This document shows positions 1 to 64,000 of a stretch of 64,000 nt of DNA, in pieces (the stretch's first letter is position 1; every line of letters begins with the position of its first letter). A program made the translations under genes and the position numbers. The DNA comes from Hydractinia symbiolongicarpus (taxonomy: Eukaryota; Cnidaria; Hydrozoa; Anthoathecata; Hydractiniidae): assembly GCF_029227915.1 (NCBI RefSeq), contig NC_079879.1, positions 4,774,001-4,838,000 on the forward strand, in the 5' to 3' direction. The notes under the pieces were generated by a model, which saw only the letters and a list, made by a program, of their open reading frames with translations, was not told the DNA's origin and did not search any database.

Positions 1-136
1 AAAAACAGTAAATTTTACAGTAAACTTCGCAGAATGACAACACTAGGCCCAAAATATAAAGCAGTTTCAGAAGAGAACTAGAAAGCACGGTGGCTGGAGA
101 AGAACTAAATATTGATGAAATTAAAATTTATTTCAG

Positions 137-2732
137 ATCTCAAGAAGCGATAACGATGAGTTTTTGTTTCATGAGTATGTTCAATCAGTTGTAGATGTTA
201 TATCAACCTTAACATCGTTCGTGTTTTTCACACTTGGTGTTGTTCTTCTTCATATATACGGGTTTGTGACATTTTCTTTATGTTGCCGTTATTAGAATCT
301 TCTTGAAATCACATAAAAGGTTTTTGTCTTTATCACAGCATTTTGTCAACGACACATATTCCTTTTGTTAGCAACTTGATATTTCACCTGGGAAAAGGTT
401 CATAAATTGATTTAAAAAACGCTTAACAGTTGCTTGAAAGTAAAATGAAGAATATTAAAGATTATCAAAAAACTTTGCTAACGAATTGGCCGAATTCACT
501 TATAATTGTCAAATTTCTATATAATACCTTTGATTTAAAAACAGAATAAGGAAAAAGAGTTTATTAAATGACAGGATGATCTTAGAAAAAAACAGAAGCT
601 TTAAGCCTGCATTACCAGTGAATTGATGTGTTTTTCCTTTCCCTTATTAAATGTTACTTATTCAAAGTTCCTAAAAAACATTTATTGTGGTTCCTTATAA
701 AATTTTTGATTATAAAAAATACGTTTACTTTTGTGTTAAATGTAAAATAGACTTCCTATTGACTTTACTATTTTAAAATATTGTTAGAAAGCAATCGTGT
801 ACAAAGACCTTTATACATAAACATCTAATGGCGTCATCTGCAGCATCATGTGCGCTGTATCTTTCAGCAATTGCATTTCGCGAACAGTATGATAATTTCC
901 ATGTAAGTTGTTAATTTCTGTTCTGATATTGTACTTAGGATGCTAACTCAACAATAAGGAATTGCAAAAAGTGATTGGGTTTTTTGGGCATCGAGTAACT
1001 TTAAGGTTACCATTTTGAATAATTGTTAAGTGGAACAAGCCCTGCTGTTGAAACTCAGCGGAAATATGATATACCATAAATTAAAATAATCACTTGTTGA
1101 CACATGTAATTTTTTATGTTTTTTTTTACATAACAATTTTAATATGACGTCATCATATTTCTAAAAACAACGTTTTACTGCAGATCAATATACTAAATTT
1201 TAACGAGCTCATTCTTTTTTTTTTTTTGGTTATAAAAACAAGTACGTAACATTTTATCAATACAAAAGAACACATGAACTGTCGCCAAATCATTAATTCT
1301 CGTTTAGCCACTTTGTGTAACAACAATGGTGTTAAAACACTGTGCATTGATTGCAGGCACAGCTTGGATGACTGTCGAGGGAATAAACTTGATAATCGTT
1401 ATTGTGTTGGTTTTTCAATTGAAACAAAAACTACATCTTACCTACTTTTCTATTGGTTATGGTGAGTAAAGTTTAATGTTATGTCCGTTTCAGATATAAC
1501 ATTGTTATTATTCAGAAAATTAAAAAAGGATATAGCCACTTCAGCGTTGTAAACACTCTTATCAATGTGGAACCTGTGTTCTGAATCTATACAAGTATAC
1601 ACCGGCATTGCCTTTTTAATTTTTCCTTACATGGCATGGTTTAACCCGTAGCTGCAGTAAAGGCATTTCCTAAACATGCCCGCTGTGCGCTGGGAACCGA
1701 ATCACGGATCTTGTGATTGCAAAGCGAATCCCATAACCACATCTTGATTTCTAAACAAAGCCGTGAACTCGTTGTGCATCACCGATCTTAAGAAGTCTAC
1801 TGCTTTTTGAAACCATTACACATATCGATCTATGGTAAATTCTAAGAGCGAGGATATTAAAGTCTTGTTGTTCTGTTACAGGTGTGCCAGTTGTTATTAC
1901 TGCTATAACACTTGCTTGTTTCTATGAAGAATTTTATTATACAGAGGAGTAAGTATTCTATTCACCTTAAATACTTCTTTAAGCTGCTCTATTTTTCATG
2001 TGTTTGTTTCATTTTTAGTTGCTTATCATTGAGAAGCTCATTGTGGCTTCTAAAGGCTCCAATGGCTGCATTTTTAATGGTAATTAATTACTTTCATATT
2101 TATATTGTATACCTTTTTTTATTTTTATTATCATTTTTTTTTAATAGGGAAACTTTGCAATTCTTTTAATATTGTTTTACCATATGCACAGCAAAAGCGA
2201 ATGTCCCAACCCTCGCAGAGAGAGGTATTTCACCTGTTTTTGTTACTACTGTTGTTGTTGTTGTTGTTGTTATTGTTATTGTTTTTATTATTGTTATTGC
2301 TGTTGTTTTTGTTATTGTTGTTGTTGTTGTGCCAATTCAATTTTAGACGGGCAGTGAAGGCATTCTTCGTGTTGTCCCACATGTTGGGCACGCCGTTCAT
2401 TATGGCTTTATTCATTGAATACAGTCCAATAATTTTGTCCTACATATACCTCCTTGTTAGCGGATTTTACGTAAGTCTCACTACTTTTCCATTTTTTATT
2501 ATTTCACTCAATACTTTTATTCTTTTTTATACTTTCTATTAGGGTGTTATTATTTTTGTTCTCTTTTGTGGAATGGATAAAGAAGTAAGAAACTATTTAT
2601 GAGATACTACTTTACTTTTAATGTCAAAATTGTTTCGCATTTTAACGACGTCTAATTAATTTTTGCTACTAGGTTAGGAGGAACACAAAGATGTCTTGCA
2701 GCGCATGTTGTTACCATAAAAAAGGTTTTTAA
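137..2732 (+). CDS. Adhesion-type (family B2) G-protein-coupled receptor, seven-helix region, 5' end outside window
   Basis: Nine exons join in phase: 137-261, 788-902, 1308-1461, 1882-1948, 2019-2079, 2148-2224, 2347-2470, 2543-2584, 2673-2732, giving 274 residues to a TAA stop. They read as TM1 (VVDVISTLTSFVFFTLGVV), ICL1/TM2 (FIHKHLMASSAASCALYLS), TM3 (AGTAWMTVEGINLIIVIV), TM4 (YGVPVVITAITLACF), TM5, TM6 (AFFVLSHMLGTPFIMALF) and TM7 ending in GVIIFVLFCGMDKEVRR. The TM3 'WMTVEG' box, the ECL1 and ECL2 cysteines, the Gly-Val-Pro of TM4 and the 'NKEVR'-like helix-8 start are family B hallmarks. The receptor would sit in the plasma membrane and couple to G proteins; its ligand cannot be told. 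No GPS autoproteolysis site or adhesion domain is visible because the upstream exons lie outside the window. The cytoplasmic tail is very short and Cys-rich (CSACCYHKK), a possible palmitoylation site. Secretin-type (B1) is the alternative. Confidence 0.88.
1683..1746 (-). repeat. tRNA-derived SINE relic (tRNA-Ala(TGC)-like)
   Basis: On the minus strand this intronic stretch has a D-arm-like segment (GTGGTTATGGGATTCGC), an anticodon-loop-like TTTGCAA (TGC) and a T-arm-like GATTCGGTTCCC, in tRNA order. Stems are degenerate, so it is a retroposed relic and not a working tRNA gene. It lies in the GPCR intron between TM3 and TM4. Confidence 0.35.
2244..2331 (+). repeat. TTG/TTA trinucleotide microsatellite
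   Basis: An imperfect run of TTG with interspersed TTA units, inside the GPCR intron between the TM5 and TM6 exons. Translated in any frame it gives poly-Leu, poly-Cys or poly-Asn ORFs, which are artefacts. Confidence 0.9.
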
Positions 2733-2739
2733 TTTCTTC

Positions 2740-2745
2740 AATAAA
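2740..2745 (+). terminator. AATAAA polyadenylation signal of the GPCR gene
   Basis: A canonical AATAAA begins eight bases after the GPCR stop codon; it is the first candidate cleavage signal for that transcript. Confidence 0.6.
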
Positions 2746-4209
2746 TGTTATTTAAAGCTGTTTTAATCTTTTAAGTGTTCAACATATTAATTGTTAAATG
2801 CAAACTGCATTATTAAATTGCTCAGTTAACATGTGCAGAAAATTTAATTTGGTTGTGAGTATTTGAGCTCCAACTGTGCATTGTTCGATTACATTCCGTT
2901 GACATGTGTTAGTAGACTTATACGCCCCTGTGATATGTCGAAACAAGGTATCTAGTATCCTCCCATTGCTTACTGTATCCGTAGGACAACTAACCGAGCG
3001 AGAGGTCGTGGGTTCTCTCTTACTCAATCCAACATATTTTCAGCACTTAGAAAAATATTGCTAAGGTTTACTTGTACTGTTATCTGGTATATGATCCAGT
3101 TGTTTCTGTAAATGAAAATTTGTTTTCACATATCGAACATGTGGTTGTGGTTATTGAAAAACTATTTTTAAACTATTTTTCTTTTGACCTTTCACATAGA
3201 AATTGCAATGTGACCTTTTTAATGCATCTCCCTGACAAGAAGTTGCTTTTCAATTCTACTGTTTTCTCTCAAACATTTATCATTTTTAACGTTACTACTT
3301 TCACTTTGTAGTGTTCTTTACATATTTTCCTAGAACAAAGTAGACAGCGCCTGACAGAGAAACACACATCCTCAATGTGAAAAAAATCATCAACAATGTG
3401 GAATTTATCTTCGTGCAACTTCCTGTAAAATTCTTTGTGATTTCTATCAAATAATGAACATGTATCCATATGACATAAAAAAACGATGTTAATTTATTTG
3501 AAATTCTTCACAGATTTGCCTTAAAGAGTATATATGTTGAGTAGAATTAGTATAGTGGAGTAGCGCATTGACTTGTATTCGTAACTTCAAAAAGCAGCAA
3601 TATTATAAGGTCATAAACAAGCGAGATTATTCAAGACTACGTTGCGACAGCTACATGTGTCATCAGGCTGTCATTGACGGGCGAAATAAAACACGTCGAA
3701 TTTTAAGTTATTTAGGCAAGTTAGAGCAACGCTATATTTTTCTCCGGCGGTATAATAGCATAATTACAGCTGGATGGGGAGGAACAGGCAACCTTTAGGA
3801 TGAAAATCTACAAAAACGGTAAACTTTCCGTTGTATGCACAAACCTGTATTGGTAATCTAAAATTCCGCGAAACTTCATACCTTGTTCCCTACCACATCT
3901 GTGAGACAAGTGTCAAAACTTTTAAATTTGTTAAAGTGATTTAATACTACATATCACTTATCCAATCAAAATATATCTTCAAAGAATTAAAAATACTTTC
4001 AATTTTAAATATACAAACAAACCGACTTGTATACATAAATCACATCCGGGTCATTTAATACTCCACAGTCTTAAAAAATGATTATTCAATTTTTAGTAAT
4101 TTTTTTGCATTAGCCAGGTATTGGTACACTTCACTATTGTTCATCATCAGTGCAGTCCTGACTGGCAACCTAAATTAAAAAGGGTCACCAAGTAGTGTCC
4201 ATTCTTAGT
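2746..4209. other. Intergenic region; SINE relics, no gene seen
   Basis: No coding exon could be built on either strand. At 3548-3581 a plus-strand segment (TAGTATAGTGGAGTAGCGCA followed by TTGACTTGTATTCG) looks like the A-box and anticodon part of a tRNA-derived SINE. Around 2970-3020 a further T-arm-like string (GAGGTCGTGGGTTC) occurs. The rest is AT-rich unique-looking sequence. Confidence 0.5.
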
Positions 4210-4483
4210 AGATAAAAGACCAATTGGTTTCTGAAATCACGTTTTTACTGATAAAAATTTAAATTATTTTCAAGTCTTTCAAGAAAGTTACGTTTTTTTG
4301 CAAAATGTTTTCAGTATTATTAGCAACTTTATTGAGACGGTGATCAGATAAAAGACCAATTGGTTTCTGAAATCACGTTTTTACTGATAAAAATTTAAAT
4401 TATTTTCAAGTCTTTCAAGAAAGTTACGTTTTTTTGCAAAATGTTTTCAGTATTATTAGCAACTTTATTGAGACGGTGATCAG
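4210..4483 (+). repeat. Tandem duplication, two 136-bp units
   Basis: The segment starting AGATAAAAGACCAATTGG at 4210 recurs at 4346 with no difference that I can see over its 136-bp length, ending with the shared GTGATCAG. The identity implies a very recent duplication or an assembly artefact. It lies about 160 bp downstream of the stop codon of the minus-strand CAP/ShK gene. Confidence 0.92.
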
Positions 4484-4644
4484 AATGTAAGCCCTAATAA
4501 ATTATGAAAATAATGTTATTTTTATCAAATTAAACCAAGAACTAAACGTTATTGAATGAAAGTATACAATCGTCAAATATAGATATGCGTTTGTTGATTA
4601 TCAATATTCGTTAAATAATTTTGTTTAGCCTTATGTTAAGATTA

Positions 4645-6965
4645 TTAAGGTATAAATCTTTTGCTATCACACACATCACATGAATATTTACAATTTAAAA
4701 ACATCCATTGTGAATACTTGCTACCGGTACAGTAACCTAACTTTTCATATTCTGGACACCATTTATTTTTATCCTTGCATGCTTGTTTGGTGATTGTTTC
4801 TCCGGAATTAGTGGTGGAATACACGAATGGTCTACTGGTGGTGCGTAAGGGACTTTTGTTTGGACTCTTTGTTGTGCTAGCCTCACTTGTTACCGCGGTT
4901 GTTTTTACAGCATTTTTTTCCGGGCATGGTTGTGTGTTACAATCAGTTTTCTTTACCCGTTGCCCTTCACAGGGTTTCCCGCCATATTTTGGAAAAGGTT
5001 TTGTACAAAATCTATACGACATAACGAGCCCTCCATCGCAAGTTGCAGTACATATGTCAACTTCATGCCAATTTGTCCACCCTCCATCAATGGGGTCACC
5101 TGGAGTACATCCACTACAACTTTTGTAACATATCTGTTGCATGGCTTTCTTGTACGTTGGATGTGTGCAATCTCCTTGTTGAATATAATACGAGCAATCA
5201 GTCGTATCGATACACGGAGGTTTCTTGTTATCATTATCTTCTTTGTAATAACCCACATCGACCAACAAAGGATCACGTGATCCAATTGGAAGCAATTCTT
5301 TTATAGTAGGAATGTGCGAACCTATTAAGAATTGGTAGGAAAAAAAGAAATACACAATACAGCCAAGGCTTGTTGAAAATATTATTGTACCACTACGTGT
5401 TAGTAGCAGTACACCAAGAAATTCATTACCTGATTCCGTGTGTTAAAAGTAAAATACATGGTGGTATCACGTGACCAATTGGTGGTCATGTGACTTTATT
5501 ATTTTTCTTTTTGTATATATTATTTTGAGTTCGTGTGAAAATAGATCGCAAAGACGAAGCACATGTCTGCTCAATTTTCAGCCTATGTCCGTTTTTCACA
5601 CTGTGTTTAAAATACCAAACTCAGTTGCACGAAAACAAAAAGTTTAATATTGTTTTTGTCAAAAACACTGTCAATAGATCTTAACAAAGAAGAACCTGGT
5701 TAAACAGGAAAGTGCTTTGGTCTGATCTGCCCCAATCGTGCAAGAAGTTTTAGTAATGAATCTATTCCAACGTCTACTTTGGATCGTTTATTGGCCTATT
5801 GTCTTAACTTGTTATGAACTAAAGAAATTTTTTAGACGCAGGATAAAAATACTGTGTGAGTTCTGTCAGCTTTTAGATCTTCGATTAGCCTCATAGGCCC
5901 ACTCCTCTTTTAAGTAATTTTTAATAACAATTAAAATTGTTAATTTCAACAAATTAACCCCGTATGTTCATCTAACATTCCAGTTTTCACTTTCTGAATA
6001 ACTTGTGTACACACAAACATCCTGATTATTGAAGAACCAAAAATCAATCTCCAGGGAGAAGAATTTACGTAATTATAAGACTCGTTACATTTTATTTAAC
6101 CAGAAAAGTTGAATTTCTTTTAAAAATTTACCTGGTTTTGGTCTCCAAACATCTTTTTTGTAGTCATCGAAATCCCAGTTACCAGGGGGTACATACCTAG
6201 CAACGATAAATGATCTTGTTGATTTTGGTTCAAAGGCAATTCCTACTCCAAAGTGTGTTGTTTGGTTCCAAATAAGTTGAGTAAAGTGGCCATGAGTGTA
6301 GGTTTTACCTGGGTGACTGTAGTTATAACCATGAGCTTCGCTAGTAAATAATTAAAAATAGATAAAAGTTTATTTACAATTAAAATAAAAATATTTATAT
6401 ATGATATTAGGTTTGCAGATGTTATCTGATATTATGTTAGTGAGAAGGCCATTAACCTTTAGTCCAGTCTCATCGATTGTGTTGTAAATTATATTTTTTA
6501 AACTCTTAAAAATGATCAACAGAATGAATTTGTGTACCTATACCAAGCATGTACAGCTAAATTACATCCAGCTGGTGCACCGTGATCTAGCTGGTAGAGA
6601 TTCTCACCGTACCGCGATCCATTTGGAAAGGTGAAGGAAGAATGTTCTATTTTTCCAACGTCCGTGGCTAAATGTATTGCCCATTGTTCGGCTTGATAAG
6701 CCAACTCTTCGTTCCAAGCCATTTCTTTCTCACTGTGTATATCTCGTACAATTTTATGAGCATAATCACATTCAAACTTTTCCCGAATTATATCAACAAC
6801 TTTTCTCTCCTTTCCATCTTTTTTTGTTATCTTCAAATTGTGAATGTTGGGCATTTCGTTGCTTTCATCTACTTTCCACGTGGCTATATGAGAATGAATT
6901 AATTGACCTGATAAGATTATTAAAGAAAATGAAAATAAAAACATTTTTAGCATGTACGACGGCAT
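4645..6965 (-). CDS. Secreted CAP-ShK-TSP1-ShK multidomain protein
   Basis: Three exons, 6965-6538, 6340-6132 and 5321-4645, join in phase to a 437-residue protein. The N-terminus has a signal peptide (MLKMFLFSFSLIILSGQLIH); starts at 6965 or 6953 are both possible. A CAP (SCP/Ag5/PR-1) domain spans roughly residues 45-210, with family signatures GENLYQ, AVHAWYSEAHGY, GHFTQLIWNQTTHFGVG and ARYVPPGNW. Exon 3 encodes a first ShK six-cysteine module (249-284), a thrombospondin type-1 repeat (291-345, GGWTNWHEVDICTATCDGG), a Ser/Thr-rich linker and a second ShK module (394-430). It is predicted to be extracellular. ShK and CAP modules occur both in cnidarian venom proteins and in matrix or developmental proteins, so a venom role is possible but not shown. 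The intron between the last two exons is about 0.8 kb; no catalytic domain is present. Confidence 0.9.
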
Positions 6966-7239
6966 TTCTGTTAGAACAATGTTTCTTGCTTCACGTGAAT
7001 TCACGTGCTTACCGAGGTGTGGACGCATGGAAATAAGCTGCGTGCAACAAATGTGACAAATTTTATGAAGCGTGAAGAATGTCACGCATGATGTGAAGTT
7101 AACCATCAAAAACAACAAATATTTTTAGTTTGAATTATATTATTTTTAAAAAAAACGAATTAAATACCTTTTTAAAAATGACAATAACAAAAATAAAGAA
7201 TTTTAGGAATATTTTTTTCTTTAAAATATTAAAGGCTTA

Positions 7240-7403
7240 CAACTTCGTCCCTAGGGCTTTTTTAGGCTTATATTGGAACATTGTCCTTATATAAAAACCT
7301 AAAAAGGCCTGGGGGCGAGGTTGAAAGACGTAAAATTTATAATATTATAGTCTGACCGTCATTCTCATATCAAAACACGCTACAGACCCTGGGATCGAGG
7401 TTG
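7240..7403. repeat. Short foldback repeat with CCTCGNCCCCAGG-type ends
   Basis: At 7240-7323 a left arm (CAACTTCGTCCCTAGGGCTTT) faces an inverted right arm (AAAAAGGCCTGGGGGCGAGGTTG), about 85 bp overall. A second half-copy (ACCCTGGGATCGAGGTTG) lies at 7386-7403. The same arm motif recurs at 29863-29931, 35436-35487, 49594-49609 and 60801-60818, so this is a dispersed MITE-like family. Confidence 0.65.
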
Positions 7404-7540
7404 CAATTATTGTTTTTTTAAAATAGATAGATTTGAAATACCTATATCTTTCTTTATAAAAAATTTTACCATCTTAGTAACAACTGATGTTTACTATGCG
7501 TGAAAGCCGTTTATTATTGTGACTGTTTTGCAATTTTTAG

Positions 7541-7780
7541 AGGATTGGACCGAGTTTAAATTATGAATTTTTTTCAAATAAGAAAGTGTTCGCTAGTGGT
7601 GAGGCATTTGTGGTAAGTTCGTTTAAAAAGTTATTTTATTCGCCTTCAGCTGCTTATAAACATACCAAATTTGGCTGCTATCAACTGTACTAACAACAGA
7701 GAAGCAATAAAGAAAAAACTAAAAAATTTTGTTTTTTACAGTTTCCCGATGACTATGAAATCCCAGCACGTAAAATATAA
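7541..7780 (+). CDS. Possible two-exon 3' end of an unrecognised gene or element
   Basis: After a pyrimidine-poor TTTTTAG acceptor, 7541-7612 is open for 24 codons (RIGPSLNYEFFSNKKVFASG...) and ends in GTG|GTAAGT. A TTTTTTACAG acceptor at 7741 then opens 13 codons to TAA at 7780 (FPDDYEIPARKI). Phases agree, but I found no upstream exon and do not recognise the peptide. It may be a fragment of a mobile element. Confidence 0.25.
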
Positions 7781-9837
7781 AAAAATGGCTACAAAGAAGG
7801 AGCTACCTCGAACGATGGTCACTTTCGTTTACTACTGACATCTTTGTTTACATTTTATCTGGTGATTATGCGGACGCATTTTAATTACGTAATTGTTTTA
7901 TATGCGAACGTACGTAATTTTTAAAACTGCAAACTCGTTTCCTTGCCGAAAGAAACTGGTTTTTATAGCTCAAAGCAGGCAGGATTTATCAGAAAGTAAA
8001 GAACCAGTCCCAGTTTATGGTTTATCATCAAAGAAATCATGTAAAATATGAAAATAGTATTAAGTCACATTAACGCTAATTCCCGCGTTGTGAGAATTTT
8101 TACGAGACATTTTTAACTGCATTGTTTTCTGGTAAGTATTTATGTAATTACAGACGACGCTCGATATCTCGAACTCTCAGGGGACAGACAAAAAAAGTTC
8201 TAGATAAAAAATAGTCAAGATATTAAGTGTCGAAAGGCTCTAAAGGCACGTAATCACCCTGTAGGCAACTTTTTTTGAGGTGCCTATTTTATTGTAAAAA
8301 TTGAAAGATATACATGAGAAAACATTACCCAGAAAATTTTATTGAAAACTGACAACCAGAACATGTTCAAATGTTTCATGGAAATAACAAACTCACCCCA
8401 ATTTCTCTTCGCCTACAGAACCGCCATTGCATTTCATTGCACGAATCATGCGATAATAAACATGGTTGCTGGATTCATGCCATTACAGAAAAAATAATGA
8501 AGGAGGGAGAATATCCGTAGCTGTGTTTCCATCGTAATGCTTTTATAAATGTATCAACAAAGTTCCGAACATGATAAGTCAGATAAATCAATCGAAGTTT
8601 CTGTGTTATTCTTTATTATTGAAACGTTTTAACTTACTGAAATCAGACTTCTTTGCAACACTGACCACTTGTTGTTGTTTCTGAAGAAGCTTCGCCTTGC
8701 TAGCTGTCTTACTTTTTGATTATTTTCCTTTGTTTAAACAGTTAGTCGTTTCCTTATGAAGACAGTATCAAATCTACACAATTAGAATACCTAAATATTC
8801 AGAATTTCCCCTTTCATGCTCTAAATTTAATTATCTCCATAGTGCTTCAACTATCTTCAACTATCACAATGAGCATTCTCCCCGTTGGGTTTTTTGCCTA
8901 TAATATGCAATAATACTCCAAAATATCTGTTTTCAAGGTAATGCACCACAAACCGGATTCGCCTTGTAAATTTGTCTCGAAAAATTCTCCAAAAAAATCG
9001 TTAAAAAGCGTCTCTGCGCAACGCAGACAAAAATTTTATTGTCTTTCTTAACCGAGACTGATTTCTTTGGGTTGGGAGGGTCTAGTATCTGAATACAAGG
9101 GAAGTACATACAATTAATATGTAGGCTACCACCAATTTAATTCTTTCACCATTTTTATTTTTATTTCTTTATAAACGGGGTTGCACTAACTGACCAACAA
9201 TAAATTTGCTGTCTGTTTTCAGGACATTTTAAGTGGTTTAAAAAAAATGGACATCTTGAAAGTATACATTAGCAAAATCAGTGGAAGTTCTATGGCAAAA
9301 CCATATTGGTAAAGTATTTATGATACTTTTCTAGATTTAGCGATTACACGGTCAGTCAGAAACGATAAAAAATATAAAGCAGCCTGGTGCTTAATTATCA
9401 ATCCCTCCAGCTAACCGCAAAATAAATACGAAAATATAAATAACTACAAAAATATACAAAAGTAGATTTAAACTAATTTAATAGAAGTGTCATATTTTTC
9501 GGGAAATTGTCGTTTCTTTTTCCAATGATTTTTCTTATCAAATATCTCCAGGTCAGTATCCGGGTGTATTACTTCGTAAGGACACGCGCTTGTCATATTT
9601 CGTACGCCGTAAAAACGTTCCCTAGATAAGAATAGCATACTAACACAAAATCAAGTGAGTGTAAATTTAACAGAAGGTACCAAGACTCCATAACAAGAAA
9701 GACTATATCAGTAGGAATCGATATGCCAAAGAGAATAATTAGTTATAGTTACTAAAAAGCAAGGTTTAAGCGGATTCTTACTGGATCCCGTTGCCAATGA
9801 AATATTAGCTTCTAATTAATTATTTTTTTGGCAACAC
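7781..9837. other. Intergenic region, no gene seen
   Basis: No exon chain could be supported. A weak foldback lies at about 8155-8233: CGACGCTCGATATCTCGAAC faces an inverted, diverged GTCAAGATATTAAGTGTCG. The remainder is AT-rich without obvious structure. Confidence 0.5.
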
Positions 9838-9858
9838 AATGTTTATTTTTAACCAAAC

Positions 9859-12059
9859 TTACTGGCTCCTCTGTCTAACGCCACTTTGTATGTCTGTCAA
9901 TTTCATATCAAGCCATGTTTTACATTCTGTCCCATGGCGCCCAAGTGGCACCAGTGGAAGTGGCGGTAGACGAAGCATCTCAATACGTTTATCTGACAAC
10001 CTAGTGCCCAGATCACACGCTAACACAACCCTTTCTTCTTCATTCCTTTCTTGCTGTTGTTGTAAAAGTGGATCAGCTAATTTGTGCGTCACAGCCTTAA
10101 ACAAAAAATAAATAAATAAAACCGCACCTGACTTGAATTCCCAAATTAAGAATTAAGTATAAATTTCACCAAAAGCTGAATCACCAACTAAGAAACAACC
10201 AAAAGACAACAACAAACAAACAAACAAAAAAACCAACATTAAAACAAACAAACAAACAAACAATCTTGGGTTTGAATTTTTTCATTGAAGCATCTATGTT
10301 TGCAGGAGATAAGAAATGTTTAGTGGAACATTTGGACATAAGCTACTAGCAAAAACTAAAAAGAGATTTATCAGCTTAATTGCAAGACAAAAAGTTGTTT
10401 CTAGTTAGGAAATTACCTTAGTGGTTATTTTAGCAGGTTGTGTTTGTGTTTTTATTTTTTGCAAATCAAGGAATTTTTAACCAAGTTAAGTAAATCTAGT
10501 TTCTTTTACCCTCCTTTTGGACGATAATTGAAGCATAGGTAATAGGCGATTTAGCAAAATTAGAGAAATTTGCGACATATAGCATGCTAAGGTGTGATGG
10601 GAAAGTATTATACATTCATAATGGTAGAATATACGGGACAAATCGCAATACAGCTTTAAAAACATTTTGTGATACATACAAAAACACATCAATCATAGAA
10701 ACGGATATAGTGCAGTGATAAAATCCATGTTAAGAAAACTACAACCTTCCTACCTTGATTGGTCCTGGTCTTTCGCTGTTCACGGACAACGGATCATACT
10801 CTTCTTTTTCAAATACATCCAGAAATACATGACCCTGTAACAGAACATTCTTAGTTTACATGTACTCAGACACCTTTCCTTGTTTTCTTTGGAATCCAAC
10901 TTGCATGTAATTTCATATAAAAACAATAAATATTGAAATTCCATTATACTTTTTCGTTGCGATGCTTCAAGTATTTGTTATACTCTTCTCTCTTCGTTTT
11001 CTCCAATGTCTTATACGATTCTCCATTCATTTCTTCTAAAATTTTTTCCTACGAAAAAGCACGCATCTTTGTAAGCCACAAAACTTAAACTGATAAGAAA
11101 ACTTTTTTTAAGATATAGTAAACACAGTGTAAACTCACATTTAAAGGGTTATATGTTTGTTCATACCACTCTTTCAACAACGCTTGTAATCTTCTTTTCC
11201 TTACCATACTGTCATGCTCAATAACATAATCTAAATGCTGAAGCACAACAGAATAAAGTGAATAAAACATATACACTTCACTTTTTTTTCAAAACTTAAT
11301 TTTTGCTCACTTACTCGCTGTATTTTCTGCTCATTTTCGAGTAAGTTTAGGTACATGTTTTTGATAGCACTTGACTCATAATCAGTCTTTTCCTGAAAAA
11401 GTACACCCATGCAACTATGTATAAAAGTACTCCGGACATGTTTACTAAACAAGTTATATATAGTAACAAAGTCTACATACTTAATTGATAACCAAAGCAC
11501 AGCAACAGTGATCTCATAAACAACTTACTTGAACAGTTTTTATTGATTTTTCACTGAGCCACCCACTGATTGAAGCAGAAGGACTTCTGGACATGTAAAC
11601 TGTCCTAGAAGACAAGCTTTTTTGAGGCATACTTGCATTATCTCTCGATTGCTGGAATAAAGATTTCTTCTGTCATATTATATTGAAGCAATTTAACTTC
11701 ATTAGGTGAAGGCTAGGACAAATGTTTATTATATAGCTCTTTAGCCAATTGTGTTTTGTAGAATAAATTAGTACAGTAAAGATCTTCATGCACCTAGATG
11801 CATCTGTCAATTTCAATTTTTATGCATCCCTGCTTATCCTACAGCTGTCCTTCTTTAAATTACCCTGTAGTCATATAAATAGAATGACTCATAGAAAAAA
11901 CTATAAATTTACAGCACACACATAAATAACAGTTACCTCAATATTTCAAAGTCAAATGTAAAAAAGACTAACCTGCAGCCCATGTTTAAGTAAATCTTGA
12001 TTTACTTCCCTCATAAAAACTTTAATACTTCCCGTTGTTTTCGGACGTTGCTTTTTCAT
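9859..12059 (-). CDS. FAM228-like protein
   Basis: Seven exons, all phase 0: 12059-11973, 11651-11529, 11392-11315, 11237-11139, 11048-10950, 10834-10754 and 10095-9859, giving 267 residues. The order of conserved blocks matches vertebrate FAM228A/B: HLDYVIEHDSMVRKRRLQAL near residue 97, EEYNKYLKHRNEK near 150, EEYDPLSVN near 173, then an ADPLLQQQQERNEEERVVL segment and a C-terminal WLDMKLTD. It is charged and helical, with no signal peptide, membrane segment or catalytic motif. Family function is poorly known, so I assign none. The ATG at 12059 opens a short basic exon (MKKQRPKTTGSIKVF). An AATAAA in minus sense lies about 20 bp past the stop. Confidence 0.85.
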
Positions 12060-12169
12060 TATTTATATATATTAACTAAAACATGAAATATACAGGTAAA
12101 CCTGCAACAAGCAGTGAAATTTGCTGATCAATGAACTATATGTACATATATAATCTCTTATAATAATAC

Positions 12170-12867
12170 AGAAATTGTGTCTGTCTGTTTGTGACAGGCA
12201 AAGTGGATATGTTCATTTTCCTTTTGATGTAGCCGAAAAAGTAATGTCTCAAATGTTTAATTTTCTGACATTACGGTGCGACGTCAATGCATTTAGACTG
12301 ACGTCAACGCGTTTAAGAAGATTGGTTAAGGAGAAGCTATGCCAATGCACCTAAAACTTTGAGACCAAATAACTTGGAAACAAGGCGGAGACATCAGTTC
12401 TTTACTGTGTGGGTAACTAAAGACCACTTGGGACATCGGAATCCTCTTCTGAATGGACGAGTTTAGGTATCATCATAAAACCTTTAAAATTCAATATCTC
12501 TGCAACCGTTTTTCAACAATATGTGATCCTATACATTTTCTTGATCAGCGTTTCAAGAACTATATACTATGTATATACAAATTTGAAAAAAAAACATATT
12601 TTGTGTTTTGACGGGCTTTTGCTGACATCAGCAAACTTTTTAAGCCCTTATATCTCTTTAGGCATTTGTCAAAAACATATGATCCTACCAACGTTTCAAC
12701 CTCTACACATAATAGACATAAAATAAACTAAATTTTGCATTTTTTTATCTGCAGTGCACTGCTGATGTCAGCAAAAAATCTAAAAAAACCTATTTTTCCA
12801 TTGTTTTTCTAACTACGTGGATTTTTCCATGGGCCTTATCTTATCGTCTATATGATAATAGAAAGAT

Positions 12868-12868
<1 letters not shown>
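12170..12868. repeat. Dispersed repeat, family shared with 36050-36790
   Basis: Starts near TGTGTCTGTCTGTTTGTGAC and contains TTCATTTTCCTTTTGATGT, GACGTCAATGC, GATGTCAGCAAAA and CGTGGATTTTTCCATGGGCC. The 36050-36790 region carries the same blocks in reverse order and orientation (AAGGCCCGTGGAGAAATCCA ... CAAAGGAAAATGAAGATATCC). Related blocks also flank the LINE region at about 16975-17100 and 18300-18440. No ORF is present, so it is a non-autonomous element of unknown class. Confidence 0.6.

Positions 12869-12907
<39 letters not shown>
12869..12907. repeat. (AAT)n microsatellite at the 3' end of the LINE
   Basis: About 13 AAT units. Read on the minus strand this is an ATT-rich tail immediately after the LINE 3' UTR (GCCACTTTAAATATTTATT). 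CR1/L2-group LINEs characteristically end in short tandem repeats instead of poly-A, so this is probably the retrotransposon tail. Confidence 0.8.
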
Positions 12908-12910
<3 letters not shown>

Positions 12911-13114
12911 TTTAAAGTGGCTAGCCCAGAAAATCACAAAAACCTATAGTTAGTGGATTGTTTCCACTGGGGGCCACTAGAACAAAAAAGAAACAAAAAA
13001 TGATAAACCTTAGACTGCCTCAGCTCAATCAAACATAGTAACATTTATAATCTGTGAAAATTGAAAAGAAAAAGAATAAAAAACAAAAATTAAAAAATTC
13101 AAAAGTGATCTCCA

Positions 13115-16100
13115 TTAGAATTTGCCAAATACATTAGAGATGGAAGTCTTAAACGAAAGCAGACTTCCATCACAGGTCACTTGGTCTGGAAGATTATTCC
13201 ACACTTTTGCAGCTCTAAATGGGAAGGCTTTTTTGCCAAATTCCGTGTTGACCAAGGGAAGTGTGAACCTGTTTTTTGAAGCTCCTCTTGTTTGATGATT
13301 ATGACAGTTTTTTGTCAAAAGGAATTTTGAGCGCATGTAATCAGGAGCAATGTGATTCATGGCTTTGAAAACTAATATGGCATCGTTTTTGATGAGTAAA
13401 TTATTCATTGAATATTCCCTCTCTTTCCCAAGAAAGGTACGGACACATTTTAATCGTTTTTCTAGTTTTCCCAATCTACCTTGGGTGGCACAAGCCCATG
13501 CCGAGGAGCAGTAGTTGAAATATGGCATGACAAGTGCATTAATTAAAAGGTTTTTTGTGTGAGGTGTTAAACAGGATGCAATGGTTCTAATTTTAGAATA
13601 TTTAATTAGTATTTTTCTATTTATGTCATTAATGTGCTTTTCCCATTGCATTTTTTGATCAAATGTTACCCCAAGATATTTAACTTTTTCGCTCCTCTTC
13701 AAAGGAATACCCATATAGTTGATAGTTTTGTTCTCAACTTTTTTTAACTGGCTGTGGTTGCCGAAAAAGATTGTTTCAGTTTTGTCCGTATTAATAGTCA
13801 TTTTGTTATTATTCAGCCAGAGGTCGACTTGCGAAAGTTCTAACTCGACCTGGGAGACAAGGGTATCCAAGTTTTTATGAGACGAAATAATTATTGTATC
13901 ATCCGCATATAGATGGTGGTAGTTTGAATTGATGACAGATTTTAAGTCATCAATATACAAAAGAAAGAGCAGGGGCCCCAACACAGATCCCTGCGGCACC
14001 CCAAAAGCGTCTTCATGAAGCAGATCTGATCCTGAGTTGTTTACAAGAGTCAGCTGCATTCGGTCCGTTAAGTAGGACTCGAACCAGTCAAAGGCAGCAT
14101 CTCTGATGCCAAAACACCATAGTTTTTTTAACAAAATTTTATGATCAACAGTGTCAAAAGCTTTTTTAAGGTCAATGAGCACAGCACAAACAAAGTTATG
14201 TTGGTCGAGCTCAGTAAGAATAAAATCAGAGACATCGACTACTGCAGTTTCTGTGGAAAAGAGTTTTCGAAATCCGGACTGTCTGTCATTCAGGAAGTTG
14301 TGCTCAGAAATAAAATGAGACATTTGCTCATGCACTAACTTTTCAAAAATTTTCATAGGAATTGGCAAAATGGAGATAGGCCGATAATTAGTAGGATCTG
14401 TTTTATTGCCACTTTTAAAAATAGGCGAGACCCTTTTAGTCTTCCAACATTTAGGTACATAACCAGTAAATAAAGATTTGTTGAAAAGACTTGATAAATA
14501 AATACTTAAAACTGACGAACCTGCTTTTAGCAGTCGTGAACCAATTCCGTCCAAGCCTGTAGCTTTATTAAGTTTTAGTGATCTAATTATTTTTTCGACA
14601 CTTTTGGTCTCAATACGAGCCCACCGAAAATCGTGTCCGCTAACAGGTGGATTAACATTAGTAGTGTCAGAAGAAAATTTAGAGGCTAGTTTGGCACCAA
14701 CACTGACAAAAAATGAATTGAATGTGTTGGAAATTTCTTTTGGGTGAGAAGTTTCTGTACCATCGTTTTGGACTACTCGCTTTATCGAGGTAGTATTGCC
14801 TGACTTATCAGGAACCAGTTTTTTTAGGGTTTTCCAAAGTTGTTTTGGCCGTTTTTGAAAGTCCTGCAAAACGTCATTATAGTACTCGTTTTTGAGTCGA
14901 TTTTTGAGACCTATTACCTGGTTCCTTTTTTGTTTGAAAGCTTCCCAGTCTATGATGGATTTTGTTTTTGATGCTTTCCGTTTCAAGAAGTCTCTTTCTT
15001 TGATGGCTATTATTAATTCATCAGTGACCCATGCCTCAACACGGCCAGAAAATCTATGTGTTTTGAAAGGGGCATGTTTATCAGCCACTGTTTTAACATT
15101 TTTATTCAGTTTCTCACATGCTTTATCAAGGTCATCATAATTATTAAAATATGACCAGTCTAAATTCCTGAGGTCCTTCAGAAAAGCCTCTGCACTGAAG
15201 TTCTTGTAGCTACGAACCTTGCATGTTTTAGGTTCAAATTTTGGCCTTTTGAATTTTCTGATCACATAAACTAAATTGTGATCACTGATGCCTAAATCCA
15301 TGACACCAGTTTTAGAAATACAAGAACTGTTAGAAAGTATCAAGTCTATAAGAGTGCTACTATTTTCAGTAACACGAGTTGGCTCCGTAATATGTTGTTT
15401 TAGGAAAAGAGTGGAGCATAATTCCTTTATTTTGGAGGAAAGAGCATATTTTGAAAGCATGTTACAGTTAAAATCTCCCAAGATAAAAACTTCTTTCTCT
15501 TCTGGGAGCTTGTTAAAACACTGTTTAAAATGAGTACACAGGTTTTCGGTACTCTGCAAATCACTACCTCCAGGTGGCCTGTAAACCCCACACACGTAAA
15601 TAGGTTTAGTTTTTTTCAGGCACACTTTCACCCATAGTGATTCAACATTTTCGAAGTAAAGGTGTTTCAAAAGGTGGCTATCCAAGTTTTCATTAACAAA
15701 AATTAGAACACCCCCACCTCGTTTATTCCGATCATTCCTATAACAAACATAGCCATCAATTTTAACGTCATTGTCAGTGATGGTGTCATCAATTTTGGTT
15801 TCACAGATGGAGAATACATCAAGTTTTGTTTGATGTAGCAGAAGTTTAACATAGTCTAGTTTGGATGACAGACCATTAATGTTGAGATGGGCCATTTTTA
15901 AGCCCTTCCCATTTCTGATTGCCTCAAAATCAAAGTTTTCATCAATAGTAATATTGATGTTGTCCGGAATTTCGTCACCAAATGACTCCTCATTAGCAAA
16001 GGGCAAATTACGAGAAAGACAGGGACTGCAAACGAAAAACAGTTTATCTTCAGGAGTCTTCATAAATTGTTGATATTTTTTATCAGAAATACGCTCACAT

Positions 16101-16714
16101 TTTTTATGAGCCCATAATCCACACTTGTCACAAGAAAGTGCTTTGTGTGTTTTTGCCACAGGTTTTAAGCATGAAGAACAGGGATACTTTACAGGACCTG
16201 GGTTGAGGCAGATGTCCCCTGACAAGAGGATTAAAAAATAGAAATACTTGTGCCTGCTTGGCTTAAGTTTTGATAAAGCCATTAATTTTAATTGGAGAGT
16301 GAGCTGGCTTTCAGAAACTCTATTGCAGGCATCAAGTGAAGAGATAGAAAAGAAACTCCTATCTAGTCGACTCATTTCGTTGTTGTTGGGTGAGCTACTT
16401 TTGAACGAAGGTTTTGTATTGCTCAAAAATACAACGAACACAAAAATCAGTTTTAGCGTAAATGTGGGGTTTCCTACCTGAGTAAAGTTATTTTTAAGTC
16501 GTAGAGAGATCATTCTACGGTTATGTGCTCTTCCAAAACTATGTTTGAAGGATCTGAGGCAAGCCCATTTCCTTACGATGTTACACAGAAGGAGCAGCAG
16601 GAACCCACAACACAGCAAAGCTACCATATTAGATGATAGATGGATAAAAAACTGACTGGGATAAAAACAATTTATTAACAAAAACAATAATTTAAAAAAC
16701 TTACAAAACAACAA
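13115..16714 (-). CDS. LINE polyprotein: 2A-like motif, PHD-like zinc finger, APE endonuclease, reverse transcriptase
   Basis: A single 1199-codon ORF. Residues 1-165 include hydrophobic stretches. A 2A-like SGDICLNPGP ends at residue 174, followed by a PHD-type Cys/His cluster (CSSCLKPV...CDKCGLWAHKKC). An apurinic-type endonuclease follows, with LKMAHLNINGLSSK, SICETKID, ILGDFNCN and LGISDHNLVY. The reverse transcriptase shows [62 protein letters not shown] and HLYADDTII. The conserved C-terminus has FPFRAAKVWNNLP. It would nick target DNA and prime cDNA synthesis from its own RNA. No RNase H or separate gag-like ORF is seen. No internal stop or frameshift is present, so the copy is young. 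Confidence 0.95.
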   Translation of the reverse strand: MLFCKFFKLLFLLINCFYPSQFFIHLSSNMVALLCCGFLLLLLCNIVRKWACLRSFKHSFGRAHNRRMISLRLKNNFTQVGNPTFTLKLIFVFVVFLSNTKPSFKSSSPNNNEMSRLDRSFFSISSLDACNRVSESQLTLQLKLMALSKLKPSRHKYFYFLILLSGDICLNPGPVKYPCSSCLKPVAKTHKALSCDKCGLWAHKKCERISDKKYQQFMKTPEDKLFFVCSPCLSRNLPFANEESFGDEIPDNINITIDENFDFEAIRNGKGLKMAHLNINGLSSKLDYVKLLLHQTKLDVFSICETKIDDTITDNDVKIDGYVCYRNDRNKRGGGVLIFVNENLDSHLLKHLYFENVESLWVKVCLKKTKPIYVCGVYRPPGGSDLQSTENLCTHFKQCFNKLPEEKEVFILGDFNCNMLSKYALSSKIKELCSTLFLKQHITEPTRVTENSSTLIDLILSNSSCISKTGVMDLGISDHNLVYVIRKFKRPKFEPKTCKVRSYKNFSAEAFLKDLRNLDWSYFNNYDDLDKACEKLNKNVKTVADKHAPFKTHRFSGRVEAWVTDELIIAIKERDFLKRKASKTKSIIDWEAFKQKRNQVIGLKNRLKNEYYNDVLQDFQKRPKQLWKTLKKLVPDKSGNTTSIKRVVQNDGTETSHPKEISNTFNSFFVSVGAKLASKFSSDTTNVNPPVSGHDFRWARIETKSVEKIIRSLKLNKATGLDGIGSRLLKAGSSVLSIYLSSLFNKSLFTGYVPKCWKTKRVSPIFKSGNKTDPTNYRPISILPIPMKIFEKLVHEQMSHFISEHNFLNDRQSGFRKLFSTETAVVDVSDFILTELDQHNFVCAVLIDLKKAFDTVDHKILLKKLWCFGIRDAAFDWFESYLTDRMQLTLVNNSGSDLLHEDAFGVPQGSVLGPLLFLLYIDDLKSVINSNYHHLYADDTIIISSHKNLDTLVSQVELELSQVDLWLNNNKMTINTDKTETIFFGNHSQLKKVENKTINYMGIPLKRSEKVKYLGVTFDQKMQWEKHINDINRKILIKYSKIRTIASCLTPHTKNLLINALVMPYFNYCSSAWACATQGRLGKLEKRLKCVRTFLGKEREYSMNNLLIKNDAILVFKAMNHIAPDYMRSKFLLTKNCHNHQTRGASKNRFTLPLVNTEFGKKAFPFRAAKVWNNLPDQVTCDGSLLSFKTSISNVFGKF
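16193..16219 (-). other. 2A-like ribosome-skipping motif (GDICLNPGP)
   Basis: Encodes G-D-I-C-L-N-P-G-P at residues 166-174 of the LINE ORF, upstream of the PHD-like finger. The consensus is D-(V/I)-E-x-N-P-G-P; here the Glu is Cys. 2A-like motifs are known at the N-terminus of some APE-type LINEs. Whether this variant still causes peptide-bond skipping is open. Confidence 0.6.
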
Positions 16715-17430
16715 ATTAAAGAAATGAAAAGATATAAATGAAGTAAAGAAGGCAGTACAGTATATAATAAATCAAAAAGGACTTAGCTGTCAAAGCAGGA
16801 GCTCTTCAAGCTTTAGTCTTCTTTTTTCTTTCTTCGACTTAGCGCGCCAAGACCGGAGCGTTTTAGATACGTCCGACCTCAACGAGAGCTAAGCACGGAA
16901 TGAATTTGAACTGCAGAAATGATGACCGGATGTATTCATAAACTGAACCGCCACAATGTCTGTAATAGGCTAAGCAGATGTGTTCATTTTCCTATGAAGT
17001 CGCTGAAAAATGGATGTCCTAAATGTTATCCAACAAAGCAGACGTCACAAAGTCAATAACATTATTTAAAGCTTACCTAAAGTTGACCTAAATCGATTCA
17101 TAACATCTTCAGAAAAAACAATTTAACGTTTATTTTATTAAAATCACTACAGTACTCAAGAAACAGACAATGTTTACCTCATGTTTTTAAGCCTTCACCT
17201 CACTTGTTCGCCATTTTGCAAGTGACCATTTAAGAGTATAATTATGCGCCTGACGTCACTAGTTAGAAGCTCACATTCGGACCCCAGGAATGAGAGGCGA
17301 AACTTTGCGGATGTGATATGATGTGTTTTGTAAAAAAAACGTTCCACACGTTGATGAATAAGGACGAATCCTTTTTTTAAATAGTAATATGGCTTCTTGC
17401 CCACTTACCTAGTTGTCTTAACCACCAAAA

Positions 17431-17607
17431 GAAACAAGGTGTATTTTTTTCAACTTTCCCAAAGATCCAAAAAAACGAACTATATGGATCAAACTGATCA
17501 AGAGAGAGGATACGCTTCCAAAGAATTTTAAGATCTGCGAAGCTCATTTTGCTTCCGAGTTCATTACTTTAGAACTGAGTTTGAAAGAAAAAAACAAAAA
17601 GAAGAAG
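17431..17607 (+). pseudogene. THAP-domain exon relic
   Basis: An open stretch of 59 codons reads CIFFNFPKDPKKRTIWIKLI ... FKICEAHFASEF and ends in AAG|GTTAGA, a plausible donor. The FP, W, and C-x2-H elements with the following F are THAP zinc-finger landmarks (DNA-binding). An in-frame TAA precedes it at about 17419 and no initiator or second exon was found, so it is probably a remnant of a P-element-like or other THAP transposon. Confidence 0.6.
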
Positions 17608-17682
17608 GTTAGAAGATTTTTTTATTTTTATCGTCATTCATTGAACTCATGCGCTATTATCTAATTCGAATACGTTTACATA

Positions 17683-17997
17683 TCAAAACTCACTGATCAA
17701 ATTAAAAATATTCGCGGATTCTAACCCGCAATAGCAACGACACTCCGCTTCGCTCGTCATTATCTTACACTTTCCACACTTGCACCACGTCCTTACAGCA
17801 ACAGCAACACGTGAAACGACTTCTTCTTGAATAGTATCCTCATCACAGCTCTCCCAACTGAAATCCAAGTCAGTGCTTGGTTTAGTATTTCGCCTGATAG
17901 GCTCAAATTGAAATTCTACAACATTTTTCCTGTCGCTCTTTTTTTCTTTTTTTGCGTCACAGCTTCTCGGTATTGCAATTAAATGATGATTTCTCAA
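17683..17997 (-). CDS. Fragment with a P2X7 C-terminal-like Cys-rich motif
   Basis: A 104-codon ORF ends in TWCKCGKCKIMTSEAECRCY, resembling the Zn-binding Cys cluster of the P2RX7 intracellular domain, which also occurs alone in many invertebrate and mobile-element-associated proteins. It is acidic upstream (DFSWESCDEDTIQEE). It lies 76 bp from the THAP relic on the opposite strand, and both are enclosed by GCCTTCACCTCACTTGTTC-like and inverted sequences near 17195 and 18130. A broken mobile element is the likeliest source. Confidence 0.4.
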   Translation of the reverse strand: MRNHHLIAIPRSCDAKKEKKSDRKNVVEFQFEPIRRNTKPSTDLDFSWESCDEDTIQEEVVSRVAVAVRTWCKCGKCKIMTSEAECRCYCGLESANIFNLISEF

Positions 17998-17999
17998 CC

Positions 18000-19383
18000 G
18001 AAGTTAGTATTCATTTTCGAAGTTTCTTGATATTTTCACGGGGGTAAACATACTCATTACCAATGAATTTCACTATTAAAGTTTGAGTAAAAAAATTCAA
18101 TGTGGAAGATGATTTACAATCTTCTAACAGGTGACGTCAGAGCACTCAAGGTGAAGAAATTTATAAAACAACATTGCGGATGTTTTACCTCGTGTCGGAG
18201 GTGAATTTTTGAATCTTTGAATAGGCATTATTAACTTATAAGTGCGAATTAAGGAAAATAAACTTTATATTTGTAAATCACGTATGAATATGAGCTAATT
18301 TAGGTCAACTTAATTTTTCTCGGGAGGTAAGCTTTAATGCAAATAGCTTAAATTTAAATTAATGAAGCCATTACAATACATCCATAACATTGAGGCTAAA
18401 TAACTTGGAAATTAGGTGGTGATGTTAGTCATTTTGCACTACTATCTCCCTAATTTTCCTTATATACATGGCTTTGGAACCTGGGGGTATAGTAGAATTC
18501 AATCTTTCACATTGAATGGCCACCAAGTGAGGCATAGAACCCTGGTTTCCAGCGCAAAAGTATAAAGGTTATAGCCACCATAAGATGACGGCACCATTAT
18601 CTTATAGTGCTTATAACTATCACACTTTTCATAAGCTATACAGTGCTGATGATGCATTTATAACCTTAACTTGTAACCCGCTAGAAACATCTTCTCATGC
18701 AACAACATGATAATAGGCAACAACAGCCAAATTCTACAAGCTGGGCCAACCCAGCTGTTTAATAAAAGTGAAAAACCTTTAAGCCATGCTAAAAACACAC
18801 ATTCCAATACAGGAGTAACAACTAAAACACATGCACGTCTATTCCAAGAAGCTGTGAAGGTACAAGTTAAGATGTTAAAAGAGCATAGCTATAATTTAGA
18901 AGGGTAAACTGTTCGGTGGATAGATACATTTTTTTTCTGCTGTGATGTGGAGGTATAAATATGTTAACATATGTTGTTATCCGTGTTACAGAAATGCAGA
19001 AGAACGGTTATAAAAGGGAAAGCAATACAGAATAAAAAAAGAGCCGTTTAAGCTGATGTGTCGATGTATGTGGAAGCCATGAAAGCGGCTGGACAAAACC
19101 CGCGTGCAATGCACTGCATTTTAGTTGTCATGGTAAAAAATTATGGCAACAAAATCATTGTCCTTGTGATCATATAAAAAGATATGAGAACCTTTCATTA
19201 TTATTTCTGGCATAAACAGATTTATTTATCAATTTTTTACAACAAGAATTGGTTAAACCTTACGAACATTTGCATGAGTAATACTAAAAAAGCATCTCTC
19301 AAATGCTCTTTTTTTACACTACTCTCGGCAACCGTGATATCAATTTGGGTAAATAAATGGTAGCTTCGGTACCATACGATACG
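18000..19383. other. Intergenic region with diverged repeat blocks
   Basis: 18300-18440 carries blocks of the dispersed repeat seen near 16975-17100 (TAGGTCAACTTAATTTT, TAAGCTTTAATG, AATAACTTGGAAATTAGG). A 66-codon ORF at 18707-18907 ends at a possible donor but has no partner exon that I could join. The sequence just before 19384 should hold the profilin promoter and 5' UTR; no TATA box is evident. Confidence 0.4.
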
Positions 19384-19803
19384 ATGAACAACCAACTGCA
19401 GTCAGTTTTGCAGGATAACCTTACATCTACTGGCCACGTTGAAGACTGTGCTATATTTACAAGAAAAGATGTCGCTCTTCGGGCATGTTCAAGTGGGTTT
19501 ATGGTAAATACACTTTTCTGGAAGCAAAAAATACACGGGCAGAATATATGCAAGCAAGCATGGATTCCTTGCTTGATTGCCGTGTATATTCTGACCATGT
19601 ATTTTTCTCTTTGAATATTTTTAGCCAAAAGTTGCTAGCTAGCTAGCTGGCTAGGTTGCTGCTTAGTTTTAACCTTACAGGACCAAGTGTCGCCTACTTG
19701 GAAACACAATTTTATGCGTTTTACATGTTCAGAGGCTATATGAGACAAGTGTACCCCCTGCCTTTTAGGAGCTAGGAAATTGTAAACATTCAAAAAGGTC
19801 TAG

Positions 19804-19863
<60 letters not shown>

Positions 19864-21985
19864 AGTTTTAAGTATTTATTTATTAAGTCTTTTCAACAAA
19901 TCTTTATTTACTGGTTATGTACCTATAAATGTTGGAAGACTAAAAGGGTCTCGACTATTTTTAAAAGTGGCAATAAAACAGATCCTACTAATTATCGGCC
20001 TATCTCCATTTTGCCAATTCCCATGAAAATTTTTGAAAATTTAGTGCATGAGCAAATGTCTCATTTTATTTCTGAGCACAACTTCCTGAATGACAGACAG
20101 TCCGGATTTCGAAAACTCTTTTCCACAGAAACTGCAGTAGTCGATGTCTCTGATTTTATTCTTACTGAGCTTGACCAACATAAGTTTGTTTGTGCTGTGT
20201 TCATTGACCTTAAAAAAGCTTTTGACACTGTTGATCATAAAATTTTGTTAAAAAAACTATGATGTTTTGGCATCAGAGATGCTGCCTTTGACTGGTTCAA
20301 GTCCTACTTAACGGGCCGAATGCAGCTGACTCTTGTAAACAACTCAGGATCAGATCTGCTTCATGAAGATGCTTTGGGGTGCCGCAGGGATCTGTGTTGG
20401 GGCCCCTGCTCTTTCTTTTGTATATTGATGACTTAAAATCTGTCATCAATTCAAACTACCACCATCTATATGCAGATGATACAATAATTATGTCGTCTCA
20501 TAAAAACTTGGATACCCTTGTCTCCCAGGTTGAGTTGGAACTTTCGCAAGTCGACCTCTGGCTGAATAATAACAAAATGAATATTAATACGGACAAAACT
20601 GAAACAATCTTTTTCGGCAACCACAGCCAGTTAAAAAAAGTTGAGAACAAAACTATCAACCATATGGGTATTCCTTTGAAGAGGAACGAAAAGTTAAATA
20701 TCTTGCGGTAACATTTGATTAAAAATGCAATGGGAAAAGCACATTAATGACATAAATAGAAAAATACTAATTAAATATTCTAAAATTAGAACCATTCCAT
20801 CCTGTTTAACACCTCACACAAAAAACCTTTTAATTAATGCACTTGTCATGCCATATTTCAACTACTGCTCCTCGGCATGGACTTGTGCCACCCAAGGTAG
20901 ACTGGGAAAACTAGAACTACTGGGAAAGCTAGCCACTTTAAATATTTATTATTATTTTAGCAATTACCAAAATTGTAGTTGCATTTGTATATTGTTTTTA
21001 ACAGGTGGATGTAAAAAGTTTAGCCTTGCCTTTTTTATCTTACTCAAGCCCATACTTTCGATCAAACATTACATTATGCCCTTATAAAAATGTAAAAATG
21101 TTTAAAATTAAAGAGATAACCTTTCCTTTTTTTAGTTATACCTAACTAGCTATGATCTCTGAATATAATAAGAAAAGTGAAGTGATTTTTTTGTGAAATA
21201 TTTTAAAAAGAAGATTTACAATTCTTCTACACATGTTAGGATTACTGCCATATAGCTAGCAGCTATACTAAATTTTTATGATATATAACATAAGAAATAT
21301 TTTTAAAGCTTTTATCAAACTCAAGCAGTTTGCTCTCTTTTTAATACTGAAAATAAACGAACATTTTAAACTGTAAAGAGGTACATATATACCTACGTTT
21401 TCTTTTTATTAATTGTTGTTTGCATGAAAAAACATATATATATCGCTACAACATAAGCTCAGCAAGAACAGAGCTACCTATTACAAAACAGTTTATGTAA
21501 GCTCAGCTTAAATTCTGTTTTTAATTTTTTGTGTTTTTTATTTTTAGTTAACAGAAAAAGAAATGCAGGACCTAGAAAATGCATTTCATGATTGTTCAGA
21601 AACAAGAACTAACGGCATTAATCTGAAAGATGTCCACTACAAAATAATACGTGCAGACAAATACTCTATATATGGAAAAAAGGTCTGCAGTCTGAAGCTT
21701 ATTTTTTTCTTAACTATCTGAAGATTTTAAAATAGATTTGTAACTTGTTTTTTAATTCTAATTTTAGGACAAGCAGGGTATAGTTTTAACAAAAACAGCA
21801 ACCCTTATACTTCTATCACTGTTTTCAGAGGATATGTACCCTGGCGTTTGCGTGGAAGCAACAGAAAAACTAAGTACGATTAGCATTGATAATAAGTAAA
21901 CCAGATATTTAACGTTACTTGTTAATTTTTTAAGACTTGGTTATTTTTTATCTCAGGTGATTATTTACGCGAGAAGGGAAAATGA
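19384..21985 (+). CDS. Profilin
   Basis: Four exons: 19384-19503, 21548-21682, 21768-21873 and 21957-21985, giving 129 residues, the normal profilin size. The N-terminus [20 protein letters not shown] matches the poly-proline-binding N-terminal helix region and is followed by a core '[19 protein letters not shown]', then '[21 protein letters not shown]', '[22 protein letters not shown]'. The ATG at 19384 fits the family better than the in-frame one at 19357. Profilin binds monomeric actin and proline-rich ligands in the cytoplasm and promotes nucleotide exchange on actin. Reading through the third donor would give a short alternative tail (STISIDNK) ending at 21899. The 2-kb first intron contains a TATC microsatellite and a dead LINE copy in the same orientation as the gene. 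Confidence 0.88.
19804..19862. repeat. (TATC)n microsatellite
   Basis: About 14 units of TATC/CTAT lie directly 5' of the truncated LINE copy in profilin intron 1. Confidence 0.95.
19864..20965 (+). mobile_element. 5'-truncated, degenerate copy of the CR1/L2-like LINE
   Basis: Starts inside the reverse transcriptase at the segment encoding [16 protein letters not shown] and follows the 13115-16714 element closely, including [28 protein letters not shown] (here FIDLKKAF) and YADDTII. Several single-base indels and a stop (TGATGTTTTGG region at 20261, GCCGCAGGGAT at 20380, near 20703) break the frame. It ends with a deletion of the C-terminal region joined to the same GCCACTTTAAATATTTATTATT 3' end. 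It is dead on arrival. Confidence 0.92.
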
Positions 21986-24440
21986 ATGGAACAAAGCTAA
22001 TGAAAAGGTTGGAATATTGTATAAGTTAGCAAGAGAGAATCCCAAAGCAGGATCGCCGTTTAAATTAGCGCATTTTAAATACAAAGTTAAATCCAACGTA
22101 TTCGGAATAAAGTTGTTATTAAAACATTCACACAAACATGTACAATATTTTCTTATCAATAAGTAAAACCTAAATATGCATTATCGCTTTATAGAATTAT
22201 TATATATATTTGTAAAAAATGACACTTGTTAGTTGTACAGTTTGTTTTTTAAACCTATCCTTACCCAGTGATTGAACGATGCTGTATGATGATATGATCG
22301 CTCTAAAAAAAGTATAAAAGAATGACCAACAAAAAAAATTTAACACCTGTCACTCGTCCGTTTCTGCTAGCATAAACAGTTTCTTTACGCGTATCAAGGC
22401 TGTATTTTTTAAAAAGATTATGAAGCTAATCATTATTAAAATAAAGACAGAACTTATTTTTTATGCGGAGACATCAGTTTAGGTTTTTCACCTAAAATAG
22501 AAAAAAATAAAATATGATCGCCATGAAGATTTGCGAGCAGATTTTCTAAAAAAATTGTTGAGCCTGGCTCTGTTTTATACTCTTTTTTATCAAGACCCTT
22601 ATCAATTCAAATTTTTTGTTTTTAAATTTTTAGACTATATCTTCTAATAAAATTTTAGCCTTGAGTTTTTTTAAAATCGTATTTCTTGTATAGGAAAGTG
22701 TACTTTGCTAAAGTTGTCTATGCGATATTGTCCACAATGAATTTATTAAGTTATATAACGGATACTAACAAGATGATACAGTTGTATGATGGCCGAGAAC
22801 TGCCACACGAAAAAAACTCTGTTTAATTGCGTTTTTAAATAATTTATTTATTTTTAAATTATTTAATTCTGCTTTTTGTTTTTTATTTCATTTCATTTTA
22901 CTTTTAATTCATTTTTTATTTGACTTTTTTAATTTCAATTCATTTTACTTTTAATTCATTTTTTATTTTTTCATTTTTTTATTTCAATTTATTATACTTT
23001 TACTTTTACCTTTTTTTTCTGTTTTTAAAAATGCTTTTATATTAAATTTTTAAAATCGATTTGTCGCTTGGACGAAAGCTGCCATAGTATACCACAATGC
23101 ATTTCGACTACACTAAGCAAGTAAGAACAAGAGGAAAGAAACCAGCCAAATAATTCAAAATATTAATTCGAGAAGCAAGAGGTAACAAAAAAAAAAGAAA
23201 CAATCCAGGTAAATCTATTTATGACAATGTATTGAAATGCGTAGTTTGGGTAAGCACCAGGTTGCTTGGTGAATAAAGATTCAGGTTCCCTCTTATTCAT
23301 TAGAACATGTAAGGATTTCATTGGTCGAACATTTAGAACGAGAATTGTTCTTACTTTTCCTCTCACTATAATTTGGATAGCAATTTGTAAAGTGAGTAAT
23401 TAAAAGATAATTATTAAAGACGCTATCGTACAAATGAATGAGATCTTTTATAACAAAGGAACTGGCTTTCTATTGTCCTTTTCAGCTGCTATTACAGGTT
23501 TTAATCTTTCTACTAACATCTGTTTGTTTTATGTAGAGACGCAAGTAACCTGCCCATTGTCTTGTGTATGTTGGCAAAAACTACCCATGGAAGTTGCGAA
23601 AAATTCTTTCTTAACAGTGTAAAACCCTTTTTTCAAAACACCGGTTTTTACTATGTCATGACAATTTTTATGCTTCCTTTATTTAGAATGACTGATTTTA
23701 AAGTTTCCCGAAAAGCCGTTGCTGCAAAGAGAACAAAACCAACCACGTCAGCTGGAAAGGACAAGTTTTCAATAAAATTAAAGAAATTTTGAATAGGCGA
23801 GAAATTGTAGCGCAAAGACTAACCAGTGACGTGCAAGGAAAGGAGCAAAATTTGCTCCTTTCCCTGCACGTAAGTATTTAAAGATAGGTCTGCAGGAATT
23901 GTCTCCTATGACTACGAAAAATTACCATTGAAAACATTAAAAAGCATGTTAGAAGCCAGGTGTCCTGCCAATGACAATAAAGCAACAAGATGTCTAACAC
24001 TACATGTCCTTATGACAATATAGAAACCAGGTGTTCGCATTATGCTATACTATGGCAGCTCTCAGCCAATCCAGATTTTTAATTTAATTTTTTAACTCAA
24101 TTTAATTTTTTAAATTAAAACTTAGGTAAATGGAAAACAAGTTTTTATTAAAATTAAATTAAAAACAAAATAAAAAAAAGATAAAAGCTACTGATTTTTT
24201 ATGAAAAGTGAAATAAATGAAAATAGAAAAAGCAAATTAAAAATAAACAAGAAAACCTGTCAGTTTGAACACACAACCCAATCCTAATAAATCAATTAGA
24301 ACATGGTTAAAATCTGCCTATGAAAGAAAGTAGGACGGCTTAAACACTAACAACTGACAGAAGGCTATTCTGACATTCCATCAGTTGAAACTCAACTATC
24401 TACGCTTTTGTGGAAATGTTCTATTATAAATGGTATTAGC
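21986..24440. other. AT-rich intergenic region with inverted repeats, no firm gene
   Basis: At 22776-22836 lies a block (GGCCGAGAACTGCCACACG, CTCTGTTTAATTGCGTTTTT) that recurs inverted at 28471-28532. A lesser inverted pair links 23076-23100 (AAGCTGCCATAGTATACCAC) and 24038-24060 (GCTATACTATGGCAGCT). 22840-23030 is a run of ATTT/CATTTTA-type low-complexity DNA. A 34-codon basic ORF at 23688-23792 follows an acceptor-like TTTATTTAG but has no partner exon. Confidence 0.5.
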
Positions 24441-24977
24441 AGTACTCTTTTGTGCTTAATTGTAGGTGGGGGTCAAATTACACTTTTTCGAATTTTTCAC
24501 TCCTAAAATCATTTTATAATGACCCACTCCATTTTTCAAATTTCGAATTTTGAGAATGAGTCCCACCTCTTCATTTTATTATCACCCCCCCCCCCCCCCC
24601 CCCCCCATAATAAGTTTGTTGGATATCACAAAGCAGCATCTTTTCTTATAATCAAAACACAACTCTCTTTTGGAACAAATCTCAAGAACAAATACTATTT
24701 ACAGGTTAAAAATAACAAATATCAACAAAGGACAGTTTATTCCTTAAACATGTCAAAAGCATTGTTATCTTTATTTTTAGTTGTTTCACTAGTGTTAGTT
24801 TATTTAAAGTTAGTCGTTTTATTCCCCCACCCCCTCCCCCCATTTTACAGAAAATTTAGTAATACCCCTTAGGTCATTATATTATGACCCCCCCCCCCAC
24901 TTTAAGAAATTTTCCCCAGAGTACCCACCCCCCTGCTTATTTGACCCCCCCCCTACAATTAAGCACAAAAGAGTACT
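24441..24977. mobile_element. 537-bp TIR element with internal poly-C tracts
   Basis: The left end AGTACTCTTTTGTGCTTAAT TGTAGG... is inverted at the right end (CCTACAATTAAGCACAAAAG AGTACT), about 38 bp. Inside are tracts of up to about 18 C and no ORF of note. Non-autonomous MITE; superfamily and target duplication not determined. Confidence 0.8.
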
Positions 24978-26607
24978 TCCATATAGAGGGTGGTGTCGAT
25001 TAAAAAAACACTGTATATAAAGAACTTTTATTATAAAAAAATATCAGTAATATTTTTTTTTAATAAATTGTTTTCAAAAACCTTGAATAACAAAAGAATA
25101 CACAATTACCTATATATATAAGTATATATATAATAAAAAACAAAGATACAACACTGGGTATGTGAAAAATTGAATCCTGTAAAAAACTTAATAGACAAGT
25201 CCTGTTTGTACCATCAGCACATCATATTACTGCAATTTTAAGTAAAATCACTTATGAAAGACAAGGAATTTGTAAAAAGTAGCAGCCTGGATGTGATTCT
25301 CAAAAATCTTCACAAACATATCGTAATAGAAGTAACATCAGGAAAAAAGTACAGGTACTTCGGACTTCAATCCTCAAAAATTGTGTTATAAAACTGAGAA
25401 ATTGGAGCCGACAGCTATTCTCATAAATCTCTATAACAATATTATGTAAATATTAAATATATATACATAAAATATATTAGGCAACCACATTGTCTTTCTT
25501 TCTTATATTTATTGCATTTTCTAAAAGTATATGTCCTCTACTATCCTTTTATTACTCCAGCGATGATCTGGTGACTCATCTCGCCACATAACTTCATGGT
25601 TTTTAACAAGGGTGCCACTAAGCTGCAAACGTTCGCATATATAAGGGCGAGCTCGGGTGACTTAATTTAAATCGACGGTTGCCTGCCGAAACCGCCCGCA
25701 CTTTCCCAAACTTGCCCGAACTCGCCCAGAGGATTCCCAAATGCAACACCTTATAACAAAAACATGGCGGACGACAGTTAAAGGCACGCGCTTAAGTTAA
25801 TAAAGTTATTTATCAAGTAAATCTTATTAAAAACCATAAAAAACAGTTCTTTTAAGAACTTCACTACCACATAGTTTATTTTAATTTTTATGCTTTTTTA
25901 AATAATTTGTGGTAAATCATTGAGTGTTTTTGTGGTGAATCTTTTTTTTTTTGTTTGGTTCTATGCAGATTTTTTCAGGCGAATACCTGATTTTTTTTCA
26001 AAACGCCGAACTCGCCAGAAAATGCCCGCACTTTCCGCGGTGTATGCGGCTTATCCTAATTTCGTGATTTACGTCTTAATCCTGTGATGTGTTATGTTTT
26101 TCAATGTGAGATACGGCTAGGCTCTACATATACATACTAAATAATATAAAAGCTCCTACGCAGCTTATTTCTCTTCGATTTGAAAAATTTCAGCAACATA
26201 ACAAATGCAAAATTCCTGACTTCATTGGCGATAAATTTGTGATTTAACCAATGATGTTGTTGTCTATAATAAAGTGAAACCTTGTGTTTACAATTATATT
26301 TGATTGATGTCAAAACTTTTGGGATGAACAATCATCTGAAATGACAAACTTCAAGATGATCGTATCATCATAATGGAGATACAAAATCATTAGCAACACT
26401 GGTAAATACTTAAGAAATAGAATAAAATCGAATAAAAAATAGAATCAAATTCTGATTTAGCTATAGCCAAGCTATAAGTTCCTTATAATTGATACAATCA
26501 ATATGTTTTAAGCTCCGAAAAAAGATTAAATCAATGTTAACCCATAGTTAAAACACTAAGATAAGGACTAAAATGAAAATCCACGACAAGTAACCAGTAA
26601 TCATCCA
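24978..26607. other. Intergenic region, no gene seen
   Basis: Mostly AT-rich. From about 25630 to 26050 there is a GC-richer repeat-like stretch with several GCCCGCACTTTCC / GCCCGAACTCGCC words at both ends, suggesting a further dispersed element. No exon could be built. Confidence 0.4.
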
Positions 26608-27123
26608 ATTCTAACTATAAACAATACCTAGGAAATTGCTTTTTACGAATTAGATGAATTAGAACTTGGAGGAAGTATTAGAAATGAGATTAAGGAAACA
26701 AGTACAGCAGAAACGTTTTTTCTAGGTACGGTCGCAAGAAAATTATGTTCTCGTGTTTATTCTGTTTATGTGTGGTATCCTTCATTTCGAGTTTTTCACC
26801 AAATATTTAGTGGTTTACTGCAATGCGAGTGCTTAGCGGATTCTTTCATGGTGATATCGTCGTCCCACTCATGGTGCTGTCAGTGGAACTTGTTGGACCA
26901 AGATATCGAGGTTTTGTTGGATTAGTCACCTGGAATTCTTGGACTATAGCACTTTGCTTTATGAGTCTTCAATCCTGGTATGTTCCAGAATGGAGAAAAT
27001 TGACGATGTTTTTATCTATTCCATACCTCTTTGTTCCAGTCATCGGAGCTATGTATGGCATTATTTTTGTTAATTAGATTTCCAATTAATTAGAGTGATC
27101 CAATAGGTCGACGTCAACTGACT
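26608..27123 (+). pseudogene. Duplicated fragment of the SLC22-like carrier gene (exon 3 plus flanks)
   Basis: This 516-bp block is nearly identical to 32450-32964, which holds exon 3 (YGRKKIMFSCLFCLC through IPYLFVP) of the carrier downstream, with 116 bp of upstream intron and 70 bp of downstream intron. Both copies have the same orientation. The copy has TAG in place of the Trp codon (NIW|W, at about 26810), a one-base insertion upstream and a few substitutions (GGT to GAT, ATC to GTC). It has no neighbouring exons and precedes the gene's first exon, so it is a segmental-duplication relic. Confidence 0.9.
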
Positions 27124-27179
27124 TTTGTACGGAAACTTTTGTACGGAAAGCGAAGTATGCGCCATTTGCACAAAAATAA

Positions 27180-28340
27180 ATAAACGGCGCGACTAAACAA
27201 CGTTTCGTTCCTGTGTTCCATTCGGAGTGTGCAGCTATACGGATTACGGCTCCGTATAGGCATGCTTATACGGAGTATAACTTCGTATAGCGACATGTTT
27301 ACTCCGTATAGACGGAAATGTTAAGTACAAAAAGCTGCAAGCGGCGCAGACAGCTTTGGGAGTATAATGCCGACACTAGTTTCGCTAGACATCAGCGAAT
27401 GCAGCATGAGCGTCGAAGTTTAACTAAGCATTCTTATTAAAATTTTCACTGGGCTATTTCAGTGTAGAAAATCGTTAGGGCTAAGATAAATTTTAAAAAT
27501 TGGGGAGACTCTACGAATTCTTTTAGGATATGAAGTAGTTTACTATTTGCGTTTTGTATGAATTTTATTTTTATGGCTTCCATTATATTCATTCTTAGCT
27601 TTAGAACTTTGTTTTTTATGTTTCTATATGCAATAAAACTAACCATACAATCAATGACATTTTATTATGCAACTTTAAAATTGTGTACTTTTATACCAGC
27701 CATTGTATACCTTAACTCGTTAACAAAACATCGAATTCGTTCCTAATGAACATGTACACTAAGCCTGTCACACTCCGTATACTAAGCATGTCACACTACT
27801 CCGTATACTAAGCACGTCACACTACTCCGTATACTCCGCGTTACATTCCATATATTAAGCATATCAAACTCCGTATAGCATACTTCGTATATGAAGCATG
27901 TCACACTTCGTGTAGCATACTTCGTATATGAAGCATATTACACTCCTTATGGCATACTCCGTGTAGCATACTCCGTATGTCATACACCTTATAGCACATT
28001 CTGCATACTCCACATAGCAAATTCTGCATGATATAATCTCGGTATCTCACAATCTGTATGCCATAATCCGTTTGCTGCAATCAAACTAATGTTTCCACTG
28101 ACTCCGTATAGCAATATACTTCTTATGTTTATGATGGATAAAAAAAATAGAAAAATGATGTGCTTGTCTTTTTAACTTGTTCTTTATAGTGATTATTTTT
28201 TATTTTTTTCGGAAATAGTTTTAAACAGTCACATAATATTGCAATATTTCCACTTTAAGAACATTTGTTGGCAGACTCCGTATAGCTAAACCAAACTCTG
28301 TATAGCAGCTATACGGAGTATTACTCCGAATAGAAACCAC
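27180..28340. repeat. Degenerate satellite built on CTCCGTATA units
   Basis: The word ACTCCGTATA(G/C), or near variants, occurs some 20 times, often followed by (C/T)AAGCATGTCACA in 20-30 bp steps from 27750 to 28060. Left and right flanks (27230-27310 and 28270-28340) carry it in both orientations (CTATACGGAGTA). 27320-27740 in between is unrelated AT-rich sequence. No coding content is seen. Confidence 0.8.
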
Positions 28341-28710
28341 ACTCCGTACGTCACACCTGGAGTTTCGTTTAAGGTTTAGGCTAAGATGTGAGTCAGAGTA
28401 AAAGTCAGAGTCAAAGTTAATAAAAAACAAAACAAACAGAAATTAAATAAATTTATAAATAGATAAATCAATTAAAAACGCAATTAAACAGAGTTTTTTC
28501 GTGTGGCAGTTCTCGGCCACCATACAGTTGTTATATCCACTTTGATTCCTTGTCATGTGACCGAGTTAAAAAACAGCACAAGGGGAAGTATCACACGTTG
28601 ATAATCAGCTTAGTAGTTCCACCCCCTTCCCTAAAGATTTACCACTATTCGATCCCTAGCATTAACGTTTTATAGCATATTCATATATTTAGCTTTTCAG
28701 AAGGCCGATT

Positions 28711-28775
28711 GCATACTTACTAGCCTGAACCTCTTACTGGCCTGACCCTCTTACTAGCCTGACCCTCTTACAAGC
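28711..28775 (+). repeat. 17-bp minisatellite, about four units
   Basis: Unit TTACTAGCCTGACCCTC repeated with one or two mismatches per unit. Confidence 0.85.
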
Positions 28776-28779
28776 CTGA

Positions 28780-30329
28780 CCGTACTGCTAACATGTGTAT
28801 CCAATATATACAGTTATTAAGTTACTAAATAACGTTATTTTCTGTTAAATACAATCTATTAGAGAATAATAAAACTTGAACTTAGCAAGATGCAAACCTG
28901 TTCTTTCCTCTGAGAGCAAAACATTTGTTTAACAGCTCAATAACCTATTTGAAATAGAATAGAATCGTTGCCAACACTGGTTTGACATGTTTATTTGTCG
29001 AGATCATTTTATCTTTTTTCCCACCACGCATGAAACATTAGAAAAGAATTAATCACAAAGTTTCTTGCAATAGTGTGAATAGCTTAACGAAAACCTAACT
29101 GTGGGATATTTCTGACATGCAGGATCCTGAAATGTTTATATTTGTCACAACCGTAGTTATTAAACGGTCCTGTATCACCTTCATCATGGGAGGACGTTGG
29201 AATATACATCTTTCGCATTTTTACCTTTGAAAATAATTTAATTGGATTTCTAATATGTAAGTAACGGGAAGTTTTTCGTCATTGGGGGAATCCATCCGAG
29301 CGGTTGGCTCTTCCTCCCCTCCGAATGTAACTATATTACATTACCGCTCGAGATACGCATAGCATTGCTCACTTGTTTGTCTTTCCTCCAAGGTCTATAT
29401 TAAAATGTGTTAAATGTGCTGACAACACTACATTTCAACTTCGCCGGAGTGGGAACTCGAACCTGAAACCTTATACAAGTCAAATGCACTACCACTACAC
29501 CATCTTCTATAAAGCATTCTATCCTTTAAGGAGTAACGTATATGCAACCACGAAAAACTTACCAACTTTGTTCTCAGTACGTTTATGAAATTCTATGTTT
29601 CAAGTTTTTTCGATATGTTAATCTTTCATTATCACCTTCAATAATATCTATCTTCAGGAAATCGCAAATCTTTTCCAGATGTTGGCATAGCTTTTTAATT
29701 AAAAATTATTTATTTTTCTGCGCGTTTCTATTGGCTCCTTACTTAGCACTAAAACACAATAAATATTTCTCTTTTTCAGCGAATGCATAATCTAAGAAAA
29801 TTCAAACAGGCTGTGTAGGACACTCAGGCGCATTTTTTTTCAGCTAGCATGCATATATATCCAACCTCGCCCCGAGGATTTGTTAGGTTTCTCTTATTGT
29901 CTAAAAGTGTTCAAAACCCTGGGAAGGAGGTATATATCTGTGAAGAATATTTTGTATTGATTGATATTTTATTTTCATTAATTAGCAAACATTCACCTAA
30001 CATCATAATATGAATTTCGTGCAGAAATATTCGTTTACATCTGAATATTCCTCAAAACAAATTTTGCTACATTAGCCTTCGGAAAGTACTACCGGAGTGA
30101 CTAACATTTGTGTATCTTGTTAAGCTGTTATTTTCATTTGTGAAAGGCTCAGTTGTCATTGTTTACTTTACGATTTAACATAAACAATATCGCGAAACAA
30201 ACTATGTATAGCTTTTGTGAGAGTGGTTGTAAAGAAAAATAAAGAAGTTAATTAACGACAAATAATTGATTGGAAAGTTGAAAACGGATTATAATGGATG
30301 CTACGAATTAAAAGTATAATTTTAAAAAA
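28780..30329. other. Intergenic and upstream region of the SLC22-like gene
   Basis: At 29440-29506 the minus strand has a tRNA-like order of A box (TGGTGTAGTGG), CTTGTATAAGG loop and B box (GGTTCGAGTTCCC): a tRNA-derived SINE related to that at 3548. At 29863-29931 lies a member of the CCTCGNCCCC foldback family. No exons were found; the segment before 30330 is the presumed promoter and 5' UTR. Confidence 0.45.
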
Positions 30330-33300
30330 ATGGCACAAGATCCGTTAAGTGAAAAAAAAGTTGCAATGCATGACAATAAAGAAAACAGTCAAATCGCAGA
30401 CGATTGCGAGACAACAACAAGAAAAAGTGTTAGTATTGATCGTATTTTAGAGCATATAGGGCAACTTGGTCCGTTTCAGTTAAAAGTAATGGTGATTTAT
30501 AGCTTAGTTTTAATTGTGCCCGCCTATCAGGCATTAATCACTGTTTTCATAAATGTTTCTCCTTCATGGAGACGTTCACAAAACAACCACAGTGAATGCA
30601 ATAATACAAATATTTACGAGTCCACTGATGAAAAGCGATGTCGTATGAATAGAGGATCATGGGAATACGTAACGCCAAAATCATTTTCACTTGTAACTCA
30701 GGTATTTTATATTATTGACTTTTTCCCATAGGGCTTTAAACGCCAAATTTAAGTGAGAAGGGCCATATGTTGGAGGCGTAGGAGTGACCTGACTAGAGCA
30801 ACTTCGTTCCAAGGGCTTATGGTCCTTCACCCAGCACTGCACTCATTGACACGTCTGACAAAAAAGCGTTGTGTCACTCGCATACACCGTCTCTTTAAGT
30901 TTCTGCAACATCTTGCGCTTTGCCAATGACCACTACAAAACAAGAAAATAAAAACCAATCTTCTTTTATTTAGTTTGACCTGGTGTGCGACAAAGATGCA
31001 TTTTCGCATATAGCAAGCTCAGGATTATTTATTGGTCAAATGATAGGAGCCATTATGTTTGGTTGGTTGGCTGATAGGTAATTATAGCTTTATAATATTT
31101 GACTTATATTACATTGTAAAGTACTTCAAGCCTCCAATTATTGTAGAAATCGTAGACCATTTGTAGAAAAACACTAAATAATTCTTTTAAAACACTGCGT
31201 ACTTCTTACAAACTTCTTATGAAACACTGCATTATTATTTTAAAACATTGCGCACTTTTTATGAAACACTGCGCACTTCTTTTCAAAACACTGCGCACTT
31301 CTTATGAAAAGCTGCGCACTTTCTTTGAAATACTGCGCACTTCTTATAAAAATAGTGCGCACCTCTTTTGAAACCCTGCACACCTCTTATAGAACACTAC
31401 GCATTTTTAATAAAACATAGTGCATTGTTGTTGCTTTAACTTTACTTCTGTGCAGAACTGAGAAGAAAATAGCTATCTAGCTAGCTAGCTATCTAGATCA
31501 AAAATGTTCAAAGTTTCTATTACCAGAAAAATTAATGTAAAAGCAACGTGAGTGATTCCAGTATTCTTTTTAATAAGCCTACAGCGTCGGTGCAAGAGCA
31601 AAGTGTCTACTGAGGAGCCAATTTTCAAAATAAAGCCGAGTCTTACGGTTTAAGTTAGTTGAAAGAGGTTGGATCGTGGAGGTTGCTGTGGTCTAGAGAT
31701 TTCTGTAACTTACTGCCTTCATGGACAAGAAAAATAACTATTCATTTTTCTCTAACTTTTGTTTGCTGGCTCACAATCTTCTTTGACTTTCCGCCAATTG
31801 AAAAGAAAGAAAGCCATATTGTTCGGTAATTAGAGTGTCCGCTATTTAGAAAGGTTTTTGAACAGAAAACGGTCAGTAAATAAAATTGTCCGCTAATCAG
31901 GGGTGTCAGCCTCTTAGATTGTCCTTTAATTAGAGAGAATTCTGTATATCAGTTATATCTGTGTATACAATATAATATCCAAGATAATTCAAATTAATCC
32001 TTTTGTTCTTGTTGCTCATAAACTTTTCCCCGCTTTAAGCTTTAATTTCGTGTAAGTCACTAAAGTAAAAAATCAGCAGCTCGTTTTGTAACACCTCCAA
32101 ATAACTACAATTTAAAATCAATTTCAGCTCTTTCCTTTTTTCATTGTGTTCCAAGCAAAGGCATGGGCGCAATATTAATGTATATTGTATAGAATGTTCG
32201 ACAAAGGGATATTTTTGGACTGTTTTCTTTAACGCAAAATTCGAAAAAATTGCTTATTTTCATAAAACAAATTTCATTATGCTTTAGCTTAATCTGTTTA
32301 TTTTTTGGTAAATCTGAGCTTAAGTTAATGCTTGCAACATTATGTTCATAATAAAAATATATATATGTGCACGAAAGGTATTACGTATGATACCCAAGCT
32401 TTTTGATTTTTTAGGGGTAGGCAAAAAAAATGTGCAAATACATCACTATATTCTAACTATAAACAATACCTAGGAAATTGCTCTTTACGAATTAGATGAA
32501 TTAGAACTTGGAGGAAGTATTAGAAATGAGATCAAGGAAACAATACAGCAGAAACTTTTCTTCTAGGTACGGTCGCAAGAAAATTATGTTCTCGTGTTTA
32601 TTCTGTTTATGTGTGGTATCCTTCATTTCGAGTTTTTCACCAAATATTTGGTGGTTTACTGCAATGCGAGTGCTTAGCGGATTCTTTCATGGTGGTATCG
32701 TCGTCCCACTCATGGTGCTGTCAGTGGAACTTGTTGGACCAAGATATCGAGGTTTTGTTGGATTAGTCACCTGGAATTCTTGGACTATAGCACTTTGCTT
32801 TATGAGCCTTCAATCCTGGTATGTTCCAGAATGGAGAAAATTGACGATGTTGTTATCTATTCCATACCTCTTTGTTCCAATCATCGGAGCTATGTATGGT
32901 ATTATATTTGTTAATTAGATTTCCAATTAATTAGAGTGATCCAATAGGTCGACGTCAACTGACTAAAAGGGTAATTCTAATGGAGGTGGGCCAGCCCGGT
33001 GTGTCAAGTTGGGTGGTTTGCAGTCAAAGTAAGTCATTTCTCACTTAAGTAAACTGGTTTGATTTTTATATGTACAGAAAAAAATTTTTATGAAGGTTTT
33101 TTAATATCAGTGGGGTTTGGGTTAAGTAATCCAGCTTGACTAACCGAGACAGCTGGCCTCCATAGACGTTGCGCGGCTCATCTCCCCCCCCCCAAAAAAA
33201 AAAAAATTATTGTGTTTTTATTGTTGTTTTGTTATTGTTGTTCTTTTTGTTGTTGTTGTTGTTGTGTTGTTATGTTTGCTGCTGAAGCTGTTGTTATTGT

Positions 33301-35271
33301 TGTTTTTTAAAATTCTTGTTTAAACTTCATCAGATGGACTCCTGAATCAGTACGTTGGTATCGTTCCCAGCACATGTTACTAGAAGCTGAAAAGATTCTT
33401 CGTAAAGTTGCACAAGTTAACAAAAAAGTTTATCCAGCCGTTGCAAGATTGGAACCAATTATAAAAAAGAACTCATCAGATGCATCATATAAGGATTTAT
33501 TTTGCACAATACGTCGCAGTTGGAGGACTCTCTCCTTTTGTTTAATGTGGTAAGCAACTGTCCAAAACAAGAGAAAAAATATGGTACAGTAGAACCTCTC
33601 TTAAGCGACATTTTTGCGAACACTGCCTAAAGCAAAGACCTTTTGCAGTACCTTCGTTAGCGTTAAGGTTGAAATTGACCTCCATCAATAAATTTATAGG
33701 AGCCTTTTTAAAGCGCGTAGAATTGTTTATCCGCATGTATCAGCTTTACAAAGGTTCAAATGTACTTCCGCTAAAATCCGTCTTCCTAATATTTGTTGTA
33801 GCTAGTACGTTGTTTATAGCAATTTATTTGTAACTTTATTTATATTTGGTGCAGCTTTCAGTAATGACTTCTCCATAATTTAGGTTCACAAACGATGCTG
33901 TATACTATGGTGTTTCCATGGCTGCGAGTGATTTTGGTGGAAATCTACATCGTGATTTTGTTTTGATGAGTTTGATTGAAATTCCTGTAAATTTATCAAC
34001 AATTTACATCATAAACAAGTAATTTTTTTTAAAAGATATACGAAGTTGTCTCTCTTCAACTCTTGATTTTTTTTTGTAACGAATTTATCTAGTTATTTTT
34101 TTCACTCTTTTTCCGTAAAGACTCAATCTATATATAATGAATCTGAAGCCCAAACTTTGTCAGTCCTATTTAGAAGGTAAAACAGGCCGAAAAAATAAAT
34201 TTAGGGCTAACAAAACATGGACCATTTTTTAAGTTTTGATATAGTGAGGCAGCAATGAAAGATTCATAACAAACGTTCAATATCAACAAAATTATTCATT
34301 TTTACTTTAAGATGTACGTTATTTTAAAAAAGGCATTATTAAGCGAAAAGTGGGACGACCTAAGTGTCGGCCCTAAGTGACAAAATTTTGAATAGGTGAC
34401 GAGCATTAAACCCCTCGAAATAATTAGAAACGACGTTAATTTTAACCAACAAAGTTCAGATCAAAAATTACACAAAGATGTAGAGTATCTTATAAAAATT
34501 TAATCTATATTTAGGATAGGAAGAAAAAAAGGAGCAATAACAGGCTATATCGTTACAAGCACCTCTCTCATCTTATTTGGATGTTTCCTTGCTTTTAACA
34601 TTGCAGGTAAGAAAGTTCTTTTAATTGCAATGACTACCACTACCACCGCCTGACCAACTCCTAACTAAAATAAAAATCCTAATAAACTTTTTGAAATGCT
34701 TTTTTAGCGAATATTTACATAAGAATTGCAATCGGATTGATTGGAAAAGCATTCGGACTCGTTAGTTGGTGTGCATGTGAAATTTGGTCTGCCGAACTAT
34801 ACCCTACAAATATTAGGTTAAATGTGAATTTCGTTTAGTATTTAATTGTTTTGTTATGCCAAATGTACCATTCATGAATGTGAACACAAAAAGAACGTGT
34901 TTTACGTCTAAAGAATTTTATCTTCTGCTCCTTTTTTGTTGTAGGTCACATGCATTGGGTTTGCTTTACGTACTCAGTCAAATGGGTGCTTCAAGCTCGC
35001 CATGGATATCACAATGGATGAAAAAATTTCACGTTGCTATTCCCTCTTTTACTATTGGTGGATTAGCGTTACTGTCGTGCGTATTGGCAACTACTTTGCC
35101 GGAAACAAAAAATATTGAGATATCAGATACTGCTGAAATAAACAAAGGTAACACATAAGGATGACATTCTAAATAGCATCGTTAATTTGAATTCATAGAT
35201 GTTAAGGAAATAATTATTTTTTAGATAGTGTTGTTGATGAAGATGAAGTAACTATGACCACCGTGATCTAG
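30330..35271 (+). CDS. SLC22-family organic ion transporter (MFS)
   Basis: Nine exons in consistent phase: 30330-30701, 30974-31077, 32567-32893, 33334-33549, 33884-34018, 34515-34606, 34708-34816, 34945-35147 and 35225-35271, giving 534 residues, typical for SLC22. Seen in order: ILEHIGQLGPFQLKVMVIYS before TM1, a glycosylatable first extracellular loop with Cys, FDLVCDKDAF then GQMIGAIMFGWLADRYGRKK (the MFS loop 2-3 signature), ELVGPRYRGFVG, WTPESVRWYRSQ (equivalent of the PESPRWL box), ASDFGGNLHRDF, KIGRKKG (loop 8-9) and ELYPTNIR. It should be a 12-helix plasma-membrane carrier for organic cations, anions or zwitterions; substrate cannot be inferred. The C-terminus DEVTMTTVI ends in a class-I PDZ-binding-like T-V-I. 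Exon 3's donor (GCTAT|GTATGG) was chosen because it restores phase; an alternative one base frame off does not. Confidence 0.9.
31163..31432 (+). repeat. Minisatellite of about 25 bp, ACTGCGCACTTCTTATGAAAC
   Basis: About ten imperfect units in the second intron of the SLC22-like gene. Each carries TGCGCAC, a word also at the core of the palindromic element at 48311-49318. Confidence 0.85.
33180..33310 (+). repeat. Poly-C/poly-A followed by TTG/TTGTTA microsatellite
   Basis: Simple-sequence stretch just before exon 4 of the SLC22-like gene. Confidence 0.85.
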
Positions 35272-36049
35272 TCAAGCGTATCAGAGAAAGAACTTTAAGA
35301 TACACAAAAAAAACACTTTTTTCAGAATGATTTTGTTGTCTTTAACTAATGAATTCTGATATATGGTGCGTGGGTTCAAAGCGATTTGTGAGTCTTAAGG
35401 CGTATACAATACATATGCGCACTCTTGTTTACACTCAACCTCAACCCCAAGGATTCATTGTTTTTCAAAAGCCCTGGTGTCGAGGTTGGTGTTCACAGTC
35501 TGATATCAATTTTTTAGACTTTTTTAATTAGTAGCTCCTGTAGATAGCACGGTGTAGTTTTATTTAGTATTAATTTAAGAAAGCATGGTAACATGGTATT
35601 TCCAAAAATATTATCTTTATTTTAAATAAATCTCTCTTTCGTTGTTTTTTTTGTCAATTGAATATAACTACGCGGGGCGAGTTGAAATTCTTCGACGTTG
35701 TGAATCTCCAGACACATTTATATTTGATTTTGTTTTGTTCGTGGAGAGTCGACTGTCAATTCCTTTCCTTCGCGGAATCACCCTCGACGTCTCTTTGATC
35801 TCTTTATTGAACGCATCGGGGTTTACTTTTTTGTTGGAAAGCCGAGCTGGAAAAAAATTACTTTTTGTAGGAAAAAAAAGAGATTTACATCTTAAAGCAA
35901 GGAGGGGGTGTCCTTTAAAACAGAAAATTTATAATATCGAAAGGTTTTATGAGAACAGAACAGTGATTGACACCCAGAGGGTGAGTTTTTAAACTCTTAG
36001 ATTCAGTAAAAAAGTATTCATTGCAAAAGTGTCTTTTATATTATTGACA
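35272..36049. other. Intergenic region, one unassigned ORF
   Basis: 35436-35487 is a member of the foldback family (CAACCTCAACCCCAAGG facing CCCTGGTGTCGAGGTTG). A 116-codon ORF at 35642-35992 (+) has no recognisable motif, no signal peptide and unusual Arg/Lys/Phe content; I treat it as chance or repeat-derived. Confidence 0.4.
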
Positions 36050-36790
36050 TACTAGTCGATAAGGCCCGTGGAGAAATCCACTTAGGCAGGGGGGGGGCAA
36101 TGTAAAAATTGGTTATTTTAGACCTTTTGCTGATGTCAGCAGTGCATATGCGAAAACAAATTGACGAAATTCAGTTTATCCGTTGTCTCTATTGTGTAGA
36201 GCTCGACATGTTCATTAAGAGAATGTATGTGATCATGTGATTTTGATGAACGGTTAATGATATACAAGGGTATAAAAATTATGCTGACGTCAGCAAAGAC
36301 CCGCGAAAACACAAAAAACTATTTTTTAAAAATTTTTATACCTGTTGCCTTCAACGTATAGGTCTTTAAACGCTGATCAAGAAAATGTATGGGATCAAGT
36401 ACTTTTGACAAACGGTTACGAGATATGGTACGAGATTTTGATGACGTCATCAACCCTTCCATTCCGAAACGGATCCGGGGATCCAGGCTTGAGAAAATTA
36501 CCCAAATTTGTCGTAGGTGGTCCCTATTTACCTACGCGGTTAAAAATCATTGACGTCATCATCTCTTTTTTAAGTTATTTGGCCTCAAAGTTTTAAGTGC
36601 ACTGTAATGGCTTCATTAATTTGATATAGGATATTGACGATAAAGTAATGTTATTGACGTTGCGCCGTAACGTCATAAGATTAACATTTGAGACATACTT
36701 TTTTCGGCGACATCAGAGGAAAATTTCGGCGACATCAAAGGAAAATGAAGATATCCACTATAACTGTCACATACACTCCGTATTATTATA
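36050..36790. repeat. Second copy of the 12170-type dispersed repeat, inverted
   Basis: Holds AAGGCCCGTGGAGAAATCCA, TGCTGACGTCAGCAAAG, AACGCTGATCAAGAAAATGT and a duplicated CGGCGACATCA(G/A)AGGAAAA near its end. These are the reverse complements, in reverse order, of blocks at 12170-12868. Without coding capacity. Confidence 0.6.
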
Positions 36791-36893
36791 TAAAATTTTA
36801 TTATAATTTTTTTTTTGGGGGGGTCTCAAAACCCTCTGCCCCTGAGACAGAATGCCCAGTAAAATGAAGAAATGAGATTATTTTTCACCAAAC

Positions 36894-37761
36894 CTAGCTC
36901 TTTTCTTTTTCTGTAACACGGAAAAACTTACCGAAAAATTCGGGATTGGTGGAATCAATTCCATCTAACAGTGGAATATATTCTTTACAGATCTGACCGT
37001 TGTCATCTAAACGTTCTAAATAAAAAGAATTATTATTACAAAACTGTTGCAACCATGAACATTAACTTTTTGTAGACTTAGAAACGAACTTACTTATCGC
37101 TTTGATAAGAACGTAATTACCACGCGGTTGCAAAAAATCGCTAGCGTATGTATCAATTGTTTGATCGCTCAACTTTTGAACCACACCTTGCATATCTGCT
37201 AGATCGATGGTCTCTATGAAGTTAATTATAAAAATTTGTAATCATTTTAAAAATAACTTTTTGAAAAAGTCATCTTTGAGAAATGCTCAACTTCGTCTTG
37301 TGGCCCCTGAGCCGTTATCACAGGGTGATGGCCAACTCATCGACAATCAACTCCGTCAACAAGGCAAAATTCCTGGAAACGAGGTTGAGAAATGCTGTTA
37401 CCATGGTTTAGCAACTTCCATTTTTAAAGTGAGAGTTTTCGTTATTACTTTTTACAAAGAATTATGAGAGTAAAATTCACGTACCGTCATGAGAGAGCTG
37501 ACATCTTTGTTTTAGATTTTCCACTAGTGTCTTACATTTGCAGTTTGCATTAAGTAGCAATGACTTCGCTTCTAAAAGTTTTGTGACGTCATCATTTGCA
37601 GTGTCCAAAAGAATTTTTTCCACAGTATGTAAACCAGGGGCTTTGAAAGTTTTTTTATTTTTTGGAATCAAATTGGACCCAATATCAACACCCCAAGAAT
37701 GATAATTAACGAACAAAAACTTGATAGCTATAAAAAATCCAGTTATTTTGCGCACAGACAC
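36894..37761 (-). CDS. Small predicted secreted or signal-anchored protein, family not recognised
   Basis: Four exons with matching phases, 37761-37485, 37213-37094, 37015-36932 and a 17-nt terminal exon 36910-36894, encode 165 residues. The N-terminus (MSVRKITGFFIAIKFLFVNY) is a likely signal peptide or anchor. The remainder is helical and acidic-basic mixed, with a Cys group (NANCKCKTLVENLKQRCQL) near residues 71-88 and one more Cys in NGQICKEYIPLLDG. It ends EFFEKEKS. No catalytic or known domain is visible. In minus sense an AATAAA occurs near 36800. The exact splicing makes it a credible gene although I cannot name it; lineage restriction is possible. Confidence 0.65.
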
Positions 37762-39121
37762 AGAATACGATTACCAAATTTCCCCAAACATTTTAAGTAC
37801 TTCTTTTCTATTAAAGGACCGCCTTAAGTACCAAAAAATGTTGCGACAAGCCTACAGTTTTGTCCCCTATAGCTATAGGTTCGCGTGTTTTGAACTTGTA
37901 AAGGCTTAATTAATTGTTCGAACAGTGTTTATAGTTGACTTGCCTCCTTTTTCCAATTTTCGGTCCCTGTTTCCTTCAATTCTAGAGGTTAAGGTCCTAT
38001 TAGATTTTAAACGTTTACTTGACATAGGCATCTAGAAAGTAGCGATTTCGAAGCTTAGGGTTCACGGTAGTGGTGATTTGACTAAGGCTATAATCGGAAA
38101 GTGCCAGCAAAACGTCTTTCGTTTCAATAATGCTGGTCAATATTGTTGTTACATTTATGTACTTGTTACATGGCATTTGTTAACTGAAAATTCTCCCTAC
38201 ATTGTTATTCGTTTTATCAAGACATACTTTGGGGGCTGTCCGTAAGTTCAGAAGGAATCCTGAGATCGGGAGAGAAATTTGGTCAGAAATTGGTAACTTC
38301 CAGCGTAACAAAATTGAACCGTTAATCATACAAGCTTGTAACGTAGGCATTGTAAGTAAAACGCTTAACTTCACAGTTAGCTACAACCCACTCCCTCCAC
38401 AAAATGTTTGAGAAAATCCACTTCCCTTTGATATTAATGTGAAATAAAGTGCTAGCCTACCAGCTGCTTTTCTTCACCTTCTACTCTTCTTACAACTTAA
38501 GTTTTTCCAATATATTCAGAGGAGAGTTGTAGTACACTACACTGAAAGTCTTTAAAAAGTAGGTGTTTCTTCCAACTAGTACAACATTGCAAATGCGTGT
38601 AGATAAGTATCAAAACAGCCTTAATTTAATTACACTTTTAAAATACTTCATCAGGAATTTCTTACCTCCATAATGAAGAATAAAATGCATGCTTAAAGCG
38701 TTGCTGTGTTTCGCTCAGCCGTTACAGCGGATACCATGACAGTGCATAGACAGATGAATTTACACACGCACGCGAAAAAAAATTCTGAAGAAAGAAAATA
38801 TGGAAACAAAAGCTCTAACTTTAGAAACATTAGAAACTAAAACATTTAGACCGAAAAAAAAACTAAAGATTTCGGAAACATATGCTCAAAATCCGAAAAT
38901 GTAGATAATAGGTCGGAAAAAATTAGAAGATGTTCTTCATTTTTAATTCGGAAATTTTCCGATAGTATATTGTAACGTACGCCATCAAAAAGAAGAAGAA
39001 AATGTTATTAAAACACGTGCTTGTGTAAAATGTTTTTCCCTGTAGCTATAAACAAACATATACAAAAACTAATGAATAAAAAATATAAAGCGCTTTTTAA
39101 AATGAAGCGTTTCCTTGTTCT
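37762..39121. other. Intergenic region, no gene seen
   Basis: Promoter side of the small secreted gene. At 38231-38250 the words GGCTGTCCGTAAGTT and GGAATCCTGAGATCGGGAG appear; the first matches the inner part of the terminal repeat of the 50654-58010 element, but no second end is seen. The rest is unstructured. Confidence 0.4.
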
Positions 39122-42100
39122 TCATGTCGATGCATCCCATTCTGCTAACGTCAGCACTATTGGACAGTGGTCACTACCATGAATTTCCGATCTTATCGCA
39201 CTATCACATAAATGTTTTTCTAATGTCGTAGGAAGCACGAAATAATCCAATCTCCTAAAAAACGTTTTTGAGATTCAAAAATTCATTCACCCCATACTAT
39301 TACAGCGCAACAGAAAAAATAATCAACCCACAAACCGAGGGTGCAGTTTACATTAAATACTTAGAGAACAATTGCATCACTCGATAACACAAATAAACAA
39401 ACAAAAGACAGCCTTACCAGCCAACATTTCTTGCCCTTGCATTTCCTATGTAAGTCCAGTAGGTATACGCTCCCGCTTGTTTGGGATTCAAATGTCTGTA
39501 AGAGTCAAAGTAACCATCGTCCAAAAGTTTTGTAAAGTCTTCCCTTTCTTCGATAGTAAAGCCGGGACTTCTTTTGTTGCTTTTTGGATTTGCAATGTCT
39601 ATAAAAAGACATTACTTGTAAAAATATAGTTAATGTTAGCAAACCTACAAATATGAAACTACAACCCTGGAAATAAAATTTGGTTTTCAGCATGCTGATG
39701 TCAGCAAAAATCATCACCCTTTAAGATTTTAGATCTAAAGAAATAACTTAAGATCAGAAGTCCTAAATCCACTGTGAACGTTGACAAGTCCGCAGTGCGT
39801 GTCCCTTAGATTGAAACTGCGTGCTCAATTTCTTGTGGTAATGATCCGTAAAATCTTACCCTTTTCCAAAGTATAATATGTCCGGAGTTGTAGCTTTTTT
39901 AGAAATTTATCGACATCTGAATGACAGAAAGGCAATGACGAGGTATCTATGATTGCTTTTAGGGAATAAGTTTCGCAGGAATTTTTACGGAGTTTTGTCA
40001 ATTTTGCGAAAATTAGTTTCCGCAAAAATTATTATGAAAATTAAATCTCACCTTTTTTTATTTTATTTTATTCCTCTTTGAAAAACGAGTGTCATTCATT
40101 TTTTGTTTCGCGAAATTGAGCAGAATTTATTCCTTGCCAATCTATCAGCTTCCAGTATAAACTAATAAATTACAACATACTACCTATTTCGTGATGCGCC
40201 ACATTCAAATCACCACAAAATATAACAGGTTTCTTCATATTTAACTGGTTTATATACTTCTGCAATGCAATGTTCCAAGTTCGTCTGTAGTCTAGTCTAA
40301 TGTATGTACAAACATTTACTACAACATCTCATTTTAACATTAAACAATTTTGCTTGAGTAATCATGTACACCATGACATTTAGCTACAATGAAGAAAACT
40401 CATAATTATGTACCACGTGATTCAAAGAACAGTTCACTACCGTCAGTCACCAATATAGGCCATCATATGACTGCCAAAATATCGTTTGCAACCTAGTGTG
40501 AACTTCGCACTTAACACGATCAACAAAACACTTTGAGTGAAACTCTTATTACACTAATTTACATAAGAACCAGAAAAAATACCCTACATCTGTAATTTTC
40601 CTGTGTCCTCCGAGTTATCCCTAAGACTATATATGGTTTAAACTTTAATTATTTATGTACAAAGTCCTATTACGGACGCAAGTACATTTATAATCATATA
40701 ACCGAAACTTCTATGGTTTATTTTGTCTAAGACTCACCTTACAAGTTTTGCACTAGAGTTCGGCACGTCTAAAAACAATGTTAACATAAAAAGAACTTTG
40801 CACAGTAAAAACAGAGCCTAACATACAGACGTTGCAAAGTATAAGCATACTTACACGATGTGACAACATAAAAGTTGTCATACTCCGCTGTGATTAATCG
40901 TCCTTCTTTATCATGTTCTGGCACATCTGAATAAAAAACCCTCTTGCAGTTTCAGAAATCTTTTGAATTCTAAAATATCCCTCCAAACTATGAATTATAA
41001 ATCTGATTATTCTGACTTTGAGGTTAACAAAAAAATATGTGTCAAAATTTTTGTTAACTGCGCCAATTTTTGTTGAATACCGTTTTTAAAAACAAAATTG
41101 TCATACCAAGTTGTTTAGGGAACAAAAATGTGTTTCACGTCATTACAGGGTGGCCACTCAAAATTAAAAAAAAATCCAAGAACTAATCAAGAACAATTCA
41201 AGAACAAAATATTGGTTTTCAAGGACAAAAATAATTTTTAACAACTTCAACAAAAGCTAATATCTTGATCAATTCACTGACTTTATACATCAATATAGCA
41301 TAATCTGTGATAATTTGAACAAAATAAAAGAGTGTAGACATGTAGAAACCTTGATAATAAAGTTGATATCGTTCCAGAAATCATTCTTTTAGGAGTACAT
41401 AGCTACTTTGTGTACAAGTTTATAAATACTTATCAGAAAGCTAGAATTATATAGTAACAAAAGTGTAAAACTAAAAATAACAGAATATAAAAGTCACAAA
41501 AATAACAAAGTTCAATAAATAGTGTTCTTCTCTTCTTGTTTCTAAAATCTATTTATCCAGTATTATGGAAACGGTCCAAAGGATTCTATTTCTTGTGTTT
41601 TATAAAACTTTAATTCTCAATTAAAAATAGAACATATATTGTATTGTATAAGAAGATCTTCAAACTAGAAAATGAACCAGACAAAATGACGCTAATATGA
41701 AGCTAATAAATAATCCATATATCTTGAAATAAACTAATGTCAACAAACTACGAGTATTATAGAGGTTATTAGTTTTTGAGATCTTCCTCCAGTTTTTTAA
41801 TAGCCTCATCTAAATCCACCATTGTCACTTTTTTCTCTGTAATGGCTTTTCTGAATGCATTTGCTTTCAGAAACATAGCAATGTCATGGCTAACCTCGCC
41901 CTCATCAAGACAGTTGTTCATATCTTTGTTCAATGATCGAATACATGTATCTACCTCCATTCGTTTGCGTTTCACACTATCAATCTCATATGCTATTATC
42001 TTTCTCTTGTTATTCGCTGCTTCATTTTCTTTTGATTTTTTTACTTCTTCAAGGGCAAATACATACCTAGAACGGGCTGTTTTACATGATGTAACCATTT

Positions 42101-45100
42101 TGGCAGTGATTTCAATATCATGCACATCTTTCTTGCAACACTTTAAGGCATCATATACCAACCGCTGAGCACATAGTGACTTGTTTTTAAGATTTTCGAT
42201 AGTGACTTCTTTGTTGATGCTGAATCCTCTCTCGATCTGGCTTTGTCCATGTGAAATAGTGAAGACCATCACCATGACTTTCCATAAATCTTTGTATTTA
42301 TCAGAACCGTTTAAATACTCGCGGTAAAAATGATCCAAACGATTATCAGAAAGGCTAAAGCCAAGAAACTTATCTTTATGAGTCTTAGCTGTGCGTGAGA
42401 TGAACTCCTCCAACTGCAACTTGGCATTATCTGCTTCTTTTGAATTGATGTGATTTGTTGTGTAAAACTTGTCCACGACCTTTTCAAACTTAAGTAGACA
42501 GTTTTTACTTTCAATCATATTCTTTGGAACAAGACTAGACAAAGATCGAACAAAAAGGTGTTTCAATGGCGATCGTTCTTGTAGCTTTTCAATAATACCT
42601 TTAATAAGTGCAGCACATTCTCCTTTAAACTTCAACTTCTTTGTCAAACTGGCTTGAAGGGACGAAAGCAAGGTTTTGGTGGCAGTTGGTAACTTGACTA
42701 ATTCCGGTGGTAAATGATTCTCTCGTTTCTGCAAATCAATTTTAATTAAAGAATAAGCTGAATCAGCTTCATCAATAACGGTTTTCCGAATGAAAATCTT
42801 CATTAACCGACGGATAATATTTTCTAATATTTCCGAAACAAATGGCATCATTGGATTATCCGTCTGGAATTGCTTCAGATACGAAGACATCATGCTGGCT
42901 ACATCAACAAAGAATTGTAACTTTACTTGCATAAACATGTCAGTGTGGTGGGTGACCAAGGTGTCATACGAACTGTTTTTGCTTGGTTGTTTTGATTTGC
43001 ATAAGGTTTGATAATGCTTTATGACATTCACAACATTTTCCCAAACTTCCTTTGCTCGGATGGCAACAGGTTCATCCTCAACCCAGCGTGTCTGGCAAAA
43101 CATTATTGGAAAAACATCTGATTTGCTTAACTGAATATATAGATCTCTTCGAGCTGGGGAATCATTGAACAGCTTCCACATGGCCTTTAAAACCTTTTCC
43201 AATTTCCAGCCAGTTGCTTTTACGCCAGTCTGAAAGGCTCCGTGCACCACGTGTAATCCACACGAACCAACATCAATAATTTGGGGATATTCTTTCTCAG
43301 TACGATGCGATTTTAAATTTTCATAAACTTTCCAATTAGTGTTTGGTCCGTCCATGGAAAGCATGACCATTGATTTCTGGGGTAACGCATCAGTTGCTTG
43401 AAGAATCTCGTGCAAGATGTTATCTGCATTTGGGCGCCTGAAAAACCTTGAGGTTAGGTAACGTGTCTGGACTTCATAGAGATTTTCATTCCAGAAACGA
43501 ATCTGAACGTCCATTTGTTCTTCCTGTTTATAATGATTCAAACTTTCGTCAAAAAGTGTGGAATAGGTTGGCGAATTTTTAATTTCTTGGAGCAAGATTT
43601 CCATGAAATATGGGGCTAATCCATGTACGATGTAGTACGCACATTTCGTTTTTGATAACTGGAATGACTTTGCTATGTCACTGTCAGGGAACATCACACA
43701 AAATAGCTGGTTCAAATTCAAGCAAGAACGAAATGAATGATGTGATGTTAGTACTTTCAGAGCCCAACGAATTTCAGCATGGGAAACTGCTAATGTACTC
43801 ATCATTAAATCAATCTTGTTAGTGGCGGGGGAGGCGTCTTTGCTTGATGATGGCTTTGGAGGGTTACTTTTGAAGAACAGACCAGAAACTGGACTATAGT
43901 TTTTCACATTCACTTGATGCTTGTTGCCCTTAGAATGCGATGCTAAAGCACTTTTTCCCATTATAGTTATGTCTATCACTGTGTTACAAAGTCTACACAA
44001 TGCTTTGTGTTTATCTGGTCCCCTTTTCAACCATATTTTAAACTGTTCATCGCTCAACCAACTTTCATTAAAAATACTTTTTCCATGCATTCTGTTACTT
44101 TTTTTACTAGACATTTTTTTACTATTCTAAAAAGATTTTTCATAGAATTGTAAAAACTCAAGAACATTCAAGAACCAAGGGTGGAAAACATACTATTTCA
44201 AGAACAATTCAAGACCAAATAAAATTCAAGAACATTCAAGAACATTCAAGGTTTTCAAGGACGAGTGGCCACCCTGCATTATCATATGCAGTATGCTTTT
44301 ATGATCACCATGGAAACTTTGACTAGTTTTAATTTTTGGACTAATTTAGTTTTGTCATCCCTAACTGATTCCAATTTTACAAACAATGATTATTCATAAG
44401 CTTTATAAATATATATATACCGACAAAAAATCAAAAACTAAAATAAAACTAAAATTATTTAAATCCTATAGAACACAATGTTGTTTTACCCATTCCATTC
44501 TTGACTTTTATTGGTTTTTTCTTCGACCATAACCTGCGAACCACAAATAATAAATTTGTAACAAGCAAAGTATTTCAAGTACAAAAACAAACAATGTACT
44601 TACGCAACACCACTGTACCCTTTTTTTTGGGCCGCATTCCAGTACATGTAGTAATCATTTGGCTTGTCTTTAGTTAGTTTGCTTCCACTCTTCAACTGTA
44701 ATACCTAAAAGGATGTCTTTGTACATCAATTTCATCAATAAATAGTGGCTTACATTTGCAACCTTAACAAACAGCTTTAATTTTTTTACTGAAATAAAAA
44801 ATAGTACTAAATGAAAAGACATTTACTTTAGAGAAGGAAATTTTTGCATTTCGCGAACATAAACTTTGGCGTATGAGCCTTATTTAAAATTTTCGCCACA
44901 TTAACTTTTACGAATTAATAATTTTCAAGAATTTCGGAGGAATCAATTTTTCTAAACGAGAAAATTTCCTTAGAAATTTTCAAAAGGTATTATTATATTA
45001 ACAGTCAATCGTGAGTTAGTAAAACATCTCAGGAAAGTCATAAATACAACGTATGAACTTAATATCAGTTTTTTCCCGGTTAAATAAACTTTCGCGAATT

Positions 45101-47146
45101 GAAAGAAAATAACCCTTTTTTCGCGTACATAAACTTTCGCGAATGAATTTCTGTTCGCGAAAGTTTCTTCCCCTAAAGTAACTCTCCAAGCAATTCATTC
45201 TCAAGGCATCAAAACAAATTTATCTCTACAAGCAATCATTCTGTTAAAGCAAACTGACCTCTCCAGGTAATTCTTTCTCTGTACATTTTGTTTCTTGCAA
45301 GCATACAATGTCGGCATCTTCTTTCTTTATATAATCTAAACCATCTTTCTAAATTGTATGCATATTTTGTGAGTATTTGTGGAGAAAGTCAAACATTTTT
45401 GATGGTATATTTTTTATATCAGATGCAGGGGACAACAAATGGAGAAAAACTTTGAGAAGTATCTTTTAAAGGTAAAAGGTTACAGAAAATTATTTCAATT
45501 GTACCGGTTGCCTAACTTTAGGACTTCAATGCAAGAAAAGAAAAATTAGATGATACGTAAAGGTATATAATTTAATATAACCTTGATCCATGCTCTCAAA
45601 CCTGCCACATTCCATGAAATGATTTTAATTGCTGCTGCACTAAAAAAAATGAGGGAAACCTAAATTTAAAGTCCTGATCTGACATGTTTATTTCACCATG
45701 AATAAGGTAGTTTTATAGGAACTTTTTATGTGTTTAATAATGTGGCAAAAATAATACATGATACAATGTGACCAGTACTAGACTATGATAAAATTACTGA
45801 TGTGAACAGACTAAATTCTAAACAAGACAAAAAAAACAAGGCTAGGCTCAAAATCAGGGAGCGGGGGTTTCCTTAACTCAAAACGGGGTAAAGGCATGAT
45901 ACAAGACTATAGTGTTGATTAGGAGTAGAAAAACAAAAAAAAGGCTATCAAGCATACAAAAACTAGAAAGCAGGCGAGACTAAGATTAGCAAAAGCACAC
46001 AACTAAAAACAACAACAACCACAAACCTTCCATCTGCTGCAGATGTCTTAATTTCATTTAAAACAGATTCTGAAGCCTATTAAAGCAATATAGATCCACT
46101 TTGCATAATAAATAGCCAGTGACTGATGACATTTCTCGATCAAACAAAAAAAATTGCATTGTATTAGAAGACTTAATTTTATGATATTAATTTAGGCAAT
46201 AAACATTTGTTTGAAACAACCCCCGCCCATTTTATAGATTCTAAAATGCTACACGAGATTTAGATCTATATGCCTTAAAAGCTCCATTTACCATTATGTT
46301 GTAATCTGGGGCAGTTAGATTGGAATCTGGATGAACTCCTCTAGGAGCAGTTCACTTGGAACATTTAGTCAAAGCTTTCTTGGTCTGATTTCTTGGTCAC
46401 ATTTTTTGTTTGTTGAATAATTTGCATTAATTAAAATGGCATAGGAGATCCACTGGATGACTTGAGCAGTTAAAGCACACATATACGAAATATACGAAAG
46501 AATAAAATAAATATTTACCATCCTGTTAAGATTGCTGACCACATTGTTTTCTGTTTTAATTTCAAATTATATATTACCTTATTTATACAAATTTTACAGC
46601 ACATTTAATTTGGCAAAGGTGATAAGTAATTTTTTGTGTGTATTTCATTTTCTTCTGATGTAGGGAAAACATAAATTTAGCATGGATTTTTGGAGGAGGC
46701 CAAAGGTCTTTGAATTTGGTATGGATTTTATTTGGTGGAGCTGAGATTACTTTGACATACATATAAATGACTTCTCGAAATTTCTACCCAACAACTAGAA
46801 ATGAAACTGAAATTTTATTGGGTAAAAAAAAAAAAAAAACTTTTATCATACAATAAACTGTGTATAAAAGATCTTATTCTATGGCTTGGCAATGGTGCAA
46901 AACTTCTACTTGGTGTGAATTAAATTGGGCAATAAAAGAAAAAACTTAAATCCTCAGTGGACTTAATTTGGAGACTTCAGACTAAAACTTTCAATTTTCC
47001 AAATTAAAAACCTGTTTTCCATATTTCCACCGTCGTCATAATATTTTTTGCACACAAAAAGTACTTGCCTTCTCTGTGTTGACATCATCTTGTTTCACTT
47101 TCTTTTTCGGTGTTGAATCTTTTGCATCACTCTGGAGAGGAAACAT
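39122..47146 (-). CDS. APEX1: AP endonuclease 1 (DNA-(apurinic/apyrimidinic site) endonuclease)
   Basis: Eleven exons in phase: 47146-47069, 46076-46027, 45639-45582, 45348-45259, 44704-44604, 44533-44490, 40926-40855, 40768-40738 (31 nt), 40296-40184, 39598-39418 and 39254-39122, giving 316 residues, close to human APE1. A Lys-rich PKKKVKQDD near the N-terminus is a candidate nuclear localisation signal. The metal and catalytic residues of ExoIII-family enzymes are present: [14 protein letters not shown] (Asn68 equivalent), CLQETKC (Glu96), VTSYVP (Tyr171), [13 protein letters not shown]-like CGDLNVAH (Asp210, Asn212), GWRLDYF (Asp283) and GSDHCPI (Asp308/His309). It incises DNA 5' of abasic sites in base-excision repair. 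The first intron uses a GC donor (AAG|GCAAGT). The start at 47146 (MFPLQ) is one option; TTCCTCTCCAG could instead be an acceptor with the start further upstream. The 3.56-kb sixth intron carries a hAT-like transposon. Confidence 0.92.
41146..44276 (-). mobile_element. hAT-like DNA transposon, apparently autonomous
   Basis: A 3131-bp unit bounded by 14-bp perfect inverted ends CAGGGTGGCCACTC / GAGTGGCCACCCTG and flanked by CATTA on both sides (41141-41145 and 44277-44281). Subterminal DNA at both ends is filled with TTCAAGAAC / CAAGAACATTCAAGAAC words, likely transposase-binding repeats. It lies inside an intron of the AP endonuclease gene in the same transcriptional orientation. A 5-bp duplication is unusual for classical hAT (8 bp), so the superfamily is held at 'hAT-like'. 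Confidence 0.85.
41769..44114 (-). CDS. hAT-like transposase with BED-type zinc finger
   Basis: An uninterrupted 781-codon ORF. Near residues 30-66 is a zinc-finger pattern ([11 protein letters not shown] ... [13 protein letters not shown]-x2-C-x~20-H-x4-H), of BED/ZBED type. The middle contains STLFDESLN and [13 protein letters not shown], candidate RNase H-like strands with acidic residues, and [10 protein letters not shown]. Near the C-terminus is [16 protein letters not shown], resembling the hAT dimerisation box (ERxFSxxK). It would bind the TIRs and catalyse cut-and-paste transposition. No stop or frameshift, hence recent activity is plausible; a ZBED-type domesticated gene is unlikely given intact ends. 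Confidence 0.8.
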   Translation of the reverse strand: MSSKKSNRMHGKSIFNESWLSDEQFKIWLKRGPDKHKALCRLCNTVIDITIMGKSALASHSKGNKHQVNVKNYSPVSGLFFKSNPPKPSSSKDASPATNKIDLMMSTLAVSHAEIRWALKVLTSHHSFRSCLNLNQLFCVMFPDSDIAKSFQLSKTKCAYYIVHGLAPYFMEILLQEIKNSPTYSTLFDESLNHYKQEEQMDVQIRFWNENLYEVQTRYLTSRFFRRPNADNILHEILQATDALPQKSMVMLSMDGPNTNWKVYENLKSHRTEKEYPQIIDVGSCGLHVVHGAFQTGVKATGWKLEKVLKAMWKLFNDSPARRDLYIQLSKSDVFPIMFCQTRWVEDEPVAIRAKEVWENVVNVIKHYQTLCKSKQPSKNSSYDTLVTHHTDMFMQVKLQFFVDVASMMSSYLKQFQTDNPMMPFVSEILENIIRRLMKIFIRKTVIDEADSAYSLIKIDLQKRENHLPPELVKLPTATKTLLSSLQASLTKKLKFKGECAALIKGIIEKLQERSPLKHLFVRSLSSLVPKNMIESKNCLLKFEKVVDKFYTTNHINSKEADNAKLQLEEFISRTAKTHKDKFLGFSLSDNRLDHFYREYLNGSDKYKDLWKVMVMVFTISHGQSQIERGFSINKEVTIENLKNKSLCAQRLVYDALKCCKKDVHDIEITAKMVTSCKTARSRYVFALEEVKKSKENEAANNKRKIIAYEIDSVKRKRMEVDTCIRSLNKDMNNCLDEGEVSHDIAMFLKANAFRKAITEKKVTMVDLDEAIKKLEEDLKN

Positions 47147-48306
47147 ACTTTGATTGATAAATTTTATAAAACTTAGAGGAAGATAAACCTTTTTTAGCAA
47201 CACAGAATTACACAAGTTCTTGATCATTGTATTCCAGAAAGTATGCACAGATTTGATTTTATCTAACAATGCAAAATCAAACGAAACCTATATATATATA
47301 ATTGGTTATAATTTATAAGTCTGATAAATATTTTTAAAGTGATTCATGCATTGACAATGATATTTTTATAGATGTTATAGAGGATAAAAAGTTTTTTATC
47401 ATTTTTTTTTTAGAATTTTCTAAAAGTATTTCTTTTAATCCAAAATATTCAGCTTGTAATCATCTTTTCATCTGACTTTTCATGACATTATCATTGTTGT
47501 GATCAGGTAGTAAGCATAAATTAATAGTAGAAATACCTTGCAAACTAAACTTACATAACATTAAAACATTCAAGCAGTGTTAACTTATCTTGATTTCTTG
47601 ACATATATATGTAAATTTTTTAGTTTAAGAATGATCTTATTAGAGGTAAAATGTAAATGTCAGCGTTTTTTAAAACTTACTTATATAGCGTTAAAGTTCC
47701 TGGATTTAAAAAATCTGAATCTTAAATAAATTGAGAATGAAAAGATTCCAAAGGATAAACGACTTTATATGATATAGTTACATTCATACCTAATTCAATT
47801 GACAACTAAGTTAAAGAGAGTGGACTCTGCAAATATGATTGTGTAAACACAACAGAATTTTTAATGTGCCTTTGGCTTCTTTTGCATTTTAAAAAGGTCT
47901 TAGTCAAGGCATTAGAATTACAAAACGATTGAACATAACTTGTCCTACTTATTACAGTATATATACTTACACAAAAAAAAAGTTTCAAAAAGTTCCAGAT
48001 ACAACAAAAAGGAAATGCATAGGAAAAAAATCCAAAATGTTACAGGACAAGGTAAAGGTGCTCAGTCACAACACTAGTGAAATCAAGAGTATTAAATGGC
48101 TCTTACTGCTCTTTTTCCCATTCTTTTTTCCAAACAAATGATTATTCTGTACTAGTATTTTTTCCCCTGAAAAGTATTATATTTATTAGTTGCACTCAGT
48201 ATGAAAGACATGATTCAAAATGATGAGTGCAAAATATGCTTGACATGGCTTGCTGTAGCACAAAAAGGGGATAAACATAGGCCTCCATATATTTAAATAA
48301 GAATTT
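47147..48306. other. Intergenic region upstream of APEX1
   Basis: No exon recognised. It may hold the APEX1 promoter and, if 47146 is not the start, a short first exon that I could not identify. Confidence 0.4.
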
Positions 48307-48310
48307 ACAT

Positions 48311-49318
48311 TTACGGTGGCTCATATCTGCCATATTTTTAAAGCAGCTGACTTGGGATTTTAGTTCGAACTAAAACATTTTACAGTGCACAGTAGTGACT
48401 TTGCTACTGCACACTAGAAAACAGTACTAGTGTGCACTAAAAAATGATCTAATGCGCACTAGAGTTTGTAGAACAATAGAAAATATAAATTTAGTGCGCA
48501 CTAGTTTTTTCCAGTGCGCACTAAAGATACAGCCTAGTGCATACTAGAAATATTGCTATTGCGCACTGGAAATATTTCTAGTGCGCACTAGACATTCTGC
48601 TAGTGCGCAGTAGGAATGTTGTTAGTGCACAGTACGACTGCACATTTAGTGCGAACTAGCATTATTACTAGTGCGCACTAGAAATATGCTCACTGCGCAC
48701 TAAAATGTTCAGTGCACACTAAAAAACCTTTAAGTGAGCACTAGAGAAGACTAGTGCGCACTAAATTGCGTTATCGTAAAGTATGGTGTTTATACATTTT
48801 CCCTTTGTTTTCCTAGTTTTCTTAGATAGATAGATGGTTGTGCATATTTTACATGGCCATAATGGTGGATCTAGCTATAGGTTTATTTAGTTCAGGTAGG
48901 GATAGACTGTTTGTTTTTTTTTTTCATCTAAAATTTCATCTTCTGAATGTTATATTATGTCAATGCTTCGAAGCTATCGTGTTATCATCCAACAAAGGTT
49001 TCCTCAACTTTATATATACATCATTTAAATTTCCATGCAGTGTTCTATGATACTAAAACATATGACTTTTATTTATTTATTTATTTATGGGATATGACGA
49101 CTGTGTCTTCTTTGCTTCTATTAATTAATAATCTTAGTGCGCACTATCATGTTTGCTTGGGCGCACCAAAGTCGTTTGCTAGTGCGCAATAGGTTATTAT
49201 CTACTGCGCACTACATAGTACTTTTTTCTAGTGTGCACTAATGAAGTCACTAGTTTTTATTGCACACTAAAATTCTAAGTCAACTGCTATGAAAAATGGC
49301 AGATATGAGCCACCGTAA
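48311..49318. mobile_element. 1-kb foldback element with palindromic TAGTGCGCACTA arrays
   Basis: Terminal inverted repeats of about 53 bp: the left end TTACGGTGGCTCATATCTGC CAT... is mirrored by ATGGCAGATATGAGCCACCG TAA, with GACTTGGGATTTTAG matching CTAAATTCTAAGTC-type sequence further in. ACAT flanks both sides, a possible 4-bp target duplication. Between, roughly 48365-48770 and 49130-49270 carry about 25 copies of AGTGCGCACTA or variants, self-complementary and separated by 10-20 bp. No ORF of note. Looks like a foldback or MITE-type element. Confidence 0.8.
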
Positions 49319-49837
49319 ACATTAATTAATATTAAGTTCAGCACTTGTAAAACTTTTGTATTCTCAGAGCCGGGTTCCAATCAAAAGTGGAAAAGATATC
49401 CCCCCCAGACAATAGAGATTAACAGTTCACGCTAGCTCATGTATTCATGTATTCAAAAGGCAGCCATTTTGATGGATTCTCATGGTCAAGATTCATGGAT
49501 GTTTTACATGAAACTAGGACGCAGGTTTTTTGCGCTTAACTTTTTTCCCATTCAAAATTTCGCGAGCCAATCAAGAACCAACAGAGAAGACTTAACCTCG
49601 TCCCCAGGGTTTTTTGACTTTTTAACAATAGGGCGGGCCGGCGAGATAGAGCTAGTGGCGGAAGTGAGAAAAATTGCACTAATTTTGATTATAAAGAGCC
49701 TAATTTTTTATTTCAAAGCGAATTGTCATAAATTATTTCTCACGCATCAACGAAAAAAGTTTATGTTATTAATTTTATGTAAGGAGTAAAATAGTAAAAA
49801 TAAATAATGATGAGAATAAATTTACAATAAATTTACT
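49319..49837. other. Short intergenic stretch
   Basis: Contains AACCTCGTCCCCAGGG at 49594-49609, an arm of the foldback family, within a 116-codon chance ORF. No gene is supported. Confidence 0.4.
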
Positions 49838-50430
49838 TTATTGATCTCAGCAAGGCATTCGATACAGTCAACCGTGATTCTATTAGAAAAACTAAAATAT
49901 TATGGCATAGGAAATACATGTATTGCATGGTAAGAACTACCTCTTCGAAAATACTGACTACAGGTGAATAACATGTGAAGTACCTTAAGGGTCAATTTTA
50001 GTAACACTGTTGCTTCTTATTTATAGCCTGACCATCGAGGCTGCCACTCTCATCTACAAGATGATGGTTTTGCCGATCATAACCTACAGCTCAACTATCA
50101 AGACCTGCTTCACCGAAACCCAACGACGGAAGTTCTCTTCGATTGAACGCCGTGCTGAAAGGATAGTTGGAACACCAGTTCAGCCTATCGTAAAGGTTAT
50201 TGAACAACAAGTCCGTTTTCTGGTTATAAAATGTCTAAACAAAGAGTTATGTCACGAAACCTTGGACAAATACTTTGAGGTTCAACGACACAAAAAAAAG
50301 GACGAGAAATAACGATCTCTGCCTAAAATTGCCAGCATGGAAGCTTGAATTCGCAAGATCTGGTTTTTATTATGCTGGTGCTAAATTATTTAATAATTTA
50401 TCTTTAACAGAACGAAAATCGCTTTTATAA
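49838..50430 (+). mobile_element. Degenerate LINE remnant (second family)
   Basis: 49840-49880 encodes IDLSKAFDTVNRDS, the reverse transcriptase A-box. 50030-50312 is open for LIYKMMVLPIITYSS ... FSSIERRAERIVG, the post-RT region, and 50325-50400 gives LPAWKLEFARSGFYYAGAKL in another frame. The intervening RT core is missing or frameshifted. It is clearly distinct in sequence from the 13115-16714 element. Confidence 0.75.
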
Positions 50431-50653
50431 TAATTTTTCTGGTCTTATTTTAACACTATTCTATTTCGATTTCTATGTATCCTGAACAGACTTTTATCTT
50501 TTATCTTATGTTTGTCATAACTTAATTTTTCCCGAGTTTATCTGAAGTTAATTTCCACAATTCACTGTCTTTTTCCAGATCTTATTCGTAATGATTTTTC
50601 AGTATTCTTACCTATTTTACCCTTTAATTTACCATTTTAGTCTTTTCTACCTT

Positions 50654-50680
50654 CTCGGGCAACTTACGGACAGTCTCCAA
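50654..50680 (+). repeat. Left terminal inverted repeat of the 7.36-kb element
   Basis: 27-bp sequence beginning CTCGGGCAACTTACGG, exactly complementary to 57984-58010. Confidence 0.9.
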
Positions 50681-51160
50681 AACGTGGTTTTACTAAGCGC
50701 ACCAACCTGACTGATAATAAAACATCCTGGTTTTTTTTATTCGTTCAGGTGAAGGATCGATTTTTGAAAAAAAGCTGTTTAAAATTTTTTAGTTGTATTT
50801 AAGTCGATATAGCCTCGCTTTCGTGATTTTATTCACCTTTTTAATTCGGTAAAACCCATATAAATAAATACGCGATCAACTATAAACGGCTTTTTTTTAA
50901 GTCGTCGACATATTATCTGTGGATTAAAAAAATATCCGATGACGCCACATACCCCTAAGTGGTGCGAACTGTAAAACACGACGTTTTCTTTGATTTTTCG
51001 TCATTTTCAGTACTTTGACGTCATTTTTACTACGGTGTCGGATTTTTTTCCCGTTATATTAAAAGACGCGCAAAAACTGCGGGAAAAGAAAAACATAAAT
51101 ATGGTAGCTTCAGCGGGAAATTTTTTTTGTGGAATAAAGTAAGAACGAATAACGAATATC

Positions 51161-54100
51161 ATGGCAAACGTTTTTGAATGCGCTTTTATGCGTGCTGAAG
51201 TATTGAATGGGATGAAAAATATAAGTCATCATCACTGTGACTTGCGTTTTTCAAATTTTATGGCGATGTTTCCTGATGTATCCATAACGAAAAATCATTT
51301 TGACAGAAAGTCCAAGGAACTTACTGCGTTTGTGAGAAAAAAAAAGTGGAACGGTAAAGTAAGGGAAAAATACCTAGATGATTTTTCTCAAGACAATTGG
51401 AAGAAACTCAAAGATAATGAGAAGATTAGGCATACTATACATGCATGTCAAGCATGCAGTTTATTAGAAAAAAATAAAAATACATTTCCTGTTTCAACAT
51501 CACACAGAACAAAAAAAATCAACAATGTTAAAAAACCATTAACAGATATATCAAACACTGTAAATAGTACGAATAATAAAACTCCAACTACAACAAATAA
51601 TACGTCCACACCTGTAAATGTAACATATAACAACATATCAACGATTACTACTCCAAACAGTATCAACACAACACCAGTTCATCCAATCACCATAAATTTG
51701 ACAATTCCTCAAACAAAGACTGACATGTCATATATGAAAACAACGGCAGAATCTGTACTTAATAGTATCAACTCAAAATGGGACAGTATATATGACACTC
51801 CATTCACAAAGGTTCTCACAAAGGTCAAATCAGCTAATATTGCTCAAGTGAAGTCCAAGTCTGATAAAAAGAAAGAGCTTAGAGAACGGAATAAAATAAT
51901 AAAAAAATCCTTGGAAAAAAAATGTTTTGGTGAAAATAAAGCAACAGACACAATCTTTGGCATCAGACAATCAAAAGCTTCCTACAAAAAATCAAGATCG
52001 ATTCAATACTTTGAAAGTAAAGAAAATTCAATTAAAAGAATGATAGGTATAGCTATATATATTTTTTAATTTTAATCTTTCACCTGTACTGTATCTCCAT
52101 TCACCTACAGGCACTGGTTTTTCTTGAATGGTATTATTTTATTGTTGCATTTTTTGAATATAAATTTATAAATAATTATATACACGCATATATATATATA
52201 TAAACAAATATTAAAATGAAAAAATAAGCAATCAACATATATCATGATGAAGTATATAACCCCACGAAATTAACACGCAGAAATAATTAAAACTATGTTA
52301 TGAAAATAAGTTGCTGTGTGAATAAATGCAAAAAAAATAGCAAAAATAAATAAAACCTTAGGTTCGTAGAATTCAGTCTCGCAAATCATTATTGACTAAA
52401 CTAAAAACTGTAAAAATTATTTTAAACAAAATATATTAAGGAGTTGTTTCTAACCATAGGGCGGACAAAATTACAACAAAATCAAGACGTAGATGACACA
52501 CCAATCAAGAAAAAACGACATAGTCCAGATCCAAACAAATTAAATTTCGATCGTCATGCTCTACTTGAAGAAGTGTTAGGAATGGATGTTGGTAGTAAGG
52601 TATATCTTCATGTATCTGTTAACATTTGTGTTGAACACATTGCCATTTATATCATTGTCCAATTTTGAACAAAAAAATAACTTGTGTGACACATCGATTT
52701 ATTTCCTCTTGCAGATAAATTACTCTGACTTGGCCCGAAAATATCATATACCTGGAACTACTGGAAATACAGTTGTTAAGGAATTTCTCGAAGATAACGG
52801 TGTTGATTTATCAAAATTTGCAAACAATTTTGTTAACCCATGCAAATATCGTCGAAAATATGAAAAGTTTCCAGGTGAGTACCTAAAAAAAAGAAGAATT
52901 GATATATAATGTACGCTTCCAACATTGTGTCTTGTCATCAAATCTGTATAATTTATAGCAAAAGATTCTTAAATTCTTTCAAGTGTTACAGTAGATTTCT
53001 GTGTGTAGAACAATGTTTACCTAAAACACATTGCATCTTCACAATACTTTTAGAAATATGTATTATACAAAAAGAGGATGTATATATCGTAGCGTTTGTA
53101 CAATCAACTTAACATTCCTTGTTCAGAAAGAGAGATATTGAGAACATTTCATTTTTTACAGATGGAAGTGGAGTGTCGGTTCCTATGCCCCCTACATTTG
53201 AAAAAATAAAAGAGGAGATACTGAAGAAGATTGAATCTGGAGATATTCTATTAGGATCTTTGGTTGAGCCAAAAAAATATAAAAAAGCTGTGATAAAGAA
53301 TGGAGTGATTTTCAATGAAGAATTCACAGTATCTGGTCGTTGTATACCACTGAGTGACATTCGCAGAAAGATTTTTGAAGAACATCAAAGTTTGGGGATT
53401 ATGAGAAATCCAAAAGGTGCTTTGACAAGATACTTCATACTATGGTCTGATCATGCATCACTTTTGAGTGCTGGCCATTTACTATTGACTGTCAAAGTTG
53501 TTTACGATGACAAGTTATTTTATACAGATGAGGAAATGTATGCAAAAACAGGTATGTCATTTAGAAGTATTGTTATTGATCACCAAAATTCTAGATATCT
53601 AAAATCAAAAATATTTACTTTTTTTACTTTGATAGTAGACATTAAATGCCACTTAATAATGTTCGCTAAATTAAATTTTAGGAATTTGTCATGATGTTCA
53701 AGAACTTGTGGAGCGTCCATCCGTTTATATTATTGGTTTTGCCCAGGATAGCATTGCAGAGAAGCTTTCATATGTCGAAACCAGACTTAATGACATTAGA
53801 AAATTGTCTGACCCATTAATTGTCAATGATAAGAAAGTGGTTGATGTGATAAGGTTTTTTCATGGTATGTTGATGGAATTCAATTCACACAAGTTTAATC
53901 TGCATAATGCAACAATTTATTTAAAAAAGGATAACAGGAATTCATTTATATTTTAGGTGACCATCCTGAAATACAATACGAGAGTGGTAACTCTCATGGT
54001 GGAAACTTTCCCTGTCTTTGTGGATGCAAAAAATCAAGATTTACAGATATAGCCCATGTCTACAGTAACAAAATAGTGTCCTTGGAACAAAGAAGGAAGA

Positions 54101-57048
54101 AGGTACATAAATTTCAAAATAAGTTGTTCGTTATTTGTAATTTTGACAAAAAGTATAGAAAATTATTTATTCCAGGTAAATGAAACAAAATATGAATGAC
54201 AAATTTATAGATTTCTATTACATAACATTAACTATTTTTAACTAACTATTTTTGATTATTTTAGGTAATATCAGGCCCAGCAGGACAACAACAAAAAGCT
54301 GTGTCTCCATTTCAACAACTCAATGTGGAGAAACTGGGTCTTGAAGTAAATTACAGAAACCTTGACCGTGACTTACCAGTTCATCAAAAGTTGCACAAAA
54401 AGGACCTTGAACAGCTACTAAAAAATCATTTGACAGGTTAGGGCTATTTTATTTTTGATAAACTAAAATAACTTTTGCAAATTTTGGCCTTTTTCGCAAA
54501 AGTTTTATATAAGTTGATGTTAGTTGATATTTGTCTGAAAATTTTTCTACAAATAAAGCAAAAGAAAATCAGATATGTTGAGGAAAATTGAAAAGCATAA
54601 AAACAATTCTGATTTTATTTTCAAAATTACACTCATTAAAATTTATAAATTCAGTCAACAATTTTTTTTAAAGGAATTATCCGTGTTCCAGCTCTTTGCT
54701 TTGGAAATGAACATAGTACAATGGAGTCCTTGAATCTTGCTAATTATGAAGTGATGCCGATTGAACCACTGCATGATTGTAAAGGACATATCAAGAATTT
54801 GTGGGATGTTTTGCATGAAGTGTTGACACCTCAAGAGAATAAAATTTTTCAACAGTCCCTAGATGCCACATATGGTTCGAAGGACAAGGTGAGAGGATCT
54901 GACTATCGGCTGTCATCAATAGTTGTTTACCAATCAATGCAAAGCACTTGCAGAAAGGAAATCAAAGAGTTGTTGTACACATTGATGGAGCTAGTTCGGT
55001 TATCATATCTTAAATCCCAAAAAAGGTCCCCACGAATTATTCTACGATTACATAATATTAGTTTCCAGCATGCCATGTTGTGCCAAGATCTGTTTGGGCA
55101 TAATTTAAAGTCAATGTCTACACAAAAGCTTTATGGCATTTATTATCATGGCTTGACAACACATTTAGCAGAAGTATCGAGAATTATCTCACCAAGCTCC
55201 TTACACACAGAGAATGAAGAACAGCTATTCAGCAAAATTAATCAAATAAGTTTGAGAACATCAGCCAGATCCTTAGAATCCATACGTGATAATAGCATCA
55301 TCCGTATTCAAGCTGAACAGAAATTTATTGCCAAAGAATGTTCTAGAAAATCAACTAACACATCTAAAATATCGAAATTTTCAGAGAGTGTACTTGGTAA
55401 GTCTAAAATATCTGTTTCTACTGGCTTTCTAATTCATGTTGGCATTCAGAAATTGCTGAGACGAATGTCCACATGAAAACAAAAGTTTTCAATTCACATT
55501 GGCAAATATTTAACTGTTATTTGTGTACTGCAGCATTTGGCCGCAAAACAAATATAAATTGCAAATGTCGAACACGAGTTTGCCAACGCAAAACAGGAAA
55601 ATGTCATTTTACGTAGGCAATGTTCTGTCGTCATGGAATAAACTGAAACAGAAAGGCTGTTCTATGTGATAATTAAATATATTTTGAAGTGCTTGACTTA
55701 ATAAAAAGTCTGGTTTGATATTCAAACATTAATCTTTCTAATTTTGTTTAAAATTTTAACATGTGATAAAAAGTGTATGATTGTCATTTTGTTTCGAAAT
55801 AAACTTTTTTGAATTTTCAGATGAGAAAAGAAGTTGTTTTAACATTAACTTACCTCTACGGAAATATCAGGCACACTTGGAAAGAATTGCAGATTTTTTG
55901 CTCTATGGTAATGGTGTTTGGTGGCATAGAGAAAATGATATTATCATATTTCATGATGGAAAAGAGGATGATGATTTCAGAGTTGAAGGGCCTTTGATGA
56001 CAAATTTCAAACAAGACAACCTGCAATCAGTAGCAAAAGATGTAGAAGCTTGTTGGAAGAAATGCGTTGATCGTGGTATTGAATTGCCAATCACAAAGAT
56101 AAATACTTTCGACGAAAATGGAGATTTAATAGAATGCAAGGCACTTGAAGAAGTAAGTAATACGTCATTCTTGGCTTACTGTCTGTAGGATGGGTATATT
56201 AATAGCCCCCAACTCAAATTCCTCTGTATCAAGTCTATCTCTACACTTTCTTACCCAATTATCCTCCTTCATTCTTGCAAGTGTCCTAACCAACTTAATC
56301 TACTTATATCTGGACAACATCTATCTTTAATTCTACAGATACCTAGCCTGCTTCTTAGCTCATATGAACTCTTTCTTACTCTCAGACTGGCGTTACAAAT
56401 CCAAAAGCAAACATAACAAGTAATATCAAACTGATGGCTGATGATGATAATGCAGAATATGATAATGCGTATATATCACATGATAATAATGAAGAGATAG
56501 AAATGGAGATAGATATCACATTAGAACAGCAACCTTCCTTATTGGATTTAGAAGTTGACCAAGCTGTTCATTTTAAGAAAGAAACATCAAACACAATTAC
56601 ATTGGAACAACAACCTTGCATAGCTGACTCAGTTACTAATCCTAAAAAAACTGCAGAAAATAGTAAGTTGGAAAAGATCTGTAGAGACAGACAGACGAAA
56701 GCTGACCAAAACCCAATTCTTGAATCAGGTGTATGCAAGAACATAATGTATGTTCTTGGCTATTCAGATAAATTGAAGGACTTCGACCGTCATCATATGT
56801 CATATAAGCTGACTAAAAGTGAACATTCAAGAAAAAAATGTAGAGCATTTATCATTCATTTTCGCGAAAAAGTGATGGCTGTTCAGCATGAAGCAGAAAA
56901 AGCTACGAAAGATTGGGAAAAAGACTTCATAGCAAAAAATTTTAAGATGCCGAATACAGAAGAGCTTAAATCAAATAAAATTTACATGGAGAAATATAAA
57001 TTAAATTACCACGCCAAAAAAATTCTTGAACAATGGACAAATATTTAG
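51161..57048 (+). CDS. RAG1/Transib/CMC-like transposase of a TIR element (1264 residues)
   Basis: Ten exons: 51161-52046, 52460-52599, 52715-52874, 53162-53551, 53682-53864, 53957-54102, 54265-54436, 54674-55396, 55821-56152 and 56386-57048. All nine junctions keep phase and no stop interrupts. Residues 1-295 are basic with an Asn/Thr-rich linker, perhaps DNA-binding. The core shows LWSDHASLLSAGH (Asp492), RFFHGDHPE (Asp588) followed 18 residues later by CLCGC (606-610), EPLHDCKGHIKNLW (723-736), YYHGLTTHLAE (His851, His856) and LHTENEEQLF (Glu872). In RAG1 the order is Asp600, Asp708, a C-x2-C 19 residues on (727/730), H-x4-H (937/942) and Glu962 before 'LF'. I infer an RNase H-fold DDE transposase with inserted zinc-binding elements. 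The C-terminal exon is acidic then Lys-rich. A nuclear role in cut-and-paste transposition is expected. Domestication cannot be excluded, but the intact TIRs argue for a mobile gene. Confidence 0.75.
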
Positions 57049-57983
57049 TTTTTCAGCAAAAGGATCAATATGCGCTTTTAAATTTTAAGAAGCATATTTT
57101 TCAACAAATTAGCCAGAGCTAGCTAAAATAAAAACATTTGATATATATATATATACAAAACTTTTTTTCTGATACGTTTCGTATGGGAAATGTATTTTTA
57201 TATTATTGTGGATCATCATTTTGCACAAACGAAAAAACAAGAACAACACGAGAAGGAAATTAATACCTTTAAAAAGATATCAAAGTATTTGTTGTTGCTT
57301 TGACGGGCTTAATACGCAATAATCTTGTATTGTGCAAAACTTAGAAGAAATAGCTAGCTAGCTAACAGTCTTAAAAAGGTCCATTTTTACAATCCATTAT
57401 GTGGGTTATATATCTGCACCCTAAATCAAGAGAATACTAGCTAAACTGCTTTTCTAATTAAGCTACTCTTTCGTACAGAGGTAGGATTTGCACCCACAAC
57501 TATTTAGCTAAGTAATCTGCAGTGATCTAAGAACTACATAAACAGTTTAATTTCTTGACTAACTGTTTTTATATTGTATATATCTATCTATGTATATATC
57601 TATGTATATAACAGCCAGAAAGGCTATGTATAGCTCTGACAGTTACAAAGTTTAGGTAAACACTTCCAGAAATATATAGCTAGCTTTTGCTATAGCTACT
57701 ATATATATAATTTTGACAGGTAGCTATAGGCAAATAGAATATAGAAAATTTCAAATATATAGAATAAATAATATTACAAACCTTGTTTTTACTGCGTGAT
57801 CACAAATACCTTAACAGCCAAATGTATGGTACAACCAACCATTTCTGTCAACACAAAAACACAAAAATGGCGGCACCTTCTTGTCTTCTTCACAAACTTG
57901 AAACGACAAAAAGCACGTCAGATAGCAAAACGCGGTAGACGATTATGATAAAACGCGGTATACCCGTGTTTTACCCGAAATAA

Positions 57984-58010
57984 TTGGAGACTGTCCGTAA
58001 GTTGCCCGAG
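57984..58010 (-). repeat. Right terminal inverted repeat of the 7.36-kb element
   Basis: Reverse complement of 50654-50680. Confidence 0.9.
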
Positions 58011-59585
58011 TTTATGCTGTTTATGTTTTAATTTTAAGCTTATAACAGGACAAACACTGATAACAGTTTCTTTATATAAAATATTTTGTAAATATGTATT
58101 TAGAAACTGAAGTTTTTTATCCTGCATAGATATTCGCGAATAAATAAATAAATAAATCAGTGATATATTTAGAGCATCTTGAGTGTTACATATTCTTTTA
58201 CCCATAAAGATATATATGTCCTGTTTAAAACTATTAGCACCGAATTGACAAAATTGATTGATTGGTTTAAAACGAATAAATTATCTCTTAACATACATTT
58301 TTTGATAAACTTAGTAAAAAAAGGATGATATCCCTCTTAGGTTACGTATGAACATAAAAAGAGAATATTCGATGATAATGGCGACTAATTGTGATTGTGT
58401 AATTGTAATTGGGTTGTAACCTTTTGGCTGCGGTCTCTAAGACCGTACATTATGTAACGAAATAACTACGCCGGTATAAATAATACAATAAAATTTTTGC
58501 TACCAAAGGTTAACATATGATGGAAAGAACAATGTTGTCTACTAGTTGTTATCTTTCGCTTTCTGATGTTGTTTTTATAGCTACCTAGAGCTACTGCAAT
58601 TTGTGCCATGGATAGAGATAAAGATCACAGACTTATCAGTTTTGATATCTATTTTTAACAAGAATAAAGGATATAATATATTGAAATAAGGTGGCAAAAT
58701 TTAAAGTTCGTCCCCACAAGCAATTATATAGGCTATTTCTAAACCAAGTGCACGAAATTTGAACTTTTTAAACACGTTTACTTGTCTATATTTACAACGA
58801 ACTAAAGATCCTAGCTTTTGTCAACTCTGCAAAATGTCCTAAAAAGTTCAATTGTCTCAAAATTTTGGTGACGGATTGTAAATGGGGTAACGACAGGCCG
58901 GAGGCTTGTGTTTATTGTGTTTTTAATGGACTTAAATAAAGGTTATCTTGTGTTTTATTTGAACCGCTATTGCAAAAATTATCTTATTGAAAATAAGTCA
59001 ACAAATGTGCAACACACTGTGCTTAATAATTCCTCTACCTGTTGTTTGTTACGTTTCCCCTCGGCTAGTCTTTAATAATAATCGCCGTATTTTGTGTATC
59101 ACATGGGCTGATTTCGTATATAGAATGCTCGAAATATTTTTGGCCGAAATAGTAAACGCGATATATTTTTTAAGAATTTTTGTTGAATTCCCACGGTTTA
59201 AAAACTAGTCTAATAAGTAATATTGCTGTTACAGTTTGCGTGCCATCTTGAAGTATTTGTTGACATAAGAAACGTCGCACAATTAAATTTGCATTGCCAG
59301 GTTATCGCAGTTAAACTAATTTCCAGCATTGAACTCCTGTTCCATTAAAATTTTCCGTGATGCTGAAGAAACTGAGAATATCGAAATCACACATAGGGAA
59401 ACAAAACAGTTTTCGTTTAATCACAAGCAGGAAGAATTATTCACGGTTGTGTTTATTGTTGTAATAACATATCATATTTTCTTAAATTCTCAAAATTAAC
59501 ACACGTCATGGGTATTGAACGGAGAAAACAAAAATTAAAAAAATATGGTTCTGAAGGTTATGTTGCGTTGGTTCATCGATTGACA
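58011..59585. other. Intergenic region, no gene seen
   Basis: AT-rich, only short chance ORFs. No splice-consistent exon, tRNA or inverted repeat of note. Confidence 0.5.
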
Positions 59586-60456
59586 TTATTCCGGTTTCTT
59601 CATTACAAATAAGGCTCCTTCTGAAGTGTGCTTGAGGTCTCCATTTTCATGTCTGCAAAAGTTTACGTTCTCTTTGCGTCTGTTGTAAGCTGACTTAAAA
59701 TCAAACTTTCCATAATACGTACTTGTTATCCACTCGAGAAAGTTATCCACGCTGCCCATATTTACCTCTCGATATCGGTACTTAAACTCCACTGTCTCAA
59801 ATCCGGCTTCATCAAGCAATTCGTGCAAAATCTCAGCATTCTCTCTGTAATACATACCCGTAATTTCATCCTGCTCTTCCTCCGTCAGTAGCGATGCAGC
59901 AAGAGACATGTTAATAGATCTATTAAAAGAGATATTTCCAACGAAGAGACCACCTGGTTTCAATGACCGCATGATACGCCTAAACGTTATCCTTTTTTCA
60001 TCTGTTGGAATCCAATGCAAAACAGCATTGCTAACGAATGCATCATACGGCTTTTCTTCGTTTACAGGAAACTGGGTGCTTTTGCAGGGAGAAAACAGAA
60101 CATTCTTCAATGTTCCGTATTCTCGCTTAGCAACTTTGATACGATTCACATCAGGGTCAATGGCAATCACTTTCCCAGTATCACCTACCTGTTATAAACA
60201 GAATATAATACAAAAACAAAATAGTTTTTTTCTTTTCTAAAACTAAAACAGATCAGTGAACGATTATCAATAGAGTAGCAATAATTTAACTCACCAATTT
60301 TGACATCTCTGCAGCAAGATTCCCACAACCACATCCAATATCGCCAACTTTATAACCTGGTTGCAAGTCAATGTGATTTAACAATTCCTTGCCATATTTT
60401 TGTTGAACTTCCACTGTTTTGGTTTGGTATAACTTTGCTGATTTAGACGCGTCCAT
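59586..60456 (-). CDS. Class I SAM-dependent methyltransferase
   Basis: Two coding exons, 60456-60295 and 60188-59586, joined in phase 0, give 254 residues. SAM-binding motif I is KVGDIGCGCGNLAAEM near residue 40; the acidic end of strand 2 is KVIAIDPD. The post-motif YDAFVSNAVLHWIP and LKPGGLFVGN follow, as in trans-aconitate and juvenile-hormone-acid methyltransferase-like proteins. The enzyme transfers a methyl group from S-adenosylmethionine, probably to a small acid; the substrate is unknown. No signal peptide, so cytosolic. An acceptor-like TGTATTTTAG lies 30 bp before the ATG, implying an upstream non-coding exon. The C-terminus SEGALFVMKKPE closes the Rossmann fold. Confidence 0.9.
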
Positions 60457-63400
60457 GATGAAGTGAAATGCTTCGACTAAAATACACAAAAAACAAGCCT
60501 ATTATAAGTATTTAAGAGTTCCGCATTACTGCTTTAAGAGTTCCATGTTACTACGTTGATCCTAGCATTTCCTGATCGCTATTTATCAGGCATGTTTGCA
60601 GAGTTATTTCGTCATATTTAACAGAATGATCAATGTTTTTTGACATATTAGTTTACATTCTATGTACAACTCACGCGGCTCTTGTCCAAGCTCGAGTAAA
60701 CACTGCGATGGAGAGCATGTCGAAAACAAGTTCGACCCCAGCACCTTTTACCGTGGCGTCTAGAACTATCAGAAAGCGCAGCGCCGTTGAGAAGCAAATA
60801 GTCCTGGGGACGAGGTTGTTTATTATTATTATTATTGGGAATAGACTATATATTGAACACGCGCGTCCTTAGCTCTCAACACAAGGGTTGAAATGCGTTT
60901 AGAAAAGATGAAACGTTATGGAACAAAAGTTAACGTCTAGGATATAAATTCTATTTTTACACTAAAGTTTTTGATAGATATGGGTATTATACCCGTCTTC
61001 TGTCTGTTAACGCATCCTTTGAGCTTGCCGCTAGGCTGGCAAAAAAAGTGAGAATCCAATTAAGTAACCGTAATATTTTAGCACGCCTTTTTGAACACAC
61101 ACACACCTTTACAAATTGTGACAGATTCCTTTTATGAGTACAACATGAAGTTATAAGCCCTGGCAAAATACTTACAAGACGATGTGCGTAACATTAACCA
61201 TTTGGATGGTTTCTTCAGGGCCCTTAAATTTAATTTTTTTTACCGATTTTTTTGTTTTCACAAGTTAGGATAAAATTTTATCACGTTTTATCACATTTTT
61301 TCCCATTTATAAATCTCAATCAAACTAACTTATTTTGTCTAAAAACGTAGCTACATTATAAAAATCTTCCTAGCTCTGCTTGCTAGCTAGCTGTATTTAT
61401 GCTGTTTCTTTAAGGCTTTTATATAGTTTGGAATCAGTACTTTCTTCATAGCGAATATTATGTGTTATTTTTACAAATCTGACTTTCACTAAGCTGCAAC
61501 GTGGGTAATAACTACAATAGCATAGGTACCCCCACTAAAAAGTGAAGCTATATGTTCTCTTCAAAATTTAACAACAGTGTCTACTAATTTCTGATACTTT
61601 CATGTAATTTATTTTTTGGTCACAATTAATTTTGTAGTAACAACACTTACCGCTCAATCCAATTTCACTTCTGATTAATTTTTGAGCCTTTACGGGAAAT
61701 TATTCTGTATAATAAAAAATGTTGGCCAACTGTTAAAACACGAAATATGTATAGAACTTTCCCGAATTTATTAATTATGCCAAACTCAATTAAAGAAGTT
61801 GGTACGAAAAATGATTCTCGTCTCTAGGTTCCTTATCAAGTGGTAGCACAGATAACCTAATTTCGTGAATATTTCTGTTCCTTAAATGCCTCAATTGCGA
61901 ACTGATAGTTACGGTCAAATCCTTTATATAGACGAGCTTCCTAAGTATAGCTTGGTTTTTAAAATAATTTTTTTAAAAATCAAAATAAAATTCAACTAGA
62001 ATATTATAATGTTCTAAAAACTTCATTTTTGTCAATCTAATACTCTATCTGATTATCCTTGTTTCAAGAGCATCGAACCGTTATAAAATTTCGGATGACG
62101 TCATAGTTAAAATAATTTATAAAATTCGAGAAAGGTGTATTCTATTAATGTGTTAGCTACAATTACTCTAAGTGTTTTATTTTCTCACTTTAATATAGTT
62201 GTCTATTTACACAATTTACAAACATTTGAATGATATAAAATTAAAAAGGTTTCACACCAACGTCATACTGATTCTAATTTGCCACGAGTAAGAAATATCT
62301 TTCGACACAATGACGCAGTTTTCAGGCTACCTACGTCAACCCTGTCACGCGACGTAGTAAAAAATGAGCCAAATATTACGCAGAAGTGTACGAGAAATAA
62401 TTTTCCAATAAAATCTCGGTGTTTTCAAAATATACCCGAAATTCCGGGAACGAAAATATACTTCTTTGTTAGCTTCGCCTTATCTACTATATATCATACC
62501 TCATAACGCAAATTTAATCAACCGATGTTGGGCAAACCTATTTTATGTCAGACTGTAACAATATACTTCATAACAAACAAACCCTGTCAAGGTTGTTTCT
62601 AGGTATAACCATGGAATGTTTCTCCGTAAGGGTTGAGCGTAAAGATTATACTTTATAGCACATAACCACTGTTAGGTACAGCAACGAGAAAGATGATGAA
62701 GAAACTCAACTCTGCTGATCAAAATGTTCAAGAATATTTTTTAGGAGGAATATGTTTTACTAAGACTTTAATAAAACATGGGAGGTTATCGAGAATTTGC
62801 ATCTTGAATTCTCCTTTAAGAATTTGTGATTTCTGTAAACTAAAAATTTTCGTGAATCAGAGAGTAGCAGATATATAAAGAGGATAATTTCTTTACAAAA
62901 ATTAGGCGTGTACGCTTAAAAACAGTATCCGCCGCATAATTCGGATACCAGATAATTTAGAATATCCTTTTTTGGGAGCTTTTTTGTATTACTCTTAAAT
63001 TCTGCCTTAAATCGTCCTTTTAAAATCTGCTGGAGAAATTTTTTTTTCTGAGTTTTTAAATGTTGTTAATAGACATTTGCCTCAGCACATCCTTCTGCTA
63101 ACAATCTACAGTTGATAAATTTTGAATCGAACTTGCATCTCTTTCTCTTAAACAAGTTTTCATGTGTCACGTCAGCCATTTTCAATTCACAAAATAGTTT
63201 GAAGCACTCGTGGAGGGTTGCCCTAAGACCCTAGCACCTTTGAACTAGGTAGGGGCTGTCCATTACTGTAAATGTCAATTCTTTTTATCGTGTGAGTCAT
63301 ATCTCTCTGTGTTAAACAAGATTTCTTTAATTAGAAACACAATAAAAGAATTAGAAGAAAGTGCTTGGTAAGCGTAAGGTTATTGCACAAAAAACATTCC

Positions 63401-64000
63401 CAACTTAGCAATGATTGTAAACACCTTTTACTGCAAATCCAAGACTGCAACTTACAAGCTGGATAGTGTAGGTAACTGACTGCAAATTTTGCACGTGACC
63501 GGCTGGCAGCGAATTGAATTTTATTTTTTCTTTGTTTATTAATTTTCACTGAAAAACTCAAGTTTCTAACGAGACAGAAAATATCCACTTACGTTTCATT
63601 GATCTGACTTCATCCTCAAGTTAGCTCTAAATATTTTAAAAAAAACGTTCAAATCGTAAAATATGTATAAAGTAGAGCTAAATCTATCATCTCATACAAG
63701 AAATTTATGAAGAAATTGCAACATCTTTGGTTTTGATTAGAAATTAATTTTCATTGAAAGAAATTTCATTCATATTGAAATCAAGGATAAAGAAGATCTT
63801 TAAAATTTATTCAAGCTATCAACTGTTTGTGAACAGAAATGAATAATACAGTTCTGTTTGCTAAAATAGTTCCTGATATCAGAATTATTTGTGGAAGATA
63901 AATTGTCTCCCGATCTCACAGTAACTGCTGTCAATTGAGACGACACATCTCTCACTTGCTGCAGTGCATGCTAAATCGTGGTTACTAAAGTGAAAAAGAG
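60457..64000. other. Intergenic region to the window end, no gene seen
   Basis: 60801-60818 (GTCCTGGGGACGAGGTT) is a foldback-family arm inside a chance ORF. 61080-61250 and the rest are AT-rich. Small ORFs at 62279-62506, 62693-62878 and 63331-63588 have no recognisable motif or splice partner. Confidence 0.45.

Follow-up and report, generated by a model that had tools for sequence, protein, structure and literature searches.

A DNA transposon family of Hydractinia symbiolongicarpus with an intron-rich transposase gene and a predicted RAG1-core fold

The window analysed here is a stretch of 64,000 bp from the genome of the hydrozoan Hydractinia symbiolongicarpus. It contains a complete DNA transposon whose two arms are complementary at 27 of 27 positions (100%), in agreement with the perfect terminal inverted repeats described in the first-pass annotation, and whose ends read CTCGGG..CCCGAG (Table 1). 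Between them lies the single gene already proposed there, with ten exons and 1,264 codons that are open throughout, nine GT-AG introns and one terminal stop. Exon boundaries were set by eye. Their joins are supported since the NCBI gene product P0001 (LOC130645997, H. symbiolongicarpus), the best protein match of the window protein, corresponds to residues 404-1264 without gaps (99.65%) and since two relatives are collinear with the joined protein, namely P0002 over residues 1-1031 and P0019 over residues 247-1261. A RAG2-like frame was not found inside the ends: beyond the gene's own frames no stop-to-stop frame on either strand exceeds 91 codons, in a scan that set aside same-direction frames overlapping the gene's own exons and that suits long frames, not many short exons. 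Rfam gave no match in the window at gathering scores. The motif AAAACGYGGT occurs three times in the whole window (0.24 expected) and all three matches adjoin the two ends of the element; it was picked by eye once the ends had been read, so that the count is post hoc, and its copies are possible candidates for subterminal binding sites.

Table 1. Features of the element, with positions in the window
Feature	Positions	Strand	Basis
Whole element, 7,357 bp	50654..58010	+	Inverted repeat pair; 12 of the 20 copies fetched have full length (identity >=99.8%)
Left terminal inverted repeat, 27 bp, CTCGGGCAAC...	50654..50680	+	Arm comparison
Right terminal inverted repeat, 27 bp	57984..58010	-	Arm comparison
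2-bp target duplication TT, left copy	50652..50653	.	Flank script; dinucleotide differs among copies
2-bp target duplication TT, right copy	58011..58012	.	Flank script
Subterminal motif AAAACGTGGT	50679..50688	+	Motif picked by eye, post hoc
Two subterminal motifs AAAACGCGGT (57927-57936 and 57950-57959)	57927..57959	+	Post hoc
Exon 1 (from residue 1): N-terminal domain (HxxxCxxC) followed by a low-complexity linker	51161..52046	+	Joined frame; aligns to P0002 from residue 22 onward
Exon 2	52460..52599	+	Joined frame
Exon 3	52715..52874	+	Joined frame
Exon 4: Asp492 (putative first catalytic Asp)	53162..53551	+	Joined frame; Asp in 46/46 A2 rows with a letter
Exon 5	53682..53864	+	Joined frame
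Exon 6: Asp588 (putative second catalytic Asp), Cys606/608/610	53957..54102	+	Joined frame; conservation in A2
Exon 7: SAP-like insert between Cys pair and His726	54265..54436	+	Position of SAP match in relatives
Exon 8: His726 (PLHD), His851-x4-His856, Glu872, Glu875	54674..55396	+	Joined frame; conservation in A2
Exon 9	55821..56152	+	Joined frame
Exon 10: acidic linker, C-terminal helices, stop	56386..57048	+	Joined frame; helices in predicted model

The element is not alone in its genome. Its left 301 bp have at least 37 matches in the 481-Mb assembly, and 25 of these, located on 12 contigs, are identical at 100% (rounded): 22 including the window at full length and 100%, and three at 100% (rounded) with slightly lower scores. 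The remaining 12 matches are 81-92% identical, some of them partial, and judged by their sequence they are older subfamilies. Twenty of the 22 were fetched with 300-bp flanks; besides the window itself the C1 copy stands outside this set of whole copies. Twelve of the 20 measure 7,347-7,359 bp and are at least 99.8% identical to the window element, and five (L013, L021, L022, L025, L027) have internal deletions but keep both ends. In L014 extra sequence separates the two parts that cover the element, and its fetched stretch ends five bases before the right end; in L010 and L024 the match is limited to the leftmost 3,088 and 1,798 bp. The whole frame is kept in 12 of the 13 full-length copies (the window and 12 fetched ones, i.e., 11 of the 12 fetched), L012 having lost it through an exon 10 deletion, and all 13 keep their GT-AG sites. 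The existence of these copies excludes chance.

A 2-bp duplication of varied sequence is present at 20 of 20 copies with both ends read. Eighteen of 18 were read by script (17 fetched copies and the window) and two separately, the C11 and C3 copies with short flanks, where the duplications are TT and GT. Left out of this reading were the C1 copy, whose right end is absent at the expected distance, and a copy at C5:27.6 Mb, which is damaged at its left end. The probable TT target site of the first-pass annotation therefore holds insofar as TT is duplicated at the window copy, but TT is not a specific target because the duplication varies among the 18 script-tested copies. For the same reason TTAA and TA were rejected as targets, and duplications of 4 bp were rejected as well, with a longer match (ATAT) at L011 alone among the 18. 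As 2-bp duplications flank all 20 copies read, the family has moved recently. In the older copies L039, L040, L042 and L043 (83-85% identical) the end pattern CTCGGGNAACTTACGGACAG is kept with few changes, thus the end is conserved across subfamilies.

Several young copies lie in tandem repeats, and their flanks match one another at shifted positions (L009, L018, L023, L028 and others); this may be either a preference for such targets or tolerance of them. For a flank test the flanks were joined with one duplication removed and aligned through the joint against neighbouring repeats. For L009 the joined flanks align with an L014 flank in two ways, once ungapped (298 bp, 92.6%) and once with a single gap (295 bp, 91.2%). 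For L018 the values are 86.5% against the L023 flank and 89.4% against that of L028, and these alignments open one or two gaps. These matches are related repeat units and were rejected as allelic empty sites.

Three protein searches yielded the relatives P0001-P0051, whose sources include Hydractinia, Clytia and two Branchiostoma records. All residues named in the first-pass annotation (Asp492, Asp588, Cys606/608/610, His851, His856, Glu872) are found at these positions of the joined protein, and their conservation was counted in the 49-row alignment A2 over the rows with a letter at the respective column. Invariant are Asp492 and Asp588 (both 46/46), Cys608 (47/47), His726 (49/49), His851 and His856 (both 48/48) as well as Glu872 and Glu875 (both 48/48), and Cys606 is conserved in 46 of 47 rows. 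The window protein reads CxCxC, while by pattern at least 37 of the 49 rows show CxxC; P0016, P0034 and P0037, missed by the pattern, read CxxC by eye. A tree of 47 core sequences (midpoint root for drawing only; P0017 and P0018, not in A2, and P0022 and P0023 with too short a core lie outside it) comprises well-supported clades of P0001, P0002, P0003, P0019, P0020 and P0021, of 12 members, of P0050/P0051 and of 26 members. The amphioxus sequence P0015 sits on a long branch. Searches with one pattern in viral contigs (37 matches) and, for A1, with two patterns in bacterial and archaeal genomes (35 matches) gave no relatives among the pattern matches.

A SAP domain was matched at E<=10 in 12 of 18 A1 members and 11 of 29 A3 members, with P0005 and P0008 passing the Pfam cut-off, and Pfam found none in the window protein itself. 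The SAP-like insert is nevertheless placed in exon 7 because the SAP match of the relatives falls where the stretch from the Cys pair to His726 is extended. In 10 of the 51 relatives (P0018, P0025, P0026, P0028-P0031, P0033, P0034, P0037) a pattern search found a 2A-like motif (DxExNPGP; HPGP in two) directly before the N-terminal domain of the transposase, and P0016 starts with MSEKNPGPG. P0030 and P0037 additionally possess an upstream SGNH/GDSL hydrolase (PF13472) and, by eye, hydrophobic stretches. Among the titles and abstract openings searched no report of 2A-like peptides in DNA transposons was found.

RAG1 derives from a transposase. Fold prediction, which the first-pass annotation had suggested, gives an RNase H DDE transposase model with RAG1-core fold, the closest solved folds being RAG1, HzTransib and BbRAGL; this comparison speaks only to the families on the VIA list. 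On the RAG1 side the match begins downstream of the nonamer-binding domain. P element and hAT (Hermes) match the model with weaker Z than RAG1, and a search of BFVD viral folds gave no match at E<=0.001. Spacings in the window protein and RAG1 are 96 and 108 (Asp to Asp), 18 and 19 (Asp to Cys), 2 and 3 (Cys to Cys), 118 and 65 (Cys to middle His), 125 and 142 (middle His to His), 5 and 5 (His to His) and 16 and 20 (His to Glu), where Asp600 of RAG1 is the position given in the first-pass annotation and His726 was paired with RAG1 His795 by our own choice. The likeness in Asp-to-Cys spacing and H-x4-H box thus stands, and so does that of the Glu just before Leu-Phe: Glu872 lies five residues ahead of it, as RAG1 Glu962 does, and is for this reason preferred over Glu875. 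The latter, equally invariant and favoured by an hmmsearch alignment, may be an alternative third catalytic residue.

Pfam finds no family in the window protein at E<=10, an example of how sequence profiles can miss transposases of (here predicted) RAG1 fold. Pfam RAG1 (PF12940) and Transposase_21 (PF02992) are matched by none of 52 family proteins, i.e., the window protein, 18 A1 rows, 29 A3 rows, P0021, P0023, P0030 and P0037, at E<=10 (E<=0.5 for the 29 A3 rows), with HMMER filters dropping most matches above E 0.1. As controls, a RAG1 fragment was found at 6.6e-221 and a piece of plant CACTA tnp2 was found by PF02992 at E 2e-83. The window protein has no match by sequence in the PDB; profile A1 found six chains there at E 0.32-2.4, OspA included, and profile A2 found two (E 0.12 and 2.7) that we take to be SAP domains. 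The profile-profile comparison recommended earlier gave no significant match to mouse RAG1 with hhalign (P 0.12), and the Asp-to-Cys stretch alone was aligned. The core profile scored 3.5 bits against RAG1, which 2 of 1,000 shuffles reached (724 reported at all), with local matches at the Cys stretch, at a YEV-x-H stretch that differs from the one paired with His726, and from H-x4-H to LF; in this last match of hmmsearch the second Glu of the profile (875), not 872, meets Glu962, with a gap. Judged from these alignments, the similarity of the family to RAG1 is near the detection limit.

By its architecture the element is best read as one of the broad CMC/Transib/RAG ("CMCT") kind, in a lineage distinct from those named superfamilies that could be tested. 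Passages of PMC12730594 describe the CMCT clade (EnSpm/CACTA, Mirage, Chapaev, Plavaka, ESTA, Lanisha) by duplications of 2-5 bp and by two motifs, C(2)C and H(3-4)H, that follow the second Asp and precede the Glu. The Hydractinia element is alike in all of these, having 2-bp duplications, which also lie within the 2-4 bp of CMC, an exact and invariant H-x4-H and a Cys pair that is CxC in the window protein and CxxC in most A2 rows. It shares with Transib and RAG the predicted RNase H DDE domain of RAG1-core fold. The initial proposal of a relative of the RAG/Transib/CMC clade with an intron-rich gene is supported. Its ends are, as was also claimed, unlike those of Transib, ProtoRAG and CACTA, being neither CAC nor CA..TG. 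We file the element in no named superfamily because it departs from Transib and RAGL in duplication length, ends, partner gene and profile, and from CMC in its ends and in PF02992. No description of this family was found in the titles, abstract openings and passages of the literature searched. We see about an even chance that it represents a lineage of animal DNA transposons which is undescribed and of superfamily rank, and which occurs at least in hydrozoans and amphioxus. Such a lineage would combine RAG1-core architecture with 2-bp duplications, unrelated ends and a SAP module within the zinc region, and certain members of another clade would have 2A-like peptides and an SGNH esterase fused ahead of the transposase.

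An ordinary but divergent EnSpm/CACTA-type transposon (CMC: EnSpm, Mirage, Chapaev), possibly already in Repbase as EnSpm, is a serious but distinctly less probable reading. The duplication and the C and H motifs between second Asp and Glu fit it, and in the plant tnp2 piece Asp stands 18 residues before CxxC, like in the window protein (counted by eye). Repbase has merged Chapaev and Mirage into EnSpm (passages of PMC4455052), and excerpts of PMC12730594 state that CAC or CA..TG ends of CMC hold "in most cases". Other CMCT members than EnSpm/CACTA are likened here by description only. The ends of the element and PF02992, found in 0 of 52 family proteins but readily in the plant piece, speak against an EnSpm/CACTA-type element.

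Transib and RAGL transposons in general have CAC ends and 5-bp duplications. A true member of these groups with altered ends is rather unlikely, even though the nearest solved folds belong to RAG1, HzTransib and BbRAGL: the duplications are 2 bp long at 20 of 20 copies, the end CTCGGGCAAC has no CAC start resembling the RSS heptamer, and both features separate the element from HzTransib too. Compared with RAG1 core and RAGL (ProtoRAG, BbRAGL) it further differs in showing no RAG2-like frame among its long frames, and by the SAP-like insert with its longer distance from the Cys pair to the middle His, CxC instead of CxxC and the absence of a Pfam RAG1 match in the 52 proteins. Such elements are known from cnidarians, where RAGL as well as Transib have been reported, and one RAGL element has a 5-bp duplication (passages of PMC9435367).

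Academ or another named animal superfamily without solved structure appears quite improbable; in its favour, Academ elements are long, with a mean of 5,565 bp in bivalves according to parts of PMC10294476. P element and hAT (Hermes) gave a weaker fold match than RAG1. Both produce duplications of 8 bp, unlike the 2 bp found here. Their C/DxxH signature, as given in PMC10045372, is also unlike the element. A decayed or domesticated copy, suggested by the NCBI annotation of one copy as an uncharacterised gene, can practically be dismissed, since the copies already contradict it: 25 matches spread over 12 contigs are near-identical, 12 of the 13 full-length copies have an intact frame, and each of the 20 copies read has a duplication.

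It is very probable that the element is a cut-and-paste DNA transposon of H. symbiolongicarpus that is autonomous, has been active recently and comes from a distinct CMCT-type lineage, on the evidence of its ends, copies, duplications, intact frames and conserved residues and of a predicted transposase fold. This predicted fold is that of the RAG1 core, beginning with the dimerisation/DNA-binding domain and reaching the C-terminal domain. Two transposase subunits would bind the 27-bp inverted repeats, and an active site of Asp492, Asp588 and Glu872 (or Glu875 as last residue) would cut the ends with divalent metal, probably via nick and hairpin, which is suggested by analogy with RAG1 and Transib. 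Cys606/608 and His851/856, perhaps with His726, may hold zinc like ZnC2/ZnH2 of RAG1, and the SAP-like module in this region may add a DNA contact. The freed ends would be joined with a 2-bp stagger to a target of nearly any sequence, leaving the 2-bp duplication; integration by staggered joining is shown by the ends, scattered copies and duplications, and the cut-and-paste mode is suggested by the DDE fold and the deletion derivatives retaining their ends. Internally deleted copies with both ends were presumably moved in trans.

In the Hydractinia genome about 60% of repeats are unclassified and DNA transposons are the most abundant classified class (passages of PMC11067881). The present family is young and seems intact, and its predicted core is that of RAG1 and its relatives Transib and RAGL while stagger and ends differ, so that it can show by comparison how much the RAG1 fold permits. 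If the superfamily-level lineage is true, it adds a branch that bears on the origin of this fold and on what sets the length of the duplication. Because intact copies of near-identical sequence occur in a laboratory hydroid that serves as a stem-cell model, activity can be tested, and a gene-transfer tool might result.

Elsewhere in the window, an uninterrupted frame of 785 codons (41769-44126, minus strand) has by eye the appearance of a transposase-like gene, either BED/hAT-derived or of zinc-finger type, and from its first Met Pfam gave no match at E<=0.1. An open frame of 1,218 codons (13115-16771, minus strand) resembles by eye an endonuclease-reverse transcriptase of CR1/jockey type, and a partial copy of it is located at 19804-20262 on the plus strand. 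It is preceded by a hydrophobic stretch and the 2A-like LLSGDICLNPGP, a front end that resembles that of the transposase relatives.
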